Program-made: the position numbers and the translations under genes
Part shown: positions 1-64,000 of the stretch, one piece after another
Position numbering within the stretch: the first letter of the stretch is position 1
How the letters are laid out: every line of letters begins with the position of its first letter
Notes under the pieces: generated by a model
Seen by the model: the letters and a program-made list of their open reading frames with translations, nothing else
What the model was told of the DNA's origin: nothing
Databases searched by the model: none
DNA from: Desulfarculus baarsii DSM 2075
Lineage (GTDB): Bacteria > Desulfobacterota > Desulfarculia > Desulfarculales > Desulfarculaceae
Direction: 5' to 3'
Length of the DNA stretch: 64,000 nucleotides
Assembly: GCF_000143965.1 (NCBI RefSeq)
Contig: NC_014365.1
Span: 461,501 to 525,500, forward strand

Positions 1-1
1 C

Positions 2-970
2 TTCAGCCGTCACGGCAGCGGCCGCCGCCGCCGGGTGGACCTGGCCCCGGTCCTGGCCCAGCAGGTCAGGCTGTTGCGGGCGGTGGTCCCGGCCAACGTG
101 GCCCTGCGCGCCGAATTGTGCGAAGGCCCCTTGTCGGCCGAGGCCGACCCGGCCCAGATCCAGCAGGTTTTGCTGAACCTGACCACCAACGCCGTCGAGG
201 CCTTTGACGGCGGCGACGGTTCGATCATCTTCCAGACCGACGTGGCGGCCTTCGACGAGGCCGACGCCGCCGCGCCGCCGGGCCTGGCCCCGGGCCGCTA
301 CCTGCGCCTGCGCGTGGACGACGACGGGCCCGGCATGCCCCAAGGCGTGCTGGAGCGGGCCTGCGAGCCCTTTTACACCACCAAGAAACAAAATCGCAAC
401 GCGGGCTTGGGCCTGGCCGAGGCCCACGGCGTGATCAGCGCCCATGGCGGCCGCCTGATTTTGCATTCGCGCCTGGAGCGCGGTTCGCGGGTGGAGGCCT
501 TCATTCCTCTGTGCGACAAACCCCTGCCCGCCGCCACCGAGCCAGGCCCGGCCCCGGACCAGGGCTGCGCGCGGATCTTGTTTGTCGACGACGAACGCAG
601 CCTGGTGGAGATCGCCCAGCGCCTGCTGACCAACATGGGCCACCGCGTCGAGGCCTTTGGCGACGCGCGCCTGGCCCTGCAGGCCTTTGTCGACGACCCC
701 CAGGCCTACGACTTGCTCATCAGCGACCAGAGCATGCCCCACCTCAGTGGCCTGGAGCTGGCCGCCCGGGTCACCGCCCTCCGGCCGGGGCTGCCGGTGA
801 TCATCTGCACCGGCCACGGCCAGCAGCTCACGCCCCAGAGCCTGGCCCGGGCCGGCGTGGGCCAGTTGCTCTACAAGCCCGTGGACAAGCGCGAACTGGC
901 CGCGGCCATCGGCCGGGCCATGGCCGGCCGCGCCGCGCCGCTCAGCACGACTGGCCCTCTGCCATCTTGA
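2..970 (+). CDS. Hybrid sensor histidine kinase, C-terminal part (start outside window)
   Basis: The reading frame is open from the first bases, so the N-terminal sensor and most of the dimerisation region lie outside the window. What remains is a histidine-kinase ATPase domain followed by a receiver domain. The ATPase boxes are intact: N box QQVLLNLTTNAVEA, G1 box VDDDGPGMP, F box EPFYTTK and G2 box AGLGLAEAHG. After a short linker the receiver starts at RILFVDDE, with the phospho-acceptor Asp in LLISDQSMP, the Thr switch in IICTGHG and the conserved Lys in LLYKPVD. A C-terminal receiver makes this a hybrid kinase, likely feeding a phosphorelay or acting as a self-contained switch. No cognate regulator is adjacent. 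The gene ends convergently inside the next gene, with a 29-bp 3' overlap. The family is certain; the signal is unknown. Confidence 0.9.
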   Translation, partial: FSRHGSGRRRRVDLAPVLAQQVRLLRAVVPANVALRAELCEGPLSAEADPAQIQQVLLNLTTNAVEAFDGGDGSIIFQTDVAAFDEADAAAPPGLAPGRYLRLRVDDDGPGMPQGVLERACEPFYTTKKQNRNAGLGLAEAHGVISAHGGRLILHSRLERGSRVEAFIPLCDKPLPAATEPGPAPDQGCARILFVDDERSLVEIAQRLLTNMGHRVEAFGDARLALQAFVDDPQAYDLLISDQSMPHLSGLELAARVTALRPGLPVIICTGHGQQLTPQSLARAGVGQLLYKPVDKRELAAAIGRAMAGRAAPLSTTGPLPS

Positions 971-1481
971 AGGCCCTGAACAGCACGCCGCCCTGGATCA
1001 TGCTGGCCCCTTGGGCGGCGGCGTCGAGGATGTCGGAGTCGGCCCAGCCCAGGGCGCGCAGGCCGTCCACGTCGGCCTGCTCCACCGCCTCGGGGCTCTT
1101 GCAGGCCTTGAGCACGAACAGCAGCATGGCCTTGTCTTTTTCGTCCAGGGGCGCGGTGGTGGGGTCGGCCAGGATCGCGCCCAGTTGATCGTCGCTGATC
1201 ACGCCCACGGTTTTGAGGATCTGGGCGTTGAACGAGATGCAATAGTCAAAGCCCAACTCCTCGGAAACCAGCATGCGGATCAGGGCCATCAACGCCGGCT
1301 TGAGGGTGGGGTGTTTCATGTAGTAGCCGATGATCTGCTTGTTGATCGACTGCAACGCCGGGCTGGCCGACCACATCTGGAACGGCTGGGGCACCGTGCC
1401 GATGGTCTTGGTGAACATCTCGTAGTTGGCTTTGACTTCGCCCTGGGCCTGGTCCACCGGCACGATTTTCAAAAGAGGCAT
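942..1481 (-). CDS. Carboxymuconolactone decarboxylase / AhpD-like family protein
   Basis: A 179-aa protein with the helical CMD/AhpD fold signature: the segment around EELGFDYCISFNAQI aligns with the AhpD active-site helix. Known AhpD enzymes carry a CxxC pair followed by a His. Here only the first Cys is present; the second Cys position is Phe and the His is replaced, so thiol peroxidase chemistry is not expected. The protein may instead be one of the many CMD-fold proteins of unknown reaction. The start ATG is preceded by a GGGAGAA-like ribosome site on the minus strand. It is transcribed towards the upstream kinase gene and the two 3' ends overlap by 29 bp. The gene is clearly real from codon usage and homology; its function is not assigned. 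Confidence 0.85.
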   Translation of the reverse strand: MPLLKIVPVDQAQGEVKANYEMFTKTIGTVPQPFQMWSASPALQSINKQIIGYYMKHPTLKPALMALIRMLVSEELGFDYCISFNAQILKTVGVISDDQLGAILADPTTAPLDEKDKAMLLFVLKACKSPEAVEQADVDGLRALGWADSDILDAAAQGASMIQGGVLFRAFKMAEGQSC

Positions 1482-1663
1482 GGTTTTCTCCCGTGAGTTG
1501 GGGTTGATCGCGCGTGGCGACGGACGCCGCGCGTTTTTTTCAGCATAAAGCGGCCGTGCCGGCCGGTCAACGGCCCGGCGTTGGCCCCTGGCCGTGGGCC
1601 CGCGCCTTGGGCTACAATGCCGGCAAAGCCCGTGAACGCCCGCGTCAAAAACAAGGAGAAACC

Positions 1664-2443
1664 ATGGCCCGCCGCATTATCGACCTGGCCGTCTGCCTCG
1701 AGCCAGACCTGCCCAGCGACCCGCCGATGATGATCCCCCGCATCGACTACTTCGACCATCAGGCCGGCGCGGTCCAGATGCAAGAGTTTTTCCCCGGCCT
1801 CCGGCCCGAGGATCTGCCCGGCGGCCTGGGCTGGGCCGTGGAGTCGGTCAGCCTGGGCACGCACAGTGGCACCCACCTGGACGCGCCGTTTCATTATCAC
1901 CCGACCATGGACGGCGGCCGCCCGGCCCTGACCATCGACCAGGTGCCCCTGGAATGGTGCCTGGCCGACGGCGTGCTGTTGGATTTCAGCGACCGACCGG
2001 CCGGTTACGGCCTGAGCGCCGCCGACGTGGCGGCCGAGCTGGAGCGCATCGGCTACAAGTTGAAGCCCATGGACATCGTGCTGCTGCGCAGCGGGGCCGC
2101 CGCCGCCTGGGGCCGGCCGGAGTATCTGGTCAGCGGCTGCGGCATGAGCGCCGAGGCCACCAACTATATCCTCGACCACGGCGTCAAGGTGGTGGGCACC
2201 GACGGCTGGAGCTGGGACCGGCCCTTGCCCTTCCAGGCCGCCGATTTCGCCCGCGCCAAGGACGCCTCGCTGATCTGGGAGGCCCACTTCGCCGGCATCC
2301 AGCGGGGTTATTGCCACATGGAAAAGCTGGCCAACCTGGCGGCCATCCCCCGGCCGTTCGGTTTTACGGTGGCCTGTTTTCCGATCAAGATCAAAAACGC
2401 CTCGGCCGGTTGGTGCCGGCCGGTGGCCATCGTCGAGGATTGA
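1664..2443 (+). CDS. Cyclase-family hydrolase (kynurenine formamidase-like)
   Basis: A 259-aa protein of the cyclase family (PF04199), which includes bacterial arylformamidase KynB and isatin hydrolase. The hallmark metal-binding motif HSGTHLDAPFHY is present near residues 66-77, and a later region resembles the family core (VVGTDGWSWDRP). These enzymes are Mn- or Zn-dependent amidohydrolase-like proteins of the cytoplasm. I chose the ATG at 1664 because AAGGAGAA sits six bases upstream; the open frame runs further back to 1514 but without a ribosome site. No kyn genes are adjacent, so the substrate is unknown. The gene stands alone between a convergent gene pair and a methyltransferase about 80 bp downstream. 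Confidence 0.85.
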   Translation: MARRIIDLAVCLEPDLPSDPPMMIPRIDYFDHQAGAVQMQEFFPGLRPEDLPGGLGWAVESVSLGTHSGTHLDAPFHYHPTMDGGRPALTIDQVPLEWCLADGVLLDFSDRPAGYGLSAADVAAELERIGYKLKPMDIVLLRSGAAAAWGRPEYLVSGCGMSAEATNYILDHGVKVVGTDGWSWDRPLPFQAADFARAKDASLIWEAHFAGIQRGYCHMEKLANLAAIPRPFGFTVACFPIKIKNASAGWCRPVAIVED

Positions 2444-2524
2444 GCGGGAGGGCGTTGACAACGGCTGGTTGGTGATTAACTTTTCTTTTAGCGGCAAACC
2501 GTCAGCGGAGGATATCATCCAGCC

Positions 2525-3331
2525 ATGAGTCAGCCAGCCTATGTTCACGGATATTCCGCCGTCGAGGCCGCCCGTTTGGCCGATCAGGCCCAGACCCTGG
2601 CGGCCATTTTGCATGAGGGAGTGCGCTATCCGGCCGGGGCCATGGTCCTGGAGGCCGGCTGCGGCGTGGGGGCCCAGACCGCGCGCCTGGCCGCGGCCAG
2701 CCCGGAGGCCCGTTTCGTCTCGGTGGACATCTCGGCCGACTCGCTGGCCCAGGCCCGCCGGGCCGTGGCCGAGGCCGGCCTGGGCAACGTGACGTTCATG
2801 CGGGCCAATCTGCTCAACCCGCCCTTTGCCGATGAGTCGTTCGACCACGTTTTCGTCTGCTTCGTGCTCGAGCACCTGGCCGAGCCCTTGGCCGTGCTGC
2901 GCCGCCTGCGCCGTCTGCTGCGGCCCGGCGGCCAGATCACCGTCATCGAGGGCGACCACGGCTCGTGCTATTTTCACCCCGAAAGCGCCGAGGCCATGGC
3001 TGTCTGGCGCTGCCTGATCCAGGCCCAGGCGGCCATGGGCGGCGATTCGCTGATCGGCCGGCGGCTGCATCCGCTGCTGGTCGCCGCCGGTTTCAACGAC
3101 GTGCGCGTGCGGCCCGCGCCGATCTACGCCGACGACAGCCTGCCCCACATGGTCGAGGGCTTCACGCGGCGCACGATCATGGCCATGGTCGCCGGCGTGG
3201 AGGGCCAGGCCAAGGCCATGGGGCTCATCGACGACGACGCCTGGCGTCGGGGCATGACCGCCCTGGGCCGCGCCGCCGAGCCGGGCGGCGTGTTCAACTA
3301 CAGCTTTTTCCGAGCCACGGCCTACAGATAG
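2525..3331 (+). CDS. Class I SAM-dependent methyltransferase
   Basis: A 268-aa cytoplasmic methyltransferase with a Rossmann fold. Motif I is VLEAGCGVGAQTARLA (about residues 39-54), the acidic ribose-binding residue follows in FVSVDIS, and the post-III region is FDHVFVCFVLEHLAEP. The C-terminal 100 residues are helical and probably form a substrate cap. It resembles small-molecule methyltransferases such as the UbiE/Methyltransf_11/25 families, but nothing identifies the acceptor. The start ATG has AGCGGAGG 14 bases upstream, which is rather distant. It is followed 27 bp later by htpX on the same strand and may be co-transcribed with it. Confidence 0.85.
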   Translation: MSQPAYVHGYSAVEAARLADQAQTLAAILHEGVRYPAGAMVLEAGCGVGAQTARLAAASPEARFVSVDISADSLAQARRAVAEAGLGNVTFMRANLLNPPFADESFDHVFVCFVLEHLAEPLAVLRRLRRLLRPGGQITVIEGDHGSCYFHPESAEAMAVWRCLIQAQAAMGGDSLIGRRLHPLLVAAGFNDVRVRPAPIYADDSLPHMVEGFTRRTIMAMVAGVEGQAKAMGLIDDDAWRRGMTALGRAAEPGGVFNYSFFRATAYR

Positions 3332-3358
3332 GCCACGGCCCCTGGAGCGCATGCAACC

Positions 3359-4321
3359 ATGAACACCCTCAAGACCGCGTTGTTTTTGGGCTTGCTGACC
3401 GGCGTGTTGGTGGCCATCGGCGGCCTGGTCGGCGGCCGGACGGGCATGATCGTGGCCTTGGTCTTGGCCGGGGCCATGAATTTCTTTTCGTATTGGTATT
3501 CGGACAAGATCGTCCTGCGGGCCTACCGCGCCCAGGTTCTGGAGCGACACGAGGCCCCGGCGCTCTACGACATGGTCGACGAGCTGCGCCAAAACGCCGG
3601 CCTGCCCATGCCCCGCGTGGCCCTGATCCCCGACCCCACGCCCAACGCCTTCGCCACCGGCCGCGATCCGGCCCACGCCGTGGTCGCCGTGACCCAGGGC
3701 ATCGTCGATCTGCTCTCGCCCCGCGAACTGCGCGGCGTGCTGGCCCACGAGCTGGGCCACGTGCAAGACCGCGACATCCTGGTCAGCTCGGTGGCGGCCA
3801 CGGTGGCCGGGGCGGTGATGGTCTTGGCCGACATGGCCCGCTGGGCCATGATCTTCGGCGGCGGCCGGGGCGACGAGGAGGGCGAGGGCGGCGGCGGGAT
3901 CGTGGGCCTTTTGGTCATGAGCATCCTGGCCCCGCTGGCGGCCATGCTCATCCAGATGGCCATCAGCCGGGGCCGCGAATACCTGGCCGACAGCGAAGGG
4001 GCCCAGATCTGCGGCGACCCCGAGGCCCTGGCCAGCGCCCTGGCCAAGCTGCAAAACGCCAATCAGCGCCAGCCCATGGAGAGCGCCCGGCCCCAGACGG
4101 CCCACATGTTCATCGTCAACCCCCTGGCCGGCCGCTCCATGGCCAGCCTGTTCTCCACCCATCCGCCCATGGAAGAGCGCATCGCCCGGCTGCGGGCCAT
4201 GGCTCCGGGGCGCCCGGCCGCGCCGCCCCAGCGGCCCGTCAGCTTCAGCCCGCCGCCGCCACCGCCGCCGCCCGGCCCCGCCGCCGACGGCGGCCGTCGC
4301 GGCAAGATCGACTGGAGCTAG
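3359..4321 (+). CDS. htpX: HtpX-type membrane zinc metalloprotease
   Basis: A 320-aa member of peptidase family M48B. Two N-terminal membrane helices (about residues 5-25 and 28-46) are followed by the catalytic domain with HELGH at residues 130-134, two further hydrophobic stretches (about 145-165 and 180-198) and the third zinc ligand Glu in [11 protein letters not shown]. HtpX degrades misfolded inner-membrane proteins together with FtsH. The C-terminus carries an unusual proline run (about nine Pro around residues 298-308) and a basic tail. The protein is slightly longer than the usual 280-295 residues because of this tail. The gene is followed six bases later by an HtrA protease on the same strand, so the two form an envelope quality-control pair. 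Confidence 0.95.
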
Positions 4322-4327
4322 CCGCCG

Positions 4328-5671
4328 GTGAGCACAAGCAAGCGCTTTGGCGCGGCCTTGGGCCTGGTGCTGACGTTTTTGCTCTGCGCCGTCTGGCCGG
4401 CCCCGGCCCAGGAGCGGGCCCAGAGCCCGGTGGTGCTGGCGGTCAAAAAGGCCGGCCCGGCGGTGGTCAACATTTCGACCAAGGGCGTGACGCGGCGCGC
4501 CTTTTCCACGGGCGATCCGATGCTCGACCGCTTTTTCGCCGACATGTTTCAGCCCATGGTCCGCGAAAGCACCACCCTGGGCAGCGGCGTGATCGTCGAC
4601 GGCAAGCGTGGCTTGATCGTCACCAACAACCATGTCGTGGAAAACGCCGAGCGGATCAAGGTGCAGTTGGCCGATCGGCGGGTGTTCGCCGCCCGGCTGC
4701 TGGGCCAGGACGCGGCCAGCGACCTGGCGCTTTTGGGCGTCGAGGGCGCGGCCGATCTGCCCCAGGCCGAGCTGGCCGCCGCTGACGACCTGCTCATCGG
4801 CGAGACGGTGGTGGCCATCGGCAACCCCTTTGGCCTGCAACACACCGTCACCGCCGGCGTGCTCAGCGCCGTGGGCCGGCGGGTGCGCGTGGGGCCCAAT
4901 CAATGGATGACCGGCCTGTTGCAGACCGACGCCAGCATCAACCCCGGCAACTCGGGCGGGCCGCTGGTCAACGCCGACGGCCGGGTGATCGGGGTCAACA
5001 CGGCCATTTTTCAGCAGGCCCAGGGCATTGGCTTTGCCGTGCCGGCCGGCCGCGTGCGCCGGGTGATGGCTGCCCTGTTGCGCGGCGGGCCGCCGCCGCC
5101 GCTGTGGCTGGGCCTGGAGGCCCAGGATCTGACGCCGCGCCTGGCCCAGGCCTTTGGCGTGGAGTTGGAGGGCGGCCTGCTGGTGCTGGGCGCGCGGCCG
5201 GGCTCGCCGGCGCAAGGGGCCGGCCTGACGCGTGGGGCGATCATCGTGGCCATCGACGGCCAGCCCGTCGAGAGCGCGGCCCATTTTGAGGAGTTGCTGG
5301 ATCAGGCCGAGCCGGGCCGGCCGCTGGCGCTGGAGCTGATCGAAAACGGCCGGCGGACGACGCGTCAGGCCGCGCCCGTGGCGATCGGCGATCAAGAGGC
5401 CCAAGACCTGGCCTGGCGACGCCTGGGCCTACGCGTGACCGCATCCGGCGCGGGCAAAAACGCGCCGGTGATCATCCGCGACGTGCGGCCCGCTTCGCCG
5501 GCCGAGGCGGCCGGTCTGCGACCCGGCGACCTGATCCACGACGTCTGCGGCCGGCCCACCGCCAGCGTCCGCCAGTTCGCCCACGCCGCCGCCCGCTGTC
5601 GCTTCGAGGCCGCGCCCATCCTCACCGCCCAACGCGGTCGGCTGCGCCAGGCCCTGCAACTGAGCATCTAG
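4328..5671 (+). CDS. Periplasmic HtrA/Deg-type serine protease with two PDZ domains
   Basis: A 447-aa trypsin-like protease of the DegP/DegQ/HtrA family. A signal peptide covers about residues 1-28 (cleavage near PAPAQE). The catalytic triad is visible: His102 in TNNHVV, Asp132 in ASDLALL and Ser209 in GNSGGPL. Two PDZ domains follow (about 260-345 and 365-440), which bind exposed C-termini of misfolded periplasmic proteins. Translation starts at GTG 4328, the only sensible start that retains the signal peptide; it lies six bases after the htpX stop, which implies translational coupling. HtrA together with HtpX suggests a shared envelope-stress role. DegP cannot be told from DegQ by sequence here. 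Confidence 0.93.
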   Translation: MSTSKRFGAALGLVLTFLLCAVWPAPAQERAQSPVVLAVKKAGPAVVNISTKGVTRRAFSTGDPMLDRFFADMFQPMVRESTTLGSGVIVDGKRGLIVTNNHVVENAERIKVQLADRRVFAARLLGQDAASDLALLGVEGAADLPQAELAAADDLLIGETVVAIGNPFGLQHTVTAGVLSAVGRRVRVGPNQWMTGLLQTDASINPGNSGGPLVNADGRVIGVNTAIFQQAQGIGFAVPAGRVRRVMAALLRGGPPPPLWLGLEAQDLTPRLAQAFGVELEGGLLVLGARPGSPAQGAGLTRGAIIVAIDGQPVESAAHFEELLDQAEPGRPLALELIENGRRTTRQAAPVAIGDQEAQDLAWRRLGLRVTASGAGKNAPVIIRDVRPASPAEAAGLRPGDLIHDVCGRPTASVRQFAHAAARCRFEAAPILTAQRGRLRQALQLSI

Positions 5672-5702
5672 GCATAACAACGCGGCGCGGCCAAGCGGCG
5701 CC

Positions 5703-5906
5703 TCAACGCCCCTGGCCGCGCTTGATCACTTCACGCTCGACCTTCCGCCGCCAGGCGTGGCCGACCAGGCCGACGCCCGTGCCCAGCGGCGCCCACCAAA
5801 ACCACAAGCAGCGCGCGCCTGTAAGCAGATTGATGGCCAGGCACGCGCCGTTGACCAGCACGAAAACGCCGACGCGTTTGTGGATGGCCAGCCGGGCGTC
5901 AACCAC
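5703..5906 (-). CDS. Small 2TM-domain membrane protein
   Basis: A 67-aa protein whose N-terminal amphipathic stretch is followed by two hydrophobic helices (about residues 12-30 and 36-53), separated by a short loop with Trp residues (CLWFWWAP), and a basic tail ending WRRKVEREVIKRGQGR. This matches the 2TM domain family (PF13239), a small membrane module of unknown function. The start is GTG at 5906. It lies 64 bp downstream of gcvH on the same strand and may be the last gene of the ileS-lspA-lgt-gcvH transcript. It converges with the HtrA gene, with 31 bp between the stops. Confidence 0.7.
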   Translation of the reverse strand: MVDARLAIHKRVGVFVLVNGACLAINLLTGARCLWFWWAPLGTGVGLVGHAWRRKVEREVIKRGQGR

Positions 5907-5970
5907 GGCGGCGGCCTCTTTTCGCGTCCGCGCGCGGCATGGCGCGAAGGGCGGCGGCCGTTGGCGCGAT

Positions 5971-6360
5971 CTATTGGATGCGGCGCAGGTATTCGTGGAC
6001 GGGCAGCAGGGCGTCCAACTCCTCGGGCTGGCTGGGCCTGATCTTGGCGATCCAGCCCTGGCCGTAGGGGTCGGCGTTGAGGGGCGAGGGGTCTTGGTCC
6101 AGGGCCGCGTTGACCTCGACGACCACGCCGCTGAGGGGCGCGATCAGGTCGCTGACGCTCTTGGCGCTTTCGATGGCCCCCATCTCGCGGCCGGCCTCCA
6201 CCGCGTCGTCGGGCTGGGGCAGGTCGATGTAGACGACCTTGCCCAGTTGATCCTGGGCGAAGTCGCTGACGCCGATCAGGGCCAGGCCATCCTCCAGGCG
6301 GCGCACCCACAGGTGCTCGGGGTGATAGAGCAGATCGGGCGGGAAGTTGAGTTTGTTCAT
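5971..6360 (-). CDS. gcvH: Glycine cleavage system H protein (lipoyl carrier)
   Basis: A 129-aa lipoyl-domain protein. The lipoylation lysine is Lys67 in GAIESAKSVSDL, the diagnostic ESxKxxSDL motif of GcvH, and the N-terminal HLWVRRLEDGLALIGVSDFAQ is also typical. GcvH shuttles the aminomethyl group between the P, T and L proteins of the glycine cleavage system. In this window it is not next to gcvT/gcvP but sits at the end of the ileS-lspA-lgt operon, its ATG overlapping the lgt stop by four bases (ATGA). Isolated gcvH copies can also serve as lipoate-transfer or sulfur-carrier proteins, so a role outside glycine cleavage is possible. Confidence 0.93.
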   Translation of the reverse strand: MNKLNFPPDLLYHPEHLWVRRLEDGLALIGVSDFAQDQLGKVVYIDLPQPDDAVEAGREMGAIESAKSVSDLIAPLSGVVVEVNAALDQDPSPLNADPYGQGWIAKIRPSQPEELDALLPVHEYLRRIQ

Positions 6361-7142
6361 TGTTCGCTCCTATGGCGGCCCTGCTTGCGCCACAGCCAGA
6401 TCAAGGCGACGACGCCGGCCAGGGCCAGGCAACCGGCGAAGAATGCCGTGGGCGTCACCGCGCCGCAAATGGGCTCGCCGCGAAAATCGCCGCGAAATTG
6501 TTCGATGATGATGCGGGCCACGGCGTGCAGCACGGCGTAGCTGAAAAAGATTTGGCCATAAAAACGCCGCCTGGGCCACAGCCAGATCAGCGCGCCAAAA
6601 ATCAAAAGCAGCGCCGCCGAGGTGTAGAGCTGGGTGGGGTGCAGCTCCACGCCGCGGGGGGCCAGACTGTGGGGGTCGGTGAAGACCACCGCGCAGGCCC
6701 CGCCGGGCCAGGGCAGGCCGTGGCAGCAGCCGGCCAGAAAGCAGCCCACCCGGCCGATGGCCTGGCCGATGGCCAAGGCCGGCGCGCCGATGTCCAAAAG
6801 GCGCGGCAACGGCAGATGGTAATGCCTGGCCAGCACGATCGCCGTCGGCAGGCCCACGGCCAGGCAGCCGTAAAAGACCAGCCCGCCTTCCCAAAAAAAG
6901 AAAAAATAATACCACGGCAGATGGGAGAGGCTCTCCCACTCGATGAGGTAGTAAAACGCCCGCGCGCCCAATAGCCCGGCCAGGGCCGTGGCGACGCCCA
7001 CGTTGACGCAGGCGTCCAGGTCCAGGCCGTCGCGCCGCACGAAGCGCACGCCCACCCACATGGCCACCGCCGTGCCCAGGGCCACCATCAGGCCATAGCC
7101 ATAAAGGGTGATCGGCCCCAGTTGCAAAAGGATCGGCCGCAC
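6357..7142 (-). CDS. lgt: Prolipoprotein diacylglyceryl transferase
   Basis: A 261-aa polytopic membrane enzyme that transfers diacylglycerol from phosphatidylglycerol to the lipobox cysteine, the first step of lipoprotein maturation. About seven membrane helices are evident. The Lgt signature region reads GQAIGRVGCFLAGCCHG, with the essential Arg, and VELHPTQLYTS follows. I chose GTG at 7142 as start: it overlaps the lspA stop by one base (TAGTG) and gives the standard N-terminus VRPILLQLGPITLYGYG. The open frame runs upstream inside lspA but that part is not conserved in type. lspA next door performs the second processing step, so the pair forms a lipoprotein maturation unit. Confidence 0.95.
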   Translation of the reverse strand: MRPILLQLGPITLYGYGLMVALGTAVAMWVGVRFVRRDGLDLDACVNVGVATALAGLLGARAFYYLIEWESLSHLPWYYFFFFWEGGLVFYGCLAVGLPTAIVLARHYHLPLPRLLDIGAPALAIGQAIGRVGCFLAGCCHGLPWPGGACAVVFTDPHSLAPRGVELHPTQLYTSAALLLIFGALIWLWPRRRFYGQIFFSYAVLHAVARIIIEQFRGDFRGEPICGAVTPTAFFAGCLALAGVVALIWLWRKQGRHRSEQ

Positions 7143-7609
7143 TAGATCTTGCCCCGCAGCAGCAGCCAGCCCAGCAGCACGCCGCCGATGGTGATGGCCG
7201 AGTCGGCCACGTTGAAGGCCGGCCAGTGATACTGCTGCCAGTGGGCCAGGATAAAATCGACCACCTGGCCCAGACGCAGCCGGTCGATCAGATTGCCCAG
7301 CGCCCCGCCGCAGATCAGCGCCAGGGCCCAGAAGCCCAGCCGCCCCCGGCCCCACGGCCCCACGGCCAGCCACAGGCACAGGCCAAGCGCCGCCACGCTC
7401 ACCGCCACCAGCAGCCAGCGGCCGCCAGGCATTTGCGAAAAAACGCCGAACGACGCCCCCCGGTTGTGGACCAGCACGAAGTCCAGGTAGCCGGGGATCA
7501 GCTCCAGGCCGCCGGCCGGCAGCCAGGCCACGATCATGGCCTTGGTCAGTTGGTCGAGCCCGGCCACGGCCAGGGCGATGAGCAGAAAACGGCCCAGCTT
7601 GCCCGTCAT
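7142..7609 (-). CDS. lspA: Lipoprotein signal peptidase II
   Basis: A 155-aa four-helix membrane aspartyl protease that cleaves the signal peptide of diacylglyceryl-modified prolipoproteins. The two catalytic aspartates are Asp109 in GNLIDR and Asp136 in FNVADSAI, and the conserved VHNRGASFG motif lies near residues 47-55. Start ATG 7609 gives the expected N-terminus; it follows the ileS stop by five bases. Downstream lgt overlaps by one base. The ileS-lspA linkage is widespread in bacteria. Confidence 0.96.
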   Translation of the reverse strand: MTGKLGRFLLIALAVAGLDQLTKAMIVAWLPAGGLELIPGYLDFVLVHNRGASFGVFSQMPGGRWLLVAVSVAALGLCLWLAVGPWGRGRLGFWALALICGGALGNLIDRLRLGQVVDFILAHWQQYHWPAFNVADSAITIGGVLLGWLLLRGKI

Positions 7610-7614
7610 GGGGC

Positions 7615-10428
7615 CTAGGCTCCGTCGGCGGCCAGGCCGACCTGGCGCACCACCGCCGCGCAGCGCTCGCACAGCTCGGGCAGGTCGGGCAATTGCCCCA
7701 CGCTTTCCAGCCTGGTCCAGCAGCGGGCGCACTTTTGGTGGCCGCTGGGCGTCACGCCGATGAGCAGGCCCGGCGTCTCCTCGCTTTTCAGCGTGGGGTT
7801 GGCCAGGGCCGGGGCCAGCTCAAGCTGGCTGACCATGGTGATCTCTTGCAGCACGGCGGCGTTTTCGGCGATGAAGTCGGCCAGATCGCCCTCGGCGGCC
7901 AGGGTCAGCTTGGCCTCCAGGCTGTTGCCGACGATTTTATCCTTGCGCGCCAGGTCCATGGCCTTGTTCACCGCCCCGCGCAACTCCAGCAGCCTGGCCC
8001 AGCGGCCGGCCAACTCGGCGTCCAGCAGCGCGGCCTCGACCTGGGGCAGGGCGGCCATGTGCACGCTCTGGCCCATGTCCTTGGCCCCGGGCAGGTAGTC
8101 CCAGACCTCCTCGGCCGTAAACGACAGAATCGGCGCGGCCAGACGGACCATGGCCGAAAGGGTGTGATACAGCACCGTCTGGGCCGCCCGCCGGGCCGGA
8201 TCGTCGGGCGCGCAGGTGTAGAGCCGGTCCTTGAGCACATCCAGATAAAAACCCGACAGATCGACCACGCAGTAGTTGTGCAGGCCGTGGAAGCAGGCGT
8301 GGAAGGCGAAGTCCTCGTAGCCCTTGCGCACCCGGCCGATGAGCTCCTGCAGGCGATGGAGCATCAGGCGGTCCATCTGGCCCATTTGGTCGGGCGCCAC
8401 GGCGTGGGCCTGGGGGTCGAAGTCGTGGAGATTGCCCAGCATGAAGCGCATGGTGTTGCGGATGCGGCGGTAGGCCTCGGCCAACTGCTTGAGGATGTCG
8501 TTGCTGAGGCGAATATCGACGGTGTAGTCCTCGGCGGCCACCCACAGGCGCAGGATCTCCGCGCCGTATTGGTCGATGACCTTTTGCGGGGCGATGACGT
8601 TGCCCAGGCTCTTGGACATCTTGCGGCCGTCGCCGTCGACCACGAAACCGTGGGTCAGCACCTGACGGTAGGGGGCCGCGCCACGGGTGGCCATGGCGCA
8701 CAGCAGCGAGCTGTGGAACCAGCCCCGGTGCTGGTCGCTGCCCTCCAGATACATGTCGGCCGGCCAGGTCAACTGGGGATGGGCCTCCAGCACGGCGGCC
8801 TGCGAGCAGCCCGAGTCGAACCAGACGTCGAGGATGTCGTTGTCCTTGGCCAGATCGTGACCGCCGCAGATGGGGCAGACGGCCAGCTCGCCCAGGATTT
8901 CGGCCACCGAGCGGGTGAACCAGGCGTCGGCGCCCTCGGCCTCGAAGGCCGCCACGACCTTTTGGGCCATCTCGGGGGTGAGCACGGTCTCGCCGCAGCC
9001 CTGGCAGCGGAAGACCGTGATCGGCACGCCCCACGAACGCTGGCGGCTGATGCACCAGTCGGGGCGGTTTTCGATCATGCCGTGGATGCGTTCGCGGCCC
9101 CAGGCCGGCACCCAGCGCACGTCGTTCTGGATGGCCTTCAGCGAGCGGGCGCGCAGGTCGTTTTCTTCCATCGAGATGAACCACTGGGGCGTGGCCCGGA
9201 AGATCACCGGCTGCTTGCAGCGCCAGCAGCAAGGATAGGAATGGCTGATCTCCTCGACGGCCAACAACGCCCCGGCCTCGCGCAGGGCCGCGATAATCGC
9301 CTCGTTGGCCTCGAAGACGTTTTGGCCCTCGAAAGGCGCGGCCTCGGCGGTGAAACGGCCGTCGTCGTCCACCGGCGCGAAGGGCTCCAGGCCATAGCGG
9401 CGGCCGGTGTCATAGTCCTCGCGGCCGTGGCCGGGGGCGGTGTGCACCAGGCCCGTGCCGGCCTCCAGGGTGACGTAGTCGGCCAGCACGCCCACCGAGA
9501 GGCGGTCGTAGAGGGGGTGCTTGGCCTTTTTGCCCTCCAGGTCCAGCGGGTCCACCGCGCACAACGTGCGCCAGCCCTGGAAGCCGAAGGCCTCCATGTT
9601 CAGCGGGGCCAGGCGGGCGGCCATGATATAGACCTTGCCTTCATGCTCGACGGCGGCGTATTCCAACTCGGGGTTGGCGGCCACGGCCAGGTTGGCCGGG
9701 ATCGTCCAGGGCGTGGTCGTCCAGATGACCAGGCTCACGTCCCTGCCGGCCAGCTCGGGATACTTGGGCCCCAGGTCGTCGACCAGCCTGAAGGCCACGA
9801 AGATGCTCTTGCTCTTGTGGTCGTGGTATTCGACCTCGGCCTCGGCCAGGGCCGTGCGGCAGTCCATGCACCAGTGCACGGGCTTTTTGGAGCGATAGAC
9901 TCCGCCGCCGGCGTAGATGCGGCAAAACTCGCGGGCGATGGCCGCCTCGTAGGAATATTTCATGGTCAGGTAGGGATCGGGCCAATCGCCCAGCACGCCC
10001 AGGCGCACGAACTCGTCGCGCTGGATGTCGATGTATTTCTCGGCGTACTTGCGGCAGCGCCGGCGGATGTCGATCTGCGACTTGTGGCAGGCCTCGTCGC
10101 CCAGATTCTTGGTCACCTGATATTCGATGGGCAGGCCATGACAGTCCCAGCCGGGCACGTAAACGGCGTCGAAGCCGGCCATCTGGCGCGACTTGACGAT
10201 GAAGTCCTTGAGCACTTTGTTGAAGGCCGTGCCCATGTGAATGTTGCCGTTGGCGTAGGGCGGGCCGTCGTGCAGGATGAACTTGGGGCGGCCGGCGGAC
10301 TGCTGGCGCAGCAGGCCGTAGAGGCCCATTTCGTCCCAACGGGCCAGCATCTCGGGCTCGCGCTGGGGCAGGCCGGCCTTCATCGGAAAACTGGTTTGCG
10401 GCAGGTTCAGCGTGTTTTTGTAGTCCAT
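7615..10428 (-). CDS. ileS: Isoleucyl-tRNA synthetase
   Basis: A 937-aa class I aminoacyl-tRNA synthetase. The HIGH-equivalent GNIHMGT lies at about residues 61-67, the KMSKS loop is [10 protein letters not shown], and a large inserted CP1 editing domain lies between them. The tryptophan-rich WFHSSLL region and the C-terminal zinc finger (CARCWTR ... CERC) mark the eubacterial-type IleRS. The start ATG 10428 gives the usual [21 protein letters not shown]; the frame is open upstream but without a ribosome site. First gene of the ileS-lspA-lgt-gcvH operon. About 115 bp separate it from the DUF362 gene. Confidence 0.98.
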
Positions 10429-10545
10429 GACTGTCGTCCCTCGGCCAATGGCGTAATTCCAAAGAATATTGGTTTGTACCACAGGCCCGGCGCAAGTCAA
10501 GACGCGCGGCCAAGTTGTCACGGGCCGCGCCGGCGAGGCCGGAGC

Positions 10546-11676
10546 CTAGCGGCCCAAGCGCTCCAGCAGGCCGGCCACCAGCCCGCGCTTGAAGGTGATG
10601 GCCCCCACCGGGCAGACCTCGTGGCAGCAATAGCAACGGATGCAGCGATCGTGATCGAAGCTGGCCCGGCGGCCCTCCAGGCGCAGGCAGCCGGCCGGGC
10701 AGATGGCCGCGCACTTGCCGCAGGCCCGGCAGAGGCCGGGCTCCTGCACGGGCCGCGCGATCAGCCGCCGGCCCAGCAGACGCGCCAGCAAGGGCGGCAG
10801 CATGGTGGTGGGCTCCAGTTCCGGGGTCTGGAAATCGCGCGTGGCGACCAGGGCCGGGTCATCGCCCAGCAGGCGCGGCGGCTGGGCCGGGTCGATCAAG
10901 CCACGGGCCACGGCCGCCTGAAAGATGGGATAGCGGCCGGGCTCGACGCCCAGCAGCGGGCAGACGGCCACATCCAGGGCCAGGGCGTCGGCGCTGGCGG
11001 CGATGAAGCCGGTGCGGCGCGGCGCGCCATTGCTGGGGCCACGGCCTTCCATGGCCCAGACGCCGTCGAGGATGGTCAGGGCCGGCCGCAGGGTCTGCTG
11101 GATGTCCAGCAGCAGGTCGGCGAAGGCCAGCCGGCTTTGGCCCACGGCCAGGTGCCACTCGCTCTTGCGCTGGGCCACCACCGCGCCGAAGAGGTTCTTG
11201 ACGCCCATGGTCAAAAGCATCATGCAGTGGGTTTTGAGCTTGGGCAGGTTGATGATCACGTCGGCCTGGACGGCGGCGCGGGCCAGGTCCAGGCGGCGGC
11301 GGATGGCCGTGGGCGGCGTGGGGGTGGGGGTGGGCTCCAGCAACTCCACCAGCGGCGCCTCAAGCTGGCGGGCGGCCTGGGCCAGGCCCGCTTTGGCGGC
11401 GGCGCGGCCAAAGGGATCGATGGCCGGGCTGTCGCCGATGATCGGCCGGCCGCCATGGTCCAGCACCAGCCGGCCCACGGCCACGACCACGGCCGGATCG
11501 GTGGTCACCCGCCGGTCGGGTTCGTAGGCTCCCAGCAGGTTGGGCTTGAGCAGCACGTTCTGGCCCGGCCGGACAAAGCGGCCCATGCCGCCGCACAGCT
11601 CCACGGCCTGGGCCACGGCCCGCCCCAGGTCGGGCTGATCATAGCCTTGGCAGGCCTTGACGGCCACGTCGGCCAC
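10546..11676 (-). CDS. DUF362 protein with C-terminal 2[4Fe-4S] ferredoxin domain
   Basis: A 376-aa protein. Residues about 1-290 form the DUF362 domain (VLLKPNLLGAYEPDRRVTTDP, NLPKLKTHCMM), and residues about 305-365 hold two four-cysteine clusters, CRACGKCAAICPAGC and CIRCYCCHEVCPVG. Many anaerobes encode such proteins; their biochemical role is not established and they are thought to act in electron transfer or as iron-sulfur reductases. Translation starts at GTG 11676, eleven bases after the LysM gene stop, so the two are co-transcribed. The second cluster has an extra Cys (CYCC), not unusual in this family. Confidence 0.88.
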   Translation of the reverse strand: MADVAVKACQGYDQPDLGRAVAQAVELCGGMGRFVRPGQNVLLKPNLLGAYEPDRRVTTDPAVVVAVGRLVLDHGGRPIIGDSPAIDPFGRAAAKAGLAQAARQLEAPLVELLEPTPTPTPPTAIRRRLDLARAAVQADVIINLPKLKTHCMMLLTMGVKNLFGAVVAQRKSEWHLAVGQSRLAFADLLLDIQQTLRPALTILDGVWAMEGRGPSNGAPRRTGFIAASADALALDVAVCPLLGVEPGRYPIFQAAVARGLIDPAQPPRLLGDDPALVATRDFQTPELEPTTMLPPLLARLLGRRLIARPVQEPGLCRACGKCAAICPAGCLRLEGRRASFDHDRCIRCYCCHEVCPVGAITFKRGLVAGLLERLGR

Positions 11677-11686
11677 GGGCGCGCCG

Positions 11687-12451
11687 CTACTTGTAGATGA
11701 CCAGGCTCTGGTCGACCTTGATCAGGGTGTCCTTGTCCAGGCCGTTCCAGGCGCAGAGGTCTTCTTTTTTCACGCCAAAGGCCCGCGCCACCGAATAGAG
11801 GTTGTCGCCGGGCTTGACCTTGTAGATGTGCTTGGCCGTGAAGCTGGCCGGCACGCTGGGCCGGGCCGTCGCCTTGGCCGTGGGCTTTGGCGTCGGCTGG
11901 GCCGTGGGCGCGGGTTTTGGCGTGGGGGCCGGCGTGGGCTTTTCCAGGGGCGCGGGCGTGGGGGCCGGCGCGGCGGGAGCGGGGCTGACCGTCGCCGGCG
12001 ACGCGGCCGGCTGGGGCTCGGCGGCGCTGAGCGGGGCCAGGGCGGTGGCGATGGGTTCCAGGGGGTCGATGGCCGGTTCGGCGGCGGCCTGGTCGGGGGC
12101 GATGGCCGTCAGCCTGGCCTGGAGCTTTTTCAGGCGCTCCTCCATGGTCACCAGATGCAGCAGGGCCCGCTGCATGTCGTTTTCCAGGCGCGAGACGCGG
12201 TCGCCGCCGCCGGCCTGACCCATGACCTGGCCCGGCGTCGCCGGCGGGGTGATCAGCGGGTCTGGCGGCACGGCCAGGGCCCAGACGGCCAGGCCCAGGG
12301 CCAGCATGGAGATGATCAGGCTGAGCATGGCCAGGGCCGATGGCTTGGCCGAGTTGGGCGGCGCGTAGTCGTCGATGGCCCTGCCGCGCGGTTGGATATT
12401 GTCGTCGGCGTCGGACTCGAAACGCGGGCCGCGTCTGCCGTTGCTGAGCAT
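11687..12451 (-). CDS. Membrane-anchored LysM-domain protein with proline-rich stalk
   Basis: A 254-aa protein with a short cytoplasmic N-terminus, one membrane helix at about residues 40-62, a heptad-like segment (about 80-105, RLENDMQRALLHLVTMEERL), a long Pro/Ala/Thr-rich stalk (about 115-205, with PTPKPAPT-type repeats), and a single C-terminal LysM domain (YKVKPGDNLYSVARAFGV). LysM binds peptidoglycan, so this is probably an inner-membrane protein that spans the periplasm to reach the wall. The start ATG 12451 has GGGAGG nine bases upstream on the minus strand; two upstream Met codons lack one. Co-transcribed with the DUF362 gene. Its specific role is unknown. Confidence 0.8.
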   Translation of the reverse strand: MLSNGRRGPRFESDADDNIQPRGRAIDDYAPPNSAKPSALAMLSLIISMLALGLAVWALAVPPDPLITPPATPGQVMGQAGGGDRVSRLENDMQRALLHLVTMEERLKKLQARLTAIAPDQAAAEPAIDPLEPIATALAPLSAAEPQPAASPATVSPAPAAPAPTPAPLEKPTPAPTPKPAPTAQPTPKPTAKATARPSVPASFTAKHIYKVKPGDNLYSVARAFGVKKEDLCAWNGLDKDTLIKVDQSLVIYK

Positions 12452-12599
12452 GGTTGTCGTCCTCCCAATATCGATGGACATGGTTATAACATCAGCCGCG
12501 CAAAGCCACAAGGACGGCTTGCAAAGCGGCCTGCCCGACGCTCATGCTAAAATAAGTGGAGTTTGTCGATCGAAAAGCCGCAGCAGCGAGGGAAAGAGC

Positions 12600-14231
12600 A
12601 TGGAGCAAGCCGCGCGGGAGCTTCTGGAGCGCGTCCTCGGCCGCGACAACGCGCCGACCCTTTCGCCCCTGGCCGTCAAGCTGGTGAAGTTGGCCTCCGA
12701 CGACCAGGCCGACATGCGCGACCTGGCCCGGATCATCGAACAAGACCCGGGCCTGACCACCCGCCTGCTGCGCCTGGTCAACAGCCCGGTCTTTCGCGCC
12801 TCGGCCGACGAGATCACCAGTGTCCAGCGGGCGGTGATCTTTCTGGGCCTGCGCGAGGTGCGGGTGATGGCCCTGGGCATCGGCCTGCGCCAGAGCCTGC
12901 CCCTGAAAAAAAACGATCCCCTCTATTATCGCTATTGGCGGGCCTCGCTGCACCGGGCGCTGCTGGCCCGGCTGCTGGCCGCCCGCCTGGGCGTGAAGCA
13001 GGCCGACGAGCTGTTCGTGGCCGGCCTGCTGGCCGACTTGGGCCTGCCGCTGCTGCTGGCCGTCCTCAGCCCCGGCGAGATGGAGGGCTTCCCCGGCGTG
13101 GAGGCGTCGTTGCCTTTGCAGCTTTATTGGGAGCAACGGCGCTTTGGCCTGGACCACCGCCAGGTGGGGGCCGCGGCCATGAGGCGCTGGGGCCTGCCGG
13201 GGCTTTTGATCCGTTGCCAGGAGCCGGTGCTTGGCGACGGGGCCGAGGGCGCTTCGGTCGAGCAAAAGGTGGTCGATTTCGCCCGTCGCGGCGTGGAGGC
13301 CCTTTTCGGGGTGGAGTGCGGCATCCACCAACTGCACGCCCTGGCCCAAAGTTGGTTCGGCCTGGGCGACGAGACGCTCAACAAGCTGGTGGGCCAGGCC
13401 CTGGGCCAGGCCGCCGAGGCCGCGGCGGTGATGGACGTGGAGCTGGATCAACAGGCCGACCTGCTGGAGGTCATGGAAAAGGCCAATCAGGCCCTGGGCC
13501 GTCTCAGCGGCCAGATGGAGCCCCACGTCAAGCGCATCGTCAACGGCGGCGGCGAGGCCCGCCGGCTCCAGGAAGAGACCCTGGTCAACACCCTGGAGGC
13601 CGTGGCCCACGAGATCCGCAATCTCCTGATGAGCGTTGGCGGTTTCGCCCGTCGCCTGGCCAAGCTGCTGGAGGGCGGCGGCGAGTTGCAGCATTACGCC
13701 CAGGTCATCCTGGACGAGGCCGGCCGCCTGGACGGCGTCTTGGCCGAGATGAGCAGCCTGGTGGCACCTTTCAAGCCCAATATAGAACCGCTTAGCATCA
13801 ACGAACTGGTCGAGCAGGTCTGCGGCCGCGCGCCGGGCGCGGGCCTGGCCCTGGCCATGCATCTGCCCGGCCAGAGCATCAACATCGCCGCCGACCGCCG
13901 TGGCCTGGAAAAAACCCTGGAGCTGATGCTGGCCTACGGCAGCCACCTCAGCCGTCACGGTGGCGACGGCACGGTGCACGTGCATATTTCGGCCAACCAG
14001 GACGAGGTGGTCATCACCGTTTTCGGGGCCGGCGAGGCCCCGGCCGGCGAGGGCCCCCTGGCCGACCGCAGCTTCGGGCCCGAACTGGGCCTGGCCAAGG
14101 CCCGGCGCATCGTCGAGGCCCACGGCGGCCGGCTGGAGGTGGAGGCCGGGCCCAAGGGCGCCGGTTTCGTGCTCGGCGCGCACCTGCCCGCCGAGCGGCC
14201 GGCCGAGGCCGACAACCGCCTGGCCGTCTGA
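12600..14231 (+). CDS. HDOD-domain protein fused to a degenerate histidine-kinase module
   Basis: A 543-aa cytoplasmic protein. Residues about 15-215 form an HDOD domain (LARIIEQDPGLTTRLLRLVNSPVF ... AVIFLGLREV), a signalling fold related to HD phosphohydrolases but without their metal ligands. Residues about 315-390 look like a HisKA helix pair (HEIRNLLMSVGGFARRL, with His followed by Glu as in kinases). The ATPase region (about 430-540) is eroded: the N-box Asn is missing (LELMLAYGSHLSRHG), the G1 box DxGxG reads VFGAGEAP, while the G2-like GPELGLAKARRIVEAHGG is preserved. Loss of the N-box Asn and G1 Asp predicts weak or no ATP binding. The start ATG 12600 has GAGGGAAAG upstream and follows the divergent LysM gene. 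Confidence 0.82.
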   Translation: MEQAARELLERVLGRDNAPTLSPLAVKLVKLASDDQADMRDLARIIEQDPGLTTRLLRLVNSPVFRASADEITSVQRAVIFLGLREVRVMALGIGLRQSLPLKKNDPLYYRYWRASLHRALLARLLAARLGVKQADELFVAGLLADLGLPLLLAVLSPGEMEGFPGVEASLPLQLYWEQRRFGLDHRQVGAAAMRRWGLPGLLIRCQEPVLGDGAEGASVEQKVVDFARRGVEALFGVECGIHQLHALAQSWFGLGDETLNKLVGQALGQAAEAAAVMDVELDQQADLLEVMEKANQALGRLSGQMEPHVKRIVNGGGEARRLQEETLVNTLEAVAHEIRNLLMSVGGFARRLAKLLEGGGELQHYAQVILDEAGRLDGVLAEMSSLVAPFKPNIEPLSINELVEQVCGRAPGAGLALAMHLPGQSINIAADRRGLEKTLELMLAYGSHLSRHGGDGTVHVHISANQDEVVITVFGAGEAPAGEGPLADRSFGPELGLAKARRIVEAHGGRLEVEAGPKGAGFVLGAHLPAERPAEADNRLAV

Positions 14232-14355
14232 GGGCGATTCGTCGCGCCGCGCCCGGATGAAACGCCGCGCGGCGTGACGTCGCTGGCGCGCGGCCGACAA
14301 ATCGGTCAAACTGACGCTTCGCGGCCTCGGCGCGCGGCCTCCGTCGACAAAAGGC

Positions 14356-14383
14356 TTGACAGGGCGTGCGCGGCGGTTAAATT
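14356..14383 (+). promoter_or_regulatory. Sigma-70-type promoter of the small ORF/GNAT module
   Basis: A consensus -35 TTGACA and a -10 TAAATT are separated by 16 bp, with a predicted start near 14390. It drives the 57-codon ORF and the interrupted GNAT gene. The downstream leader is markedly AT-rich compared with its surroundings. Confidence 0.65.
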
Positions 14384-14425
14384 ATCAGGTTCAAATGAGT
14401 GTCAATTTATAATGAGGAGAACGTA

Positions 14426-14599
14426 ATGGCCTTGCCGGTTCGCCCAACTCCCAGGCTGGGCAAGGAGGCGTCTCGCGATTTTTGCGCCCGCGTCGATCGC
14501 GATTTGCAGATCAAGGCCGCGCCGCCACCCACGCCCGATATCGATAAAGTGATAGCGCGGATTGTCGCTGATGCTAACGATAGCAAGAAACAGGGTTGA
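14426..14599 (+). CDS. Small antitoxin-like protein upstream of interrupted GNAT gene
   Basis: A 57-aa hydrophilic, basic protein starting at ATG 14426 with a GAGGAG ribosome site six bases upstream; a GTG nine codons earlier is in frame but less convincing. The sequence has a proline-rich middle (AAPPPTPDIDKVIARIV) and no domain I recognise. Its 3' end overlaps the start of the GNAT toxin-like gene by about 29 bp, and it has a strong promoter. Small-gene/GNAT pairs of this layout are typical of acetyltransferase toxin-antitoxin modules, so an antitoxin or accessory role is inferred from position only. The frame itself is intact although the partner gene is broken. Confidence 0.55.
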   Translation: MALPVRPTPRLGKEASRDFCARVDRDLQIKAAPPPTPDIDKVIARIVADANDSKKQG

Positions 14600-15445
14600 C
14601 ACCGATAAATTCACCCTCGCCCGATTGGATGCTCCAAACCAATTTTCGTGCGCCGCTCATTTCGATTGCGGAAACCAAGACCTGAACGAATTTTTCCGCG
14701 ACGACGCCTCGCTTCACAAAGCACAACTTCTGGCCGAGACATATTATTGCCAGCCGCGCCAGTTGGCGGACGCGGGAGATTTTTTCCCCGTGGCGTTCAT
14801 AAGCTTCGAGGCCGCTGCACGGTGAAACATAACAAATGTTGTAAAAACAGATAATAACCTGTGAAACATGAATTCCACCGTGCGGCGGCTGAAGCGCGCC
14901 ATGGACGGCGCGCCAAATCGCGAGCCTGATTAGGCGAGCGATTTGTGAGGCTTGGCAAAACCGCGCTTTTGCCAAGCCGATGCTGCACGGGGCAGGACGC
15001 CCCCGTGCAGCACTCTCGCTTCATGAACGATAGCATACACATAGCCAGAGATGAACGCAGGGACGACAAGCGAAGCCTTTGGAAACATATCAAGTCGAAC
15101 ATCCCCCATCCCAAGCGGGATTACACGTCGTTTCCGGCCGTCAAAATAGGCCGCCTGGGTGTTGCGTCCGCCTACGCCGGATCGGGCATCGGCACGTATT
15201 TGCTGACCATGACCAAAGACCTGTTTGTCACCGACAACAGGACTGGATGCAGGTTCATCACCGTCGACGCCTACAACAAGCCCGGGGTAATCGCTTTTTA
15301 TTTAAAGAACAGCTTCGCGTTTCTGTGGGGCAAAGACAGCGAGGAACGCACCAGGATCATGTATTTCGACCTGTTGCGCCACAGAGCCGACGACGCCCAG
15401 GCGGCGATTCGCCCCGTCCTTGACCACCCCCCGCCGCTGGGGTAA
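14571..15445 (+). pseudogene. GNAT acetyltransferase (toxin-like) interrupted by a 210-bp mobile element
   Basis: The N-terminal half (14571-14807) carries the family opening FDCGNQDLNEFFRDDA and ends at AFISF. The C-terminal half (15023-15445) resumes with MNDSIHIAR, then the acetyl-CoA region IGRLGVASAYAGSGIGTYLL and CRFITVDAYNKPGVIAFY. Between them lies the mobile element at 14808-15017 plus one copy of the 5-bp target GCTTC. Removing element and duplicate joins ATA AGC TTC ATG AAC in perfect frame, restoring FISFMNDS, which fits the family. So the original gene was a roughly 220-aa GNAT of the type found with small antitoxins. As it stands, translation of the first half ends at 14825 and the second half would need its own start, so it is presumably inactive. 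Confidence 0.88.
14808..15017 (+). mobile_element. Non-autonomous hairpin-string element, copy A (MITE-like)
   Basis: A 210-bp element flanked by direct repeats GCTTC (14803-14807 and 15018-15022). Its ends form a 15-bp imperfect terminal inverted repeat: GAGGCCGCTGCACGG on the left and, read inward from the right, GAGAGTGCTGCACGG. The inside is a row of hairpins: GCGCGCC/GGCGCGC (14894-14913), AAATCGC/GCGATTT (14915-14944), CTTGGCAAAA/TTTTGCCAAG (14951-14976, perfect 10-bp stem) and GCTGCACGGGG/CCCCGTGCAGC (14982-15011, perfect 11-bp stem). It encodes no plausible protein. A near-identical copy lies in opposite orientation at 23368-23539. Copy A has an extra 39-bp AT-rich segment bounded by GTGAAACAT repeats. 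The mobilising transposase is not in the window. Confidence 0.9.
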
Positions 15446-15551
15446 AGTATGCCACTCTAGGGATGGAATGCAGTGGCGTCCCGGCGGCCCGGCCATGGCG
15501 GCCCGGCCGGACCTTCCCATCGGCGGCTCGACGAGCCCGAGGAGATTGAAG

Positions 15552-16520
15552 ATGAAACGCATCCTGGTGACCGGCGGGGCCGGCTCCATCGGCTCTTTTG
15601 TCTGCGAGTACCTCATCGATCGCGGTCACGAGGTCATCGCCCTGGACAACGGCTCCTCGCGCAAGGTCGAACACCTCTTCGAGACCGGCCGCTTCAAGTT
15701 TGTCCAAGACTCCATCATGAACAAGGACGTGCTGGAGCGCCAGGTTCAGCGTAGCGACATCGTCATCCACCTGGCGGCCATCGCCGACCCCAAGCGCTAC
15801 GTCACCGAGCCGCTCAACGTGCTCAACATCAACGTCAAGGGCTCCATCCAGCTCTTGGAGCTGTGCGCGGCCAAGGGGGCCAAGGTCATCTTCGCCTCCA
15901 CCAGCGAGGTGCCCGGCCGCAACACCCAGGTGCCCTTCAACGAAGAAGCCGACCGCGTCCTGGGCCCGCCCAGCATCAACCGCTGGTGCTACTCCACCGG
16001 CAAGGCGCTCATCGAGCATTTTCTCTACGCCTATCGCCAGCAGGAGAACCTGCCGTTTGTGATCATGCGCTTTTTCAACGTCTATGGCCCCCGTTGCGAC
16101 GACTTGGGCCAGGGCCGGGTCATCCCCATTTTCATGGAAAAGCTCTTGGGCGGCCAGCCGCTGACCATCCACGGCGACGGCAAGCAGACCCGTTGCTTCA
16201 CCTTCATCGAGGACGCCTGCCAGGCCGTGGTGGAGCTGGCCCTCAACCCGGCCGCCGAAGGCCTGTGTTTCAACGTGGGCAACGACCGCGAGACCTCGAT
16301 CCTCGAACTGGCCCAGACGCTGATCAAGGTCGGCCAGTTCGAGAGCGACATCGTCTTCAAGCCCCACGTGGAAGTCTTTGGCAAGTCCTACGAGGACATC
16401 CCCCGGCGCATCCCCGACGTCAGACGCATCAAGAGCGTCATCAACTGGGAGGCCAGCACCTCGCTGGAGGACGGCCTGCGCAAGACCATCGACTTCTACC
16501 GCGATTGGGCCAAGCAGTAA
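15552..16520 (+). CDS. NAD-dependent sugar-nucleotide epimerase/dehydratase (extended SDR)
   Basis: A 322-aa extended short-chain dehydrogenase. The N-terminal NAD-binding motif is VTGGAGSIGSFV, the active site shows Ser in FASTSEVPG and the YxxxK pair in CYSTGKALIEH, and MRFFNVYGPR is the usual substrate-domain motif. It resembles UDP-glucuronate decarboxylases and UDP-glucose/GlcNAc 4-epimerases; the exact reaction cannot be read from the sequence. The start ATG 15552 is preceded by GAGGAGATTGAAG. It is a single gene with its own terminator about 20 bp after the stop. Its product could feed the polysaccharide cluster at 48-57 kb, which is inference. Confidence 0.9.
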   Translation: MKRILVTGGAGSIGSFVCEYLIDRGHEVIALDNGSSRKVEHLFETGRFKFVQDSIMNKDVLERQVQRSDIVIHLAAIADPKRYVTEPLNVLNINVKGSIQLLELCAAKGAKVIFASTSEVPGRNTQVPFNEEADRVLGPPSINRWCYSTGKALIEHFLYAYRQQENLPFVIMRFFNVYGPRCDDLGQGRVIPIFMEKLLGGQPLTIHGDGKQTRCFTFIEDACQAVVELALNPAAEGLCFNVGNDRETSILELAQTLIKVGQFESDIVFKPHVEVFGKSYEDIPRRIPDVRRIKSVINWEASTSLEDGLRKTIDFYRDWAKQ

Positions 16521-16539
16521 CGCCCGGCCCTCGCCGCCA

Positions 16540-16580
16540 GGCGGGCCTCCCCGGCGCGGGGCGGCCCGCTTGTTTTTTTG
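16540..16580 (+). terminator. Rho-independent terminator after the epimerase gene
   Basis: A GC-rich hairpin (GCGGGCC paired with GGCCCGC, with an inner CCCC/GGGG extension) is followed by the T-rich stretch TTGTTTTTTT at 16570-16579. Confidence 0.85.
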
Positions 16581-16676
16581 CGGGCGGCGTTGGGCTATAA
16601 TGGTGCATCGAGGCCATGGCGCGGAGGCGGGATGCCCCGCGCAACGGCCTCGGACCACGACGCGGGAGGCCTCGAC

Positions 16677-17159
16677 ATGGCCAAGCAAAGCATCCCCGCC
16701 ACCCAGGCCGTGCGCGCCCTGCGCCAGGCCGGCGTGGCCTTCGAGCTGCATTCGTATCGTTACGAGGAAAAGGGCGGCACGGCCGTGGCCGCCCGCGAGC
16801 TGGGCTGGGACGAGCACGCCGTGATCAAGACGCTGGTCTTTGTCGACGACCAGCGCCGGCCGCTGATCGTGCTGATGCACGGCGACCGCCAGGTTTCGGC
16901 CAAAAACCTGGCCCGGGCCATCGGGGCCAAGGCCGTCAGCCCGGCCGACCCGGCCCTGGCCAACCGCCTGACCGGCTACCAGGTCGGCGGCATATCACCC
17001 TTCGGGCAGAAGGCCGTTCTGCCGGTCTACGTCGAAAAGACCATCCTCGATCTGCCGCGCATCCTGATCAACGCCGGCCGGCGCGGCCTGCTGGCCGAGG
17101 TCGACCCGGCGGTCATCGGCCAAATGTTGACGGCCGCCCCGGTGGAGGCGGCCGTCTGA
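16677..17159 (+). CDS. ybaK: YbaK/ProX-type aminoacyl-tRNA deacylase
   Basis: A 160-aa protein of the YbaK/EbsC subgroup, which hydrolyses Cys-tRNA(Pro) and related misacylated tRNAs. Family features are visible: N-terminal IPATQAVRALRQAGVAFELHSY, the conserved Lys in EHAVIKTLVF, KNLARAIGAK, and the C-terminal GYQVGGISPFGQK. The length is typical. The start ATG 16677 has GCGGGAGG about ten bases upstream; a longer open frame upstream has no ribosome site. It is monocistronic and converges with the FG-GAP gene, with 19 bp between the stops. Confidence 0.93.
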   Translation: MAKQSIPATQAVRALRQAGVAFELHSYRYEEKGGTAVAARELGWDEHAVIKTLVFVDDQRRPLIVLMHGDRQVSAKNLARAIGAKAVSPADPALANRLTGYQVGGISPFGQKAVLPVYVEKTILDLPRILINAGRRGLLAEVDPAVIGQMLTAAPVEAAV

Positions 17160-17178
17160 GTTTGGCGCGCGTCGGGCC

Positions 17179-18876
17179 TCAGTCGCCTTCGCCGGAGGCG
17201 CGTTCGGCCTTGGGCTTGATGGTGTAGGCCACCACGTAGCTGAAGCCCTTTTCGATCAAGCCGCCCAAGTCCTTGACATTGTAGGCCAGGATCAGGGCCG
17301 GCTGGCCGCTGTTGGCCACGTCGGCGATGGCGTAGTCGGAGACGTAGCCCGAGATGCGCGGCGTGCGCCAGTTTTCGACCATGGACATGCCGTTCCACGA
17401 CAGCGAATAGAGCTGGCCGCGGTTGAACATGCGCATGCGGCCCAGCAACATGCCCGTGGGGTCGGAGTTGCGCACGACCACGGCCTCGGGCTTGTTGTCG
17501 CCGTCCAGGTCGGCCTCGAGGATGCGGGTGTGGAAGTACCACACGTCGTCCTCGCCGCTGCCGCCCGATATCTCTTTGTAGTAGGTGAATTGCGACGAGG
17601 CGTTGTATTGCTCGTCGCTCATCCAGAGCTGCTCGCCGCTGCGGTTGTAGACCCGCAGGTGGTAGGTGTTGTCGCTGATCATGCTCATGGGCCGGCCGCC
17701 GGAGCCGCTGAGGTCGGCCAGCAGGAAGTTGTAGATGGTGGTCATGTCGGGCAGGTTGGTCACCTCATCGTCGGAGACCAGGTCGCCGTCTTGCCATTTC
17801 ATCTTGTAGATCGGCCCGTAGAACGGCGCGTTGGGCGCGGTTTTCTGGCCAAAGACCATCACGCCCTGGCCCCAGGGGTTTTTCTGCATGCGCAGGTGAT
17901 AGGGCACGCCCTTGGCCAGATAGGTGAAGGCGCCTTTTTCGTAGGACAGGACAAAGCTCGACATCGAGTTGCCGTTGCGACACGAGACGTAGATCTCGGG
18001 CCGGCCGTCGCCGTTGAAGTCGCCGGCGTCGACGTATTGATATGTGCCGATGGGGCCGTTGTTGAGTTCGGAGATGAGTTGGAAGTATTCGCCGCCCAGG
18101 CGATAGATGCGTAGCGACTTGGGCAGCAGCGCGATCAGTTCGATCTGGCCGTCCATGTCCACGTCGGCGGCGCTCACCGCGTTGACCACGCCGTTGATGC
18201 GCGGGCTGCGCCAGAAGCGGTCGGACTGCACGCCGTAGAGCTGCTTCATGAACAGGGGGTTGAGCGGGCTCATGTGCGAGTCGTCCTCGCCCTCGTCGCG
18301 GGCCGCGGTCAACCGGCCGGTGGAGCCGCCCACGCCGCCCTGCTTGCCGGATTCGGCGCGCTTGGCCGCCTCGACGGCGTCGGGCCGGCGGAAGATCTCG
18401 GCGTTGATGCGCTGGGCGAAGAGGTTGATCTGGGGGATGACCTCGTCTTCCTTGGGCGCTTGGACAAAGGCGGTCAGGGCCGGGGCGCCCTGGCCCACGC
18501 GGACCACCCGCGCGTCGATGCTCAGGGCCTGGCCCAGCATGGTCACCGCGCCGAAGACCACCACCTGGGCGTGGACTTTTTCGCCCACCGCGCGGGCGGC
18601 CTGGTCGTTGTAGGGCTGTTTGAGGCCGGCCAGGTGGGGCGCGACCATGTCGGGCTCGACGACCTGAACCCGGCCCTCCCAGGCCAGGCGCGAGGCCAGC
18701 ATGTCGCGGATGCCCTTGGTCAGATAGCTGATGTCCTTGGGGGCGTTGGCCGTGAAAGGCAAGATGACCACGCGGCTGACCTCGGCCCTGACCGCGCCGG
18801 CGGTCAACAGGGCGCTCAGGATGGTCATTGCCGCGACAAGCCGCCACACGGGGCGGCCGCCGGCTGATGCTGCCAT
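17179..18876 (-). CDS. Secreted FG-GAP/VCBS beta-propeller protein with FlgO/TolB-like N-domain
   Basis: A 565-aa exported protein. A signal peptide covers about residues 1-32 (ending VRAEV). Residues about 35-165 (VVILPFTANAPKDISYLTKGIRDMLASRL) resemble the alpha/beta domain of FlgO/CsgG-like outer-membrane assembly proteins. From about residue 210 there are FG-GAP/VCBS blades with calcium-loop motifs: AADVDMDGQIE, AGDFNGDGRPE and EADLDGDNKPE. Blade proteins of this type sit on the cell surface or in the periplasm and bind ligands or partner proteins. The start ATG 18876 has AGGAG eight bases upstream; the frame is open upstream without a ribosome site. It has its own promoter in the divergent region and no operon partner. 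Confidence 0.85.
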   Translation of the reverse strand: MAASAGGRPVWRLVAAMTILSALLTAGAVRAEVSRVVILPFTANAPKDISYLTKGIRDMLASRLAWEGRVQVVEPDMVAPHLAGLKQPYNDQAARAVGEKVHAQVVVFGAVTMLGQALSIDARVVRVGQGAPALTAFVQAPKEDEVIPQINLFAQRINAEIFRRPDAVEAAKRAESGKQGGVGGSTGRLTAARDEGEDDSHMSPLNPLFMKQLYGVQSDRFWRSPRINGVVNAVSAADVDMDGQIELIALLPKSLRIYRLGGEYFQLISELNNGPIGTYQYVDAGDFNGDGRPEIYVSCRNGNSMSSFVLSYEKGAFTYLAKGVPYHLRMQKNPWGQGVMVFGQKTAPNAPFYGPIYKMKWQDGDLVSDDEVTNLPDMTTIYNFLLADLSGSGGRPMSMISDNTYHLRVYNRSGEQLWMSDEQYNASSQFTYYKEISGGSGEDDVWYFHTRILEADLDGDNKPEAVVVRNSDPTGMLLGRMRMFNRGQLYSLSWNGMSMVENWRTPRISGYVSDYAIADVANSGQPALILAYNVKDLGGLIEKGFSYVVAYTIKPKAERASGEGD

Positions 18877-18958
18877 GAAGTTCTTCTCCTGCCCGGCCCA
18901 AAGGCGTGGCGCGGGCCGATTTGGCGTTTTGGCAAGCGCCATGGTGGCGCACCAAAAT

Positions 18959-18987
18959 AGCTAACACGCGCCGGAAACGCCTGTCAA
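18959..18987 (-). promoter_or_regulatory. Sigma-70-type promoter of the FG-GAP gene
   Basis: Read on the minus strand: -35 TTGACA (18982-18987), 17-bp spacer, -10 TTAGCT (18959-18964), about 83 bp upstream of the FG-GAP start codon. Confidence 0.55.
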
Positions 18988-19011
18988 GGCCGCCCTTGGC
19001 CATGGTCTGGG

Positions 19012-19041
19012 TTGACATATCGGTCGGCCGGCCGCACAATT
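19012..19041 (+). promoter_or_regulatory. Possible sigma-70-type promoter of the zinc-ribbon/queD pair
   Basis: A consensus -35 TTGACA is followed after 18 bp by ACAATT, about 72 bp before the zinc-ribbon ATG. The -10 match is modest, so this is a tentative call. Confidence 0.4.
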
Positions 19042-19112
19042 TGGCCATATTATCATGGAAAATCCGGCCCCGGCGCCAGCGGGGCCCATCGCCGCCAAAG
19101 GGAGAAGCCAGG

Positions 19113-19496
19113 ATGGAGTGCCCCCACTGCCAAAAGGAACTGCCCGCGGTCGAGTGCCCCGCTTGCGGGCAAAAAACGCTGACAGGCGCCAACTTTTGCC
19201 ATGATTGCGGCCACTTGCTGCCGCCAGCCGCCGGTGAGGGCCGCAAGCTGCTGACCTGCTCCACCTGTGGTCAACACCTGCTGCCCGAGGCCGGCTATTG
19301 CCACGTCTGTGGCCAGCCCGCCCACGATCACGCCCACGATCACGGCGAGGATGGCGAGGGCCAGGGCCTCGATTTCAGCAAGCGCGTGGCCTGCAGCGAC
19401 GGGGCCTGCATCGGCATTATCGGCCCCGACGGCAAATGCACCGAATGCGGCAAGCCCTTCGACGCGGCCGCCGCGCCCCAGCCCGAGGAGAACTGA
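19113..19496 (+). CDS. Zinc-ribbon protein with His/Asp-rich segment
   Basis: A 127-aa cytoplasmic protein with a series of CxxC knuckles: CPHC, CPAC, CHDC, CSTC, CHVC and a final CTEC. Between the fifth and sixth lies a metal-binding-looking stretch, HDHAHDHGEDGEG. The N-terminal knuckles pair up into double zinc ribbons of the DZR type. The start ATG 19113 has GGGAGAAG upstream. The gene is followed one base after its stop by queD, a zinc-dependent enzyme, so translation is coupled. I do not recognise the family; zinc binding is clear, and a role in supplying or sensing zinc for QueD is speculation from position. Confidence 0.8.
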   Translation: MECPHCQKELPAVECPACGQKTLTGANFCHDCGHLLPPAAGEGRKLLTCSTCGQHLLPEAGYCHVCGQPAHDHAHDHGEDGEGQGLDFSKRVACSDGACIGIIGPDGKCTECGKPFDAAAAPQPEEN

Positions 19497-19497
19497 T

Positions 19498-19866
19498 TTG
19501 TTCGAACTGATGGTCACCGGCCGTTTCGCCGCGGCCCACTCCCTGCGCAACTTCAACGGCCGCTGCGAGGCCCTGCATGGGCACAACTGGAAGGTGGAGG
19601 TGGTGGTCTACGGCGACAAGCTCGACAAGGCCGACCTGCTGATGGACTTCGGCGAGCTGAAAAAATTGATGAACCAGGCCCTGGACAATCTGGACCACCG
19701 CCACCTCAACGAAGTCCCGCCCTTTGACAGACTCAACCCCTCCTCGGAGCAGATCGCCAGGCACATCGCCCAACAGGTGGCCCTGGGCCTGCCCGAGCAC
19801 GTGCGGGTGCGGCGCGTCTCGGCCTGGGAGTCCGACGATTCGCGGGCCAGCTACCTGCCCGACTGA
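19498..19866 (+). CDS. queD: 6-carboxy-tetrahydropterin synthase (QueD/PTPS family)
   Basis: A 122-aa protein with the PTPS fold. Zinc ligands His14 (AAAHSL), His27 and His29 (LHGHNW) and the catalytic Cys23 (GRCEALHGH) are present, the pattern of QueD in queuosine synthesis; DHRHLNEV and the C-terminal Glu in SAWESDDS are also typical. The best start is TTG 19498, with GAGGAG six bases upstream and giving the usual MFEL N-terminus; ATG 19510 is the alternative. It follows the zinc-ribbon gene with one base between. The other queuosine genes (queC, queE, queF) are not in the window. Confidence 0.92.
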   Translation: MFELMVTGRFAAAHSLRNFNGRCEALHGHNWKVEVVVYGDKLDKADLLMDFGELKKLMNQALDNLDHRHLNEVPPFDRLNPSSEQIARHIAQQVALGLPEHVRVRRVSAWESDDSRASYLPD

Positions 19867-19887
19867 GGCTGGCCACGGCCTTTTTGC

Positions 19888-19916
19888 TTGACAAGGCAGT
19901 GGCCGCCTTTTAATGT
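19888..19916 (+). promoter_or_regulatory. Strong sigma-70-type promoter upstream of sat
   Basis: A perfect -35 TTGACA (19888-19893), a 17-bp spacer and -10 TAATGT (19911-19916) lie just after queD. The predicted start near 19923 gives sat a leader of about 315 nt, consistent with the high expression expected for a core sulfate-respiration gene. Confidence 0.8.
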
Positions 19917-20238
19917 AGCGGGAACTAGTGGTGAAGTCCGTCGATTAGTGGTTTTTGAGCCGAAAGGCGAGCGTGGCGTGTAAGTTGCGCGCCTGGAAGC
20001 ATGGCCGGAGGTGGCCGCCCCGGCGGGGAGACGCTGACGTTCTCCCCTGTTTTTGGCCAGCCGTTGTTACGTTTTGCACAAAAAGAATGCCCCGCTTGCC
20101 GGCAGCGACCCGGCGAGGTCGTCGTTCATTCTTTTTGCGACATTTGGAGTAAGGACCACAACCGCCGATTTCCGCGGCGGGCGCCTCCCCGCAAGTTTCG
20201 GAGGCGCGCCACCTAACAAACCTTGGGAGGATTTTGAC
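19917..20238 (+). other. Long untranslated leader of sat
   Basis: About 320 bp between promoter and sat ATG hold no gene I can support. The segment contains a clear hairpin near 20178-20212 (GGCGCCTCC pairing with GGAGGCGC) and ends with the strong ribosome site TTGGGAGG before ATG 20239. No T-run follows the hairpin, so it is not an intrinsic terminator. No known riboswitch motif was recognised. Confidence 0.5.
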
Positions 20239-21444
20239 ATGGCATTGATTAAGCCCCTTGGTGGCGGCGAGCTCAAGCCCCTGTACGTAATGGATGACGC
20301 CAAACGCGCCGCGCTGGTCAAAGAGGCCGAGGGCCTGCCCTCGGTGGTGGTCAGCTCCGCCGCGGCCGGTAACGCCGTCATGCTGGGCGGCGGCTACTTC
20401 ACCCCGCTCACCGGCTACATGAACGTGGCCGACACCATGGGCGTGGCCGAGAATCTGCGCATGACCAACGGCCAGTTCTGGCCGACCCCGGTCGTCAACA
20501 TGCTCAGCGACGTTTCGGCTATCAAGGGCGCCAAACGCATCGCCCTCAAAGACCCCAACGTGGCCGGTAACCCCGTCATCGCCATCCAGGATGTCGAGGC
20601 CATCGAAGAGTTCACCGACGAGCAGATGAAGACCATCACCCAGAAGGTCTACCGCACCCAGGATATGGAACATCCCGGCGTGGCGGCGTTCAACAGCGTG
20701 GGCAAGTTCGTGGTCAGCGGCCCGATCCAGGTGCTCAACTACTCCTACTTCCGCACCGAGTTCCCCGAGACCTTCCGCACCGCCTACGAAATTCGCAAGG
20801 AAATGGAAGACCTGGGCTGGTCCAAGGTCGTGGCCTTCCAGACCCGCAACCCCATGCACCGCGCTCACGAAGAGCTCTGCCGCATGGCCTACGAGCAGCT
20901 GGGCGCCGACGGCGTGCTGATCCACATGCTGCTGGGCAAGCTGAAAAAGGGCGACATCCCCGCCGACGTGCGCGACGCCTGCATCCGCAAGATGGTCGAG
21001 CTCTACTTCCCGCCCAACACCGTGCTGGTCACCGGCTACGGCTTCGACATGCTCTACGCCGGCCCGCGTGAGGCCGTCCTGCATGCCGCCTTCCGCCAGA
21101 ACACCGGCTGCACCCACTTGATCGTCGGCCGCGACCACGCCGGCGTGGGCGACTACTACGGCGGCTTCGACGCCCAGACCATCTTCGACGACGAAGTGCC
21201 CGCCGGCGCCCTCGACATCGAGATCTACCGCGCCGACCACACCGCCTACAGCAAGGTGCTGGGCAAAGTCATCATGATGAAGGACGCCCCCGAGGGCCAC
21301 AAGAAAGAGGACTTCGTCCTGCTTTCGGGCACCAAGGTCCGCGAGATGCTGGGCCGCGGCGAGGCTCCGCCGCCCGAGTTCTCCCGCCCCGAAGTGGCCA
21401 AGATCCTCATGGACTACTACATGGCCCAAGACGCCAAGAAGTAG
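20239..21444 (+). CDS. sat: Sulfate adenylyltransferase (dissimilatory ATP sulfurylase)
   Basis: A 401-aa homo-oligomeric ATP sulfurylase that activates sulfate to adenosine phosphosulfate, the first step of sulfate respiration. The catalytic motifs are intact: FQTRNPMHRAHEELC (the QxRNPxHxxH active-site loop), LIVGRDHAGVG (the GRDHAG motif) and FVLLSGTKVREML. There is no fused APS kinase domain, matching the dissimilatory type. Codon usage is biased to C-ending codons with few rare codons, as expected for a highly expressed gene. The start ATG 20239 has GGGAGG nine bases upstream. aprAB, dsrAB and a pyrophosphatase are not adjacent, so sat is monocistronic with its own promoter and terminator. 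Confidence 0.97.
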   Translation: MALIKPLGGGELKPLYVMDDAKRAALVKEAEGLPSVVVSSAAAGNAVMLGGGYFTPLTGYMNVADTMGVAENLRMTNGQFWPTPVVNMLSDVSAIKGAKRIALKDPNVAGNPVIAIQDVEAIEEFTDEQMKTITQKVYRTQDMEHPGVAAFNSVGKFVVSGPIQVLNYSYFRTEFPETFRTAYEIRKEMEDLGWSKVVAFQTRNPMHRAHEELCRMAYEQLGADGVLIHMLLGKLKKGDIPADVRDACIRKMVELYFPPNTVLVTGYGFDMLYAGPREAVLHAAFRQNTGCTHLIVGRDHAGVGDYYGGFDAQTIFDDEVPAGALDIEIYRADHTAYSKVLGKVIMMKDAPEGHKKEDFVLLSGTKVREMLGRGEAPPPEFSRPEVAKILMDYYMAQDAKK

Positions 21445-21467
21445 GCCCCCGGCCGCTTGCAAAGCTT

Positions 21468-21503
21468 CGGCCCGCTCCCGAAAGGGGGCGGGCCGTCTTG
21501 TTT
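21468..21503 (+). terminator. Rho-independent terminator after sat
   Basis: A perfect 12-bp stem (CGGCCCGCTCCC / GGGGGCGGGCCG with one offset G) closes over a GAAA loop and is followed by TCTTGTTT. Confidence 0.88.
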
Positions 21504-21565
21504 GGCGGGCCGTTTTATCGGGCGCGGCGCGGGGGCTGACGGCGCGCCCGCCCCCGCGCCGGCGG

Positions 21566-22864
21566 CTAGTGTTTGCGGCGGTCGTCGACGCGCACGGCCT
21601 TGCCGACCACGGCGGGGATGCTCTCGGGCGGCAGCAGCTCGACCCTGGTGCTGACCAAAAGCTCGTCGCGCAGGGCCCGGCCCAGGCGTTGGGAGAGCTT
21701 GGCCATGGTCTCGCTGTCCATGGTGCGATAGCGCTCGGCGATCTCCACGCGCACGGTCATGTAGTCCACCGGGCCGTCGTTGGTCAGGACGATGACGTAG
21801 TCGTTGCCCACTTCCTTGAAGCCCATCAAGGTGGCCTCGACCTGCATGGGGTAGACGTTGACGCCCTTGATGATGAACATGTCGTCGGTGCGGCCGGCGA
21901 TGCGGCTGATGCGGCGGTGGGTGCGGCCGCAGGCGCAGGGGCCGGGCAGCACCGTGCAGAGGTCGCGGGTGCGGTAGCGGATCAGGGGCATGGCCTGGCG
22001 GCAAAGGGTGGTCAGGACCAGCTCGCCCTGTTGGCCGTCGGCCACGGGCTCGAGGGTCTCGGGGTTGATCACCTCGAGGATGTAGTTGTCCTCCCACAGG
22101 TGCATGCCGTTTTTGTGGGGGCACTCGAAGGCCACGCCGGGGCCGTTGACCTCGGAGAGGCCATAGCTGTTACAGGCGAAAGCGCCGTAGGAATGTTCGA
22201 TGCGCTGGCGGGCCTCCTCGGTGTAAGGCTCGGCCCCGACGATCAGCAGGCGCAGGCCCAGATCGCGGGGGTCCAGCTTCATCTCGCGCAGCGAATCCAA
22301 AAGCTTCAGCGCGTAGGAGGGGATCACGTGCACGGCGCTGACGGCGAACTGGCGGATCAGGCTGAGCTGGCGGCTGGTGTTGCCCACGCCCGAGGGGATG
22401 ACCATGGCCCCCAGGCGCTCGGCGCCGTAGTGCAGGCCCAGGCCGCCGGTGAACAGGCCGTAGCCGATCATGTTCTGGAAGATGTCGTCGGCGCGCATGC
22501 CGGCCATGTAGAGGCAGCGGGCGACCAGGTCGGTCCAGTTGTCCAAGTCGCTCTGGGTGTGATAGACGGCGGTGGGCACGCCGGTGGTGCCACTGCTGAC
22601 GTGGACGCGCACGACATCGCGCCGGGGCGTGGCCAGGTGGCCGTAGGGAAAGCCGGCGCGCAGGTCTTTTTTCTCGGTGAAGGGCAGGCCGGCAAGCTCT
22701 TCCAGGGACTTGAGCTGAACTGGCCGGCCGGCCGAATCGGTCAGCTTATCTTTGTAAAACGGCGCGTTGGCCGCCTGGAGCAGGGTTTTGTTCAGGCGTT
22801 GGAGCTGGAGCTGCTCCAGCTTGCCGCGCTCGAGGGTTTCGATCTCTTGATTCCAGAACATCAT
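21566..22864 (-). CDS. Phenylacetate-CoA ligase family enzyme
   Basis: A 432-aa AMP-forming acyl-CoA ligase. The nucleotide loop is VHVSSGTTGVPT, the adenylation core shows NSYGLSEVNGPGVAFEC, and the hinge and C-terminal region RTDDMFIIKGVNVYP is diagnostic of the PaaK group. It activates phenylacetate or a related aryl acid to its CoA thioester. Anaerobes often carry several PaaK homologs, with substrates including indoleacetate and benzoate derivatives, so the substrate is open. The start is one of two adjacent ATGs (22864 or 22861) after GGGA. Upstream on the same strand, 145 bp away, is a 108-codon gene of unknown function. Confidence 0.92.
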   Translation of the reverse strand: MMFWNQEIETLERGKLEQLQLQRLNKTLLQAANAPFYKDKLTDSAGRPVQLKSLEELAGLPFTEKKDLRAGFPYGHLATPRRDVVRVHVSSGTTGVPTAVYHTQSDLDNWTDLVARCLYMAGMRADDIFQNMIGYGLFTGGLGLHYGAERLGAMVIPSGVGNTSRQLSLIRQFAVSAVHVIPSYALKLLDSLREMKLDPRDLGLRLLIVGAEPYTEEARQRIEHSYGAFACNSYGLSEVNGPGVAFECPHKNGMHLWEDNYILEVINPETLEPVADGQQGELVLTTLCRQAMPLIRYRTRDLCTVLPGPCACGRTHRRISRIAGRTDDMFIIKGVNVYPMQVEATLMGFKEVGNDYVIVLTNDGPVDYMTVRVEIAERYRTMDSETMAKLSQRLGRALRDELLVSTRVELLPPESIPAVVGKAVRVDDRRKH

Positions 22865-23009
22865 CGGCAATCCCAGCCGGCCGCGAGCCGCCGGCCGGAG
22901 TCGTGTGTGGTTCATGCTTGGGGGGGCGCCCCGCCGCCGGCCTTGGCCGCGCGGAAGTGACCTGAAATAATATCGCCTGCCACCGGCAAAGGCAAGCCAA
23001 TGATGGGGC

Positions 23010-23336
23010 TTAGCGGATCAGGGCGTAGGCGTAGTAGGTCGAGGCGTGGGGGCCCATCAGGCCCATCTGTTCGTCGTCGACAAAGAGCTTGGCGTCGTAG
23101 GCCCGCAACAGCTCGCCCATCTGGCGGGCCTTGGCGAAGGAGCGCGTGACGTAGAGCAGCTTCATCACCGACCAGCGGCCGTCGCCGCCCTGCTGGAGAA
23201 AAGTGGCCTCGGGGCTGGCGGTCAGGCCGACGCGGATGTTGCGCGTGGAAAAATTCAGTTGGCCGATGCGCGCGGTCAGCCGCGCAATGACCATCTTCGG
23301 ATCGCCGATGGCGATTTCGGAGTAATCCAATGACAC
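23010..23336 (-). CDS. Conserved-looking protein of unknown function (108 aa)
   Basis: A 108-aa soluble protein starting at GTG 23336, with AGGGG five bases upstream. The open frame continues upstream into the mobile element at 23368-23539, but that extension is element sequence and not part of the gene. The protein has an N-terminal helix-strand stretch (MVIARLTARIGQLNFSTRNIRVGLT), a short Gln/Gly loop (FLQQGGDGRW), and a C-terminal region with LLYVTRSFAKARQMGELLRA and LFVDDEQMGLMG. I do not recognise the family. It precedes paaK on the same strand. Insertion of the element 31 bp upstream of its start has probably changed its promoter. Confidence 0.65.
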   Translation of the reverse strand: MSLDYSEIAIGDPKMVIARLTARIGQLNFSTRNIRVGLTASPEATFLQQGGDGRWSVMKLLYVTRSFAKARQMGELLRAYDAKLFVDDEQMGLMGPHASTYYAYALIR

Positions 23337-23367
23337 CGGCCCCTCCAATGTGGGTCGCCCCTGATTT

Positions 23368-23539
23368 GAGAGTGCCGCGCGGGGGGCGTCCTGCCCCGTG
23401 CAGCATCGGCTTGGCAAAAGCGCGGTTTTGCCAAGCCTCGCAAATCGCACGCCTAATCAGGCTGGCGATTTGGCGCGCCGTCCATGGCGCGCTTCGGCCG
23501 CCGCACGGTAGAATTCATGTTTCACCGTGCAGTGGCCTC
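23368..23539 (-). mobile_element. Non-autonomous hairpin-string element, copy B
   Basis: A 172-bp copy of the element at 14808-15017, inverted relative to it and flanked by direct repeats GATTT (23363-23367 and 23540-23544). Its terminal inverted repeats are GAGAGTGCCGCGCGG and, from the other end, GAGGCCACTGCACGG. By hand alignment it differs from copy A by about eight substitutions and one base indel, besides lacking A's 39-bp insertion. Copy B preserves the outermost hairpin that A has lost (GCACGGT paired with ACCGTGC, 23503-23530), while its opposite terminal stem has decayed (CCGCGCGG instead of CTGCACGG). It lies in the upstream region of the 108-aa gene. Confidence 0.9.
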
Positions 23540-23712
23540 GATTTGATTTTGCCAAAAAACGCCGTGCAATGACAGCGGCCGCGTAAAAAAGTGCCAACGT
23601 GGTCCGGCGGCTGCATAAAAAATATGCGTTTGCGCGGCCCCCGCCGGAAAGGCCGCGCGGGCCTGATGCTCAACATCATGGAATAGCACGGTTTTTAGGC
23701 ATGTGGCCAATT

Positions 23713-23728
23713 TGGCACGGCCCCTGCA
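23713..23728 (+). promoter_or_regulatory. Sigma-54 promoter upstream of a small RNA
   Basis: TGGCACGGCCCCTGCA matches the sigma-54 consensus TGGCACG-N4-TTGCA, with one mismatch in the -12 block (CTGCA) and exact spacing between the GG (23714-23715) and GC (23726-23727). Transcription should start near 23739. An inverted repeat GCATA-N5-TATGC at 23613-23627 is a candidate activator site about 120 bp upstream. Confidence 0.75.
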
Positions 23729-23738
23729 ATATCATGGG

Positions 23739-23827
23739 CCAGACAGCGGACCTACCGCTTCCTCTTCCCAACTCTCCACCCTAAGCCCCGGAAGTAAGCG
23801 CCCAATGCTTCCGGGGCATTCCTTTTT
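23739..23827 (+). ncRNA. Candidate sigma-54-dependent small RNA, about 90 nt
   Basis: A predicted transcript between a near-consensus sigma-54 promoter and a perfect 10-bp terminator hairpin, with no convincing ORF inside. The 5' half is an unstructured pyrimidine-rich tract (ACCUACCGCUUCCUCUUCCC and CUCUCCACC), complementary in type to purine-rich ribosome sites; the 3' end is the terminator stem and its U-run. This is the usual architecture of an Hfq-type trans-acting regulatory RNA. The alternative is a leader with premature termination for the M16 peptidase gene, whose ATG is about 125 bp beyond the terminator. Confidence 0.6.
23785..23827 (+). terminator. Rho-independent terminator of the candidate small RNA
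   Basis: A perfect 10-bp stem, GCCCCGGAAG / CTTCCGGGGC, with a 13-nt loop, followed by ATTCCTTTTT. The remaining gap from 23828 to the M16 gene at 23951 holds its ribosome site GGAG and nothing else I can name. Confidence 0.88.
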
Positions 23828-23950
23828 GGGCCGGTGACTTGGGGTTTGAGCGGCGGCGCGAGTCTGCTATCCTGGGCCCAGAGCCGCGCCGGGTTCAAAT
23901 TTTCATACCGGCCGCCCAAACGCTTCTCGATCACGGAGTATACTGCCTTG

Positions 23951-26632
23951 ATGCGCAAAAAATCGTGGTTGGCGCTGCCCGCGCTTTTGGCCTTGTGGCT
24001 GGCCCTCGCGCCGGCGGCCCAGGCCAACGAGCCCATTCGCCACAAACTGCCCAACGGCGTCACCGTCATCACCAAGCAAAACCACGAAGCGCCGGTGGTG
24101 GCCATTCAGGTGCTGGTGCGGGCCGGTTCGGCCTTTGAAAACGAGCGTGAGCGGGGCATCACCCACCTCATCGAGCACATGATCTTCAAGGGCACGCCCA
24201 CCCGCCCGGCCGGCCAGATGGCCCGCCAGATCGAGGCCCTGGGCGGCCAGATCAACGCCTACACCTCGCTGGACCACACCAAGTACTATGTCGAGACGGC
24301 CAGCCAGAACGCGGCTCAGGCCCTGGATATTTTGGCCGACGCCGTGGTCAACGCCCAGTTCGACCCCGCCGAGCTGGCCCGCGAAAAAGAAGTGGTCGTC
24401 GAGGAAATCCGCATGAATCAGGACGACCCCGACCGGCGGCGTTTCCAGGCTCTGATGACCGCGGCCTTTGGCGACCACCCCTACGGTCGGCCGGTGATCG
24501 GCACCGAGGCCTCGGTGCGGGCCATCAGCCGCCAGGACATCCTGGATTATCGCGCCAAGTGGTATCGCGGGCCGGGCATGGTGGTGGTGGCGGTGGGCGA
24601 TTTCCAGACCGAGCAGCTCTTGCCGCGCATCGAAAAGGCCTTTGCCGCCGTGCCGGCCCAGGCCCAGCCCGAGTTTAGCCTGCCGCCGGCCAACGTCACG
24701 CCCGGCCCGCGCCTGGTCGTCCTGCGCGAAGACGTGCGCCAGGCCGCCGTGGAGGCCGCCTGGCTGATCCCCGGCCTGCCCTCCGAGCAGGTCTTCGCCC
24801 TGGACATGGCCGCGACCATCTTGGGCGAGGGCAAGACCAGCCGGCTTTACAAGGAGCTCAAGCACGCCGAGGGCCTGGTCGACGCCGTGTCGTGCTCGGC
24901 CTATACGCCCGTGGCCCTGGGGCTTTTCGATATTGACGCCAGCCTGGCCCCCAAGCTGGCCGACAAGGCCTGGCCCCGCGCCCTGCAACTGGCCGGCGGG
25001 TTGATGGCCAGGCCGCCCCAGGTCGACGAACTGGCCCGGGCCAAGGTCAACCTGGCCGCGGCCTTCGTGCGCATGCGCCAGACCATGGCCGGCCAGGCCG
25101 GCACGCTGGGCTATTTCGAGATGATGCGTGGCGGCTTCGAACACGTGCAGGACTACATCGACCAGTTCGCCGCCGTCGACGCCGACCGGGTGGCCGAGGT
25201 GGCCCGCGAGCACCTGCGCCCGGAAAACCTCACCCTGGTGCTCCAGTTGCCCGAAGGCGCGCCGGCCCCCGATCAAGCCGCCCTGGCCAAGCTGGCCCAG
25301 GAGGCCTACGCCCAGGCCCTGGCCGCCGCGTCCGCGCAGGGCCCCACCGCCGCCCCGCCGGCCGCCCAGCCCGTGGCCGGCCCGCGGCCAGCCAACGCCA
25401 GCGACGGCCAGGCGCGCAAGGAAACGTTGCCGAACGGCCTGACGGTCATTGTCAAGCCGGCCCATGAGCTGCCCCTGGTCGAGATGGTCCTGGCCGCGCC
25501 GGGTGGCCAGGCCGCCGAGACGCCCCAGGACGCCGGCTCGCGCCAATTGTGGGCCAGTTGCCTGACCCGTGGCGCGGCCGGCCGCTCGTTCCAGGAACTC
25601 AGCGCCATCCTGGAAGGCATGGCCGCCGGCATGGGCGGCTTTTCCGGCAAAAGCAGCGGTGGGCTGACCGCCAGCTTCCTGGCCCAGGACTGGCGGCGCG
25701 GCCTGGAGCTGCTGGCCGAGGTCTGGCTGCGGCCCGACTTCCCCGCCGCCGAGGTCGCCCGGGCCAAGGCCGAACAGGCCGCGGCCCTGCGCGCCCAGAT
25801 GGACGAGCCCGTGGCCCGGGCCTTCAACGCCTTCCGGCCCCTGCTTTACGGCGATCACCCCTACGCCATGAACCCCCTGGGTTCGGCCGAGTCGTTGGCC
25901 CGGCTGGATCGTCAGGCCCTCGTGGCCGTGCACCAGGCCATGCGCGGCCCCGGCGGCGTGGTGCTGACCATCGTCGGCGACGTGGACCCTGGTCAAACCA
26001 TGGCCGCGGTCAGGGAGCTTTTCGGCGCGGCCCAGGGCCAGGCCCGGACGCCGGCCCCGCCCGCCGCCCCGGCCCTGACCAAGGCCAGAACCCGGCATAT
26101 CGCCGACCCCCAGGCCAAGCAGACCCAGATCATCATCGGTTACATCGCCCCTGACGCCACCGACCCCCGGCGGCCGGCCATGGAGCTTCTGGAGGCCATC
26201 CTGGGCGGCCAGGGCGGCCGGCTGTTCGGCGACCTGCGCGACAAGCGCTCGCTGGCCTACAGCGTCCAGCCATTCTATGGCCAGGCCAAGCAACTGGGCG
26301 TGTTCGGCTTTTACATGGGCGTGGGGCCGGGCAAGGCCAAGGCGGCCATCGCCGGCCTGAACGAACACATCGCCCGCTTGGCCGCCACCCCGCCCAAGGC
26401 CGAGGAGATGAACCGGGCCAAGGCTTTTCTGTTGGGCGGCTGGGCCATCGGCCTGCAAACCTATCAGGCCCAGGCCATGACCATGACCGCCGACGAACTG
26501 CTGGGCCTGGGTTATCGGGATTACCTGCGCACCCCGGAGCGCGTCCAGGCCCTCGCCCCGGGCGACATCCTGCGGGCGGCCAAGGATGTCTTCGCGCCCC
26601 AGCGTCAGGCCTTGCTGACTCTGGGCCTCTAG
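23951..26632 (+). CDS. Exported M16 (pitrilysin-like) peptidase, two fused M16 units
   Basis: An 893-aa protein with a signal peptide (about residues 1-25, cleavage near AAQANE). The first M16 unit carries the inverted zinc motif HLIEH (residues 72-76) and the downstream Glu ligand in EKEVVVEEIRMNQDD. The second unit (from about 485, KETLPNGLTVIVKPAHELPLVEM) lacks HxxEH (LWASCLTRGAAGRSF), so it is the inactive clamshell half. Bacterial M16B proteins often occur as an active/inactive pair of genes; here both halves are fused with an Ala/Pro-rich linker (about 455-485). They clear peptides in the periplasm. The start ATG 23951 has GGAG 13 bases upstream. Confidence 0.93.
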   Translation: MRKKSWLALPALLALWLALAPAAQANEPIRHKLPNGVTVITKQNHEAPVVAIQVLVRAGSAFENERERGITHLIEHMIFKGTPTRPAGQMARQIEALGGQINAYTSLDHTKYYVETASQNAAQALDILADAVVNAQFDPAELAREKEVVVEEIRMNQDDPDRRRFQALMTAAFGDHPYGRPVIGTEASVRAISRQDILDYRAKWYRGPGMVVVAVGDFQTEQLLPRIEKAFAAVPAQAQPEFSLPPANVTPGPRLVVLREDVRQAAVEAAWLIPGLPSEQVFALDMAATILGEGKTSRLYKELKHAEGLVDAVSCSAYTPVALGLFDIDASLAPKLADKAWPRALQLAGGLMARPPQVDELARAKVNLAAAFVRMRQTMAGQAGTLGYFEMMRGGFEHVQDYIDQFAAVDADRVAEVAREHLRPENLTLVLQLPEGAPAPDQAALAKLAQEAYAQALAAASAQGPTAAPPAAQPVAGPRPANASDGQARKETLPNGLTVIVKPAHELPLVEMVLAAPGGQAAETPQDAGSRQLWASCLTRGAAGRSFQELSAILEGMAAGMGGFSGKSSGGLTASFLAQDWRRGLELLAEVWLRPDFPAAEVARAKAEQAAALRAQMDEPVARAFNAFRPLLYGDHPYAMNPLGSAESLARLDRQALVAVHQAMRGPGGVVLTIVGDVDPGQTMAAVRELFGAAQGQARTPAPPAAPALTKARTRHIADPQAKQTQIIIGYIAPDATDPRRPAMELLEAILGGQGGRLFGDLRDKRSLAYSVQPFYGQAKQLGVFGFYMGVGPGKAKAAIAGLNEHIARLAATPPKAEEMNRAKAFLLGGWAIGLQTYQAQAMTMTADELLGLGYRDYLRTPERVQALAPGDILRAAKDVFAPQRQALLTLGL

Positions 26633-26656
26633 CCGCCAAACGGCCGACGAGCCGCG

Positions 26657-26690
26657 CCCGCGCCGCGAAAAAAGCGGCGCGGGTTTTTTT
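26657..26690 (+). terminator. Rho-independent terminator after the M16 peptidase gene
   Basis: A perfect 10-bp stem CCCGCGCCGC / GCGGCGCGGG with a 7-nt A-rich loop, followed by seven T. Confidence 0.92.
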
Positions 26691-26753
26691 GTGGCTGGCG
26701 GGCCTTGGCGTGCTAACATCTTATAGAGGGCTTGCAGCGTTGGCGGAAAAGGC

Positions 26754-27449
26754 ATGTTCGGCATCAAGGCTCGACAGATTTGCCCAGGCGTGTTCATGGT
26801 CGGTGGCCCCGAGTTCAGCGACCCGCGGGATTGCTTATGCTATCTGGCGGTGGGCGAAAAGTCCCGGGTGCTCATCGACTGCGGCTGCGGCCCCAGCGCC
26901 GGGCGCATCGTCTCCCTGGCCCAGCGGGCGGCCGGCGCGCCGCCCAGCCATCTTTTGCTGACCCACGCCCACATCGATCACGCCGGCGGCGCGGCCCAGG
27001 TCAAGGCCCTGTGCGGCTGCCAGGTGCTGATCCACCGCCTGGAGGCCGACGTGCTGGCCCAGGGCGACGGCGCGCGCAGCGCCGCCGACTGGTACAACAT
27101 GCACCTGCCGCCGCTGACGGCCGACGTGCTGCTGGAGGGCGGCGAGGAACTGGACCTGGGCGGCGGGATGATTTTGCGCATCGTCCACGCGCCGGGTCAC
27201 ACGCCGGGCTCGGTCTGCGCCTGGCTGGAGAGCGGCGGCCAGCGGGTGCTCTTTGGCCAGGATCTGCACGGGCCATTTTCGCGGGAGTTCGGCTCGGACC
27301 TGGGGCAATACGCCGCCAGCATGGATGCGCTGTTGGAACTGCGGGCCGATATCCTCTGCGAGGGACATTACGGCGTCTTCGGCCCGGCCCAGTCGGCGGC
27401 GGCGTTCATGCGCCAGCAGTTGGCCGCCAACCTCCCCCGCCGGCGCTAG
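26754..27449 (+). CDS. MBL-fold metallohydrolase
   Basis: A 231-aa metallo-beta-lactamase-fold hydrolase. The metal-binding motif HAHIDH is at residues 71-76, further ligands are the His in HAPGHTPGS and the Asp in FGQDLHG, and CEGHYG supplies the last His. It resembles the glyoxalase II-like/flavoprotein-less MBL group that hydrolyses thioesters or lactones; the substrate is unknown. ATG 26754 follows an extended -10-like TGCTAACAT (26711-26719), suggesting its own promoter. It is a single gene between the M16 terminator and a convergent gene. Confidence 0.9.
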   Translation: MFGIKARQICPGVFMVGGPEFSDPRDCLCYLAVGEKSRVLIDCGCGPSAGRIVSLAQRAAGAPPSHLLLTHAHIDHAGGAAQVKALCGCQVLIHRLEADVLAQGDGARSAADWYNMHLPPLTADVLLEGGEELDLGGGMILRIVHAPGHTPGSVCAWLESGGQRVLFGQDLHGPFSREFGSDLGQYAASMDALLELRADILCEGHYGVFGPAQSAAAFMRQQLAANLPRRR

Positions 27450-27513
27450 TCACGCCGGTCAAGTCGTCACGCTCGCAACTCGCCGGCGCTGGCCGTGCGA
27501 GGCAAGGCGGCCC

Positions 27514-28215
27514 TCAGGCCCCGCCGACCCCGAAAATGCCGAACATGAACAGGATCATGGCCAACGCCGCGGCGACCTGGGCGGCCATGGCCGTGACCTT
27601 GCCGCAGTGGTGGGCCGCGTCCAGGGCCACGCCGCCCACGTAGAGGCTCCAGACCAGCGAGCAGGCCAGCCCGCCCATGACCACGCCGACCAACGAGTCG
27701 CCGCTTTCGGCCCCCCAGGCCAGGCGGGCCAGATGCCAGACGATCATCACCGCCAGCACCGAGACCGAAGTCACCGCGGTGTAGGCCAGCGCCCGATAGG
27801 AGGCCACGTAGGGCGCCCTGGCCCGGCCCACGGCCCGTAGCGCCAGATGGGCCAGGCCGCTGAGGATCGGCGTGGCCAGCATGGCCGCGCCCACGCCCTG
27901 GACCATGCCGTTCATCAGGCCCACGGCGATGATGCTGGGCAGCTCGGCCAGGCCGACGCCAGGGGTCAGGGCCCAGGCCAAGGCCTGGCTGATCAGCTCC
28001 AGATGCAGGGCCAGCACGGCCACGAACAGCGCCGGCCGCAGCGGCCCGCCGGCCGCCGGCAACGAAAAAGTGCGCGAGGGATAGCGGGCTATCCACCAGA
28101 ACGTGGGGTAAAAGCCGGCCAGCCAACGTTGGGGCGCTTCCCAGGGCAGGGCTGGCTGAGGCGGTGGCTGGGATGATGGCTGGGGCTGCTCGAAGTCGTT
28201 CACGCCTTGGTCCAT
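27514..28215 (-). CDS. Yip1-family multi-pass membrane protein
   Basis: A 233-aa protein with a Pro/Gln-rich cytoplasmic N-terminus (about residues 8-25, QPQPSSQPPPQPALPWE) and five predicted membrane helices from about residue 60 to the end, ending in GIFGVGGA. The arrangement, with small-residue helices and no charged catalytic motif, fits the Yip1 family (PF04893), whose bacterial members have no assigned function. The start ATG 28215 is about 60 bp from the next upstream gene on the same strand. The two genes may be co-transcribed. Confidence 0.75.
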   Translation of the reverse strand: MDQGVNDFEQPQPSSQPPPQPALPWEAPQRWLAGFYPTFWWIARYPSRTFSLPAAGGPLRPALFVAVLALHLELISQALAWALTPGVGLAELPSIIAVGLMNGMVQGVGAAMLATPILSGLAHLALRAVGRARAPYVASYRALAYTAVTSVSVLAVMIVWHLARLAWGAESGDSLVGVVMGGLACSLVWSLYVGGVALDAAHHCGKVTAMAAQVAAALAMILFMFGIFGVGGA

Positions 28216-28277
28216 GACTGTGGTTTGCGTCGGACCAAAGCTAGCATATTAGTTCGCCCTGGCAAACTCAAATCGCC

Positions 28278-29003
28278 TCATGCCCGCTCCAGCACGATGA
28301 AGCAGCGCCGCCGGCCGTCGCCGGCCTCCACGCGCAGGCCCACCGCCGCCAGGCCGCCGTCGTTCAGATAGCGCTCGAAAACCGGGCGGGTGTTCATGCG
28401 CCAGGCCAGGGCGGCGGCCGGATCACCGGCCTTGAGCGCTTGCAGGTCGGCGGGGATCTCCACCAGCGGCGGCGCGGCGTCGGCCAGGGGCGGCGCGACC
28501 GGCGGCGGCGCGTTCAGATCAAAACGGGCGATGAAGCGATCCACGGGCAGGCCCTGGTGCATTTTGGCGGTCTGGGGAAAGTGGTCGCGGTCGTAGGCCA
28601 CGGCGCGGCCGCCCCAGACATTCAGGTATAAATGGGCGTTGCGCGCCTCCAGCGGCTCGAAGGTGATGTAGACCACCCCCACGCCCATGGCGCGCAAATC
28701 GGCCTGGGCCCGCTCGATCAGCCGCCGGCCCAGACCCTGGTCGCGCCAGCCGGGCAACACGCCCAGCATGTGGCCATAGGCCACGCCCGGTTCCAAGCTG
28801 CCCAGCATCACGCACAGGCCGACCATGCGCCCTTGGTCGAAGGCCCCCAGGGTCAGGCCCAGGCGGGGCCGCCGCAGGCCCAGGGCGTGCAGGGTGATCG
28901 GCGAGACGGCGTTCAGTTCGTCCAGGCCCCAGATTTCTTGTTCCAGGGCGGCGCAGGCGGCGAAATCGTCCTGGCCGGCCAGCGGGCGGATGATCGGCGT
29001 CAT
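28278..29003 (-). CDS. GNAT-family acetyltransferase (COG3375-like)
   Basis: A 241-aa protein with an N-terminal GNAT fold: LGVLPGWRDQGLGRRLIERA is the acetyl-CoA pyrophosphate-binding motif (RxxGxG/A type), and YITFEPLEARNAHLYLNVWGG follows. The C-terminal 90 residues with a proline-rich hinge (APPPVAPPLADAAPP) are a separate region. It resembles the predicted acetyltransferases of COG3375, whose substrates are unknown. ATG 29003 has GGGAG seven bases upstream; the frame is open for another 90 codons upstream but those codons overlap the helicase promoter and leader on the other strand. Confidence 0.85.
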   Translation of the reverse strand: MTPIIRPLAGQDDFAACAALEQEIWGLDELNAVSPITLHALGLRRPRLGLTLGAFDQGRMVGLCVMLGSLEPGVAYGHMLGVLPGWRDQGLGRRLIERAQADLRAMGVGVVYITFEPLEARNAHLYLNVWGGRAVAYDRDHFPQTAKMHQGLPVDRFIARFDLNAPPPVAPPLADAAPPLVEIPADLQALKAGDPAAALAWRMNTRPVFERYLNDGGLAAVGLRVEAGDGRRRCFIVLERA

Positions 29004-29076
29004 GGCGGCTCCCGGCATGGGTTGACGCCCATTGAACACCGCGCGCGGCGTCCCGTCAAGGAGTTGGGTCTGGCCC

Positions 29077-29104
29077 TTTACAATCCGGGCGAAACTGGTA
29101 TGCT
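29077..29104 (+). promoter_or_regulatory. Sigma-70-type promoter of the RNA helicase leader
   Basis: -35 TTTACA (29077-29082), 16-bp spacer and -10 TATGCT (29099-29104), predicted start near 29111. The gene to the left is divergent, so this promoter can only serve the helicase side. Confidence 0.65.
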
Positions 29105-29110
29105 TTGGGC

Positions 29111-29190
29111 CAGATTCCGCCAGAAGAGCCCAACCAAAGAGGTCTCTCGATCCCACGGTCGCCCAGCCTGACGCCAGGCGGGCGTTTTTC
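29111..29190 (+). ncRNA. Candidate terminated leader RNA / small RNA upstream of the DEAD-box helicase gene
   Basis: About 80 nt between a sigma-70-type promoter and a complete intrinsic terminator, in a 307-bp gap between divergent genes. An upstream stem (TTGGGC pairing with GCCCAA, about 29105-29132) precedes the terminator hairpin. Because no gene on this strand lies to the left, the terminator must end either a small RNA or a prematurely terminated helicase leader. The rest of the gap (29191-29310) holds only the helicase ribosome site TAGGAGC and an in-frame GTG extension that I do not believe in. Confidence 0.55.
29160..29189 (+). terminator. Intrinsic terminator inside the helicase leader
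   Basis: Stem CGCCC-AG-CCTG / CAGG-C-GGGCG with a short loop, followed directly by TTTTT (29185-29189). Confidence 0.82.
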
Positions 29191-29310
29191 TTGCAATTAT
29201 GGGCCGAACTTGCGGAAGCGACCGGTCGTTGATCGGTGAACGCCCGCGTGCGCCTCGCTGGAGGCGGACGGGGCATGTTGACTTATTTCGCAGCGCAAGT
29301 TAGGAGCACC

Positions 29311-30996
29311 ATGGACGCCCCTGGATTCGACCAGTTGGGTCTGAGCCCCCTTTTGACCGCCGCCGTGACCGAGCAGGGCTTCACCAGCCCCACGCCGATC
29401 CAGACGGCGATGATCCCCCTCATGCTGGAAGGCCGCGACGTCATCGGCCAGGCCCAGACCGGCACCGGCAAGACCGCCGCCTTTGGCCTGCCGCTTCTGC
29501 ACAACATCAGCCCCGGCGTGGGTCAGGCCCAGGCCCTGGTGCTGGCCCCCACCCGCGAGCTGGCCATCCAGGTGGCCGAGGCCTTGCAGGGCTATGGCCG
29601 CAAGATGGGCGCGCGGGTGATGGCCGTCTATGGCGGCGCGCCCTATGGCCTGCAAATCAGCCGCCTGCGCAAGGGCGTGGACGTGGTGGTGGGCACGCCC
29701 GGCCGCGTGCTGGACCTGATCGGCCAAAAGGCTCTGCGCCTGGACATGGTCGAGACGGTGGTCATCGACGAGGCCGACGAGATGCTCAGCATGGGCTTCA
29801 TCGCCGACATCCAGGCCATCCTGGAGGCCACGCCGTCCCAGCGCCAGACGGCCTTGTTTTCGGCGACGTTGCCGCCGGCCATTCGCCAAATGTCCCAAAG
29901 TTACATGGTCGAGCCCCAGAGCGTCAGCGTCAGCCCGCGCCAGCTCACCGTCGAGGCCGTCGAGCAACGCTATTATCTGCTCGATGAGCGCGACAAGCTG
30001 GCCGCCCTCTGCCGTCTGCTGGAGGTCGAACCCGTCGCCAGCGCCCTGATTTTCTGCCGCACCAAGGCCGGCACGGGCCAGTTGGCCGACGAGCTTTCGG
30101 CGCGGGGTTTCGCGGCCGAGGCCATCAACGGCGACCTGAGCCAGGAGGCGCGCATCCGCGTGCTGGGCCGCTTCCGCAACAATCAGCTCAAGCTGCTGGT
30201 GGCCACCGACGTGGCCGCCCGGGGCCTGGACATCGACGACATCAGCCACGTCATCAACTTCGATCCGCCCCAAGACCCCGAGGTCTACGTCCACCGCATC
30301 GGCCGCACCGGCCGGGCCGGGCGCGACGGCGTGGCCATCTCTTTGCTTTCGCCCAAGGACCGCTGGCTGCTGGCGCGCATCGAGGCCTACGCCAAGGCCC
30401 GCCTGAGCCATTGCACCCTGCCCACGCCCGAAGAGATCATGGCCCACCGCGAGGGTCGGCTCTTGGAGCGCATGGTCGCCCTGCTCGACGACGGCGGGTT
30501 CGCCCGCGAAAAAGGCCTGGCCGCCAAGCTGGAGGCCCAGGGCCACGACCTGGCCGACATCGCCGCCGCCGCCCTCAAGCTGGCCCGCGGCCAAGAAAAA
30601 ACCAGAACCATCGACCCGGTGGCCGAGTACTCGTTGACCCGTCCGCCCAGGGGCCGCCAACCCTACCCGGCCCGCGATCAGCGCCGTGGCGATTCACGCC
30701 GCTTCGATGACCGCCGCCAGGACGACCACCGCCGGGTCGGCGAGACGACCGCCCAGCCCGAGAGCGGCATGGTGCGCCTGTGCCTGGGCATGGGCCGGGC
30801 CGATGGCATCAACGCCGGCCATGTGCTGGGCTCGTTGTCCCACCACGCCGAGATTCCCGGCCGCTGCATCGGCAAGATCCGCATCCAGGACACGCGGACG
30901 CTGGTGGATGTCTCCGAGCAGGTGGTGGGCCGCGTGCTGGCCAAGGCCGCTGGTTATCGCATCGGACGCACGCCGATCAGCGTCGAACTGGCTTAG
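29311..30996 (+). CDS. DEAD-box RNA helicase with DbpA-type RNA-binding domain
   Basis: A 561-aa ATP-dependent RNA helicase. Seen in order: Q motif (TSPTPIQ), Walker A AQTGTGKT (residues 48-55), PTRELA, TPGR, DEAD (153-156), SAT in FSATLP, and motif VI HRIGRTGRAGR. A basic, arginine-rich linker (about 460-500) leads to a C-terminal RNA-recognition fold of the DbpA_RBD type (VRLCLGMGRADGINAGHVLG). This matches the CsdA/DeaD class that remodels ribosomal and messenger RNA, often in the cold. The start ATG 29311 has TAGGAGC six bases upstream. Its leader contains an intrinsic terminator, which suggests control by transcription attenuation. Confidence 0.94.
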   Translation: MDAPGFDQLGLSPLLTAAVTEQGFTSPTPIQTAMIPLMLEGRDVIGQAQTGTGKTAAFGLPLLHNISPGVGQAQALVLAPTRELAIQVAEALQGYGRKMGARVMAVYGGAPYGLQISRLRKGVDVVVGTPGRVLDLIGQKALRLDMVETVVIDEADEMLSMGFIADIQAILEATPSQRQTALFSATLPPAIRQMSQSYMVEPQSVSVSPRQLTVEAVEQRYYLLDERDKLAALCRLLEVEPVASALIFCRTKAGTGQLADELSARGFAAEAINGDLSQEARIRVLGRFRNNQLKLLVATDVAARGLDIDDISHVINFDPPQDPEVYVHRIGRTGRAGRDGVAISLLSPKDRWLLARIEAYAKARLSHCTLPTPEEIMAHREGRLLERMVALLDDGGFAREKGLAAKLEAQGHDLADIAAAALKLARGQEKTRTIDPVAEYSLTRPPRGRQPYPARDQRRGDSRRFDDRRQDDHRRVGETTAQPESGMVRLCLGMGRADGINAGHVLGSLSHHAEIPGRCIGKIRIQDTRTLVDVSEQVVGRVLAKAAGYRIGRTPISVELA

Positions 30997-31024
30997 GGCG
31001 CTCGACGGCGCATCGCCGAAAACA

Positions 31025-31070
31025 GCGCGGCGGCGGAGAGTTGATCTCCACCGCCGCGCCGTATTTTCTC
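31025..31070 (+). terminator. Terminator after the helicase gene
   Basis: A 14-bp stem, GCGCGGCGGCGGAG / CTCCACCGCCGCGC with one mismatch, followed by CGTATTTTCTC. Confidence 0.75.
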
Positions 31071-31193
31071 TGATCATTGTCGGCGTTGGCCGGTCAGCGG
31101 CCCTGGCCGCCAGACGAGCGGAGCTATCCCCTCGTCGTCGTGGCGGCTGGCGTCGCCTTGCCGGCGCTAGCGACTTTTTTCGCGCGCCGCTGA

Positions 31194-31391
31194 TTACTCG
31201 GCGGGCTTGGCCTCCTCGGCGGGAGCGGCGGGAGCGGCCTCTTGAGCCGGAGCGGCTTCCTGGGCCGGCGCGGCCTGCTCGGTGGTCGCGGCGGGGGCCT
31301 GGGCCTCGGGAGCGGTCTGGCCGGAATCGCTGCAACCCACGATCACAAACGCCGCCAGCATCATGGCGGCCAACGCGATCAACTTTTTCAT
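31194..31391 (-). CDS. Small Ala/Pro/Glu-rich lipoprotein
   Basis: A 65-aa lipoprotein precursor. The signal peptide MKKLIALAAMMLAAFVIVGC ends in a lipobox (VIVGC) at residue 20. The mature part of 45 residues is low-complexity, made of repeats such as PAQEAAPAQEAAPA, with no aromatic residues. It would be anchored by acyl groups and extend as a flexible acidic tail. Start ATG 31391 has GAGGAGGC upstream. It lies 136 bp downstream of the nif operon's last gene. No function can be given. Confidence 0.7.
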   Translation of the reverse strand: MKKLIALAAMMLAAFVIVGCSDSGQTAPEAQAPAATTEQAAPAQEAAPAQEAAPAAPAEEAKPAE

Positions 31392-31527
31392 CTCTTGCCT
31401 CCTCGGCCCCATGGGCCACCGGTTGAATAGAAGCCGGGTTCCCCCGGCCACGTGCTTAGTCTACACAGTCTAACCACAAAAGCGCCATAGTTGCCAATTA
31501 ACATTTTGTTACAAGCGGCCCGAGAGT

Positions 31528-32442
31528 TCAAGAGGCCATTGCCGAATAAACAGGCGGGATATTTTCATCCAACATGGCGCGCAGTCGCCGGCCCAGATTT
31601 TCCACGGCGCGCGGGTCGATGGCCGGTGGCGCGCCGGCGGCTTGCAACGCCGCGATGGCCAGTTCGGCCGGCAGGTTGCCCGGCGCGCGACCCGGCAGAA
31701 AAGGGCAGCCGCCCAGGCCGCCCAGGGTCACGTCGAAGCGGCCGACCCCGGCCCGCCAGCCGGCCAGCAGATTGGCGCGCAAGGCCTCGGGCCGGCCGTG
31801 CAGATGCAGGCCCAGGGCCTCCAGCGGCAAATTTCGGCCCAACTCGGCGATCATCCGCCGCAACTGGTTTGGCCGGGCCAGGCCGGCGGTGTCGGCCAAA
31901 AAAAACTCTTGCGCGCCAAGATCGGCCAGCCAGGCAAAGGTCCGCGCGATCAGCTCGCGGGGCGGCGCGGCCAGGCCCGGCCCGCCAAAGGCGCATTGCA
32001 GGCCCACCCGCGCCCGCAGGCCGGCCTGGCGGGCCAGGGCGGTCAGTTCGCCCAGGCGGGCCAGACCCCCGGCCACATCCAGGCCCAGGTTGGCCCGGCT
32101 GTGGGGCTCGGACAACGAGGCCGAAAGGGCCACCTTGCCCAGACCGCAGGCCAGGGCCCGCTCCAGGCCCTGGCGGTTGAAGACCAGCGCCGAAAGCGTC
32201 AACCCCGGCCGCGCGCCGGCGGCCAGGCGGGCCAGGCGTTCGGCGCCGATCATCTGGGGCATCTTGTCGGGCCGGGCCATCGAACCGATCTGCACGCTCT
32301 GGAACCCGGCGTCGGCCAGGCCGCGCAGCAGCTCCAGCCGCCGGGCCAGGGGCAGGGCCCGGGGCAGGATCTGCAAGCCGTCGCGCAGGGTTTGGTCCTC
32401 CAGCACGAGCGGCCGCCGGACGTTACATGCAGCCCAGGCCAT
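31528..32442 (-). CDS. HMG-CoA-lyase-family protein at the end of the nif operon
   Basis: A 304-aa DRE-TIM metallolyase. The metal/substrate motif is LEDQTLRDGLQ (residues about 14-24), a cysteine loop GGLGGCPFLPGRAPGN matches the HMG-CoA lyase signature, and the metal His pair is in LGLHLHGR, although HMG-CoA lyases have HxHDT here. Length also fits HMG-CoA lyase and not homocitrate synthase NifV, which is longer. Its ATG lies 20 bp inside nifB, so it is translationally coupled to it. A role in supplying or modifying the organic acid ligand of FeMo-co is an inference; it could equally be a passenger acyl-CoA enzyme. Confidence 0.85.
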   Translation of the reverse strand: MAWAACNVRRPLVLEDQTLRDGLQILPRALPLARRLELLRGLADAGFQSVQIGSMARPDKMPQMIGAERLARLAAGARPGLTLSALVFNRQGLERALACGLGKVALSASLSEPHSRANLGLDVAGGLARLGELTALARQAGLRARVGLQCAFGGPGLAAPPRELIARTFAWLADLGAQEFFLADTAGLARPNQLRRMIAELGRNLPLEALGLHLHGRPEALRANLLAGWRAGVGRFDVTLGGLGGCPFLPGRAPGNLPAELAIAALQAAGAPPAIDPRAVENLGRRLRAMLDENIPPVYSAMAS

Positions 32443-33709
32443 CGCCGCCGCCCCGGCCCTTGCCGCCGCCGGCGCAGCCGCCGCCGCTACGCCGCAGGCG
32501 CAGGGCGCTGAGATCCTCGCCGGCGTAGAGCCGCTTCAGGCCCTCCAGGATAAACCCCTGCATCTCGACGGCCGCCAGGCCGCTTTCGGCCAGCACCGTC
32601 CGCGGGGTCTGGCCCACGCCGCTGCACAACACCGCCCGGCAATCGGCCAACAACTCGGCCACCTGCCGCCAGCGGGCTTCGCCGCCGCCAGCCGGCGGGG
32701 CCTGGCGCGTGTCCAACAACTCGAAGCCATCGGCCGTGGGGCCCCAGATCTGGAAGCGCTCGGCCTGGCCCAGGTGCAGATTGACCAACACGCCCTCGCG
32801 GCTGGCCACGGCCACGAAGGGCCGGGCCGCGTCGGCCGGCGGGGCCAGCTTGGCGCACTGGCTCAGGCAGCCGGCCAGGCGCGGCGACTGATCCTGGCCC
32901 AGCAGGCCCACCGCGTCGGCCCGACAGCGCGTGCAGTGGCGCATCTGGGGCAGATGAATCTCGCAAACGGCGCGCAGGCGCTCCATCAGCGGCCGGGGCG
33001 GCTCGGGGATATGGCCAAAGGCCGTGCCCTGGTTGGGAAACAGCGGCATCAGGTTCATCAGATGGGCCCCCCGCGCCGCGGCCCAGCGCGCGACCCGCTC
33101 CACGTGGCCATCGTTGACGCCGGGGATGACGATGGTGTTGATCTTGACCTTGACGCCGGAGTCCTTGAGCAGGGCCAGGCCTTCCTCCTGGCGGGCCAGC
33201 AGCAGCTCGGCCCCGGCCAGGCCGCGATAAACCACCTTGCCGTCGCGGACCCAGGCGTAGATGTTCTGGCCGATGGCCGGATCGACGGCGTTGACCGTCA
33301 GCGTCAGGTGGCTCAGGCCGGCCTTGATCAGCGTGGCCGCGTGGGCGGGCAGGGCCAGGCCGTTGGTGGCCAGGCACAATAGCAGCTCGGGCCGGGCGCG
33401 CTTGATGCGCAGGATGGTCTCCAGGGTGGCCTCGGCGTTGGCCAGGGGGTCGCCGGGGCCGGCGATGCCGGCCACGCTCAGGCGGGGCTCGGCCTGGAGG
33501 GCCCGCTCCATGTAGGCCTGGGCCTGGTGGGGCTGGAGCACGGCGCTGCTGACGCCGGGTCGGCTTTCGTTGACGCAGTCATAGCGGCGGTCGCAATAGT
33601 TGCACTTGATGTTGCACAACGGGGCCACCGGCAGGTGCGCCCGGCCAAAGGCGCCCTTGGCCGCCTCGTCAAAGCAAGGATGACGGTTGGGCTCAAGCGG
33701 TTCGTTCAT
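32423..33709 (-). CDS. nifB: Nitrogenase cofactor biosynthesis protein NifB (radical SAM + NifX-like domain)
   Basis: A 428-aa protein. The radical SAM cysteines are Cys32, Cys36 and Cys39 in CNIKCNYC, right after HLPVAP; SAM-binding AGPGDPLA follows. A further cysteine pair, HCTRC, near residue 260 fits the ligands of the K1/K2 precursor clusters. Residues about 300-400 form a NifX/NafY-like domain (FVAVASREGVLVNLHLGQAERF), and the tail is Gly/Cys-rich. NifB fuses two [4Fe-4S] units with a carbide into NifB-co, the precursor of FeMo-co passed to NifEN. ATG 33709, 13 bp after nifN. Its paralog at 36826-37986 lacks all three radical SAM cysteines. Confidence 0.96.
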   Translation of the reverse strand: MNEPLEPNRHPCFDEAAKGAFGRAHLPVAPLCNIKCNYCDRRYDCVNESRPGVSSAVLQPHQAQAYMERALQAEPRLSVAGIAGPGDPLANAEATLETILRIKRARPELLLCLATNGLALPAHAATLIKAGLSHLTLTVNAVDPAIGQNIYAWVRDGKVVYRGLAGAELLLARQEEGLALLKDSGVKVKINTIVIPGVNDGHVERVARWAAARGAHLMNLMPLFPNQGTAFGHIPEPPRPLMERLRAVCEIHLPQMRHCTRCRADAVGLLGQDQSPRLAGCLSQCAKLAPPADAARPFVAVASREGVLVNLHLGQAERFQIWGPTADGFELLDTRQAPPAGGGEARWRQVAELLADCRAVLCSGVGQTPRTVLAESGLAAVEMQGFILEGLKRLYAGEDLSALRLRRSGGGCAGGGKGRGGGDGLGCM

Positions 33710-33722
33710 GGTGCGTCCTCCC

Positions 33723-35096
33723 TTATAGATAGCCGTAGCCCCAGTGGTGGCGGTCCTGGTCGTGGGCCAGGATGGCGTTGATGATGCGATCCAACAGCTC
33801 CTGCGAGCCCTGGTAGTCCAGGCAGAGCAGGCGCTGGCCGCCAAAGCGGTCGTGGATGGGAAAGCCCACCCGCACCAGGGGAACGCCCAGCTCGCGGGCC
33901 AGGCGATAGCCCTTGGAGTTGCCCACCAGGATATCCGGGCCGATCTGGCGGGCCATCTCGCCGATCTGCTGGAAATCCACGCCATCGACGGCCCGCGCGG
34001 GCTGGCGGACCAGCCCCTCGGTGACCTCGGCGATGGCCGCCGGAAAACGACCGCTCTTGCCGCCGGTGGCGCACAAGGCCGGCCGCACGCCCAGTTCGGC
34101 CAGCCAGCCGGCAACGCCCACCACCATGTCCTCGTCGCCGTAGATCACCGCCGTCTTGCCCGAAAGATACTTGTGGCCGTCGATCATGGCGTCGATGAGC
34201 CGGCCGCGCTCCAACTCGATTTCCTCGGGCGTGTCGCGGCCGGAAAGCTCGCGCAGGGCCTGGTGCAGCGCGTCGCAGGCCCGCACGCCCATGGGCAGGC
34301 CCAGCGAGCGCAGCGGCACGTTGAGGTACATCTCCAGCCACGATCCGGCGCTGCGGCCGGGCAGGCAATGGCCCAACTCGATGGTGGCCTTGGCCCCGCC
34401 CATGGCCCGCAGTTGATTGAGCGAGACGCCGCCGGCGGGCAGCGCCTCGTAGGTGGCCATGGCCGGGGCGTCGAGGGTGCGCGAATAGTCCGGGGCCAGG
34501 GCCGCGCGCAGGCCATAGGCGCGGGTCACCGTCGCCAGGCGGCGCAGGTCGGCCGGGCTGACAAAGCCGGGCAGCAGGTTCACGCCGCCATGGGCCGGCG
34601 TGGGCTGGGCCAACTGACTGACCATGGCCAGCACCGCCGCGTGAAAGCCGTCCACGTGGCTGCCGCCGTAGGCCGGCGTGGGCACGGTGATCAGGGCCGG
34701 CATCTGGCCGTCGGGGGTCTCGACCTTGGCCTCGGCCAGAAACTCGCGCACCAGGCCGGGCACGTCGTCGCCGATGGTCTCGGTCAGGCAGGTGGTGGCG
34801 ATGCCCACCACCTTGGCCCCATACTTGTTGATGACGTTGACCAGGCCCTTCTTGAGGTTGGGCCCGCCGCCGAAGATGGCCTGGTTTTCGCCCAGGCTGG
34901 AGCTGGCGATGTCCACCGGCTCGCGGAAATGGCTGATCAGATAGCGCCGCATGTAGGTGGCGCAGCCCTGGCTGCCGTGCAGAAAGGGCGCCGCGCCCTC
35001 CACGCCCTTGAAGGCCAGGCAGGCGCCCAGGGGCATGCACAGCTTGCAGGCGTTGGTGGTCGAGACGTAATCGGGCGATGTGATTTCTCTGGTCAT
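33723..35096 (-). CDS. nifN: Nitrogenase cofactor scaffold subunit NifN
   Basis: A 457-aa homolog of NifK that pairs with NifE to form the scaffold on which NifB-co matures to FeMo-co. NifK/N motifs are visible: NACKLCMPLGACLAF, LHGSQGCATYMRR and TTCLTETIGDDVP. It lacks a fused NifB domain. The start ATG 35096 overlaps the nifE stop by four bases (ATGA); a longer open frame is only an overlap with nifE. The short N-terminus is normal for NifN. NifN follows NifE in the same transcript. Confidence 0.95.
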   Translation of the reverse strand: MTREITSPDYVSTTNACKLCMPLGACLAFKGVEGAAPFLHGSQGCATYMRRYLISHFREPVDIASSSLGENQAIFGGGPNLKKGLVNVINKYGAKVVGIATTCLTETIGDDVPGLVREFLAEAKVETPDGQMPALITVPTPAYGGSHVDGFHAAVLAMVSQLAQPTPAHGGVNLLPGFVSPADLRRLATVTRAYGLRAALAPDYSRTLDAPAMATYEALPAGGVSLNQLRAMGGAKATIELGHCLPGRSAGSWLEMYLNVPLRSLGLPMGVRACDALHQALRELSGRDTPEEIELERGRLIDAMIDGHKYLSGKTAVIYGDEDMVVGVAGWLAELGVRPALCATGGKSGRFPAAIAEVTEGLVRQPARAVDGVDFQQIGEMARQIGPDILVGNSKGYRLARELGVPLVRVGFPIHDRFGGQRLLCLDYQGSQELLDRIINAILAHDQDRHHWGYGYL

Positions 35097-36460
35097 GCCG
35101 CCGCCTCCTTGGCCAGGGCCATGCGCCGGGGCGTGAAGCGCCAGACCGGGCTCATCACCGTGGCGTGGATCTCGCGGGCGAAGTTGAGCATGCCCTCGAA
35201 GCCCTCCAGGGCCAACTTGCGCTCGTGGTTGTGGTCGCAAAAGCCGATGCCCAGCTTGTAAGCGATGGGCCGCTCCTTGACGCCGCCGACAAAGACGTCG
35301 ACGTCCTTTTCGAGCAGATAGTTCATCAGTTCCAGCGGGTTGGCGTCATCGACGATGATCGTGCCGGGGTCGCTGACCCTGGCCAGCTCCTCGTAGTCTT
35401 CCTCGGTGCCGGTCTGGCTGCCGGCCAAGACCACCCGCATGCCCAGCAAGCGGAAGGCCTTGATCAGGCTGAAGGCCTTGAAGGCCCCGCCCACGTACAT
35501 GGCCGCCCGCTTGCCCTGCAAGTCCTGGCGCAGCTCCATGAGCTGGGGATAAAGCGCGCCCAGCTCCCGCGAGACCAACTCCTGGGCCCGGGCGGCCATC
35601 AGCGGGTCGCCGAAAAAGTCGGCCACGTCGTAGAGGGCCTGGGCCATGTCGTCGACGCCCAGGTAGCTGACGCGCAGAAACGGCGTGCCATAGTCGCGCT
35701 GCATCATGCGGGCCAGCTCCATCGTCGCCCCGGAGCACTGCACCAGGTTCAGCGCCGCGCCGTGGGCGCGCATCAGGTCGGCCACCCGGCCGTCGCCGGT
35801 GACGCCGGCCACCACCTCCACGCCCATCTGCTCCAGATAGCGCTTGATGATCCAGGTCTCGCCGGCCAGGTTGAAGTCGCCCAGCAGGTTGACGCTGTGG
35901 GGGCTTATGCCCTCGGTGGGGCCCTGGCCGATCAGCCGGGCCATGGCCCGACAGGCCGCGGCGTAGCCGGCCCGCTTGTTGCCCTTGAAGCCCTCGCTCA
36001 TCACCGGGATCACCGGAATGCCCGCCTCGGCCTCGATCTTGCGGCAGACGGCGGCCATGTCGTCGCCGATGATGCCCACGATGCAGGTGCTGTAGACAAA
36101 GGCGGCCTTGGGCCGGTGGCGGGCGATCAGCTCGCGCAGGGCCCGCTCCAGCTTCTTTTCGCCGCCAAAGACCACGTCGCGCTCTTGCAGGTCGGTGCTG
36201 AACGAATGGCGGTGCAGCATGGGCCCCGAGCTGAGCGCGCCGCGGATGTCCCAGGTGTAGGCGGCGCAGCCCACCGGCCCGTGGATCAGGTGCAGGGCGT
36301 CGGCGATGGGGTAGAGCACCACCCGCGAGCCGCAGAACACGCAGGCCCGCTGGCTGACCGCCCCGGCCAGGCTCTGCTTGTCGCAACTGATGCGAAAAGG
36401 CCTGTCCTCGCCCTTTTCAAATATCTGGTCGCTGCGCTCTTCAAAGACGACCTTTGCCAT
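35093..36460 (-). CDS. nifE: Nitrogenase cofactor scaffold subunit NifE
   Basis: A 455-aa homolog of NifD. Characteristic segments are RACVFCGSRVVLYP, HGPVGCAAYTWDIRG, VYSTCIVGIIGDD, and LVQCSGATMELA, where the cysteine matches the cofactor-ligand position of NifD. NifE with NifN receives NifB-co, molybdenum and homocitrate. The start ATG 36460 has GGGAGAA seven bases upstream and comes 12 bp after the end of the interrupted ferredoxin gene. Nothing in the sequence suggests inactivation. Confidence 0.96.
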   Translation of the reverse strand: MAKVVFEERSDQIFEKGEDRPFRISCDKQSLAGAVSQRACVFCGSRVVLYPIADALHLIHGPVGCAAYTWDIRGALSSGPMLHRHSFSTDLQERDVVFGGEKKLERALRELIARHRPKAAFVYSTCIVGIIGDDMAAVCRKIEAEAGIPVIPVMSEGFKGNKRAGYAAACRAMARLIGQGPTEGISPHSVNLLGDFNLAGETWIIKRYLEQMGVEVVAGVTGDGRVADLMRAHGAALNLVQCSGATMELARMMQRDYGTPFLRVSYLGVDDMAQALYDVADFFGDPLMAARAQELVSRELGALYPQLMELRQDLQGKRAAMYVGGAFKAFSLIKAFRLLGMRVVLAGSQTGTEEDYEELARVSDPGTIIVDDANPLELMNYLLEKDVDVFVGGVKERPIAYKLGIGFCDHNHERKLALEGFEGMLNFAREIHATVMSPVWRFTPRRMALAKEAAA

Positions 36461-36472
36461 GTGGCGTTCTCC

Positions 36473-36775
36473 CTAGGTGATCAAGTAATCGGCCGGAGGC
36501 TGGCCGTCTTCGATGCCATCGAGGATCGCGTCGATGGCCTCCTCGCTGTCGACGCCCTTGAACCACCAGTTTTACGGCTGCACCACCATGGCCGGGCCGT
36601 TTTCGCACTGCTTGAGACAACCCGTGGCGGTGACCAGGCAGTCCAGGCCCCGGTCGATGATTTCTTCTTCCAGGTATTGCAAAAAGCCGTTGGTCTTTTT
36701 GTGGCAGATGCCCTTGGGGTCGCCACCCAGGCGAAAGCTCTGGCAGACCAGGATCTGCGTGGCGGGAATACCCAT
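36473..36775 (-). pseudogene. Nif-linked thioredoxin-like [2Fe-2S] ferredoxin with in-frame TAA stop
   Basis: The frame encodes a 100-aa Shethna-type ferredoxin: cysteines at LVCQSF, GICHKK, ATGCLKQC give the usual four-Cys pattern, with MVVQP after them. At 36572-36574 an in-frame TAA ends translation after 67 residues; the same frame continues with NWWFKGVDSEEAIDAILDG and a proper TAG at 36473. The family normally has Pro-Glu or Pro-Asp followed by aromatic residues here, so a single GAA-to-TAA change (PENWWF) explains the break. All four cluster cysteines lie before the stop, so a truncated holoprotein remains possible. It could also be a sequencing error. The ribosome site AAGGAG precedes ATG 36775. 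Such ferredoxins are thought to donate electrons to nitrogenase. Confidence 0.85.
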
Positions 36776-36825
36776 GATATCGCTCCTTTGTCAGCTCGCG
36801 CCGAGGCGCTTGGTTAATGAACGCA

Positions 36826-37986
36826 TCATTTGCCGCGCCCCTTTTTCCGGCCGCCGTGCAGGGCCTCGACCATGCCTTCGATGTTGCCTTCCTGGCACAG
36901 CACGCTCAGCCCCGCCTCGACCAGCGCCCGCTTGGGCGCCTCGCCGGCCGCCGCGGCCAGCACGGCGAAACAGTCGCCAAGGATCTGGGCCGTTTGCCGC
37001 CAGCGGGCCTCGCCGCCGCCCGGCGCGGGGGCTGGCCTGGCCTCCAGCAACGCCACCGGCCCGTTCTTGGGCCCATAGATCAGGTATTGCTCGGCCTGGC
37101 CCAGATGCAGGTCCACGTCGAAGCCGTTGGAGCTGCACACCGCCAGATAAGGCCGCGACTCGCTGGGCCGGGGCAGGGCGTGGCCCGCCGCCTCGGGCTG
37201 GCCGAAGTCGTAGGTCAGGGCCTTGTCGCACGCTCGCGGGTCGATGAACATCGTTGGCAGGTGGGCCGCCGCCGCCTGGGTCAGGGCCTCCAGCCGCGCC
37301 GGGTCGAGTTGGCCCAGCGGCCTGGGGCTGCCGTCGTCGACGGCGGAAAAGGGGAAAAGCCTAAGCTCCGTCGCGCCCAGCCGGGCGGCCGTGGCGGCGA
37401 TGAGCTCCACGTGCTCCACGTTGACGCCGGGGTAGACCGTGGTCTTGACGATGACCGGCAGACCCCTGGCCTTGAGGGCGGTGATGGCCGCCGCCTGTTG
37501 GTCGATGAGCTGGTCGGCCGCCTGGGCCAGGGGGATGGTCCTCACGCCGGGCCTGATCCAGGCGTAGACCTTGGCCGCCACCAGCGGGTCCACCGCGTCG
37601 ACGAGCATGGCCAGGTGGGCCAGGTCCAGCGCGGCCAGCCTGTCGGCCAGGGCCGTCAGGCCAAGGCCCAGGGTGGTCAGGCAGAGGCTCACGCCGGGCA
37701 GCTTGGCCCGCAGCATGGCCAGAACCTCCAGGGTCAATTCCGGCGTGGCCATGGGGTCGCCAGGCCCGCCGACGTTGACGGCCTTGATGGTCTGGCCCTG
37801 TTCGATCAGGTAATCCAGCCAGTTCAACGCCTGTTCCGGGGTCAGGGCCCGGGGCAGGGGCTTTTCCGCGCTGAACCTGATGCGCGCCATCGCCCGGGGC
37901 GCCACCGGCAGGTGGACCCGACCGCTGGAACGGCGCGCGGCCGCGCAGAAGTCACTCGCTGGTTCGTGTGTCTTGCTCATGGCCAT
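36826..37986 (-). CDS. NifB-like paralog lacking the radical SAM cysteines, fused to NifX-like domain
   Basis: A 386-aa protein that aligns with NifB of this operon almost from the first residue: HLPVAP is at residues 25-30 in both. At the radical SAM positions 32, 36 and 39, where NifB has Cys, this protein has Ala, Ile and Ser (PRAMARIRFSAEK). The HCTRC pair for the precursor clusters is also gone. The TIM-barrel core is otherwise well kept (NVGGPGDPMATPELTLEVL, VDAVDPLVAAKVYAWIR, TTVYPGVNVEHVELIAA), as is the NifX/NafY-like C-domain (YLAVCSSNGFDVDLHLGQAEQY). So it cannot do NifB chemistry; a cofactor-carrier or chaperone role is inferred. It lies between nifK and the ferredoxin gene. ATG 37980 is an alternative start. 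Confidence 0.9.
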   Translation of the reverse strand: MAMSKTHEPASDFCAAARRSSGRVHLPVAPRAMARIRFSAEKPLPRALTPEQALNWLDYLIEQGQTIKAVNVGGPGDPMATPELTLEVLAMLRAKLPGVSLCLTTLGLGLTALADRLAALDLAHLAMLVDAVDPLVAAKVYAWIRPGVRTIPLAQAADQLIDQQAAAITALKARGLPVIVKTTVYPGVNVEHVELIAATAARLGATELRLFPFSAVDDGSPRPLGQLDPARLEALTQAAAAHLPTMFIDPRACDKALTYDFGQPEAAGHALPRPSESRPYLAVCSSNGFDVDLHLGQAEQYLIYGPKNGPVALLEARPAPAPGGGEARWRQTAQILGDCFAVLAAAAGEAPKRALVEAGLSVLCQEGNIEGMVEALHGGRKKGRGK

Positions 37987-38014
37987 CCTGCCTTGCCCCG
38001 ACGCCGGGGTTGAC

Positions 38015-39394
38015 TTACAGCACCAACTCGAAGGCGTGTTCCTGGTCGTCGCGATCCTTGCGGTCCAGCAGGGCCGAGAGGATCTTTTCCAGCAGCCGCA
38101 GGCCGCCCTTGTAACCCACCGTGGGGAAGTACTGGTGGCCCACCCGATCGAGGATGGGGAATCCCCAGCGCACCAGGGGAATGTCCTCGTCGCGGGCGAT
38201 GTGCTTCAGGTAGGTGTTGCCCATGAGCAGATCCACGGGGTCGTTTTTGATCCACTGGTGCAGCAGGAACATGTCGGCGGTCTGGTCGCACTTGACGTTG
38301 ACCGCGTAGGGCAGGCCGGCGGTTAGCTCCCTGATCCTGGCCTCGAAGGCCTTGCCCGGCGTGCCGCTGACGATGTGGGTGGGCCACATGTCGATCGAGG
38401 TCAGAAACTCGGTCATGGCGATGAGCTGATCGGGATCGCCGGCCAGGGCCACCTTCTTGTGATAGAAGTACTGGTGCATGTCGCTGATCATGTCCACCAA
38501 CTGGCCGCGCTCGTGGGCCACCTCCTCGGGCACGCTGCGCCCGGCCACGATGCGCAGGGCGTCGACAAAGCGGTCGGTGGCCCTCAGGCCAAAGGGCATG
38601 TCCAGCACCCGGCAGGGCACCTTGAGCGTGGTGTCCAGGAAACGGGCGCCGTCGGCGCTGCACCACTCGCCCAGGGCCAGGGTGCCGATGCTGTCGCCGG
38701 CCTCGCGCAGCTGCTTGATCGTCACGCCGCCCTCGGGGAACATCTTGTATTCGCCGCTCAGCGGGCCGTTCAACACGCCCGAGGTGTCGGGAAACATGAT
38801 GATGTCGACCCCGACCATGGCGGCCAGGCGCTTGATCTCCTCCATGTCGGCGGGCTCGACCCAGCCGGGGATGATGTTGACCTTGCCGTTCTTGTGGCCG
38901 GTGGACACGGCCACGCGGGCCATGCCCTTGACCATGTTGGAAAAGCCGGTGACGTGGCTGCCCACGTAGCTGGGGGTGTTGGCGTAGATGACGTGCTTGC
39001 CCTTGGGGATCTTGCCGTCCTTGTCGGCCTTGTCGAGGATCTGGGGCAAGTCGTCGCCGATGGTCTCCGAAAGGCACGTGGTGTGCACCGCGATGACTTC
39101 GGGCTCGTAAACGGTGAAGATATTGTCGATGGCCTGCAACAGGTTGGCCTGGCCGCCGAACACGCTGGCCCCTTCGGTGAAGGAGCTGGTGCCGGCGCTG
39201 ATGGGCTCCTTGTAGTGGCGGGTCAGGGTGCTGCGGTGATAGGCGCAGCAGCCCTGGGAGCCGTGGGAGTGGGGCAGGCAGCCGTGCACGCCCAGGGCCG
39301 CGTACATGGCGCCGATGGGCTGGCAGGTCTTGGCCGGATTGATGGTCAAAGCGCCGCGCTCGACCAAGTTGTCGGGGGTGTGTCTTAGCAGCAT
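38015..39394 (-). CDS. nifK: Nitrogenase MoFe protein beta chain
   Basis: A 459-aa subunit. P-cluster ligand regions are present: KTCQPIGAMYA, HGSQGCCAYHRSTLTRH and TTCLSETIGDDLP. It lacks the N-terminal extension of about 50 residues found in proteobacterial NifK such as that of Azotobacter, as in clostridial-type enzymes, consistent with the extra segment in NifD. It pairs with NifD to form the heterotetramer that holds the P-cluster. 25 bp downstream of nifD. Confidence 0.97.
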   Translation of the reverse strand: MLLRHTPDNLVERGALTINPAKTCQPIGAMYAALGVHGCLPHSHGSQGCCAYHRSTLTRHYKEPISAGTSSFTEGASVFGGQANLLQAIDNIFTVYEPEVIAVHTTCLSETIGDDLPQILDKADKDGKIPKGKHVIYANTPSYVGSHVTGFSNMVKGMARVAVSTGHKNGKVNIIPGWVEPADMEEIKRLAAMVGVDIIMFPDTSGVLNGPLSGEYKMFPEGGVTIKQLREAGDSIGTLALGEWCSADGARFLDTTLKVPCRVLDMPFGLRATDRFVDALRIVAGRSVPEEVAHERGQLVDMISDMHQYFYHKKVALAGDPDQLIAMTEFLTSIDMWPTHIVSGTPGKAFEARIRELTAGLPYAVNVKCDQTADMFLLHQWIKNDPVDLLMGNTYLKHIARDEDIPLVRWGFPILDRVGHQYFPTVGYKGGLRLLEKILSALLDRKDRDDQEHAFELVL

Positions 39395-39419
39395 GTTGTC
39401 CGTCCTTGCCTCGCGGCGG

Positions 39420-41063
39420 TTATTCCCAAACGTATGTGGCCGAAAGTTCGGGGTTTTCCTGCCAGGGGGCCTTTAAATAACCCCAGACCCTGCTGTTGAC
39501 CAGGCGGTCGATCTCGCGATAGAAGTTGATCGCCCCACGGAAACCGGCGTATGGCCCGCCCGAGTCATAGCTGTGCAACTGCTTCATGGGGACGCCCAGC
39601 TTCTGGATGGAGAACTTCTCCTTGATGCCCGCGCAGAAGATGTCGGGCTTGAGCAGCTCCACCAGCTTTTCGGCCTCGTACTGGTTGAGGTCGTCGATGA
39701 CCACCGCGCCCCGCTCCATGTCGGGGATCAGGCCGTCGTAGTCCTTGAACTTGAGGCCGGAAGACTCCAGGGCGCGCAACTCCTCCTGGCTCTTGCGGGG
39801 CCTGAAGAGCCTTTCGTCGGGGCTGACCTCCAGCTCCTCGATGTTGCGGCTGTCGGCGTCGACCTTCAGCTCGGGGATGACCTGGCGGCCCTCGTAGTCG
39901 TCGCGGTGGGCGAACTCGTAGCCGGCGCTGATGGTCTTCATGCCCAGCTCCTTGAACAGCTCCTGGTAGTGGTGGGCCCGGGAGCCGCCGACAAAGAGCA
40001 TGGCCGTCTTGCCCTCGGTGCGGGGGCGCACTTCCTCGGCCACGGCCCTGACCGCGGGCATTTCCTCGGCGATGACCTCCTCGACGCGGTCGATGAGCTC
40101 CTGGTCGCCGAAGTAGCTGGCGATCTTGCGCAGGCTCTTGGCCGCGGCGTTGGCCCCGATGAAATTGACCTTCACCCAGGGGATGCCATACTTGGTTTCG
40201 AGCATGTCGGCGACGTAGTTGATGGAGCGGTGGCACATCACCGCGTTCAAGTCGGCGGTGTGCGAGCTGGCGAACTGGTCGTAGGTCGAGTTGCCGCTGA
40301 AGGTGGCGATGTTGGTGACGCCGCACTTGTTGAGGATGCGATCGATCTCGAAGCCGTCGCCGCCGATGTTGTATTCGCCCAACAGGTTGATGCGATACTT
40401 GCCCGGCTTGCCCTGGTCGTCGAGGCCCACGAGGTGCTTGAACACCTGATTGTTGGCGATGTGGTGGCCGGCCGACTGGCTGACGCCCTTGTAGCCCTCG
40501 CAACTGAAGGCGAAGACGTTGCAGTCGCCGAACTTGGCCTTCATCTTGGCCGCCACGGCGTGGATGTCATCGCCGATGAGCCCCACCGGACAGGTGGCGA
40601 AGACGCAGATGCCCTTGGGGTGAAACAGGTCGTAGGCCTCCTGGATGGCCGCTTCCAGCTTCTTTTCGCCGCCAAAGATGATGTCCTTGTCCTGCATGTC
40701 GGTGCTGAAGCAGTAGGTCATGTAGTTGGCGGCGTCCGGTGCGTAGGCGTCGGTCTGGTTGCGGCGGGTCAGCCAGGAATAGAAGCCGCAGCCGATGGGG
40801 CCGTGGGTGATGTTGACGATATCCCTGGTGGGCCCCATGATCACGCCCTTGCACCCGGCGTAGGTGCAGCCCCGCATGGTGATGATGCCGGGAATGGTGC
40901 GCACGTTGGCGGTGATCTCGGGGGTTTCGTTTTCCAGCGCCTCGTTGATCATGATCTGCTTGGCGCGCTTGCGGGCCACCTTGGGAGGATACTTCTTGAG
41001 CAGCTCCTCCTTGATTTCGGCGGCGGTCATGGTCGTGTCGTTGTTGAACATGGCTGGGGTCAT
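39420..41063 (-). CDS. nifD: Nitrogenase MoFe protein alpha chain
   Basis: A 547-aa subunit that binds FeMo-co. P-cluster cysteines lie in RGCTYAGCKG, GPIGCGFYSW and ATCPVGLIGDD. The FeMo-co ligands are Cys in NAVMCHRSINY and His in QLHSYDSGGPYAGF. Between about residues 385 and 440 lies the extra charged segment (around ELKVDADSRNIEELEVSPDE) typical of the clostridial/deltaproteobacterial clade. The Cys and homocitrate-region residues argue for a molybdenum enzyme and not Vnf/Anf; no vnfG/anfG gene is present. The ATG at 41063 has GGAGAG upstream; ATG four codons later is possible. Confidence 0.98.
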   Translation of the reverse strand: MTPAMFNNDTTMTAAEIKEELLKKYPPKVARKRAKQIMINEALENETPEITANVRTIPGIITMRGCTYAGCKGVIMGPTRDIVNITHGPIGCGFYSWLTRRNQTDAYAPDAANYMTYCFSTDMQDKDIIFGGEKKLEAAIQEAYDLFHPKGICVFATCPVGLIGDDIHAVAAKMKAKFGDCNVFAFSCEGYKGVSQSAGHHIANNQVFKHLVGLDDQGKPGKYRINLLGEYNIGGDGFEIDRILNKCGVTNIATFSGNSTYDQFASSHTADLNAVMCHRSINYVADMLETKYGIPWVKVNFIGANAAAKSLRKIASYFGDQELIDRVEEVIAEEMPAVRAVAEEVRPRTEGKTAMLFVGGSRAHHYQELFKELGMKTISAGYEFAHRDDYEGRQVIPELKVDADSRNIEELEVSPDERLFRPRKSQEELRALESSGLKFKDYDGLIPDMERGAVVIDDLNQYEAEKLVELLKPDIFCAGIKEKFSIQKLGVPMKQLHSYDSGGPYAGFRGAINFYREIDRLVNSRVWGYLKAPWQENPELSATYVWE

Positions 41064-41087
41064 TTCGCGCTCTCCATGTGGCGGTGG

Positions 41088-41459
41088 CTAGAGGGCCTTG
41101 CCGCCGGTCTCCCCGGTGCGCACCCTGATCGCCTCGCCGATGGGCAGGACAAATATCTTGCCGTCGCCCGGCTTGCCGGTCTGGTTGGATTCGATGATCG
41201 TTCGCACCACGGCGTCCACCTGCTTGTCGGGCACCACCATGGTCAGCATGCGCTTGGAGTAGAGCTTGCCCTTTTCGCCCAACAGGGCGATGGCCTCCTC
41301 GTAGCCCTGGCTGGCCCCGGACAGGAGCTTGCTGTCGACCAGGCCCTTGCCGCGACCCTGGCACTCGTGGGCGAACATCGAGTCGATGCCCGCGGCGGTC
41401 AGCGCCTTTTTGGTCTTGTTCATGGTGTTCATGCGCACCACGGCGATCACCTCCTTCAT
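41088..41459 (-). CDS. nifI2: PII-family nitrogenase regulator NifI2
   Basis: A 123-aa PII protein with the MKEVIAVVRMN start, a T-loop of unusual length (residues about 35-75) and the C-terminal GDGKIFVLPIGEAIRVRTGETG ATP-binding segment. In methanogens and anaerobic bacteria NifI1 and NifI2 form a complex that inhibits nitrogenase when 2-oxoglutarate is low. The ATG overlaps the nifI1 stop by four bases. Its place between nifI1 and nifD is standard for this clade. Confidence 0.95.
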   Translation of the reverse strand: MKEVIAVVRMNTMNKTKKALTAAGIDSMFAHECQGRGKGLVDSKLLSGASQGYEEAIALLGEKGKLYSKRMLTMVVPDKQVDAVVRTIIESNQTGKPGDGKIFVLPIGEAIRVRTGETGGKAL

Positions 41460-41812
41460 GCCGAGGCCTCCCCTTCCGCCGGCGCCGTGTCGCAGACGCC
41501 GCTGCTGACGGTGTAGACGTCCTCCACCGGGCTGACGAAAATCTTGCCGTCGCCGAAGGCGCCCTTGGCGCCGGAGCGGGCCGACTTCATGATCGTCTCG
41601 ATGACGAAGTCCTTGTCCTCGGCGCGGATGACGCTCATCAGCATGGTCTTGGGGATCTCGTCGTAGGTGATCTCGCCGATCTTGATGCCCCGCTGCTTGC
41701 CGCGGCCGGCCACCGAATACTTGGTGACCGCGGGGAAGCCCGCGTCCATCAGGGCCGTCAGGACGTCGTCGGCTTTTTCCGGCCTCACGATTGCTCTGAC
41801 CATGATCATCAT
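41456..41812 (-). CDS. nifI1: PII-family nitrogenase regulator NifI1
   Basis: A 118-aa PII protein: MMIMVRAIVRPEKADDVLTALMDAGFPAVTK is the NifI1/GlnB-like start, GRGKQRGI the T-loop base, and GDGKIFVSPVEDVYTVSSG the nucleotide-binding end. Translation starts at one of two consecutive ATGs at 41812/41809. Lies 35 bp after nifH. Partner of NifI2 in post-translational switch-off of the NifDK protein. Confidence 0.95.
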   Translation of the reverse strand: MMIMVRAIVRPEKADDVLTALMDAGFPAVTKYSVAGRGKQRGIKIGEITYDEIPKTMLMSVIRAEDKDFVIETIMKSARSGAKGAFGDGKIFVSPVEDVYTVSSGVCDTAPAEGEASA

Positions 41813-41847
41813 GTCGCTAGTCCTTTTTCGAATGCGGTTGGTGGTTG

Positions 41848-42705
<858 letters not shown>

Positions 42706-42709
42706 CTAG

Positions 42710-42725
42710 AGCATGGGCCGTGCCA
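42710..42725 (-). promoter_or_regulatory. Sigma-54 promoter of the nif operon
   Basis: On the minus strand TGGCACGGCCCATGCT matches TGGCACG-N4-TTGCW with one mismatch and correct GG/GC spacing. The start would lie near 42700, about 25 bases before the nifH GTG. I looked for a NifA-type TGT-N10-ACA site in the 140 bp upstream and found no exact match. Confidence 0.85.
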
Positions 42726-42830
42726 AACGGAGGCATGGTTGGTTATCTTGGCGTTATTGATGGAGATTATCGGCGAGAAGCCGCCAGAGGCCAGCCCGGC
42801 GCGGGTAGACCTGGAGGTAGAACGATGTTA

Positions 42831-42857
42831 CATAAAAGTAAACCGGCCGCGCGGCCG
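42831..42857 (-). terminator. Possible terminator of the trk operon upstream of nifH
   Basis: On the minus strand the palindrome CGGCCGCGCGGCCG, just after the trkA stop, is followed by the T-rich GTTTACTTTTATG. The T-run is interrupted, so the call is moderate. Confidence 0.5.
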
Positions 42858-42865
42858 TGGTCGGC

Positions 42866-43516
42866 TCAGTCCTTGCGCAGGCGTTCCAGATCGGCGGGCT
42901 TGCCCAAGACGACCATCAGGTCGTTCTGACTGAGGACGTAATCCGGGGCCACGACCACGCGGGTGAGGTGGCTGCCCTTTTCGCGCAAGGCGATGACGTT
43001 GATGTTGAAGCGCCGCCGCAGATCCAGGGCGGCCAGGCTCTTGCCGATCATGGACGGCGGCGGGGCCATCTCGGCCACGTGGTATTCGCCGCCGATGGGC
43101 AGGAATTCCAGCAGGTCGGGGTGATCGAGGGTGCCGGCCAGGCGCAGGGCGGCGTCGCGTTCGGGAAAGACGATGCGGTCGGCCCCGACTTTTTGCAGGA
43201 TTTTTTCGTGCTCGGGGCTGATGGCCTTGGCCACGATGCGCGGCACGGCCATCTCGCGCAGGTGCAGGGTGATCAACACGCTGGAGCCGATGTGGTCGCC
43301 CACCGAGACGATGGCCGCCTCGGCCAGGCCCACGCCCAGATCCTCCAGCACGGCGCGGTCGGTGGCGTCGGCGACGATGGCCTGCTGGACGTGATCCTGC
43401 ACCCGGCTGACCGCCTTGGGGTCGACGTCCATGGCGATGATCTCGTGGCCCAGCTCGAAGAGCCTGATGGCCAGGTGTTGGCCGAAGTTGCCCAGGCCGA
43501 TGATGGCCACTTCCAT
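42866..43516 (-). CDS. TrkA/KtrA-type potassium channel regulatory subunit
   Basis: A 216-aa RCK protein. Residues 1-135 form a Rossmann domain with GLGNFGQHLA (NAD/ATP-binding glycine loop) and the acidic residue in IIAMDVDPKAV; residues about 140-216 form an RCK_C domain (MIGKSLAALDLRRRFNINVIALRE). A single RCK_N/RCK_C unit of this size is the KtrA type; full TrkA has two. It gates the membrane subunit encoded upstream, 22 bp away. ATG 43516 with AAGGAGCGC upstream. Confidence 0.93.
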   Translation of the reverse strand: MEVAIIGLGNFGQHLAIRLFELGHEIIAMDVDPKAVSRVQDHVQQAIVADATDRAVLEDLGVGLAEAAIVSVGDHIGSSVLITLHLREMAVPRIVAKAISPEHEKILQKVGADRIVFPERDAALRLAGTLDHPDLLEFLPIGGEYHVAEMAPPPSMIGKSLAALDLRRRFNINVIALREKGSHLTRVVVAPDYVLSQNDLMVVLGKPADLERLRKD

Positions 43517-43538
43517 GGCGCGCTCCTTTTTCTGGCCG

Positions 43539-44903
43539 CTAGCCCAGCGAGACCTGCTCCTCGGCCAGGCTGTAGCCGATGGCCCGGCCGCGTTGGGCCA
43601 GGGCGTAGACGAGGGTCAACGGCCCCAGGCGGCCGATGAACATCAGGATTATGATCACCCACTTGCCGGCTGGCGTCAGCAGCGGCGTGGCCCCCATGCT
43701 AAGCCCCACCGTGGCGAAGGCGCTGACCGCCTCGAAGGCCAGCACCAGGAAATCGCCGCGCTGGTGGCCAAGGAACGGCTCGGCCAGGCCCACGCTCATC
43801 AGCGTGACCGTGGCCACGCTCAGCACCGAAAGGGCCAAAAGCACCAGGGCCAGGGCCACGCCGACCTGGGCCTCGGGGACGGTGCGGCCGCCGGCCTCGG
43901 TGGTGGGCCGGCCGCCCAGGCGCGAACGGGCCATGGCCCACAACACGGCCAAGGTGGTGGTTTTGACGCCGCCGCCGCACGAGCCCGGCGAGGCCCCCAC
44001 GAACATCAGCATCATCACCACGAAAAGCGATGAATTGCACAGCAAATTAAGGTCGATGGTGTTGAAGCCGGCCGTGCGCGCCGTCACCGAGGTGAAGAGA
44101 ATCTCCCACAGATGGCCGAAAAAATCCGGGCCGCCCTCGGCCAGCAGCTCGAACAGGCCGATGGCCGTCGCTCCGCCGACGATCAGCCACAGCGAGGTGA
44201 CCAGGGCCATGCGCGCGCTCAGGTTGAGCCTGGGATGGCGGCGGGTGTGATCCAGCAGGCGCAGGCGCAGCTCGCGCAGGATGATGAAGCCGATGCCGCC
44301 CAGAAAAATCAGGCCCATCACCGTCAGGTTGATCAGCGGATCCTTGGCGTAGCCCACCAGGCTGTCGCCGAACATGGAAAAACCGGCGTTGCAAAAGGCG
44401 CTGACCGCATGAAAAACGGCCAGGCCCAGGGCCAGGTGCGGCGGGTGATCGAAGACGAAACGGGCGAACAACAGCGCCGCGCCGATGCTTTCGATCAACA
44501 GCGTGTAGCCGATGACATCGCGCAGCAGCAGGCCCAACTCGCGCGGCGGCGCCGCGCCCAAGGCCCCGCGCAGGGCCATGCGGCTGGCCATGCCCGGCCG
44601 GCGGCCGGTGAGGTAGAGCAGGCCCACCGAAAAGGTCATGATGCCCAGGCCGCCCAGTTGGATCAACACCGCGATGAGCGCCTGGCCCCACGGCGACCAG
44701 GCCGTGGCCGTGTCCACGGTGATCAGGCCGGTGACGCACACGGCGCTGGCCGAGGTGAACAGGCAGTCCAGCCAGCCCACCGCCTCGGCGGCCTGGCACC
44801 AGGGCAGGCCCAGCAGGGCCGCGCCCAAGAGGATCAGCCCGGCGAAGGATCCCACCAGCAGGCGGAAGGGGCTGCTCCAGGTTGTGGCCTGGGATGCGGG
44901 CAA
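43539..44903 (-). CDS. TrkH/KtrB-type potassium uptake channel subunit
   Basis: A 454-aa polytopic protein with four P-loop repeats. Selectivity-loop segments are visible: SASAVCVTGLITVD, AVSAFCNAGFSMFG, TARTAGFNTIDL and SAFATVGLSMG. The loop in the third M2 helix and the fold match KtrB. The start is uncertain: TTG 44903 (MPASQATTWSSPFRLL) lies 11 bases after GGAG and gives the usual length; the frame is open to 44969. With the KtrA-type subunit it imports potassium, possibly sodium-dependent. Confidence 0.9.
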   Translation of the reverse strand: MPASQATTWSSPFRLLVGSFAGLILLGAALLGLPWCQAAEAVGWLDCLFTSASAVCVTGLITVDTATAWSPWGQALIAVLIQLGGLGIMTFSVGLLYLTGRRPGMASRMALRGALGAAPPRELGLLLRDVIGYTLLIESIGAALLFARFVFDHPPHLALGLAVFHAVSAFCNAGFSMFGDSLVGYAKDPLINLTVMGLIFLGGIGFIILRELRLRLLDHTRRHPRLNLSARMALVTSLWLIVGGATAIGLFELLAEGGPDFFGHLWEILFTSVTARTAGFNTIDLNLLCNSSLFVVMMLMFVGASPGSCGGGVKTTTLAVLWAMARSRLGGRPTTEAGGRTVPEAQVGVALALVLLALSVLSVATVTLMSVGLAEPFLGHQRGDFLVLAFEAVSAFATVGLSMGATPLLTPAGKWVIIILMFIGRLGPLTLVYALAQRGRAIGYSLAEEQVSLG

Positions 44904-45070
44904 ACCGTTTGGCGCTCCTTTTGGCGACGATGTTGGCCAGAGTTTAGAACCGCCCCGGCCGGGCGTCAATTTTATCTTTGCTTTTGACGCGGCCGGCGGC
45001 CTGGGGGATATTGAATGACGGCGGCCGGCAAGGGCCGCGTGGCAAAAAACGCCTCCAGCGGGGACAAGGC

Positions 45071-45871
45071 ATGCGCATACTCCTGACCAACGACGATGGC
45101 GTGATGGCCGCCGGCATCGGGGCCCTGCACCAGGTTCTGTGCCAACGCCACGAGGTGTTCGTGGTCGCCCCCGAGACCGAGCAATCGGCCGTGGGCCACT
45201 CCATCACCCTGGCCGACCCCATCAAGGTGCGGCCGCTCAGCGCCAAGACCGGCATGAACGGCTTCGCCGTGGCCGGCACCCCGGCCGATTGCGTCAAGCT
45301 GGCCATGGGCCAACTGATGCCTCAACCGCCCGATCTGGTGGTCAGCGGCATCAACCAGGGGGCCAACGTGGGCGTCAACGTGCTCTATTCGGGCACGGTC
45401 AGCGCGGCCACCGAGGCGGCGATCCTGGGCCTGCGCTCGCTGGCCTTTTCGCTGGCCAGCCACACCAGCCGCGACTTCAGCCACGCCGCCGCCGTGGCCG
45501 CCGGCCTGATCGAGCAATACGACCTGCTGGCCGCGCCGCCCGAAGTCTGCCTCAACGTCAACATCCCGGCCCTGCCCGTGGACCAGATCAAGGGCGTGCG
45601 CCTGGCCCGGCAATCGTGCTCGCGCCTGGGCGAACGCTTTTTGCGGCGCACCGACCCGCGGGGGCATGTCTATTTCTGGCAGGCCGGCGAGTCCATGGGC
45701 GTCGAGGGCGGGCCCGACACCGACTATCCGGCCCTGCTCGAGGGCTATGTGACCATCACCCCCCTGCGTCACGACATGACCCACAACCAGGCCCTGCGCC
45801 GCATGAGCGAGCAGTGGCGCGCGCCGCGCCTGCCCGGCGCCCCGGCCGGAGGCGACGCTTGTGAAAAATGA
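45071..45871 (+). CDS. surE: 5'/3'-nucleotidase SurE
   Basis: A 266-aa metal-dependent survival phosphatase. The N-terminal MRILLTNDDG holds the metal-binding Asp8-Asp9, EQSAVGHSIT the Ser ligand region, and VVSGINQGANVG the conserved Asn. It dephosphorylates nucleoside monophosphates. ATG 45071, preceded by GGGACAAGG. Divergent from the potassium uptake genes. A weak hairpin with T5 (45963-45988) downstream could terminate it. Confidence 0.95.
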   Translation: MRILLTNDDGVMAAGIGALHQVLCQRHEVFVVAPETEQSAVGHSITLADPIKVRPLSAKTGMNGFAVAGTPADCVKLAMGQLMPQPPDLVVSGINQGANVGVNVLYSGTVSAATEAAILGLRSLAFSLASHTSRDFSHAAAVAAGLIEQYDLLAAPPEVCLNVNIPALPVDQIKGVRLARQSCSRLGERFLRRTDPRGHVYFWQAGESMGVEGGPDTDYPALLEGYVTITPLRHDMTHNQALRRMSEQWRAPRLPGAPAGGDACEK

Positions 45872-46121
45872 CATGAATACCCATTCAATGGGGCAATGCG
45901 CCCCAGGCCACGGGGCGAAACTCCATTAAACTGCCGGATGTTGTGGTATTGTGAAAACGGGAGCACCTGGTAAATGGTGGGTGTTTTTAAAAAATAATAA
46001 GTAAAAACCGCATATTGTCTCGGCGAGGCCCTTGCTGGTGGTGATTGGCATGTTGCTTGCTATGAAATACTGTCAAGACGGAGCTGATTGTGCTTGCTCA
46101 ACTTCCACGCGGAGCGTCGCC
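45872..46121 (+). other. AT-richer intergenic region with nested inverted repeats
   Basis: The 250-bp gap after surE has lower G+C than its surroundings. A long stem AATGG/CCATT (45887-45891 with 45923-45927) encloses TGGGGC/GCCCCA, and a weaker CACC/GGTG hairpin followed by TTTTT lies at 45963-45988. I recognise no known RNA family or gene here. Confidence 0.35.
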
Positions 46122-46301
46122 ATGCCAGTTTTTGAGTATGTTTGCAGCAACTGCCAGAATGTCGAAAAGCGCATCACCGGGATCGACGACCACACCGTCA
46201 TCTGCGAGCGTTGCGGCCAGGTTTCCGTGCGCAAGGCCGACGTGGAGTCCCTTCTGGCCTCCTACGCCGTCGACCGTGGCGAGGTTGAAAGCGGCCGATA
46301 A
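46122..46301 (+). CDS. FmdB-type small zinc-ribbon protein
   Basis: A 59-aa protein starting MPVFEYVCSNC, the characteristic opening of the FmdB/CxxC_CxxC_SSSS family, with knuckles CSNC and CERC. Such small zinc ribbons are proposed regulators but without solid functional data. ATG 46122 has CGGAGCG upstream; the frame is open further back without a ribosome site. Followed 15 bp later by a YkgJ-family gene. Confidence 0.85.
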   Translation: MPVFEYVCSNCQNVEKRITGIDDHTVICERCGQVSVRKADVESLLASYAVDRGEVESGR

Positions 46302-46316
46302 TTCCATGGGGCGGCC

Positions 46317-47069
46317 GTGTTAGCGGCATGGCCCCGTGACGTGGCTTGGGCCGTCGACCAGGCGGTCGGGCGCGGTTTCGCGCGCGATCTGGCCTCGGCC
46401 TACGCCAAACTGCCCGACACCATTTGCGCGCGCGAGGGCCATTGTTGCGGCCTGCTGCCGCCGGTTCATCCAATCGAAGCCCTTTGCTGGCTCGGGCGCT
46501 TGGCCGATCAACGGGCCGATCGTCGGGCCGACGAACTGGCCAATCTGACAGAGCATTTCCTGACCAACGCCGTCCGGCGTCGGCCCTGCCCCTGGCGCGA
46601 GGAAGGCGCCTGCCATGTCTATGAGCAACGCTTTTTTGGCTGTCGGGCCTATGGCCTGTGGTCGGCGGGCCATTACGCGCGCCGCCATCGCGCCGCCGCT
46701 GGCAATCAAGCGCGGGTGGCCGCCGCCTGGGCCGAGCTTGGGGTGAAACTCCCCAACGAGGTTTTGGCCGCCGGACCGGGCTATTGCCGCAATGTGCGGC
46801 CGATCTCAGGGGCGGCCGCGCCTTCCGATGCGGACATCGAGGCCCTGGAGTCCCGAATCCAGGCCCTGGGCCGGGGCATGACCATGCCCGAGGCCGTCTG
46901 GCAATGGGGCGGCGATATTTCCTTCGCCGCGGCCTGGTTAACCTTGGGCCCGCGCCTGGCCTTGGAGCGCAAGGTGGCCGCCACACGGGCCGCCCTGGCC
47001 GGTCTCCACCAAGAATTCGCCGAAATTATCGATCAATCTCGCCAGGCAGCCCGCGAAATGGCCTGCTGA
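46317..47069 (+). CDS. YkgJ-family cysteine-cluster protein
   Basis: A 250-aa protein whose N-terminal half carries the putative zinc- or iron-chelating cysteine pattern: ICAREGHCCGLLPP, then CPWREEGACHVYEQRFFGCRAYG. The C-terminal half (about 130-250) is helical with no further motif. GTG 46317 is the likely start, 15 bp after the FmdB-type gene, so the two metal-binding proteins are co-transcribed. PF03692 proteins have no confirmed activity. A possible Fe-S cluster is suggested by the cysteine pattern only. Confidence 0.8.
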   Translation: MLAAWPRDVAWAVDQAVGRGFARDLASAYAKLPDTICAREGHCCGLLPPVHPIEALCWLGRLADQRADRRADELANLTEHFLTNAVRRRPCPWREEGACHVYEQRFFGCRAYGLWSAGHYARRHRAAAGNQARVAAAWAELGVKLPNEVLAAGPGYCRNVRPISGAAAPSDADIEALESRIQALGRGMTMPEAVWQWGGDISFAAAWLTLGPRLALERKVAATRAALAGLHQEFAEIIDQSRQAAREMAC

Positions 47070-47087
47070 TTATTCTTTCTTTTCACG

Positions 47088-47116
47088 TTGAGGCAACGGG
47101 CCGGCGCGTCTATAAT
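47088..47116 (+). promoter_or_regulatory. Sigma-70-type promoter of the HD-GYP gene
   Basis: -35 TTGAGG (47088-47093), 17-bp spacer and a perfect -10 TATAAT (47111-47116), about 37 bp before ATG 47154. Confidence 0.75.
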
Positions 47117-47153
47117 AAAACTAAACGATAATAATTCGCAAAAGTGGCGCGCC

Positions 47154-48089
47154 ATGCCAGCGGAGCCAGCACACGATCAAGCCGAAATCCAGCGCGTGCG
47201 CCGGCCCCAGGTCTGGTGTTATCGCGGCATACCGATCTATCGCCGCGACGCGCGGGGCGATCTGGTCCTGTTCAAGGACCGGGGCCGCACCCTGGCCGAG
47301 ATGGGCTTTGACGAGCGGACCTTGCCCGGCGAGCTCTACGTGCTGCGCCGCGACAAGCTTTCGGCCATCGCCGAGGTGCAGGCCGGGCTCAACGGGCGCA
47401 TGCTGGCGGCGGCCGCGGTCGGCGATCATCAGCGGGTCAAGTTGATTTTGACGCAGATCGTCGAGGAGACCTTCGCCGACCCGCGCGCGGGCAATCTGGA
47501 GGCCCTGGGCCAGACGGTCAAGGGCCTGGTGGAGGTCTACGCCGGCACGGGCGCGGCCTTGCAGCGCATGGCCCTGATGACCAGCAAGGATTATTCCACC
47601 GCCGTGCACTCGGTCAACGTGGCCGCCCTGGTCATGGGTTTTTGCCTGTTTCAGAAGCGGCCCCAGGCCGAGGTGATCAACCTGGGCCTGGCCGCCCTGC
47701 TGCACGACCTGGGCAAGCTGTTCATCGACGGCGGCGTGCTCACGGCCCAGCGCCGCCTGACCAGTGATGAGTTCGCGCAGATCAAGGCCCACCCGACGCG
47801 CGGCCTGGAGGCCCTGGCCGGCGGCGATTTCCCGGCCGAAGTGGCCTTGGCCGTGGCCCAGCATCACGAAAAGATCGACGGTAGCGGATATCCACTGGGT
47901 TTGACTTATTTTTCGGAGGCGGGTCAACTGGTGGGCCTGGTCGATTGCTACGAGGCGCTGACCAGCGACGAGCGGGTTTATCGTCCGCCGATGACGCCCC
48001 TGGACACGCTCAAGCTCCTCAAGGGCGACATGGCCGCCGGCAAGTTCGATCGCGCCCTGTTCGAGCAGTTCGCCTATAGTTTGGTCTGA
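47154..48089 (+). CDS. HD-GYP domain cyclic-di-GMP phosphodiesterase
   Basis: A 311-aa cytoplasmic protein. The N-terminal 100 residues (GIPIYRRDARGDLVLFKDRG) are a PilZ-unlike lead domain common in DUF3391/HD-GYP architectures. The HD-GYP domain carries VHSVNVAALVMG, LLHDLGK (metal HD) and HHEKIDGSGYPLGL with the GYP signature, so it should be catalytically competent for c-di-GMP hydrolysis. ATG 47154, with no strong ribosome site (the leader is AT-rich). It converges on the membrane-protein gene with only three bases between stops. Confidence 0.92.
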   Translation: MPAEPAHDQAEIQRVRRPQVWCYRGIPIYRRDARGDLVLFKDRGRTLAEMGFDERTLPGELYVLRRDKLSAIAEVQAGLNGRMLAAAAVGDHQRVKLILTQIVEETFADPRAGNLEALGQTVKGLVEVYAGTGAALQRMALMTSKDYSTAVHSVNVAALVMGFCLFQKRPQAEVINLGLAALLHDLGKLFIDGGVLTAQRRLTSDEFAQIKAHPTRGLEALAGGDFPAEVALAVAQHHEKIDGSGYPLGLTYFSEAGQLVGLVDCYEALTSDERVYRPPMTPLDTLKLLKGDMAAGKFDRALFEQFAYSLV

Positions 48090-48092
48090 GGC

Positions 48093-49691
48093 TCACTCCA
48101 CGGCCACGCGCCTGATCAGCACCTTCAGCGGCGGTTGGCCGGGCGGGTTTTTGTAGATGTAGCGCAGGCGCGCCTGGGCCAAACCGCCCACCCGCCGGCC
48201 CAGATAGAGGCCGGTGTAGTAATCGTGGGCCTGATAGGCCTCGCCGGTGGGGGCGAACACCGGCCACGAGCGGGCCACGCGGGCCTTTTGGTGCCTGGCG
48301 TCGGCGGCGTCGCGCTTGTCCAGATCGCGGTCGGCGGTGTCGACGCCAGCGCGCAGCAAAAAGATATAGGGCACGTCTTGCTCGTCGGTGGCCACCAACT
48401 GCACCACCGGCGCGCCTTGGGGCGCGTCCTCGGCCGTCAGCAGGTGGCCGAAGACATGCAGCCGGCTGACGCCCGACAGCCACTCGGGCGCGGTCAGCTT
48501 CAGTTCGGGGTTGTCCGGCGAAAGCACCACCGGCTTTTCCAGCAGCTCCAGTCTGGTCAGGGGCCTGGGTGGGGCTTCTCGAGGCTTGGGCCACTGATAG
48601 AGCATGAACGGAGCCAGGGACGCGGCCAAGGCTAGCGCCGAGAGGCACAGGTTCAACGCCCTGCTGCGCCGGGTCAGCTCCAGCCAGCCCTCCTGGCCCA
48701 TCAGCGGCAGGGAGTATTCGGCCAGCAATCCCAGGCAGATCACCAAAAACGCGCCCAGGGCCAGGGCCCGCAGCCATTCGGCCTCCAGCAGCAGCGCGCC
48801 GACATCGGGCCGCCACCAGGCCACCGCCAGGCTGACGGCCAGGCCGGCCGCCCACCACAACACCAGCAGCGCCCGCAGCAGCCAGTAGACCGGCAGCGGG
48901 TTGTCCGGCGGCGGCAGCGAAGGCCCCCGCCGCCTGGCCCGCAGCCGCCCGGCAAAGGCCAGGCCGACCGCGCAGCCCGCCAGCGCCGCCAACGGCGCAA
49001 GCTCGAACCAGGCCACCGCCAGCGCCGGCAAGGCCCCCACGCTCAGGGCCAGATAGACCAGCCAGCCCAGGCGACGGCCTCGGGGCAGGGCGGGCAAAAT
49101 CACCAGCGTCGCCCCGCAGATCAGCGCCCAGAGCAGGGCCGCCAAGGCCGGTCGCCAGGCCAACCAGGGGTCGGGCGGCCACTGGGCCGCCAGGTCCGGC
49201 CGCACCCAGGCCAGGCAGAGCAGGCACGACATCAGGGCCAGGCCGGCGCCGGCCAGGCCGGTCAGCCATGGCCGTCTGGCTCCCTGGCGCAGTTCGGCGC
49301 GCAGGCCCAGGCTGAGCCCTCCCAGCCGCAGGCCCAGCCCGCACAGATAAACCAGGCCCAGCCACAGCTTGTAGTTGCCCAACAGCGCGCCAAAATACAA
49401 CAGCGCCCCGAACAGCCAGCCGCACAGGTGGGCCCCCCAGGCGCACATCGCCGGGCTGACCGCGTCGGCGGCCAGACGGCCGCGCGGCGAAACGCCCACC
49501 AGCCGCAGCCCGGCCGGCCCGGCCAGCATGATCAGCCAGCCCAGGCCGAACCACCAGCGTTCGGCCCCCAACACGGGTAGCCCCAGCCGTGGCCACAGCC
49601 ACCAGACCCAGCCGGCCACGGCCAGGCCCGAGGCCGCCTCCACCAGCCCCGGCCAGAGGCCCACGGCCGGACCGCGCCTACGTTCGGCCAT
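48093..49691 (-). CDS. Polytopic membrane protein with C-terminal soluble domain, polysaccharide cluster
   Basis: A 532-aa protein with about ten to twelve Leu/Ala/Trp-rich membrane helices (residues about 15-370) and a C-terminal soluble region of about 150 residues (from RLHVFGHLLTAEDAPQ) with a mixed strand/helix pattern. I do not recognise the family; Wzx/Wzy-like roles are possible from position only. I see no Wzm-type permease motif. ATG 49691 overlaps the end of the upstream glycosyltransferase gene by 14 bp, so it is part of that operon and is the last gene in it. It is unusually rich in Leu, Ala and Trp. Confidence 0.75.
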   Translation of the reverse strand: MAERRRGPAVGLWPGLVEAASGLAVAGWVWWLWPRLGLPVLGAERWWFGLGWLIMLAGPAGLRLVGVSPRGRLAADAVSPAMCAWGAHLCGWLFGALLYFGALLGNYKLWLGLVYLCGLGLRLGGLSLGLRAELRQGARRPWLTGLAGAGLALMSCLLCLAWVRPDLAAQWPPDPWLAWRPALAALLWALICGATLVILPALPRGRRLGWLVYLALSVGALPALAVAWFELAPLAALAGCAVGLAFAGRLRARRRGPSLPPPDNPLPVYWLLRALLVLWWAAGLAVSLAVAWWRPDVGALLLEAEWLRALALGAFLVICLGLLAEYSLPLMGQEGWLELTRRSRALNLCLSALALAASLAPFMLYQWPKPREAPPRPLTRLELLEKPVVLSPDNPELKLTAPEWLSGVSRLHVFGHLLTAEDAPQGAPVVQLVATDEQDVPYIFLLRAGVDTADRDLDKRDAADARHQKARVARSWPVFAPTGEAYQAHDYYTGLYLGRRVGGLAQARLRYIYKNPPGQPPLKVLIRRVAVE

Positions 49692-50880
49692 CGGCCCACT
49701 CCTCCAGCGCCTGGCCATAAACGGCCAAGGTTTCACGGGCCGCCCGCCGCCACGAAAACAGCCGCGCCCGCGCCGCGCCGGCCTGGCGCAGTTGATCGGC
49801 CAGCTCTGGCCGCGCCAGCACCTCGCCCATGGCCTGGGCCAGCTCCGCCGGACGCCCCGGCGGCGTCAGCAGCCCGGCCTGGCCCACCACCTCGGGCACG
49901 GCCGCCGCCGCCACGGCGATCACCGGCGCGCCGCAGGCCATGGCCTCCAGCGGCGGCAGGCCAAAGCCTTCGTAAAGCGAGGGAAAGACAAAGGCCACGC
50001 AGGCCGAGAAAAGCGCCGGCAGATCGTCATCGGCCACGAAACCCAGCCGCCGCACGGCGTGCTCCAGGCCCAAGCGTTTGATATGCCCCAAAAAGGCCGG
50101 ATATTGCTTGTCGCCTTCGATGGACCCGGCCATGACCAGGAGCGCCCGCTCGTCGGTGGCGCGGCAGATGGCCAGGGCCTCCAACAGGCCGGGCATGTCC
50201 TTGCGCTGATCGATGCCGCCCAGATAAAAGAAAAACGGCGCGCCCGGCTCCAGGCCGTGGCGGGCCAGCACGGCCGCTCGCGCGGCCGGGTCGGCCACAG
50301 GGGCCAGGTGGGGGTCGGCGGCCTCGTGGACGACGCTGACGCGCTCGGGGTCGAGGCCGTAAAGCTCGACCAGGTCGCGCTTGGTGCATTCGCTCACGGC
50401 GATGAGCCTCTGGGCCCGGCCCAGGCAGCGGGTTTCCACCCAGCGCTCCAGGCGAAAACGGGCCTGGCTGACGCCCTGGCTATAAATCTGGGGCAGGCGC
50501 TGGGCGATGAGATCATGCACGGTGATCACCGTCGGCCGCAGCGGCCACAGCGGCGCGTCCAGGTGGGCGATGAAATGCACCACCCGCCCGGCCCGCCAGG
50601 CCGGCAGAAGCGGCCGCCGGGCCAGCCAATAGTGGCTGATCAGGCGCTTGCCGTAGGGCAGCCACCGGGGCAGGTAGCCGGCGGGCAAGCGCTTGACGCG
50701 GCTGTCGAAATCGGGGTCGGGCAGATTGCCTTGGACCAGCAGCTCCAGGCCCTGGGGGCCGACCTCCGCCAGCATGGCCGCCAGCAGGTTTTGGGCGTAG
50801 CGGCCGATGCCCCGCTCCTTGTGCGCCTTGAAGCCGGCCTGCATGGCCCGGCCGTCGATCACCGCCGGCCAACCACTCAT
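49678..50880 (-). CDS. GT4-family glycosyltransferase
   Basis: A 400-aa GT-B enzyme. The C-terminal donor-binding domain has LGGIDQRKDMPGLLEAL and the E-x7-E motif in PSLYEGFGLPPLEAMACG, diagnostic of GT4. The N-terminal domain shows VITVHDLIAQRLPQIYS and VSECTKRDLVELYGL, typical of mannosyl- and related transferases. The acceptor and sugar are unknown. ATG 50880 overlaps the preceding gene's stop by four bases. Next to a double glycosyltransferase, it likely extends the same glycan chain on the cytoplasmic face. Confidence 0.92.
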   Translation of the reverse strand: MSGWPAVIDGRAMQAGFKAHKERGIGRYAQNLLAAMLAEVGPQGLELLVQGNLPDPDFDSRVKRLPAGYLPRWLPYGKRLISHYWLARRPLLPAWRAGRVVHFIAHLDAPLWPLRPTVITVHDLIAQRLPQIYSQGVSQARFRLERWVETRCLGRAQRLIAVSECTKRDLVELYGLDPERVSVVHEAADPHLAPVADPAARAAVLARHGLEPGAPFFFYLGGIDQRKDMPGLLEALAICRATDERALLVMAGSIEGDKQYPAFLGHIKRLGLEHAVRRLGFVADDDLPALFSACVAFVFPSLYEGFGLPPLEAMACGAPVIAVAAAAVPEVVGQAGLLTPPGRPAELAQAMGEVLARPELADQLRQAGAARARLFSWRRAARETLAVYGQALEEWADGRT

Positions 50881-53231
50881 GAGCGGCCTCCCAGCGCCAG
50901 GCCCAGGCGTTGGTTCAGGATCTGGCGCAGCTCCTCGGCCACGCGCCGGGGCCGGAAGCGCTCCAGGCGGGCCTGGGCCGCGGCGCTCAGTTGGCGGCGC
51001 AGGCCCTCGTCGCCCAGGATATGGGCCAGCGTCTCGGCCGTGGCCACGTGGTCCTTGTGGGGCAGAAGCACCCCGCCATCGCCCAGGGTGCCCGGCACGC
51101 CCGTGGCCGCGTGGGCCACGATGGGCAGGCCAAAGTGCATCGATTCCACCAGCGGCACGCAAAAGCCCTCGTGCTCGCTCTGGCACAGATAGACATCGGC
51201 CGCCCGATAATAGGCCATCAGCGCCGGAAAACTCACATGCCCCGAGAAATGCGCATCGCGCACGCCCAGTTCGCCGACCAGCCGGCGCATGGCCCAGGCG
51301 TAAGGCTCCATGCCGCCGGCCGAGCCCACGATCAACAGCCGCGCGCCGGGCGCGAGCTTATTGAGCCAATAGTGGGTCTTGATCAGGTCTTCGACGCACT
51401 TGTTGGGCGCCAGGCGCCCCACGTGCAGCACGTTGCGCCGGCGGTCGCCAAAGCGGCCCAACACCAGGCCGTCGGGCGGCGTGTTCAGCACGTCCAGATC
51501 CAGCAAGATCGGCGAGACCTCCACCGCCGGGCAGCCGGCTTGGCGTAGTTCCTCGGCGTTGTAGGGGCTCACGCCCAGGCCCAGCTCCACCGCCGGGGCC
51601 ACCAGCGCCAGTTGCTGGCGGCCTTGCCGACAACGCTGGGCGGCCTCGGGGTTAAGCTCGTCGAAATAGCGCGCCGGCGTGATGTTGTGGTAGCGCAGCA
51701 CCTTGCGGCCGGGCAGGCTCAAAAATTGCTCGACCAGGGGGTGGCCGATGGAAAAATGAAAGATCAGCACGTCGTCGGGGCCGGCCTCGGCGGCGTATTC
51801 GTGGATCGGCCGGGCCTGGCCGGCCACACGCGCATCGACGTTGAGGGCGAAGACATCGCTGGCCGCGCCCCACGAACGCAGGGCCTTTTGCAGGGCCAAC
51901 ACGTCGGAGCCGATGGCGTCGCCAAAGGCGAAATCCGGCAGCATCTGGTGGATTTTCGGGCCCTTGGCCCTACCGGCCGGCTGGCGCGCGATGGGCCCTT
52001 CCCAGCGCGTCGGCGCGGGCGTGGGCTCGGCGCTCAGCCGCTCGATCAGGCCCAGATAGCGCCTGGTCACCTCGGGCCACGAATAATTATCCAGCACGTA
52101 GCGCCGGCCGGCCTGGGCCATCTGGTCGCGCAGGGCGCGGTCGGCCAAGATCAGCTCCAGGCACTGGGCAAAGTGGGGATAATCGCGAAAATGCAGCCCG
52201 CCGCCGCTTCGCTCCACGTGCTCGCGGGTGACGGCGCAGTCGCCGTGGACCAGCACCGGCGCGCCGGCCAGCCATGATTCCATGATGACGATGGAAAAGC
52301 TTTCCATGATCGACGGCTGGACCAAAAGCTCGGCGGCGGCGTAGGCGTCGTATTTGTCTTGCAGGGGCACGAAGCCCAGGTCCAGGCAGTATTTTTCGCC
52401 GCCGGGCGGGATCGGCGCGGGCAGGTTGCCGATCAAGAGCAGCTTGAGGCCGTCGGCCCCCTGGCGCTCGGCGACGTAGCGCATGAAATAGTGGATCAAA
52501 AGGGGCACGTTCTTGCCGGCGTCCTTGCGCCCGGCATAGAGAATGAACCGCCCGTGGCCGTATTTTTGCTTGAAACGCTCGGCGTCGCCATGCCAGCCGG
52601 TCTCGATGCCCTCGCCCAGGATCAGCGGCTCGGTGCGCCCCAGGTCGTAGAGCCTGGCGGCCAGGGACTTTTCGGCCGGCGCGTGAAAGACCACCGCCCG
52701 GGCCGCCTCGAAGGCCCGGCGCACCGAGGCCGTGCGGGCGTAGCCTTCATCGTGCAGGCAGGGGATGATCACGCTTTTGGCCGGGTGGATCAGCGGGCCC
52801 CAGACGGCGGTGGTGAACAGATAGGGAATGAAGAAAAACGGCCCTTCCTCGGGGTGCGCGGCCAGATAGGCCAACAGCTCGGGGCTGTTGATCATGTTGC
52901 CAAAAAAGTCGCGTTCCTCGTGGGGGGTGAGGAAGTGGCCGGCCATGACCCGCTGGTTGAGCCGGTTGAACGCCTCGGCGTCGCGGCCGGCGGTGGGAAA
53001 ACGCCGCACGCGCACGCCCTGCTCGACGCTTTCGCCGGCCGGCAGGGCGTCGCTGTCCCAGTCGGAGCCCAGTCCGGCCAGGCAGGTGGTCAGCACGCCC
53101 ACGTCCACCCCGGCCTGGGCCAGGTTCTGGGCCGTGCGCCGGGCCTCGGCCTCGGCCCCGCCGGGGATGCCCTGGCCGTACCAGGGCGTGACGAAGGTGG
53201 CCCGCAGGCCCTTTGACGCCTCGCTGGCCAT
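50877..53231 (-). CDS. Fused double GT4 glycosyltransferase (two GT-B units)
   Basis: A 784-aa protein with two complete GT-B glycosyltransferases in tandem. The first (residues about 10-405) has TPWYGQGIPGGAEAEARRTAQNLA at its start and LLVQPSIMESFSIVIMESWLAG as the E-x7-E region. The second (about 425-780) has HFSIGHPLVEQFL, VLHVGRLAPNKCVEDLI and LCQSEHEGFCVPLVESMHFG. Such double enzymes add two consecutive sugars or work processively, as in WbdA. ATG 53231. Stop overlaps the next gene's start by four bases. Both active-site regions look intact. Confidence 0.9.
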   Translation of the reverse strand: MASEASKGLRATFVTPWYGQGIPGGAEAEARRTAQNLAQAGVDVGVLTTCLAGLGSDWDSDALPAGESVEQGVRVRRFPTAGRDAEAFNRLNQRVMAGHFLTPHEERDFFGNMINSPELLAYLAAHPEEGPFFFIPYLFTTAVWGPLIHPAKSVIIPCLHDEGYARTASVRRAFEAARAVVFHAPAEKSLAARLYDLGRTEPLILGEGIETGWHGDAERFKQKYGHGRFILYAGRKDAGKNVPLLIHYFMRYVAERQGADGLKLLLIGNLPAPIPPGGEKYCLDLGFVPLQDKYDAYAAAELLVQPSIMESFSIVIMESWLAGAPVLVHGDCAVTREHVERSGGGLHFRDYPHFAQCLELILADRALRDQMAQAGRRYVLDNYSWPEVTRRYLGLIERLSAEPTPAPTRWEGPIARQPAGRAKGPKIHQMLPDFAFGDAIGSDVLALQKALRSWGAASDVFALNVDARVAGQARPIHEYAAEAGPDDVLIFHFSIGHPLVEQFLSLPGRKVLRYHNITPARYFDELNPEAAQRCRQGRQQLALVAPAVELGLGVSPYNAEELRQAGCPAVEVSPILLDLDVLNTPPDGLVLGRFGDRRRNVLHVGRLAPNKCVEDLIKTHYWLNKLAPGARLLIVGSAGGMEPYAWAMRRLVGELGVRDAHFSGHVSFPALMAYYRAADVYLCQSEHEGFCVPLVESMHFGLPIVAHAATGVPGTLGDGGVLLPHKDHVATAETLAHILGDEGLRRQLSAAAQARLERFRPRRVAEELRQILNQRLGLALGGRS

Positions 53232-53234
53232 GGC

Positions 53235-54578
53235 CTATTTGCGCCCCAGCACGGCGTAATCCTGGGGGCCGTACAAAAGCTGATTCAGGCGCATGATGTT
53301 GCGGTTGAAGGCCCCGGTCAGGTTTTGCCCATCGTCGACGACCAGCTCCAGCTTGCCGTCGGCGGGGATCTCGGAAAGATAGAGCACCTCCACCCCGCTC
53401 AGGCCCAGCCAGCGCCAGATAAAACGCAACGCCTCGGGATGGATGGGCTTTTGATGGGTCAGGTCCAGATAAAAGGCGCTGGCGAAGGTGCACAGGCTCT
53501 GGGGGTTGATCGTCTCGGCGATGAGCGCCCCGCCGGGAGCCAGCTTGGCCACGCACAGGCCCAAAAGCTCCATCAGTTCGTCGAGCGTCAGGTGCTCGAC
53601 CACCTGGGCCATCAGGATGCCGCCCAGGCTTTGGTCGGGCAGCCCGCGCAGGTATTCCAGGGCGTCGGCCTGGACGGCGTCCAGCCCGGCGGCCCGCGCC
53701 GTGGCCACCGAGTCGGCGTTCTGGTCCACGCCCCTGGCCGCCAGGCCCGCCTCGGCGGCCAGGGCCAGAAACTCGCCACGGCCGCAGCCGATGTCCAAAA
53801 GCGGCCGCTCGGGGCCGACGCCATCGCGGAAATGGGGCAGATAGACCATCTGGCGGGCCTTGATCTCCTCGGGCCGGCCACGGTGCAGCTCTTCAAAAGC
53901 CAGATAGGCCCCGTCGCGGGATTGACGGCGCAGGCTGGCCAGATCACCCACGGTTTGGGCCGGGACTTGGCCGGCCTGGGCCAGGCGCTGGGCCAAGCGC
54001 TCCAGTTCGGCCAGCAGGGGCTCGACCTGCTCGCGGCCGCGGGCGGCGGTTTTATCCAGGCCCGAGAGGCGGTTTTCGGCGTCGCGCAGGCCGTTGCGCG
54101 TTCGGCTCAGGCCCTCGGCCAGATCGCGGCAGATGTCTTCCAGCAGCTCCAGGCGCTGCTCGGCCTGGGGCATGCGGGCGCGCAGATCCAGGTGCTGGGG
54201 CAGCAGCACGCCGGTCAGGCGCACCAGGGCCGCGTTGTATTTGACCTGGGTGGCCAGCCAGACGTTCAGGCAAAACTTGCTGGCCTTGTAGACGAGCTTT
54301 TTGACGCCGACGATCAGCCGGCCGGCCGCGCCGCCGCGATGGGTCTCCACGCCCCAGTCGGTGGGGTTGACCAGCTCGACCAGCGTTTTTTGCCAGAGAG
54401 TTAGCTCGGCGGCCGCGCCGTCCTCGGCCGAACGCTGGTAACTGACGGCGGCGGCCTCCACGCGGCGGATCTCGGCGGGGTTGTAGAAGCCGGCGGCCTT
54501 TTTGGCCTGGACGGCGGCCTCGACCTGGGCCAAAAGGGCGCTCACGTCGGGCTTGGGCGGTTGGGTCTGATCGGTCAT
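53235..54578 (-). CDS. Coiled-coil methyltransferase (O-polysaccharide terminating-like)
   Basis: A 447-aa protein. Residues about 80-110 include an amphipathic or re-entrant stretch (KASKFCLNVWLATQVKYNAALV), residues about 130-215 are heptad-rich and Leu/Arg/Glu-rich, and the C-terminal domain has a methyltransferase motif I LLDIGCGRGEFLALAAEAG with MAQVVEHLTLDEL downstream. The combination resembles chain-terminating methyltransferases of ABC-exported O antigens (WbdD class), though the kinase domain of WbdD is absent. Positioned next to Wzt, whose C-domain would recognise the modified end. ATG overlaps the Wzt stop by four bases. Confidence 0.8.
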   Translation of the reverse strand: MTDQTQPPKPDVSALLAQVEAAVQAKKAAGFYNPAEIRRVEAAAVSYQRSAEDGAAAELTLWQKTLVELVNPTDWGVETHRGGAAGRLIVGVKKLVYKASKFCLNVWLATQVKYNAALVRLTGVLLPQHLDLRARMPQAEQRLELLEDICRDLAEGLSRTRNGLRDAENRLSGLDKTAARGREQVEPLLAELERLAQRLAQAGQVPAQTVGDLASLRRQSRDGAYLAFEELHRGRPEEIKARQMVYLPHFRDGVGPERPLLDIGCGRGEFLALAAEAGLAARGVDQNADSVATARAAGLDAVQADALEYLRGLPDQSLGGILMAQVVEHLTLDELMELLGLCVAKLAPGGALIAETINPQSLCTFASAFYLDLTHQKPIHPEALRFIWRWLGLSGVEVLYLSEIPADGKLELVVDDGQNLTGAFNRNIMRLNQLLYGPQDYAVLGRK

Positions 54579-55828
54579 CGGGCCTCTCCCAGGGGTCGCA
54601 GGCTCCAGGCGTGGGGCGGGCGGAAGACGCCTTCGTCGCCCACCGAACTGCGCACGGCAAACGACGCCGCCTGACGGATGTAGTCGATGTCACGGCCGCT
54701 TTTGTCGTGGATGGCGATATCGAGAAAATAGGTGCCCTGCAAAAGATCCAGGCGCTGGGCCTCGAAGCGCAGCGTCCCTTGCATGGGCGGGTTTTGATAG
54801 ACCTGGCGGTCGATGCGCGTGTTGACGCCGTAGCACAGCGTGGCCTGGGCGTTGAAGATGCCCACCCCGCAGACCAGATCGGGCAGCGGGGCCTTGGCCT
54901 CATAGTCCATCTCGACGGCAAAGGCCTCGCCGGTGTTGAACACCGCCCGCTCGGCCCCGCCCGCGTCGAGGATGCGCCAGGCCGTGATCCGCGCGTCGCC
55001 GTCGCCCCAGCGCTCCTGGTCCAGGATCAGCGCCGGCTGATGGGCCTGGGCCCGGCGGATGGCGTCCTCGGCGGCGGCCACCTTCTGGCGATAGGCGTCG
55101 ATGACCGGCAGCGGCGGACCCTGGGCCGCCACCCGGCCGCCGTCGAGCCAGATCACCTCGTCGGCGTATTTTTTGACCGCCTCCAGATCGTGGGTGACCA
55201 GGCAGATGGTCTTGCCCCGGCGGCGGAACTGGTTGATCTTGTCTTCGCATTTGTGGGCGAAGGCCTCATCGCCCACCGCCAGCACCTCGTCGACCAGCAG
55301 CACGTCGGGGTCGACGTTGACCGCAACCGAAAAGCCCAACCGCACGTACATGCCCGAACTATACGTGCGCACCGGTGCGTCGATGTATTCGCCCAGGCCG
55401 GAATATTCGGCTATCTCGTCGAAACGGCTGGCGATTTCCTTCTTGGTCAGGCCCAGGATCGCCCCGTTCAAAAAAACGTTTTCGCGGCCGGTGAACTCGG
55501 GGTGAAAGCCCGCGCCCAGCTCGATCAGGCTGCTGACGCGGCCACGGATGATCACCTGGCCCTCGTCGGCCTTGTAGATGCCGGCCAGGATCTTCAAAAG
55601 CGTCGATTTGCCCGAGCCGTTCTGGCCGATGACGGCCAAGGTCTTGCCCGGGGTCATGGTCAGGTCCACGCCGCCCAGCACGGTGATGAAATCCTTGGCC
55701 CGCCGGCGGCTGAAGGGCTTTAGCAGCAGGGTCTTCCAGGTGGTGTAGTCGCCTTGCAGGATCTCGCGCCGGAAGCGCTTGACCAGGCCTTTGACCTCTA
55801 TGGCCGGTTGTTGGCTCATGGGCCCCAT
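54575..55828 (-). CDS. Wzt-type polysaccharide ABC transporter ATPase
   Basis: A 417-aa protein. The N-terminal ATPase (about 1-250) has Walker A IGQNGSGKST, signature YSSGMYVRLGFSVAVN, Walker B VLLVDEVLAVGDEAF and the H-loop VTHDLEAV. The C-terminal 160 residues form a beta-sandwich (DARITAWRILDAGGAERAVFNTGEAFAVEMDYE) of the Wzt_C type that binds the end of the O-polysaccharide. The permease Wzm, which normally precedes Wzt, is absent here. ATG 55828, or ATG three codons later. Next gene upstream is the initiating sugar transferase, about 100 bp away. Confidence 0.92.
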   Translation of the reverse strand: MGPMSQQPAIEVKGLVKRFRREILQGDYTTWKTLLLKPFSRRRAKDFITVLGGVDLTMTPGKTLAVIGQNGSGKSTLLKILAGIYKADEGQVIIRGRVSSLIELGAGFHPEFTGRENVFLNGAILGLTKKEIASRFDEIAEYSGLGEYIDAPVRTYSSGMYVRLGFSVAVNVDPDVLLVDEVLAVGDEAFAHKCEDKINQFRRRGKTICLVTHDLEAVKKYADEVIWLDGGRVAAQGPPLPVIDAYRQKVAAAEDAIRRAQAHQPALILDQERWGDGDARITAWRILDAGGAERAVFNTGEAFAVEMDYEAKAPLPDLVCGVGIFNAQATLCYGVNTRIDRQVYQNPPMQGTLRFEAQRLDLLQGTYFLDIAIHDKSGRDIDYIRQAASFAVRSSVGDEGVFRPPHAWSLRPLGEAR

Positions 55829-55928
55829 TTATCGCAAAAGGTTTGACAAATCGCGCGCCGCCGCGCCCAGGGAAAGATACCCCCAAAGCGGCGGCAAAGT
55901 CAAAAGCTCATGGCCCGGCCGGGCCGGC

Positions 55929-57326
55929 TCAATAGGCGTTGGGGTCGAACAAGACCCGGCCGACGGTGCGCAGCATGATCTGAAAATCGAACCACGGCGA
56001 CCAGTTTTCGATGTAATAGAGATCGTGCTCGATGCGCTTTTCCAGGGAGGTGTTGCCCCGCCAGCCGTTGACCTGGGCCCAACCGGTGATGCCGGCCTTG
56101 GTGCGGTGGCGCAGCATGTAGCCGGGGATCTGCTTGCGAAACTCGGCGATCAGCTCGGGCCGCTCGGGCCGGGGGCCCACCAGCGACATCTCGCCGCGCA
56201 GGACATTGAAAAACTGCGGCGTTTCGTCGATGCTGTATTTGCGCATGAACGCGCCGAACCTGGTGGGGCGGCAGTCGTCCTCGCAGGCCCAGACCGGCCC
56301 GCACTCGTCCTCGGCGCCGACGGGCATCGAGCGGAACTTGAGCATGGAAAACAACCGTCCGTCCATGCCCATGCGCTCCTGGCGATAGAAGATCGGCCCC
56401 GGCGACGAAAGCCGCACGCCAATGGCCGCCGCCAGCATCAGCGGGCCAAGGAGCACGATGCCCGCCAACGAGCCCACGATATCCACCGCCCGCTTGACCA
56501 ACCTGCTCCAGCCCTCCAGGGGGCTGCCGGCCAGGCCGATCACCGGCATGCCCTCGAACTCCTCCACCGAGCCGCGCAGCTTCATGAAACGATAGAGGTC
56601 GGGGACTATCTTGACGTCGACGGCCTCGTCGGCCACCTGTTCGAGCACCTCGTTGATGCGGTCGTGGGCGGCCAGGGGCAGGGCGATGATGAGCATGTGC
56701 ACCGAACCGCCGGCCAGGATGCCCTTGATGGCCTGATAGCCGCCCAAGACGCTCAAGCCGTCGATTTGCTTGCCGATCATCTCGGGCCGCCGGCTGAGGA
56801 AACCCACCACCCGCAGGCCCAGTTCGGGGTGCTTTTGGATGTTGGCGGCCACCTGGCGGCCCAGTTCCTCGGCCCCGATGATGAGCACGCCCTCGCCGGC
56901 CCGCTCGTTGTAAAAGCGGCGCATGGCCGCCTGCATCAGCGGCCGGGCGAGGATGAGCGCCACGAAAATCAGGGCGAAAAATTGGGCGAAGACCATGCGG
57001 CTGAAGTCGTAGGGCCGCAGAAAATAAGTGAGCGTCACGGCCATGATCACGCCGGTGGCGCTGGCGCGCAGGGCCGGCCACCAGACCTGGGCCGGCCTGG
57101 CCCACGGCCGGCGGTAAATGCCCGAGGCCGGCAGGGCCACGGCGAAGACGGCCAGCACCAGAAACAGCAGCGTCAGGTAGAGGTCGAGATCGGGCACGCC
57201 CTTGGTGACGGGAAAAAGCGGCGCGAAAAAACGCCAGAAATAAGCGGCGATCCAGCACAGGGCCACCACGGCCAGATCGACCACGAACAACAACGAGCGG
57301 AAAAATCTGAGCCGTTTTTCAAACAT
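55929..57326 (-). CDS. Undecaprenyl-phosphate sugar phosphotransferase (WcaJ/WbaP type)
   Basis: A 465-aa polyisoprenyl-phosphate hexose-1-phosphate transferase. Four N-terminal membrane helices and a Rossmann-like domain (GVLIIGAEELGRQVAANIQKHPELG) precede a re-entrant helix near residue 285 and the catalytic domain with FYRQERMGMDGRLFSMLKFRSM, DETPQFFNVLRGEMSLVGPRPERPE and ITGWAQVNGWRGNT. This enzyme loads the first sugar on undecaprenyl phosphate, starting the glycan unit made by the downstream glycosyltransferases. ATG 57326. Clearly intact. Confidence 0.94.
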   Translation of the reverse strand: MFEKRLRFFRSLLFVVDLAVVALCWIAAYFWRFFAPLFPVTKGVPDLDLYLTLLFLVLAVFAVALPASGIYRRPWARPAQVWWPALRASATGVIMAVTLTYFLRPYDFSRMVFAQFFALIFVALILARPLMQAAMRRFYNERAGEGVLIIGAEELGRQVAANIQKHPELGLRVVGFLSRRPEMIGKQIDGLSVLGGYQAIKGILAGGSVHMLIIALPLAAHDRINEVLEQVADEAVDVKIVPDLYRFMKLRGSVEEFEGMPVIGLAGSPLEGWSRLVKRAVDIVGSLAGIVLLGPLMLAAAIGVRLSSPGPIFYRQERMGMDGRLFSMLKFRSMPVGAEDECGPVWACEDDCRPTRFGAFMRKYSIDETPQFFNVLRGEMSLVGPRPERPELIAEFRKQIPGYMLRHRTKAGITGWAQVNGWRGNTSLEKRIEHDLYYIENWSPWFDFQIMLRTVGRVLFDPNAY

Positions 57327-57447
57327 TTATCGCGCCCGCCTGCAGCAGGGGATCGGCCGTCCGCGCGGGTGGGCCGGACGAGGGCGGCGAGGGCAAGAGC
57401 GCCGGCCGCTCAACGGGCCGGGCCGCCGCCAGGTGACGGGTGAGGGG

Positions 57448-57810
57448 TCATATGCTGCGAATCTTTTCGCCGGCTTCCTGCTTCTTTTTGCACTCGATGC
57501 ACTGGGTGGTCACCGGCCGGGCCTTGAGGCGGTCGATACCGATCTCCTCGCCGCAGGATTCGCAAATGCCAAACGACCCGTCGGCGATGCGCTCCAGGGC
57601 CTCTTCAATCTTGCTCATGAGCTTGCGCTCGCGGTCGCGGATGCGCAAGAGGAAATTGCGGTCGGACTCCAGGGCCGCGCGATCGGTGGGATCGGGCAGG
57701 TTTTCCTTGTCGTCGGTCATGCCCGCCACGGTGCTTTCGGCCTCGCGGCGCAGCTCGACGAGGCGCTCCTCGAGAAGTTCCTTGAAGAACTGAAGTTGTT
57801 GTTCGTCCAT
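57448..57810 (-). CDS. dksA: DksA/TraR-type zinc-finger transcription factor
   Basis: A 120-aa protein with the DksA coiled coil (FFKELLEERLVELRREAESTV, and ESDRNFLLRIRDRERKLMSKIEEALERI), the tip Asp-x-x-Asp (NLPDPTDRA) and a four-Cys zinc finger (CESC ... CIEC). It binds the RNA polymerase secondary channel and works with ppGpp in the stringent response. Start ATG 57810 has GAGAGG upstream; the GTG three codons earlier is possible. Monocistronic or the tail of the rpoZ-dnaJ-moaC series. Confidence 0.93.
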   Translation of the reverse strand: MDEQQLQFFKELLEERLVELRREAESTVAGMTDDKENLPDPTDRAALESDRNFLLRIRDRERKLMSKIEEALERIADGSFGICESCGEEIGIDRLKARPVTTQCIECKKKQEAGEKIRSI

Positions 57811-57897
57811 TCCTGCCACCTCTCAAGCAATTTGCGGGCAAGGGTTAGGCGGGCAGTTTATCACGGAGCGGCGGTTATGTAAAGGAGGCAGCCAGGG

Positions 57898-58365
57898 CTA
57901 ACCACGCCGCCAAACGCCGCTTTTGCCGCCGGATTTCTCCAGCAGGCGCAGCGAGACGATCTCGGCGGCGCGGTCGACGCCCTTGACCATGTCGTAGAGG
58001 GCCAGGGCGGCCACGCCCGCGGCGGTCATGGCCTCCATCTCCACGCCGGTCTGGGCGGTGGTGGCGGCGCTGGCCTCGATGACCACGCCGCCCTCGCTCA
58101 GCGAAAGCTCCACGCTCACCGCGCTCAGGGGTAGCGGGTGGCACAGGGGGATCAGCTCGGGCGCGCGCTTGGCGGCCATGATGCCGGCGATGCGCGCCAC
58201 GGCCAGGGCGTCGCCCTTGGGCAGGCCGCCCTCGGCCAAAAGCACCAGCGTCTCCGGGGCCAGGCGCACCTCGGCCCGGGCCAGGGCCTGGCGCCGCGTC
58301 GGGGCCTTGGCCCCCACGTCGACCATGTGGGCGTGGCCCTTTTCGTCCAGGTGGCTGAGGCTCAT
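57898..58365 (-). CDS. moaC: Molybdenum cofactor biosynthesis protein C
   Basis: A 155-aa cyclic pyranopterin monophosphate synthase. Conserved segments are [20 protein letters not shown], the catalytic [17 protein letters not shown] and [25 protein letters not shown], with a final KSGGKSG. It catalyses the second half of the first step of molybdopterin synthesis. The other moa genes are not adjacent. Molybdenum-pterin enzymes are expected in this organism; nitrogenase itself uses a different cofactor. ATG 58365, 25 bp after the dnaJ stop. Confidence 0.95.
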
Positions 58366-58390
58366 CGCACTCTCCGCCGTTGGTTTGGGG

Positions 58391-59524
58391 TCATTTCAGG
58401 CCGAAGATGCGCCGTTTCTTGCGCTCGCCGCCGCTTTCGGCCACGGCTTCCGGCTGGGGCGCGGCCTGCTTGTCGCCCAGGGCGGCGGCCTCCTCCAGCA
58501 GTTCGCGCTGGCGCTTGCTCAGGTGGGTCGGCGTGCGCGTGATCAGGCGGACCATCAGGTCGCCACGACGCTGATCGCGCAGATTGGGCATGCCCATGCC
58601 CTTGAGGCGCAGCACGTCGCCGTGTTGCGCGCCGGGGCTGATTTTGAGCTCCTGGGGGCCGTCGACGAGGGTCTCGACCAGCACCATCCCGCCCAAGGCC
58701 GCCTGGAACATCGAAATTTCCAGCTCGCGGAACAGGTGCGCGCCCTCGCGTTCAAAGACCTTGTGGGGCGGGATGTGGATCTGCACGTAGAGGTCGCCGG
58801 GCTCGCCGCCCAGCAAACCGGCCTCGCCCTCGCCGCGCATGCGCAGACGCTGGCCGTGCTCGATGCCCGCCGGGGCCTTGACCGTCAATTGCTTTTCGTG
58901 ATAAACGCGGCCCCGGCCGCCACAGGCCGGGCAGGGATCGTCGATCTTGCTGCCGGCCCCGCGACAGTCCGGGCAGGTGGTGGCGATGCGGAAAAAGCCC
59001 TGGCTGCGCATGACCTGGCCGTGGCCGCCGCAGGTGGGACAGACGCGGGGCGGCTTGCCGCCGGCCTGGCCCAGGCCGCCGCACTGCTCGCAACGCACCT
59101 CGCGGCCGGCGGTGAAGGTGGCCTCCTTGCCGCGGGCCGCTTCCTCGAGGGTCAGCTCCAGGTCGTAGCGCAGGTCGTGGCCGCGCTGGGGGCCGCCGCG
59201 CCGCGAGGGCCGGCCGCCAAAGCCGAAAAAGCCATCGAAAATGTCGCCAAAGGCGCTGAAGATGTCCTCGACGCCGCCAAAGCCGTTGAAACCGGTGCGC
59301 TGCTTGAGGCCGTCGTGGCCGTAGGCGTCGTAGAGCCGGCGCTTTTCCGGGTCGCGCAGCACTTCGTAGGCCTCGGCGCAGGCCTTGAACCTCTCCTCGG
59401 CCTCGGGGTCGTCGGGATTGCGGTCGGGGTGGTACTGCATGGCCATCTTGCGATAGGCCTTTTTGATCTCCTCGCCGTCGGCGTCCCTGCTGACTTGCAG
59501 GGTCTCGTAGTAGCAGGTCTTCAT
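58391..59524 (-). CDS. dnaJ: DnaJ-type co-chaperone
   Basis: A 377-aa type I J protein. The J domain (about 1-68) contains HPDRNP with the HPD triad, a G/F-rich stretch follows (about 70-110), then a zinc domain with four CxxCxGxG-like repeats ([32 protein letters not shown]), and the C-terminal substrate domains. It stimulates DnaK. dnaK and grpE are not in the window. I chose ATG 59524 ([11 protein letters not shown]) for its standard N-terminus; a TTG six codons earlier is possible. It follows rpoZ by about 50 bp. Confidence 0.95.
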
Positions 59525-59572
59525 GGTTCGCTGTCCGGCCAAAAGATTGCGCGCCCGGCCCGCGCCCGGCGC

Positions 59573-59929
59573 TTATACGGTTTGATCGTCGTCGGGCGTG
59601 TCGGCGGCTTGTTCCTGGTTCGTCGTCGGTTCGTCGGCCTGATCGACCGCGACCTCCTGGGCCATGGTGGCGGCCAGGCTGGCCTGGGCCAGGCGGGCGC
59701 GCTCCTCGGCCTCGGCCCTGGCGCGGCCCTCTTCGGCTTCCTCGCGGCTGACCGGGTAAACCTGGCCGCCGGCGATCTCGCGCAGGGCCTGAACCACCTC
59801 TTTGTTTTTGCTTTCCAACAGCGGCGGAGCGCCGTCGCGCAGTTGGCGCACGCGCTGGGCGGTCATGTGCACCAAGGCGAAACGATTGGGCACGCGCTTG
59901 AGGCAGTCCTCGATGGTCACTCGAGCCAT
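59573..59929 (-). CDS. rpoZ: RNA polymerase omega subunit
   Basis: A 118-aa protein. The first 60 residues are typical omega: [30 protein letters not shown] and [14 protein letters not shown]. The remaining 55 residues are an acidic, Glu/Ala-rich tail not needed for the core fold. Omega assists assembly of the beta-prime subunit and is part of the ppGpp site, fitting with dksA nearby. ATG 59929 has AAGGAC upstream; the frame is open further upstream without a ribosome site. Confidence 0.93.
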
Positions 59930-60100
59930 GTGCAAGTCCTTTTTGTGGGCCCGGGGCCCGGCTTGGGTGATGGCGGGTAGAAAATAAGCATCGCCCCAAG
60001 GCCGCGCAAGCCTCGGGGGCGAGATTTTTCGTGGCGGCCCCATGGCGGAAACCACGCAAGCTATATTTATTACCATCGTCGGCGCGGGCTGTAAACGCCC

Positions 60101-60139
60101 AAAAAACGGCGCGGCCGCCCAAATCCGGGCCGCCGCGCC
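60101..60139 (-). terminator. Rho-independent terminator after the DHWNVP gene
   Basis: On the minus strand GGCGCGGC-N-GCCC pairs with GGGC-N-GCCGCGCC and is followed by GTTTTTT; it lies about 30 bp after the stop. Confidence 0.85.
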
Positions 60140-60168
60140 GCCCGCGCCGCTTCGCCACGTGCGCGCGC

Positions 60169-60486
60169 CTACTTTTTCTCGCCGAACTCGTTGGGCACGT
60201 TCCAGTGGTCGGCGTCGTTGGGGGCCTGGTGATAGGCCGGCTGCGTTTGTTTTTCCGCCGCGCCGGCCTGGCCTTGCAGCGCCGTGGGCACGTTCCAGTG
60301 GTCGGTCTCGCTGGCCACCGTGCCCTCGCCCACCGGCTGCGAGGCCGGGATCGTGCCGCGGTAAGGGGCCGAAGCCACCGGGTCGGGATAGCCGGCCATG
60401 GCTTGGCCGCCCACGAACGACAGGCTCAGGCCGCCCACGATCGCCAAGGCGACGGCCGAGGCAAGGATGATCAACAGTTTTTTCAT
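60169..60486 (-). CDS. Small exported protein with duplicated DHWNVP motif
   Basis: A 105-aa protein. A signal peptide or single membrane anchor covers residues about 1-31 (ending VGGQAMAGY). The mature part contains two copies of DHWNVP, at about residues 62-67 ([14 protein letters not shown]) and 93-98 ([14 protein letters not shown]), separated by a Gln/Ala-rich spacer. I know no family with this motif. The gene has a near-perfect sigma-54 promoter (60534-60549) with three upstream repeat sites, lies directly downstream of a sigma-54 activator gene, and ends with its own terminator. ATG 60486 has GGAGGG seven bases upstream. Function unknown; strongly regulated. Confidence 0.8.
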
Positions 60487-60533
60487 GACGCCCTCCGTGA
60501 TCGGCATGGATCGTTGCTGACGCATCCCGTCAA

Positions 60534-60549
60534 TGCAGGGGACGTGCCA
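60534..60549 (-). promoter_or_regulatory. Sigma-54 promoter of the DHWNVP gene
   Basis: On the minus strand TGGCACGTCCCCTGCA: the -24 block is exact and the -12 block is CTGCA, with correct spacing. Start expected near 60523, leaving a leader of about 37 nt before ATG 60486. The -12 block matches that of the sigma-54 promoter at 23713. Confidence 0.85.
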
Positions 60550-60629
60550 CGGAGGTTTATTGGCCGAAACACCAATTAGAACGAAGTGTTGTTGTCTGGC
60601 GGGCGTTCGCGGGCGTTTGTTGTGTCATT

Positions 60630-60687
60630 CCAAAATGGAATTGTTAGCTTGTTATTGTTTCCAAAATGGTAAATTGGGCCAAAATGG
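60630..60687 (-). promoter_or_regulatory. Three CCAAAATGG sites: candidate activator-binding array
   Basis: CCAAAATGG occurs at 60630-60638, 60661-60669 and 60679-60687 (start-to-start 31 and 18 bp). Each is a small palindrome, CCA-AAA-TGG; the first extends to ATTCCAAAATGGAAT. They lie about 110, 140 and 160 bp upstream of the predicted start of the DHWNVP gene, the usual distance for enhancer sites of sigma-54 activators, one of which is encoded eight bases away. Confidence 0.75.
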
Positions 60688-60695
60688 TGGGGTTT

Positions 60696-62315
<1,620 letters not shown>

Positions 62316-62336
62316 GGCGAGCCCTCCCCGCCGCCG

Positions 62337-62990
62337 CTAGCGGCGGGCCAGCTCCAGGGACTTGAGCATGGCGTCCATGACGTCCTGGGCCAGGGAGGTG
62401 CTCTGGGCCGGGCAATAGGCCTGAAGCATCAGGTTGGCCCCGGGCATCAGCACGGTGTGGATGTCGAACTGCTGGCCGCTGGCGCGGTCGGTCATGGAGG
62501 CGACGATGTAGCGGCACTGGATGTTGGCGTAGGTCACCGCGCCCTCGCTTTTGATCTGGGCGCCCATCTGCTGGAGGTTGCCGGTCATGGCCTGATCGGT
62601 GGCCTGAAAGAGCTGGGCGTTCATGGTGGCGCTGAGGGTCAGGTTGATGTTGGCCCCGGGCATGGCGAAGTTGTAGGTGGCCACCGTGCCGGTCATGCCT
62701 TGGGGCAGGTTGAGGCGAAACTGGCCCATGGCGTCGGTGAACCGCTGGCCGGGCTGAACCTGCTGCTGCTGCTGGGGCTGCTGCTGATATGGCTGTTGAT
62801 ATTGGGGTTGCTGCTGAGGTTGCTGCTGGGTGTTGCCGCCCACGGCGGGATAGGGCGATTGGGGGGTGGTCGGGGCCTGGTTGTAGCCGCCGAAGGGGTT
62901 GCCGACCTGGGCCAGGGCCAAGCCGCCGAGAATCAAACCGAGGGCGACGGCCAGGGCCGTGAGGATGATTTTGCGAGCTGCCGCGCGCAT
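62337..62990 (-). CDS. Exported protein with Gln-rich linker, unknown function
   Basis: A 217-aa protein with a signal peptide (residues about 1-28), a low-complexity Gln/Pro/Tyr-rich linker (about 45-80, QQQPQYQQPYQQQPQ), and a globular C-terminal domain (about 85-217, FTDAMGQFRLNLPQGMTGTVATY ... IQCRYIVASMTDRASGQQFDIHTVL). The domain resembles in style periplasmic proteins that bind partners, but I recognise no family. It ends 22 bp before the V4R activator gene on the same strand, so the two may be co-transcribed. Its promoter shares an 11-bp sequence with the divergent protease promoter. Confidence 0.7.
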   Translation of the reverse strand: MRAAARKIILTALAVALGLILGGLALAQVGNPFGGYNQAPTTPQSPYPAVGGNTQQQPQQQPQYQQPYQQQPQQQQQVQPGQRFTDAMGQFRLNLPQGMTGTVATYNFAMPGANINLTLSATMNAQLFQATDQAMTGNLQQMGAQIKSEGAVTYANIQCRYIVASMTDRASGQQFDIHTVLMPGANLMLQAYCPAQSTSLAQDVMDAMLKSLELARR

Positions 62991-63057
62991 GGGACGCCTC
63001 CGAAAAACCTGGAACGATTACCGTCAAACTCCGCCCGCCGCCGGGCCGGATTCGGTC

Positions 63058-63140
63058 ATTTTAGCACAACGAAAACGGGCCGAAAGACGTTTGTTGGCCG
63101 CAAGCAACGGCTTTGCCGCCGGCCGACGTTGTGCTAACAT
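63058..63140. promoter_or_regulatory. Divergent promoter pair sharing an 11-bp inverted sequence
   Basis: TTAGCACAACG (63061-63071) and its reverse complement CGTTGTGCTAA (63127-63137) lie between two divergent genes. Each half overlaps an extended -10: TGC-TAAAAT on the minus strand (63058-63066) and TGC-TAACAT on the plus strand (63132-63140, with TTGCCG at 63113-63118 and a 16-bp spacer). The same TGCTAACAT also precedes the MBL gene at 26711. Confidence 0.5.
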
Positions 63141-63178
63141 CAGTGGGCCTGCCGGGAGCCGTCGCGAGGAGCGTTGTC

Positions 63179-64000
63179 ATGCCGCATTTTCTGTCCAGCC
63201 GTCGTTGGGGATTTTTTGTGGCCGTGGTCGTGGCCCTGGCCTGCTTGGCCGCGCCGCCCGCCGCCCAGGCCGACCAGACGCGCAAGGTCTGGCCGTTGTT
63301 CTACGGGACCGACGATGAAGGCAAGCCGACCGGCCGCGCCATGGAGATGACCGTGGGCCTGGCCCCCTCCAACGTGGGCGAGGCGCGGGTGGGCTTTTTC
63401 GAATCGGAGTTCATGGGCGCCGGCGAACAGTGGCGCGCCGCCGGTTGGATGGCCTCGGTGGTCTCGGCGCTCTACGCCGGCAAGCCGCCCTCGCTGTGGC
63501 GCGTCTATTTCGACGTGCCCGGCAACATCGACGGCCCCTCGGCCGGCGGACTGATGACCAGCACCGTCCTGTCGCTGGTGCTGGGCCAGCCCATGCTGCC
63601 CGATGTGACCATGACCGGCACCATCAACCCCGACGGCTCCATCGGCCCGGTGGGAGGCATCTACTACAAGCTGGCCGGGGCCAAGGCCGCCGGCATGCGC
63701 AAGGTGCTCATCCCCGCCGGCGGCTCCACCGAAAAGCTGGGCGACGGCAAGAGCGCCGACCTGATCGCCCGCGGTCGTGAACTGGGGCTCCAGGTCGTGC
63801 CCGTGGCCGACGTGGCCGAGGCCTACCAGCACCTCACCGGCCGAGCCCTGGCCACCCTGCCCGACGACGGCCGCGCCTTCCGCCTGCCCACCCGCACCAA
63901 CGAGGCCCTGCAAAACTCCTATCGCCGCTGGGCCGCCAAATACGACGAAGCCACCGCCAACATGCGCGCCAACAGCGCCGCCGTGCCCAAGCGCTTCCAC
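63179..64000 (+). CDS. Secreted Lon-like (S16) protease domain protein, cut by the window edge
   Basis: 274 codons are visible and the frame is open at the right edge. A signal peptide covers about residues 1-31 (ending AAQADQT). The S16 domain follows, with the catalytic Ser in NIDGPSAGGLMTS and the Lys in GIYYKLAGAKAAGM, the Ser-Lys dyad of Lon peptidases; TGTINPDGSIGPVGG is the conserved turn. No ATPase domain precedes it, so this is an exported, ATP-independent Lon-like peptidase. ATG 63179 has GAGGAGCG upstream. No partner is visible before the edge. Confidence 0.88.
   Translation, partial: MPHFLSSRRWGFFVAVVVALACLAAPPAAQADQTRKVWPLFYGTDDEGKPTGRAMEMTVGLAPSNVGEARVGFFESEFMGAGEQWRAAGWMASVVSALYAGKPPSLWRVYFDVPGNIDGPSAGGLMTSTVLSLVLGQPMLPDVTMTGTINPDGSIGPVGGIYYKLAGAKAAGMRKVLIPAGGSTEKLGDGKSADLIARGRELGLQVVPVADVAEAYQHLTGRALATLPDDGRAFRLPTRTNEALQNSYRRWAAKYDEATANMRANSAAVPKRFH

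Follow-up and report, generated by a model that had tools for sequence, protein, structure and literature searches.

A 64-kb window of the Desulfarculus baarsii DSM 2075 genome (bases 461501-525500 of the single contig NC_014365.1, 3,655,731 bases; window refers here to this whole stretch, and positions are those of the window unless stated otherwise) contains what is probably a stand-alone sigma-54-dependent small RNA (sRNA) gene of about 90 nt, which would have its regulator in common with a glyA-linked sRNA of the same genome and would act through a C/U-rich tract. A sigma-54-dependent sRNA had been proposed at this place in an initial annotation, and the proposal is now supported by the promoter, the terminator, the C/U tract, a family of units of the same build, and a palindrome beside the candidate. 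The features considered are the following.

14806-15017: repeat copy A, the same interspersed repeat as copy B
23010-23333, minus strand: divergent small gene
23367-23547 (core about 23367-23525), plus strand: repeat copy B, a multi-hairpin interspersed repeat of which the genome has 22 further near-full copies
23713-23728, plus strand: sigma-54 promoter, -24 TGGCAC / -12 CTGCA, predicted start 23737-23741
23739-23827, plus strand: predicted small RNA of about 90 nt, from its fold z-score, its lack of an ORF and a build as in the glyA-linked family
23745-23759, plus strand: small 5' hairpin AGCGG-ACCUA-CCGCU, from the predicted fold and pair probabilities
23758-23784, plus strand: C/U-rich, mostly unpaired tract CTTCCTCTTCCCAACTCTCCACCCTAA, candidate seed
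23785-23827, plus strand: terminator, stem 23785-23796/23806-23817, loop of 9 nt, tail ATTCCTTTTT
23846-23873, plus strand: TTGAGC-16-TATCCT with an extended -10 TG, read from the sequence as a possible sigma-70 promoter of its own for the M16 gene
23892-23909, no strand assigned: candidate enhancer GGTTCAAATTTTCATACC, a match to GGTnCAAAnnTTTGnACC, situated 180 nt 3' of the -24 element of the candidate
23952-26632, plus strand: M16 peptidase gene (PF00675/PF05193), likely start ATG 23952, signal peptide

The Sigma-54 Promoter of the Candidate sRNA

The promoter of the candidate, TGGCACGGCCCCTGCA, has the canonical GG-N10-GC spacing (TGGCACGgcccCTGCA) and departs from the consensus at a single base, the -12 element having C instead of T. 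When the window was scanned with a sigma-54 matrix derived from 14 further sites of the same genome, this promoter scored 15.9 and ranked second among ~128,000 positions, which agrees with its earlier description as a near-consensus -24/-12 promoter. The four best scores of the window correspond to this promoter and to three sites upstream of genes, including the site in front of nifH (42725, minus strand). A small zinc-ribbon-like gene is likewise preceded by a sigma-54 site (46046, plus strand), and a strong site at 60534-60549 (minus strand) precedes a small secreted-protein-like gene and directly adjoins an XylR_N/V4R enhancer-binding-protein gene (60696-62315).

In the whole 3.66-Mb genome, the strict pattern TGGCACN5YTGCW was found 16 times and its reversed control 13 times; because the first number is hardly above the second, the count of strict sites alone provides no evidence. 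Such a count would also fit the explanation, quite unlikely in our judgment, that promoter and hairpin were paired by accident in a divergent intergenic region and that the palindrome at 23892-23909 serves another regulator, e.g. of the M16 gene. Nevertheless, the sites of the strict class are nearly all placed like real promoters, since 15 of the 16 either precede a gene (amt, flgF, fliD, chemoreceptor genes, and more, the names being a reading of the translations and not database matches) or lie between genes, and one lies inside a gene. An accident would also require the chance coincidence of the hairpin, the tract and the palindrome, each of them rare. A single instance of a strong sigma-54 site followed by a pyrimidine run of at least 12 was found in the window, and none in 100 shuffled windows, and genome-wide the combination of site and run gave 3 matches versus 0 for the reversed pattern; the third of these genome matches is on the reverse strand. 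At a further locus (L068:1501-1720), several hairpins are found in the roughly 210 nt that separate a sigma-54 site from the next gene, and this region may represent an additional structured leader or sRNA.

Predicted Fold, Pyrimidine Tract, and Terminator

The unit of ~90 nt starts about 10 nt 3' of the promoter; in it, an open pyrimidine tract is followed by a hairpin of 12 bp and a T-rich tail. The RNA 23739-23829 folds with -30.9 kcal/mol (z = -3.65), and none of 200 shuffled sequences was as good. The tract at 23758-23784 is 81% pyrimidine and has a mean unpaired probability of 0.85, which agrees with the C/U-rich character and the open conformation that the initial annotation had assigned to the 5' half of the RNA, but the small hairpin at 23745-23759 precedes the tract and, therefore, part of the 5' half is paired. 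A role of this hairpin as a CsrA-type decoy was discarded, its exposed loop having no GGA.

The terminator stem comprises 12 bp with one G-U, of which 10 bp are perfect, and is followed by the tail AUUCCUUUUU. A perfect 10-bp terminator with a U-run had been reported at this place; the 10 perfect pairs are indeed present within the longer stem, whereas the T-run is interrupted by CC. The terminator was not called in a mechanical terminator scan, probably because of the size of its loop. As had also been claimed, the region between promoter and terminator contains no credible ORF.

A Conserved Family of glyA-linked Units of the Same Build

A second unit of the same build was found behind glyA at genome positions 3395725-3395818 (L170:1501-1594), where a promoter, the C/U tract CTTCCAACCCTTTTTCTCCTTTCC, a perfect hairpin, and a T-run follow one another. 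The gene located 3' of this unit is convergent, and thus the unit is not a leader. A DNA search with this unit revealed it in relatives. Among 20 genomes of the bacterial family (D. baarsii included), 18 were positive with a covariance model, as was one genome of the same order, often with two copies per genome (loci L160-L185). Most of the family copies examined sit behind glyA (SHMT; PF00464 in D. baarsii), the genus g7 harbors tandem pairs about 200 nt apart, and copies at other loci are present in three genomes (G001, G009, and G020). The core bases GGCA and TTGC of the -24/-12 elements are invariant in the family, and its terminator hairpin covaries, with two-sided changes in 11 of 13 pairs and 0 of 500 shuffles as good. 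The CTCCTTT core of the family resembles the anti-Shine-Dalgarno end of 16S rRNA. No Rfam match at the gathering score was obtained in the window or at the family loci, and the glyA-linked family is new, the candidate probably being a new sigma-54 sRNA, in the sense that neither appears in Rfam 15 or in the open papers that were searchable.

One of the copies in G020 follows a sigma-54 enhancer-binding-protein gene, and the closest relative of this regulator among the 14 D. baarsii regulators compared is encoded at about 2129-2130 kb and is 60% identical. At several family loci (L160, L161, L163, L165, L170, and others), the C/U tract of the sRNA recurs in inverted orientation in the DNA upstream of the promoter, and where present this inverted copy covaries with the tract, e.g. 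in G003 and in D. baarsii. Such an inverted repeat, clear in the D. baarsii glyA-linked copy and in several relatives, is absent in the candidate at 23739.

A Palindromic Candidate Enhancer Downstream of the Candidate sRNA

A de novo motif search upstream of the family, from which the candidate was left out, yielded GGTTCAAAnnTTTGTACC. The palindromic candidate enhancer is present in most family copies, generally 102-127 nt 5' of the -24 element, and there is often a second, weaker palindrome some 75-80 nt beyond the first. A TCAACAT element upstream, initially taken to be common to the candidate and the family, was dropped when the motif search gave the palindrome instead.

With a palindrome matrix built without D. 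baarsii sites, the D. baarsii glyA-linked copy scores 31 and 25 bits. The sequence at 23892-23909 is the best match in the 64-kb window (21.7 bits, versus 8.7 bits for the next one), and no match within 4 bits of it was found in 219 kb of other genome sequence. It has two off-consensus bases and lies downstream rather than upstream of the promoter; sigma-54 enhancers are able to act from either side. If bases are modelled as independent, a palindrome of this quality is expected within 500 bp with a probability of 6e-6 at the GC content of the genome and 9e-5 at 50% GC. The palindrome occurs within 1.5 kb of just two of the 16 strict sigma-54 sites, those of the sRNA-like units (the candidate and the glyA-linked one). 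The window matrix scan showed no other good sigma-54 site near 23892-23909. The genome encodes 28 strong enhancer-binding-protein domains, and the palindrome was found near none of 29 places with such a domain.

The palindrome is located between the hairpin and the M16 gene, which lies on the same strand and starts about 125 nt past the hairpin, an arrangement that would also suit a sigma-54 promoter driving the M16 peptidase gene, with the hairpin as an attenuator in a long 5' leader. We consider this explanation unlikely, because in the stretch scanned none of the 12 M16 genes checked in relatives carries a strict sigma-54 site, none has the palindrome upstream, the gene following the equivalent glyA-linked unit in D. 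baarsii is convergent, and a separate sigma-70 promoter can be drawn for the M16 gene, although a weak one (8 of 12 matches, under the scan threshold).

Relationship of the Candidate sRNA to the Family and to the Adjoining Repeat

The initial annotation had suggested to check the conservation of promoter and terminator in relatives, and this check did not favor the candidate, since a DNA search of 60 related genomes (no second genome of the genus included) detected no relative of it. A 22-nt match inside a thiolase gene, seen among these 60 relatives, was taken as chance, and a scan of the genome collection for the promoter plus CTTCCTCTTCCC gave 15 matches that by eye looked coding or unrelated, none of them being recognised as an sRNA. 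The family covariance models scored the candidate at 10.8 and 11.2 bits, which is chance level; a chance match inside a coding gene reached 17.7 bits. The conserved CCAGCTTC...CTTTTCTCCTTTCC tract of the family is absent from the candidate, and the CCAGCTT motif and the CTCCTTT tract are replaced by CCGCTTCCTCTTCCC and CTCTCC, respectively. Both this lack of conservation in relatives and the failure of the family models to recognise the element would be expected from the accidental pairing considered above. In terms of sequence, homology of the candidate to the glyA-linked family is not demonstrable; their functional likeness is proposed because of the common order of parts and the common enhancer. 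The candidate may be a diverged paralogue of the glyA-linked sRNA.

The candidate and a copy of an interspersed repeat both lie between the small gene at 23010-23333 and the M16 gene, copy B being 165 nt upstream of the sigma-54 promoter. The mobile element reported beside the candidate is thus a real repeat. It measures about 160-210 nt, contains several hairpins, and is present in 23 near-full genome copies in all, plus fragments; one copy also adjoins the glyA-linked unit. Because the repeat is downstream of the glyA-linked unit and upstream of the candidate, its position with respect to the promoter varies, and it seems incidental to the sRNA. The proximity of this mobile repeat, together with the low family score, the broken T-tail, and the displaced enhancer, would agree with a copy of the glyA-linked sRNA that has decayed or been transplanted and no longer functions. 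However, promoter and hairpin are intact, and a 12-bp stem and an open tract are not expected to survive random decay, which makes such a loss of function very improbable.

Proposed Mechanism and Significance

For a functional sRNA gene, which is the reading we favor, we infer a mode of action in which an ATP-driven enhancer-binding protein would sit at the palindrome and be brought to the promoter by DNA looping, and the sigma-54 RNA polymerase would start near 23739 only once this activator opens the promoter. The transcript would end at the hairpin 23785-23817, and its open C/U tract would base-pair with the purine-rich ribosome-binding regions of mRNAs to lower their translation. One regulator would be common to the candidate and to the conserved glyA-linked sigma-54 sRNA of the same genome. 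The target prediction with the C/U tract that the initial annotation had recommended gave nothing convincing within the window beyond GC-rich pairing. A search of the D. baarsii genome for Hfq (PF17209) was empty, with positive controls, and hence pairing would be unaided or would involve another chaperone. More tentatively, the candidate and the glyA-linked RNA might be the two branches of a new regulon of sigma-54 sRNAs in this bacterial family, Hfq-less, Qrr-like and with one activator, in which the enhancer of the candidate lies downstream of the sRNA.

Sigma-54-dependent sRNAs are few, and known ones such as Qrr and Pxr, and likewise GlmY and CrcZ, stand at decision points of cell physiology. 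The conserved family, mostly beside glyA and with a defined enhancer, offers a directly testable sRNA regulon, and the fact that Hfq was not detected raises the question of how such RNAs find their targets.

Comparison with Known Systems

The closest known systems appear to be Qrr, Pxr, and Dv_sRNA2, which the candidate would resemble in the kind of arrangement, the likeness being one of layout. The Qrr sRNAs of the LuxO/sigma-54 system of Vibrio (PMC10162802) are, as predicted for the candidate, short intergenic RNAs with their own sigma-54 promoter and a terminator, they have an enhancer site, of which the palindrome beside the candidate would be the counterpart, and they resemble the glyA-linked family in having several copies per genome and, in the case of G020, an enhancer-binding-protein gene beside one copy. 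In contrast to Qrr, the candidate has no Rfam match, its fold consists of one strong terminal and one small 5' hairpin, and no Hfq gene was found in its genome. Pxr of Myxococcus xanthus has an apparent sigma-54 promoter and is located downstream of a sigma-54 response-regulator gene, with tandem paralogues in Cystobacter (PMC5568312), and these three traits are points of likeness; it differs from the candidate, which lacks an Rfam match, in its three predicted stem-loops. Dv_sRNA2 of Desulfovibrio vulgaris, a target of the response regulator DVU0679 that lies downstream of the regulator gene (PMC3333781), is similar as an sRNA under a response regulator in a sulfate reducer, compared here by description. 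Finally, the glyA-linked family differs from the candidate in that its enhancer is upstream rather than downstream and in its family-only CCAGCTTC...CTTTTCTCCTTTCC tract, but both have the sigma-54 site, the C/U tract, and the terminal hairpin in the same order and are accompanied by the same palindrome.

Follow-up and report, generated by a model that had tools for sequence, protein, structure and literature searches.

A catalytically dead NifB paralog encoded beside nifK in Desulfobacterota is a candidate cofactor carrier for nitrogenase

Introduction

Why would a nitrogen-fixation operon that encodes an intact NifB keep a second NifB without its radical-SAM cysteines? The window analyzed here, a stretch of 64,000 nucleotides from Desulfarculus baarsii DSM 2075 (NC_014365.1, positions 461,501 to 525,500), contains both a true NifB of 428 residues (32423..33709, minus strand), which by alignment has all of its catalytic motifs, and a dead paralog of 386 residues (36826..37986, minus strand), here called pNifB, which is identified by family matches and alignments and has an open frame from ATG to stop. 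The preliminary description of this DNA suggested that pNifB is a pseudo-enzyme that could serve as a cofactor carrier or insertase, or as a partner of NifB. How FeMo-co is delivered into NifDK is poorly understood and known mainly from the NafY and NifY proteins of a few proteobacteria.

Results

Besides CxxxCxxC, the NifB motifs considered here (HPC, ExRP, TxTxN, and CxxCRxDAxG) are those listed by Arragain et al, 2017 (PMC5715403). The alignment of pNifB to the NifB of its own operon is gapless through residue 39, with HLPVAP at residues 25-30 of both proteins, and places Ala, Ile, and Ser at the positions of C32, C36, and C39, as first described. CxxxCxxC is absent from this site (37870..37893, minus strand), the eight NifB residues that follow position 39, C45 among them, are deleted, and ExRP is disrupted. 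MLVDA occupies the position of TxTxN, the HPC motif is absent from the protein in the window and persists in a few family members (L001 and L035), and the HCTRC sequence of NifB aligns to DPRAC. The reported loss of this later cysteine pair is correct in that CxxCRxDAxG is gone, but one cysteine of the pair, C253, is retained in the pNifBs of the Desulfarculaceae. The intact frame, the conserved GPGD motif (GGPGDPMA), and the conserved NifX/NafY-like C-domain are all as originally noted. In Pfam searches the Radical_SAM match (2.2e-9) begins at residue 40, past the cysteine motif, and the Nitro_FeMo-Co match (1.6e-9) covers residues 290-376. Against the NifB equivalog model TIGR01290, which has a curated cut-off of 343.65 bits, pNifB scores 131.5 bits and the true NifB 376 bits; the NifX model TIGR02663 has no match in pNifB.

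In an AF2 model of pNifB (pLDDT 83.7), approximately residues 20-250 (37237..37929, minus strand) are predicted to form a degenerate radical-SAM barrel, with NifB (7bi7) as the best match in the PDB (Z 28.0, rmsd 2.5 Å, 249 residues) and 26-29% identity to the PDB NifBs over 213-249 residues. DIMCO_N (PF16844) was not found in pNifB at E-values up to 1, its N terminus being the NifB-like barrel, and a search for this domain across 16 genomes gave no match, with none in the control genomes either. The C-domain (approximately residues 279-376; 36859..37152, minus strand; PF02579) matches the NafY core (1p90, E 3.9e-5) and Azotobacter vinelandii NifX (9ian, E 0.0033) in profile searches, and the same two structures by fold (Z 10.1 and Z 8.7, respectively), the C-domain model being of modest quality (pLDDT 69). 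Barrels fill the list of fold matches obtained with the entire pNifB, in which NafY and NifX do not appear, and searching with the C-domain alone finds both. Within the VDLHLG motif of the C-domain, H294 (37105..37107, minus strand) aligns with the His of HFG in both structures, which is H121 in NafY, the FeMo-co ligand (PMC8496260), and H35 in NifX, an apical ligand of NifB-co (PMC13128457). The sequence H294-L-G is invariant in all of the pNifBs aligned. Residue 292 is Asp in 33 of 37 pNifBs and in all four of the intermediate forms described below, as it is in NifX and NafY, and Asn in 41/41 NifBs.

The nif genes of the window lie on the minus strand in the order nifH, two P-II genes, nifD, nifK, pNifB, [2Fe-2S] ferredoxin, nifE, nifN, and nifB. 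Upstream of pNifB are nifH (41848..42675; TIGR01287, 441 bits), the two NifI-like P-II genes (41088..41992; PF00543), the first with a frame that is over-long in the mechanical list of open reading frames, nifD (39420..41063; TIGR01282, 679 bits), and, directly adjacent, nifK (38015..39394; TIGR01286, 442.8 bits). Downstream are the gene for a thioredoxin-like [2Fe-2S] ferredoxin (36473..36775), nifE (35093..36460; TIGR01283, 605 bits), and nifN (33723..35240), which encodes a component-1 like protein below the TIGR01285 cut-off and is named by its operon position. The initial placement of pNifB next to nifEN is therefore half right: it sits between nifK and nifE, but the ferredoxin gene separates it from nifE. 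The ferredoxin gene contains an in-frame TAA (36574-36572; VVQP-stop-NWWF) but is otherwise intact, and in 15 orthologs the corresponding position is a sense codon (for E, Q, N, H, or D); the TAA is either a nonsense mutation or an error in the reference. An HMGL-like frame of the homocitrate-synthase type (304 residues, short for NifV) lies right after nifB (31528-32442, minus strand), and Rfam has no match within the window. The nif cluster of this genome has no other gene of the NifX/NafY type. This, the alignment of H294 with the NifB-co ligand of NifX (PMC13128457), and the NifB fold of the barrel are consistent with pNifB being the equivalent of NifX, carrying NifB-co from NifB to NifEN with a barrel kept to pair with NifB and receive its product, a possible but doubtful reading for which the position of the gene in other genomes matters.

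Five other members of the family carry orthologs of pNifB with 57-60% identity, Pseudodesulfovibrio pelocollis has one with 49% identity, and there are further members in other classes. A profile built from 17 members was searched in two other Desulfobacterota classes, where, among the matches listed, a separate high-scoring band (326 bits or more, with NifBs at 322 or less) was found in at least 139 of 258 and at least 63 of 297 genomes; these counts are lower bounds because a few divergent paralogs score within the NifB range (e.g. G718, 308 bits). Approximately 90 copies were read, and CxxxCxxC is present in none of them and the H-L-G of the C-domain in all. A contig scan with short exact pNifB peptides matched only a Pseudodesulfovibrio, tblastn against plasmids returned ordinary NifBs only, and no pNifB was confirmed among IMG/VR viral contigs. 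Because the same inactive copy recurs in at least 200 related genomes, pNifB is probably a helper that hands a metal cofactor to nitrogenase and not a broken gene.

The barrel of pNifB has a pairwise NG86 dN/dS of 0.26-0.46 and its C-domain one of 0.11-0.30, and for the NifBs that these genomes encode the values are 0.20-0.46 and 0.15-0.56, respectively; only the values of the closer pairs are firm because the widest pairs have high dS. The pNifB barrel is constrained, somewhat less than the NifB barrel in most pairs. The proposal that selection keeps the pseudo-enzyme is supported, with values well below 1 in both domains. The loss of catalytic motifs could suggest a decaying pseudogene without function, but the number of genomes, the open frames, the low dN/dS, the invariant residues, and the fixed position of the gene leave recent decay with a negligible probability, and we reject it.

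The position of pNifB is tied to nifK. The gene lies directly 3' of nifK in 17/17 loci of a first set, 50/50 of a second set that shares four genomes with the first, 9/9 divergent members, and 13/19 of a third sample. It also stays with nifHDK in at least five genomes where nifENB is elsewhere (G387, G368, G161, G275, and G351). The association with nifEN that was originally emphasized does not hold, since pNifB is linked to nifK and the [2Fe-2S] ferredoxin gene and remains with nifHDK where nifENB is apart. This argues against the equivalence with NifX raised above, as does the presence of both pNifB and a separate NifX-like gene in three clusters (G161, G314, and G611). The same separation from nifB weighs against a different role, in which pNifB would form a heteromer with active NifB as a regulator or assembly partner and tune the output of NifB-co. 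That arrangement would fit the common fold of the two proteins and the active NifB in nearly every pNifB-bearing genome whose nifENB locus was read, but the residues of the barrel change faster than those of the C-domain, and we consider it quite improbable.

The residence of homologs in nif operons, which the preliminary description proposed to test, is seen at nearly all sampled loci, but not throughout genus g267, where the gene has moved away from nifHDK with the ferredoxin gene. Five g267 genomes have pNifB off nifK: in four, pNifB and the ferredoxin gene are together with no nifK within the several kb read, and in the fifth nifK is 5 kb from pNifB. One further copy of the third sample is at a contig edge. 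At the g267 loci L163-L165, L167, L169, and L170 the pNifB-ferredoxin pair is apart from nifHDK, at a distance of ~670 kb in G477. The [2Fe-2S] ferredoxin gene follows pNifB in all of the loci read except two (L112 and L162). This near-constant pairing, which persists off nifK, and the binding of a Clostridium pasteurianum ferredoxin homolog to the MoFe protein (PMC8561814) suggest another reading, that pNifB and the ferredoxin act together in MoFe-protein maturation or electron supply, e.g. P-cluster maturation or redox priming of NifDK, with cofactor binding secondary. However, the ferredoxin gene of the window has an in-frame stop while pNifB is intact, and a ferredoxin gene follows nifK also in genomes that lack pNifB, so that the pairing may only reflect insertion of pNifB between nifK and the ferredoxin gene. 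We regard this joint role as unlikely.

On a tree with 35 NifBs, including those of the same genomes, the pNifBs fall on one side of a branch with 100% support, and the clade is recovered again (100/100) after removal of the radical-SAM motif columns. The search for cysteine-less NifB homologs proposed at the outset thus yielded a clade, separated from all true NifBs at 100/100. These trees indicate that pNifB arose by duplication of NifB. When its presence is mapped on a NifK tree (34 rows), only two changes are needed (shuffled mean 11.8), the simplest account being a single gain and a single loss. The loss would be in G012 and G013 (L077 and L078), two genomes of the window's family with closely related NifDK (81% NifK identity) and no pNifB; this apparent loss suggests that pNifB is dispensable in some backgrounds.

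Intermediate NifB-like copies that keep CxxxCxxC occupy the same slot between nifK and the ferredoxin gene in four Desulfovibrionaceae-like genomes, G667, G882, G837, and G853 (L148 14026-15426, L151 5183-6508, L156 6499-7860, and L157 4756-6120). In MaNifB the ligands of K1 are H43, C30, C63, and C129, and the SAM cluster is bound by C50/54/57 (PMC7145814, PMC6053413). All four intermediates have lost K1 ligands, and two have lost K2 ligands as well. The slot copies of G667 and G882 have CxxxCxxC and CxxC but not HPC, the Glu of ExRP, or the LCL cysteine; in those of G837 and G853 CxxxCxxC remains, and H25 and CxxC are lost too. The motifs kept by these copies indicate that K1 ligands went before the radical-SAM cysteines on the path to pNifB, and with two K1 cysteines already lost, it is improbable that forms of the G667 type produce NifB-co in the known way. 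Because the intermediates combine a D-x-H C-domain with radical-SAM cysteines, the C-domain changed before the radical-SAM site was lost. The four group together (100/99), but their place beside divergent cysteine-less forms is weakly supported (71/29), and the radical-SAM cysteines were therefore lost once or twice. Cysteine-bearing homologs at this locus had been named as a possible sign of recent decay; these four copies are such homologs, but they branch close to true NifB and so look like ancestral forms and not like recent decay.

A role for K1 as a retained cluster storage site was also considered. H25 and C102, which correspond to MaNifB H43 and C129, are kept in the Desulfarculaceae and some Desulfovibrio-like members, but are lost in most other members, and storage at K1 is therefore not the function of the family. 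In G018, from the window's family (L022 1414-1836 and L015), a single-domain NifB is followed by a separate NifX-like gene in an unfused arrangement.

Discussion

The carrier domain of pNifB is shifted toward NifX and NafY, its enzyme domain is dead but folded, and its gene is tied to nifDK. We therefore favor, at roughly even odds (probability about 0.5), the reading that pNifB is a FeMo-co carrier and apo-NifDK chaperone of the NafY/NifY type built on a dead NifB, in keeping with the carrier or insertase role first proposed. We infer from these features that it binds the cofactor, binds apo-NifDK, and delivers the one to the other. NafY binds cofactor through H121 and also binds apo-NifDK (PMC8496260), and NifY and NafY bind MoFe protein that lacks the cofactor and dissociate when the cofactor is inserted (PMC6016461); AnfO (PMC11938142) is a further precedent. 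The absence of any other NifX/NafY-type gene from the nif cluster of the window genome also fits this reading. In the pathway that we envisage, a duplicate of NifB would have been inserted early in the evolution of the Desulfobacterota between nifK and the ferredoxin gene and would have lost its cluster ligands stepwise, becoming a two-domain protein without catalytic activity that serves NifDK as a cofactor chaperone. The dead barrel would be a docking module that recognizes apo-NifDK, like the N-terminal sterile-alpha domain of NafY, and pNifB would depart once the cofactor is inserted. The g267 genomes, where pNifB is not beside nifK and only the ferredoxin gene is kept, count against this carrier role, as do the apparent loss in G012 and G013 and the lack of a clean replacement of NifX-like genes, and the ferredoxin gene, as the nearest linked gene, could point to a redox role.

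Two further proposals concern what pNifB would carry and for which enzyme. The NifX-like protein AnfO has two domains (PMC11938142), and pNifB could by analogy be a sorting factor that bars the wrong cofactor when several nitrogenases coexist. Nearly all of the host genomes tested have a single nitrogenase system, though: AnfD exceeds its cut-off in 1 of 36 genomes bearing pNifB or an intermediate, and the other 35 give two component-1 alpha matches each, as expected of NifD and NifE. We reject this idea as extremely improbable. A more speculative possibility, to which we give little weight, is that the dead NifB is a direct bridge: it would associate with active NifB by virtue of their common fold, receive the cluster on its NifX-like domain, and pass it on to a maturation site bound to NifDK, so that cofactor assembly would run partly beside or around NifEN.

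Replacement of NifX by pNifB was considered as well. There is no clear anti-correlation with NifX-like genes, and no clean replacement can be drawn because three clusters have both genes and most clusters without pNifB have no NifX-like gene. Separate NifX-like genes close to nifB or nifDK were seen at L061 2357-2695, L060 817-1143, L160 15294-15653, and L095 8770-9078, and three genomes with pNifB are among their hosts.

If the favored carrier and chaperone role is correct, at least 200 Desulfobacterota genomes hold a separately evolved solution to cofactor delivery, in which a cofactor-building enzyme was killed and its carrier domain kept, and more than one kind of scaffold can serve FeMo-co delivery. 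It would also correct database entries that name pNifBs as NifB or radical SAM enzymes, and engineered nitrogenase would gain pNifB as a candidate part. With the intermediates, the route from enzyme to pseudo-enzyme can be tested directly.

We found no functional study of pNifB in the open-access literature, in agreement with the initial statement that a dead NifB used in this way was not known, but motif-less NifB hits had been met before and called NifX. In the NifB survey of Arragain et al, 2017, 28% of 390 NifB hits were removed as probable or misannotated NifX, most of them without Cx3Cx2C (PMC5715403). Like pNifB, these hits are annotated as NifB, lack the motif, and have a NifX domain, and the pNifB family may be among them; the passages of that paper on these hits do not mention a barrel, a clade, a locus, or intermediates.

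Among known proteins, NifB shares with pNifB its domain order and fold, a barrel followed by a NifX-like C-domain. In contrast to NifB, pNifB is without the radical-SAM, K1, and K2 ligand sets, falls far under the TIGR01290 cut-off, has VD-HLG in place of VN-HLG, and is linked to nifK. NifX resembles the C-domain in fold and in its D-x-H-x-G motif but is a single-domain protein encoded downstream of nifEN, whereas pNifB has an extra module of 270 residues and misses TIGR02663. The nifY gene follows nifDK (nifHDKTY), as the pNifB gene follows nifK. NafY shares the NifX-like core and a His of the cofactor-binding type (H-x-G), and A. vinelandii NifY lacks this His (PMC13128457), which pNifB has. 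The N-terminal module of pNifB differs from those of NafY and NifY in being a dead radical-SAM barrel and not a sterile-alpha or DIMCO_N domain, which points to a separate origin, from NifB. On this reading, pNifB would work like NafY and NifY without being a member of their family, and it is a descendant of NifB that falls outside the tests defining that enzyme.
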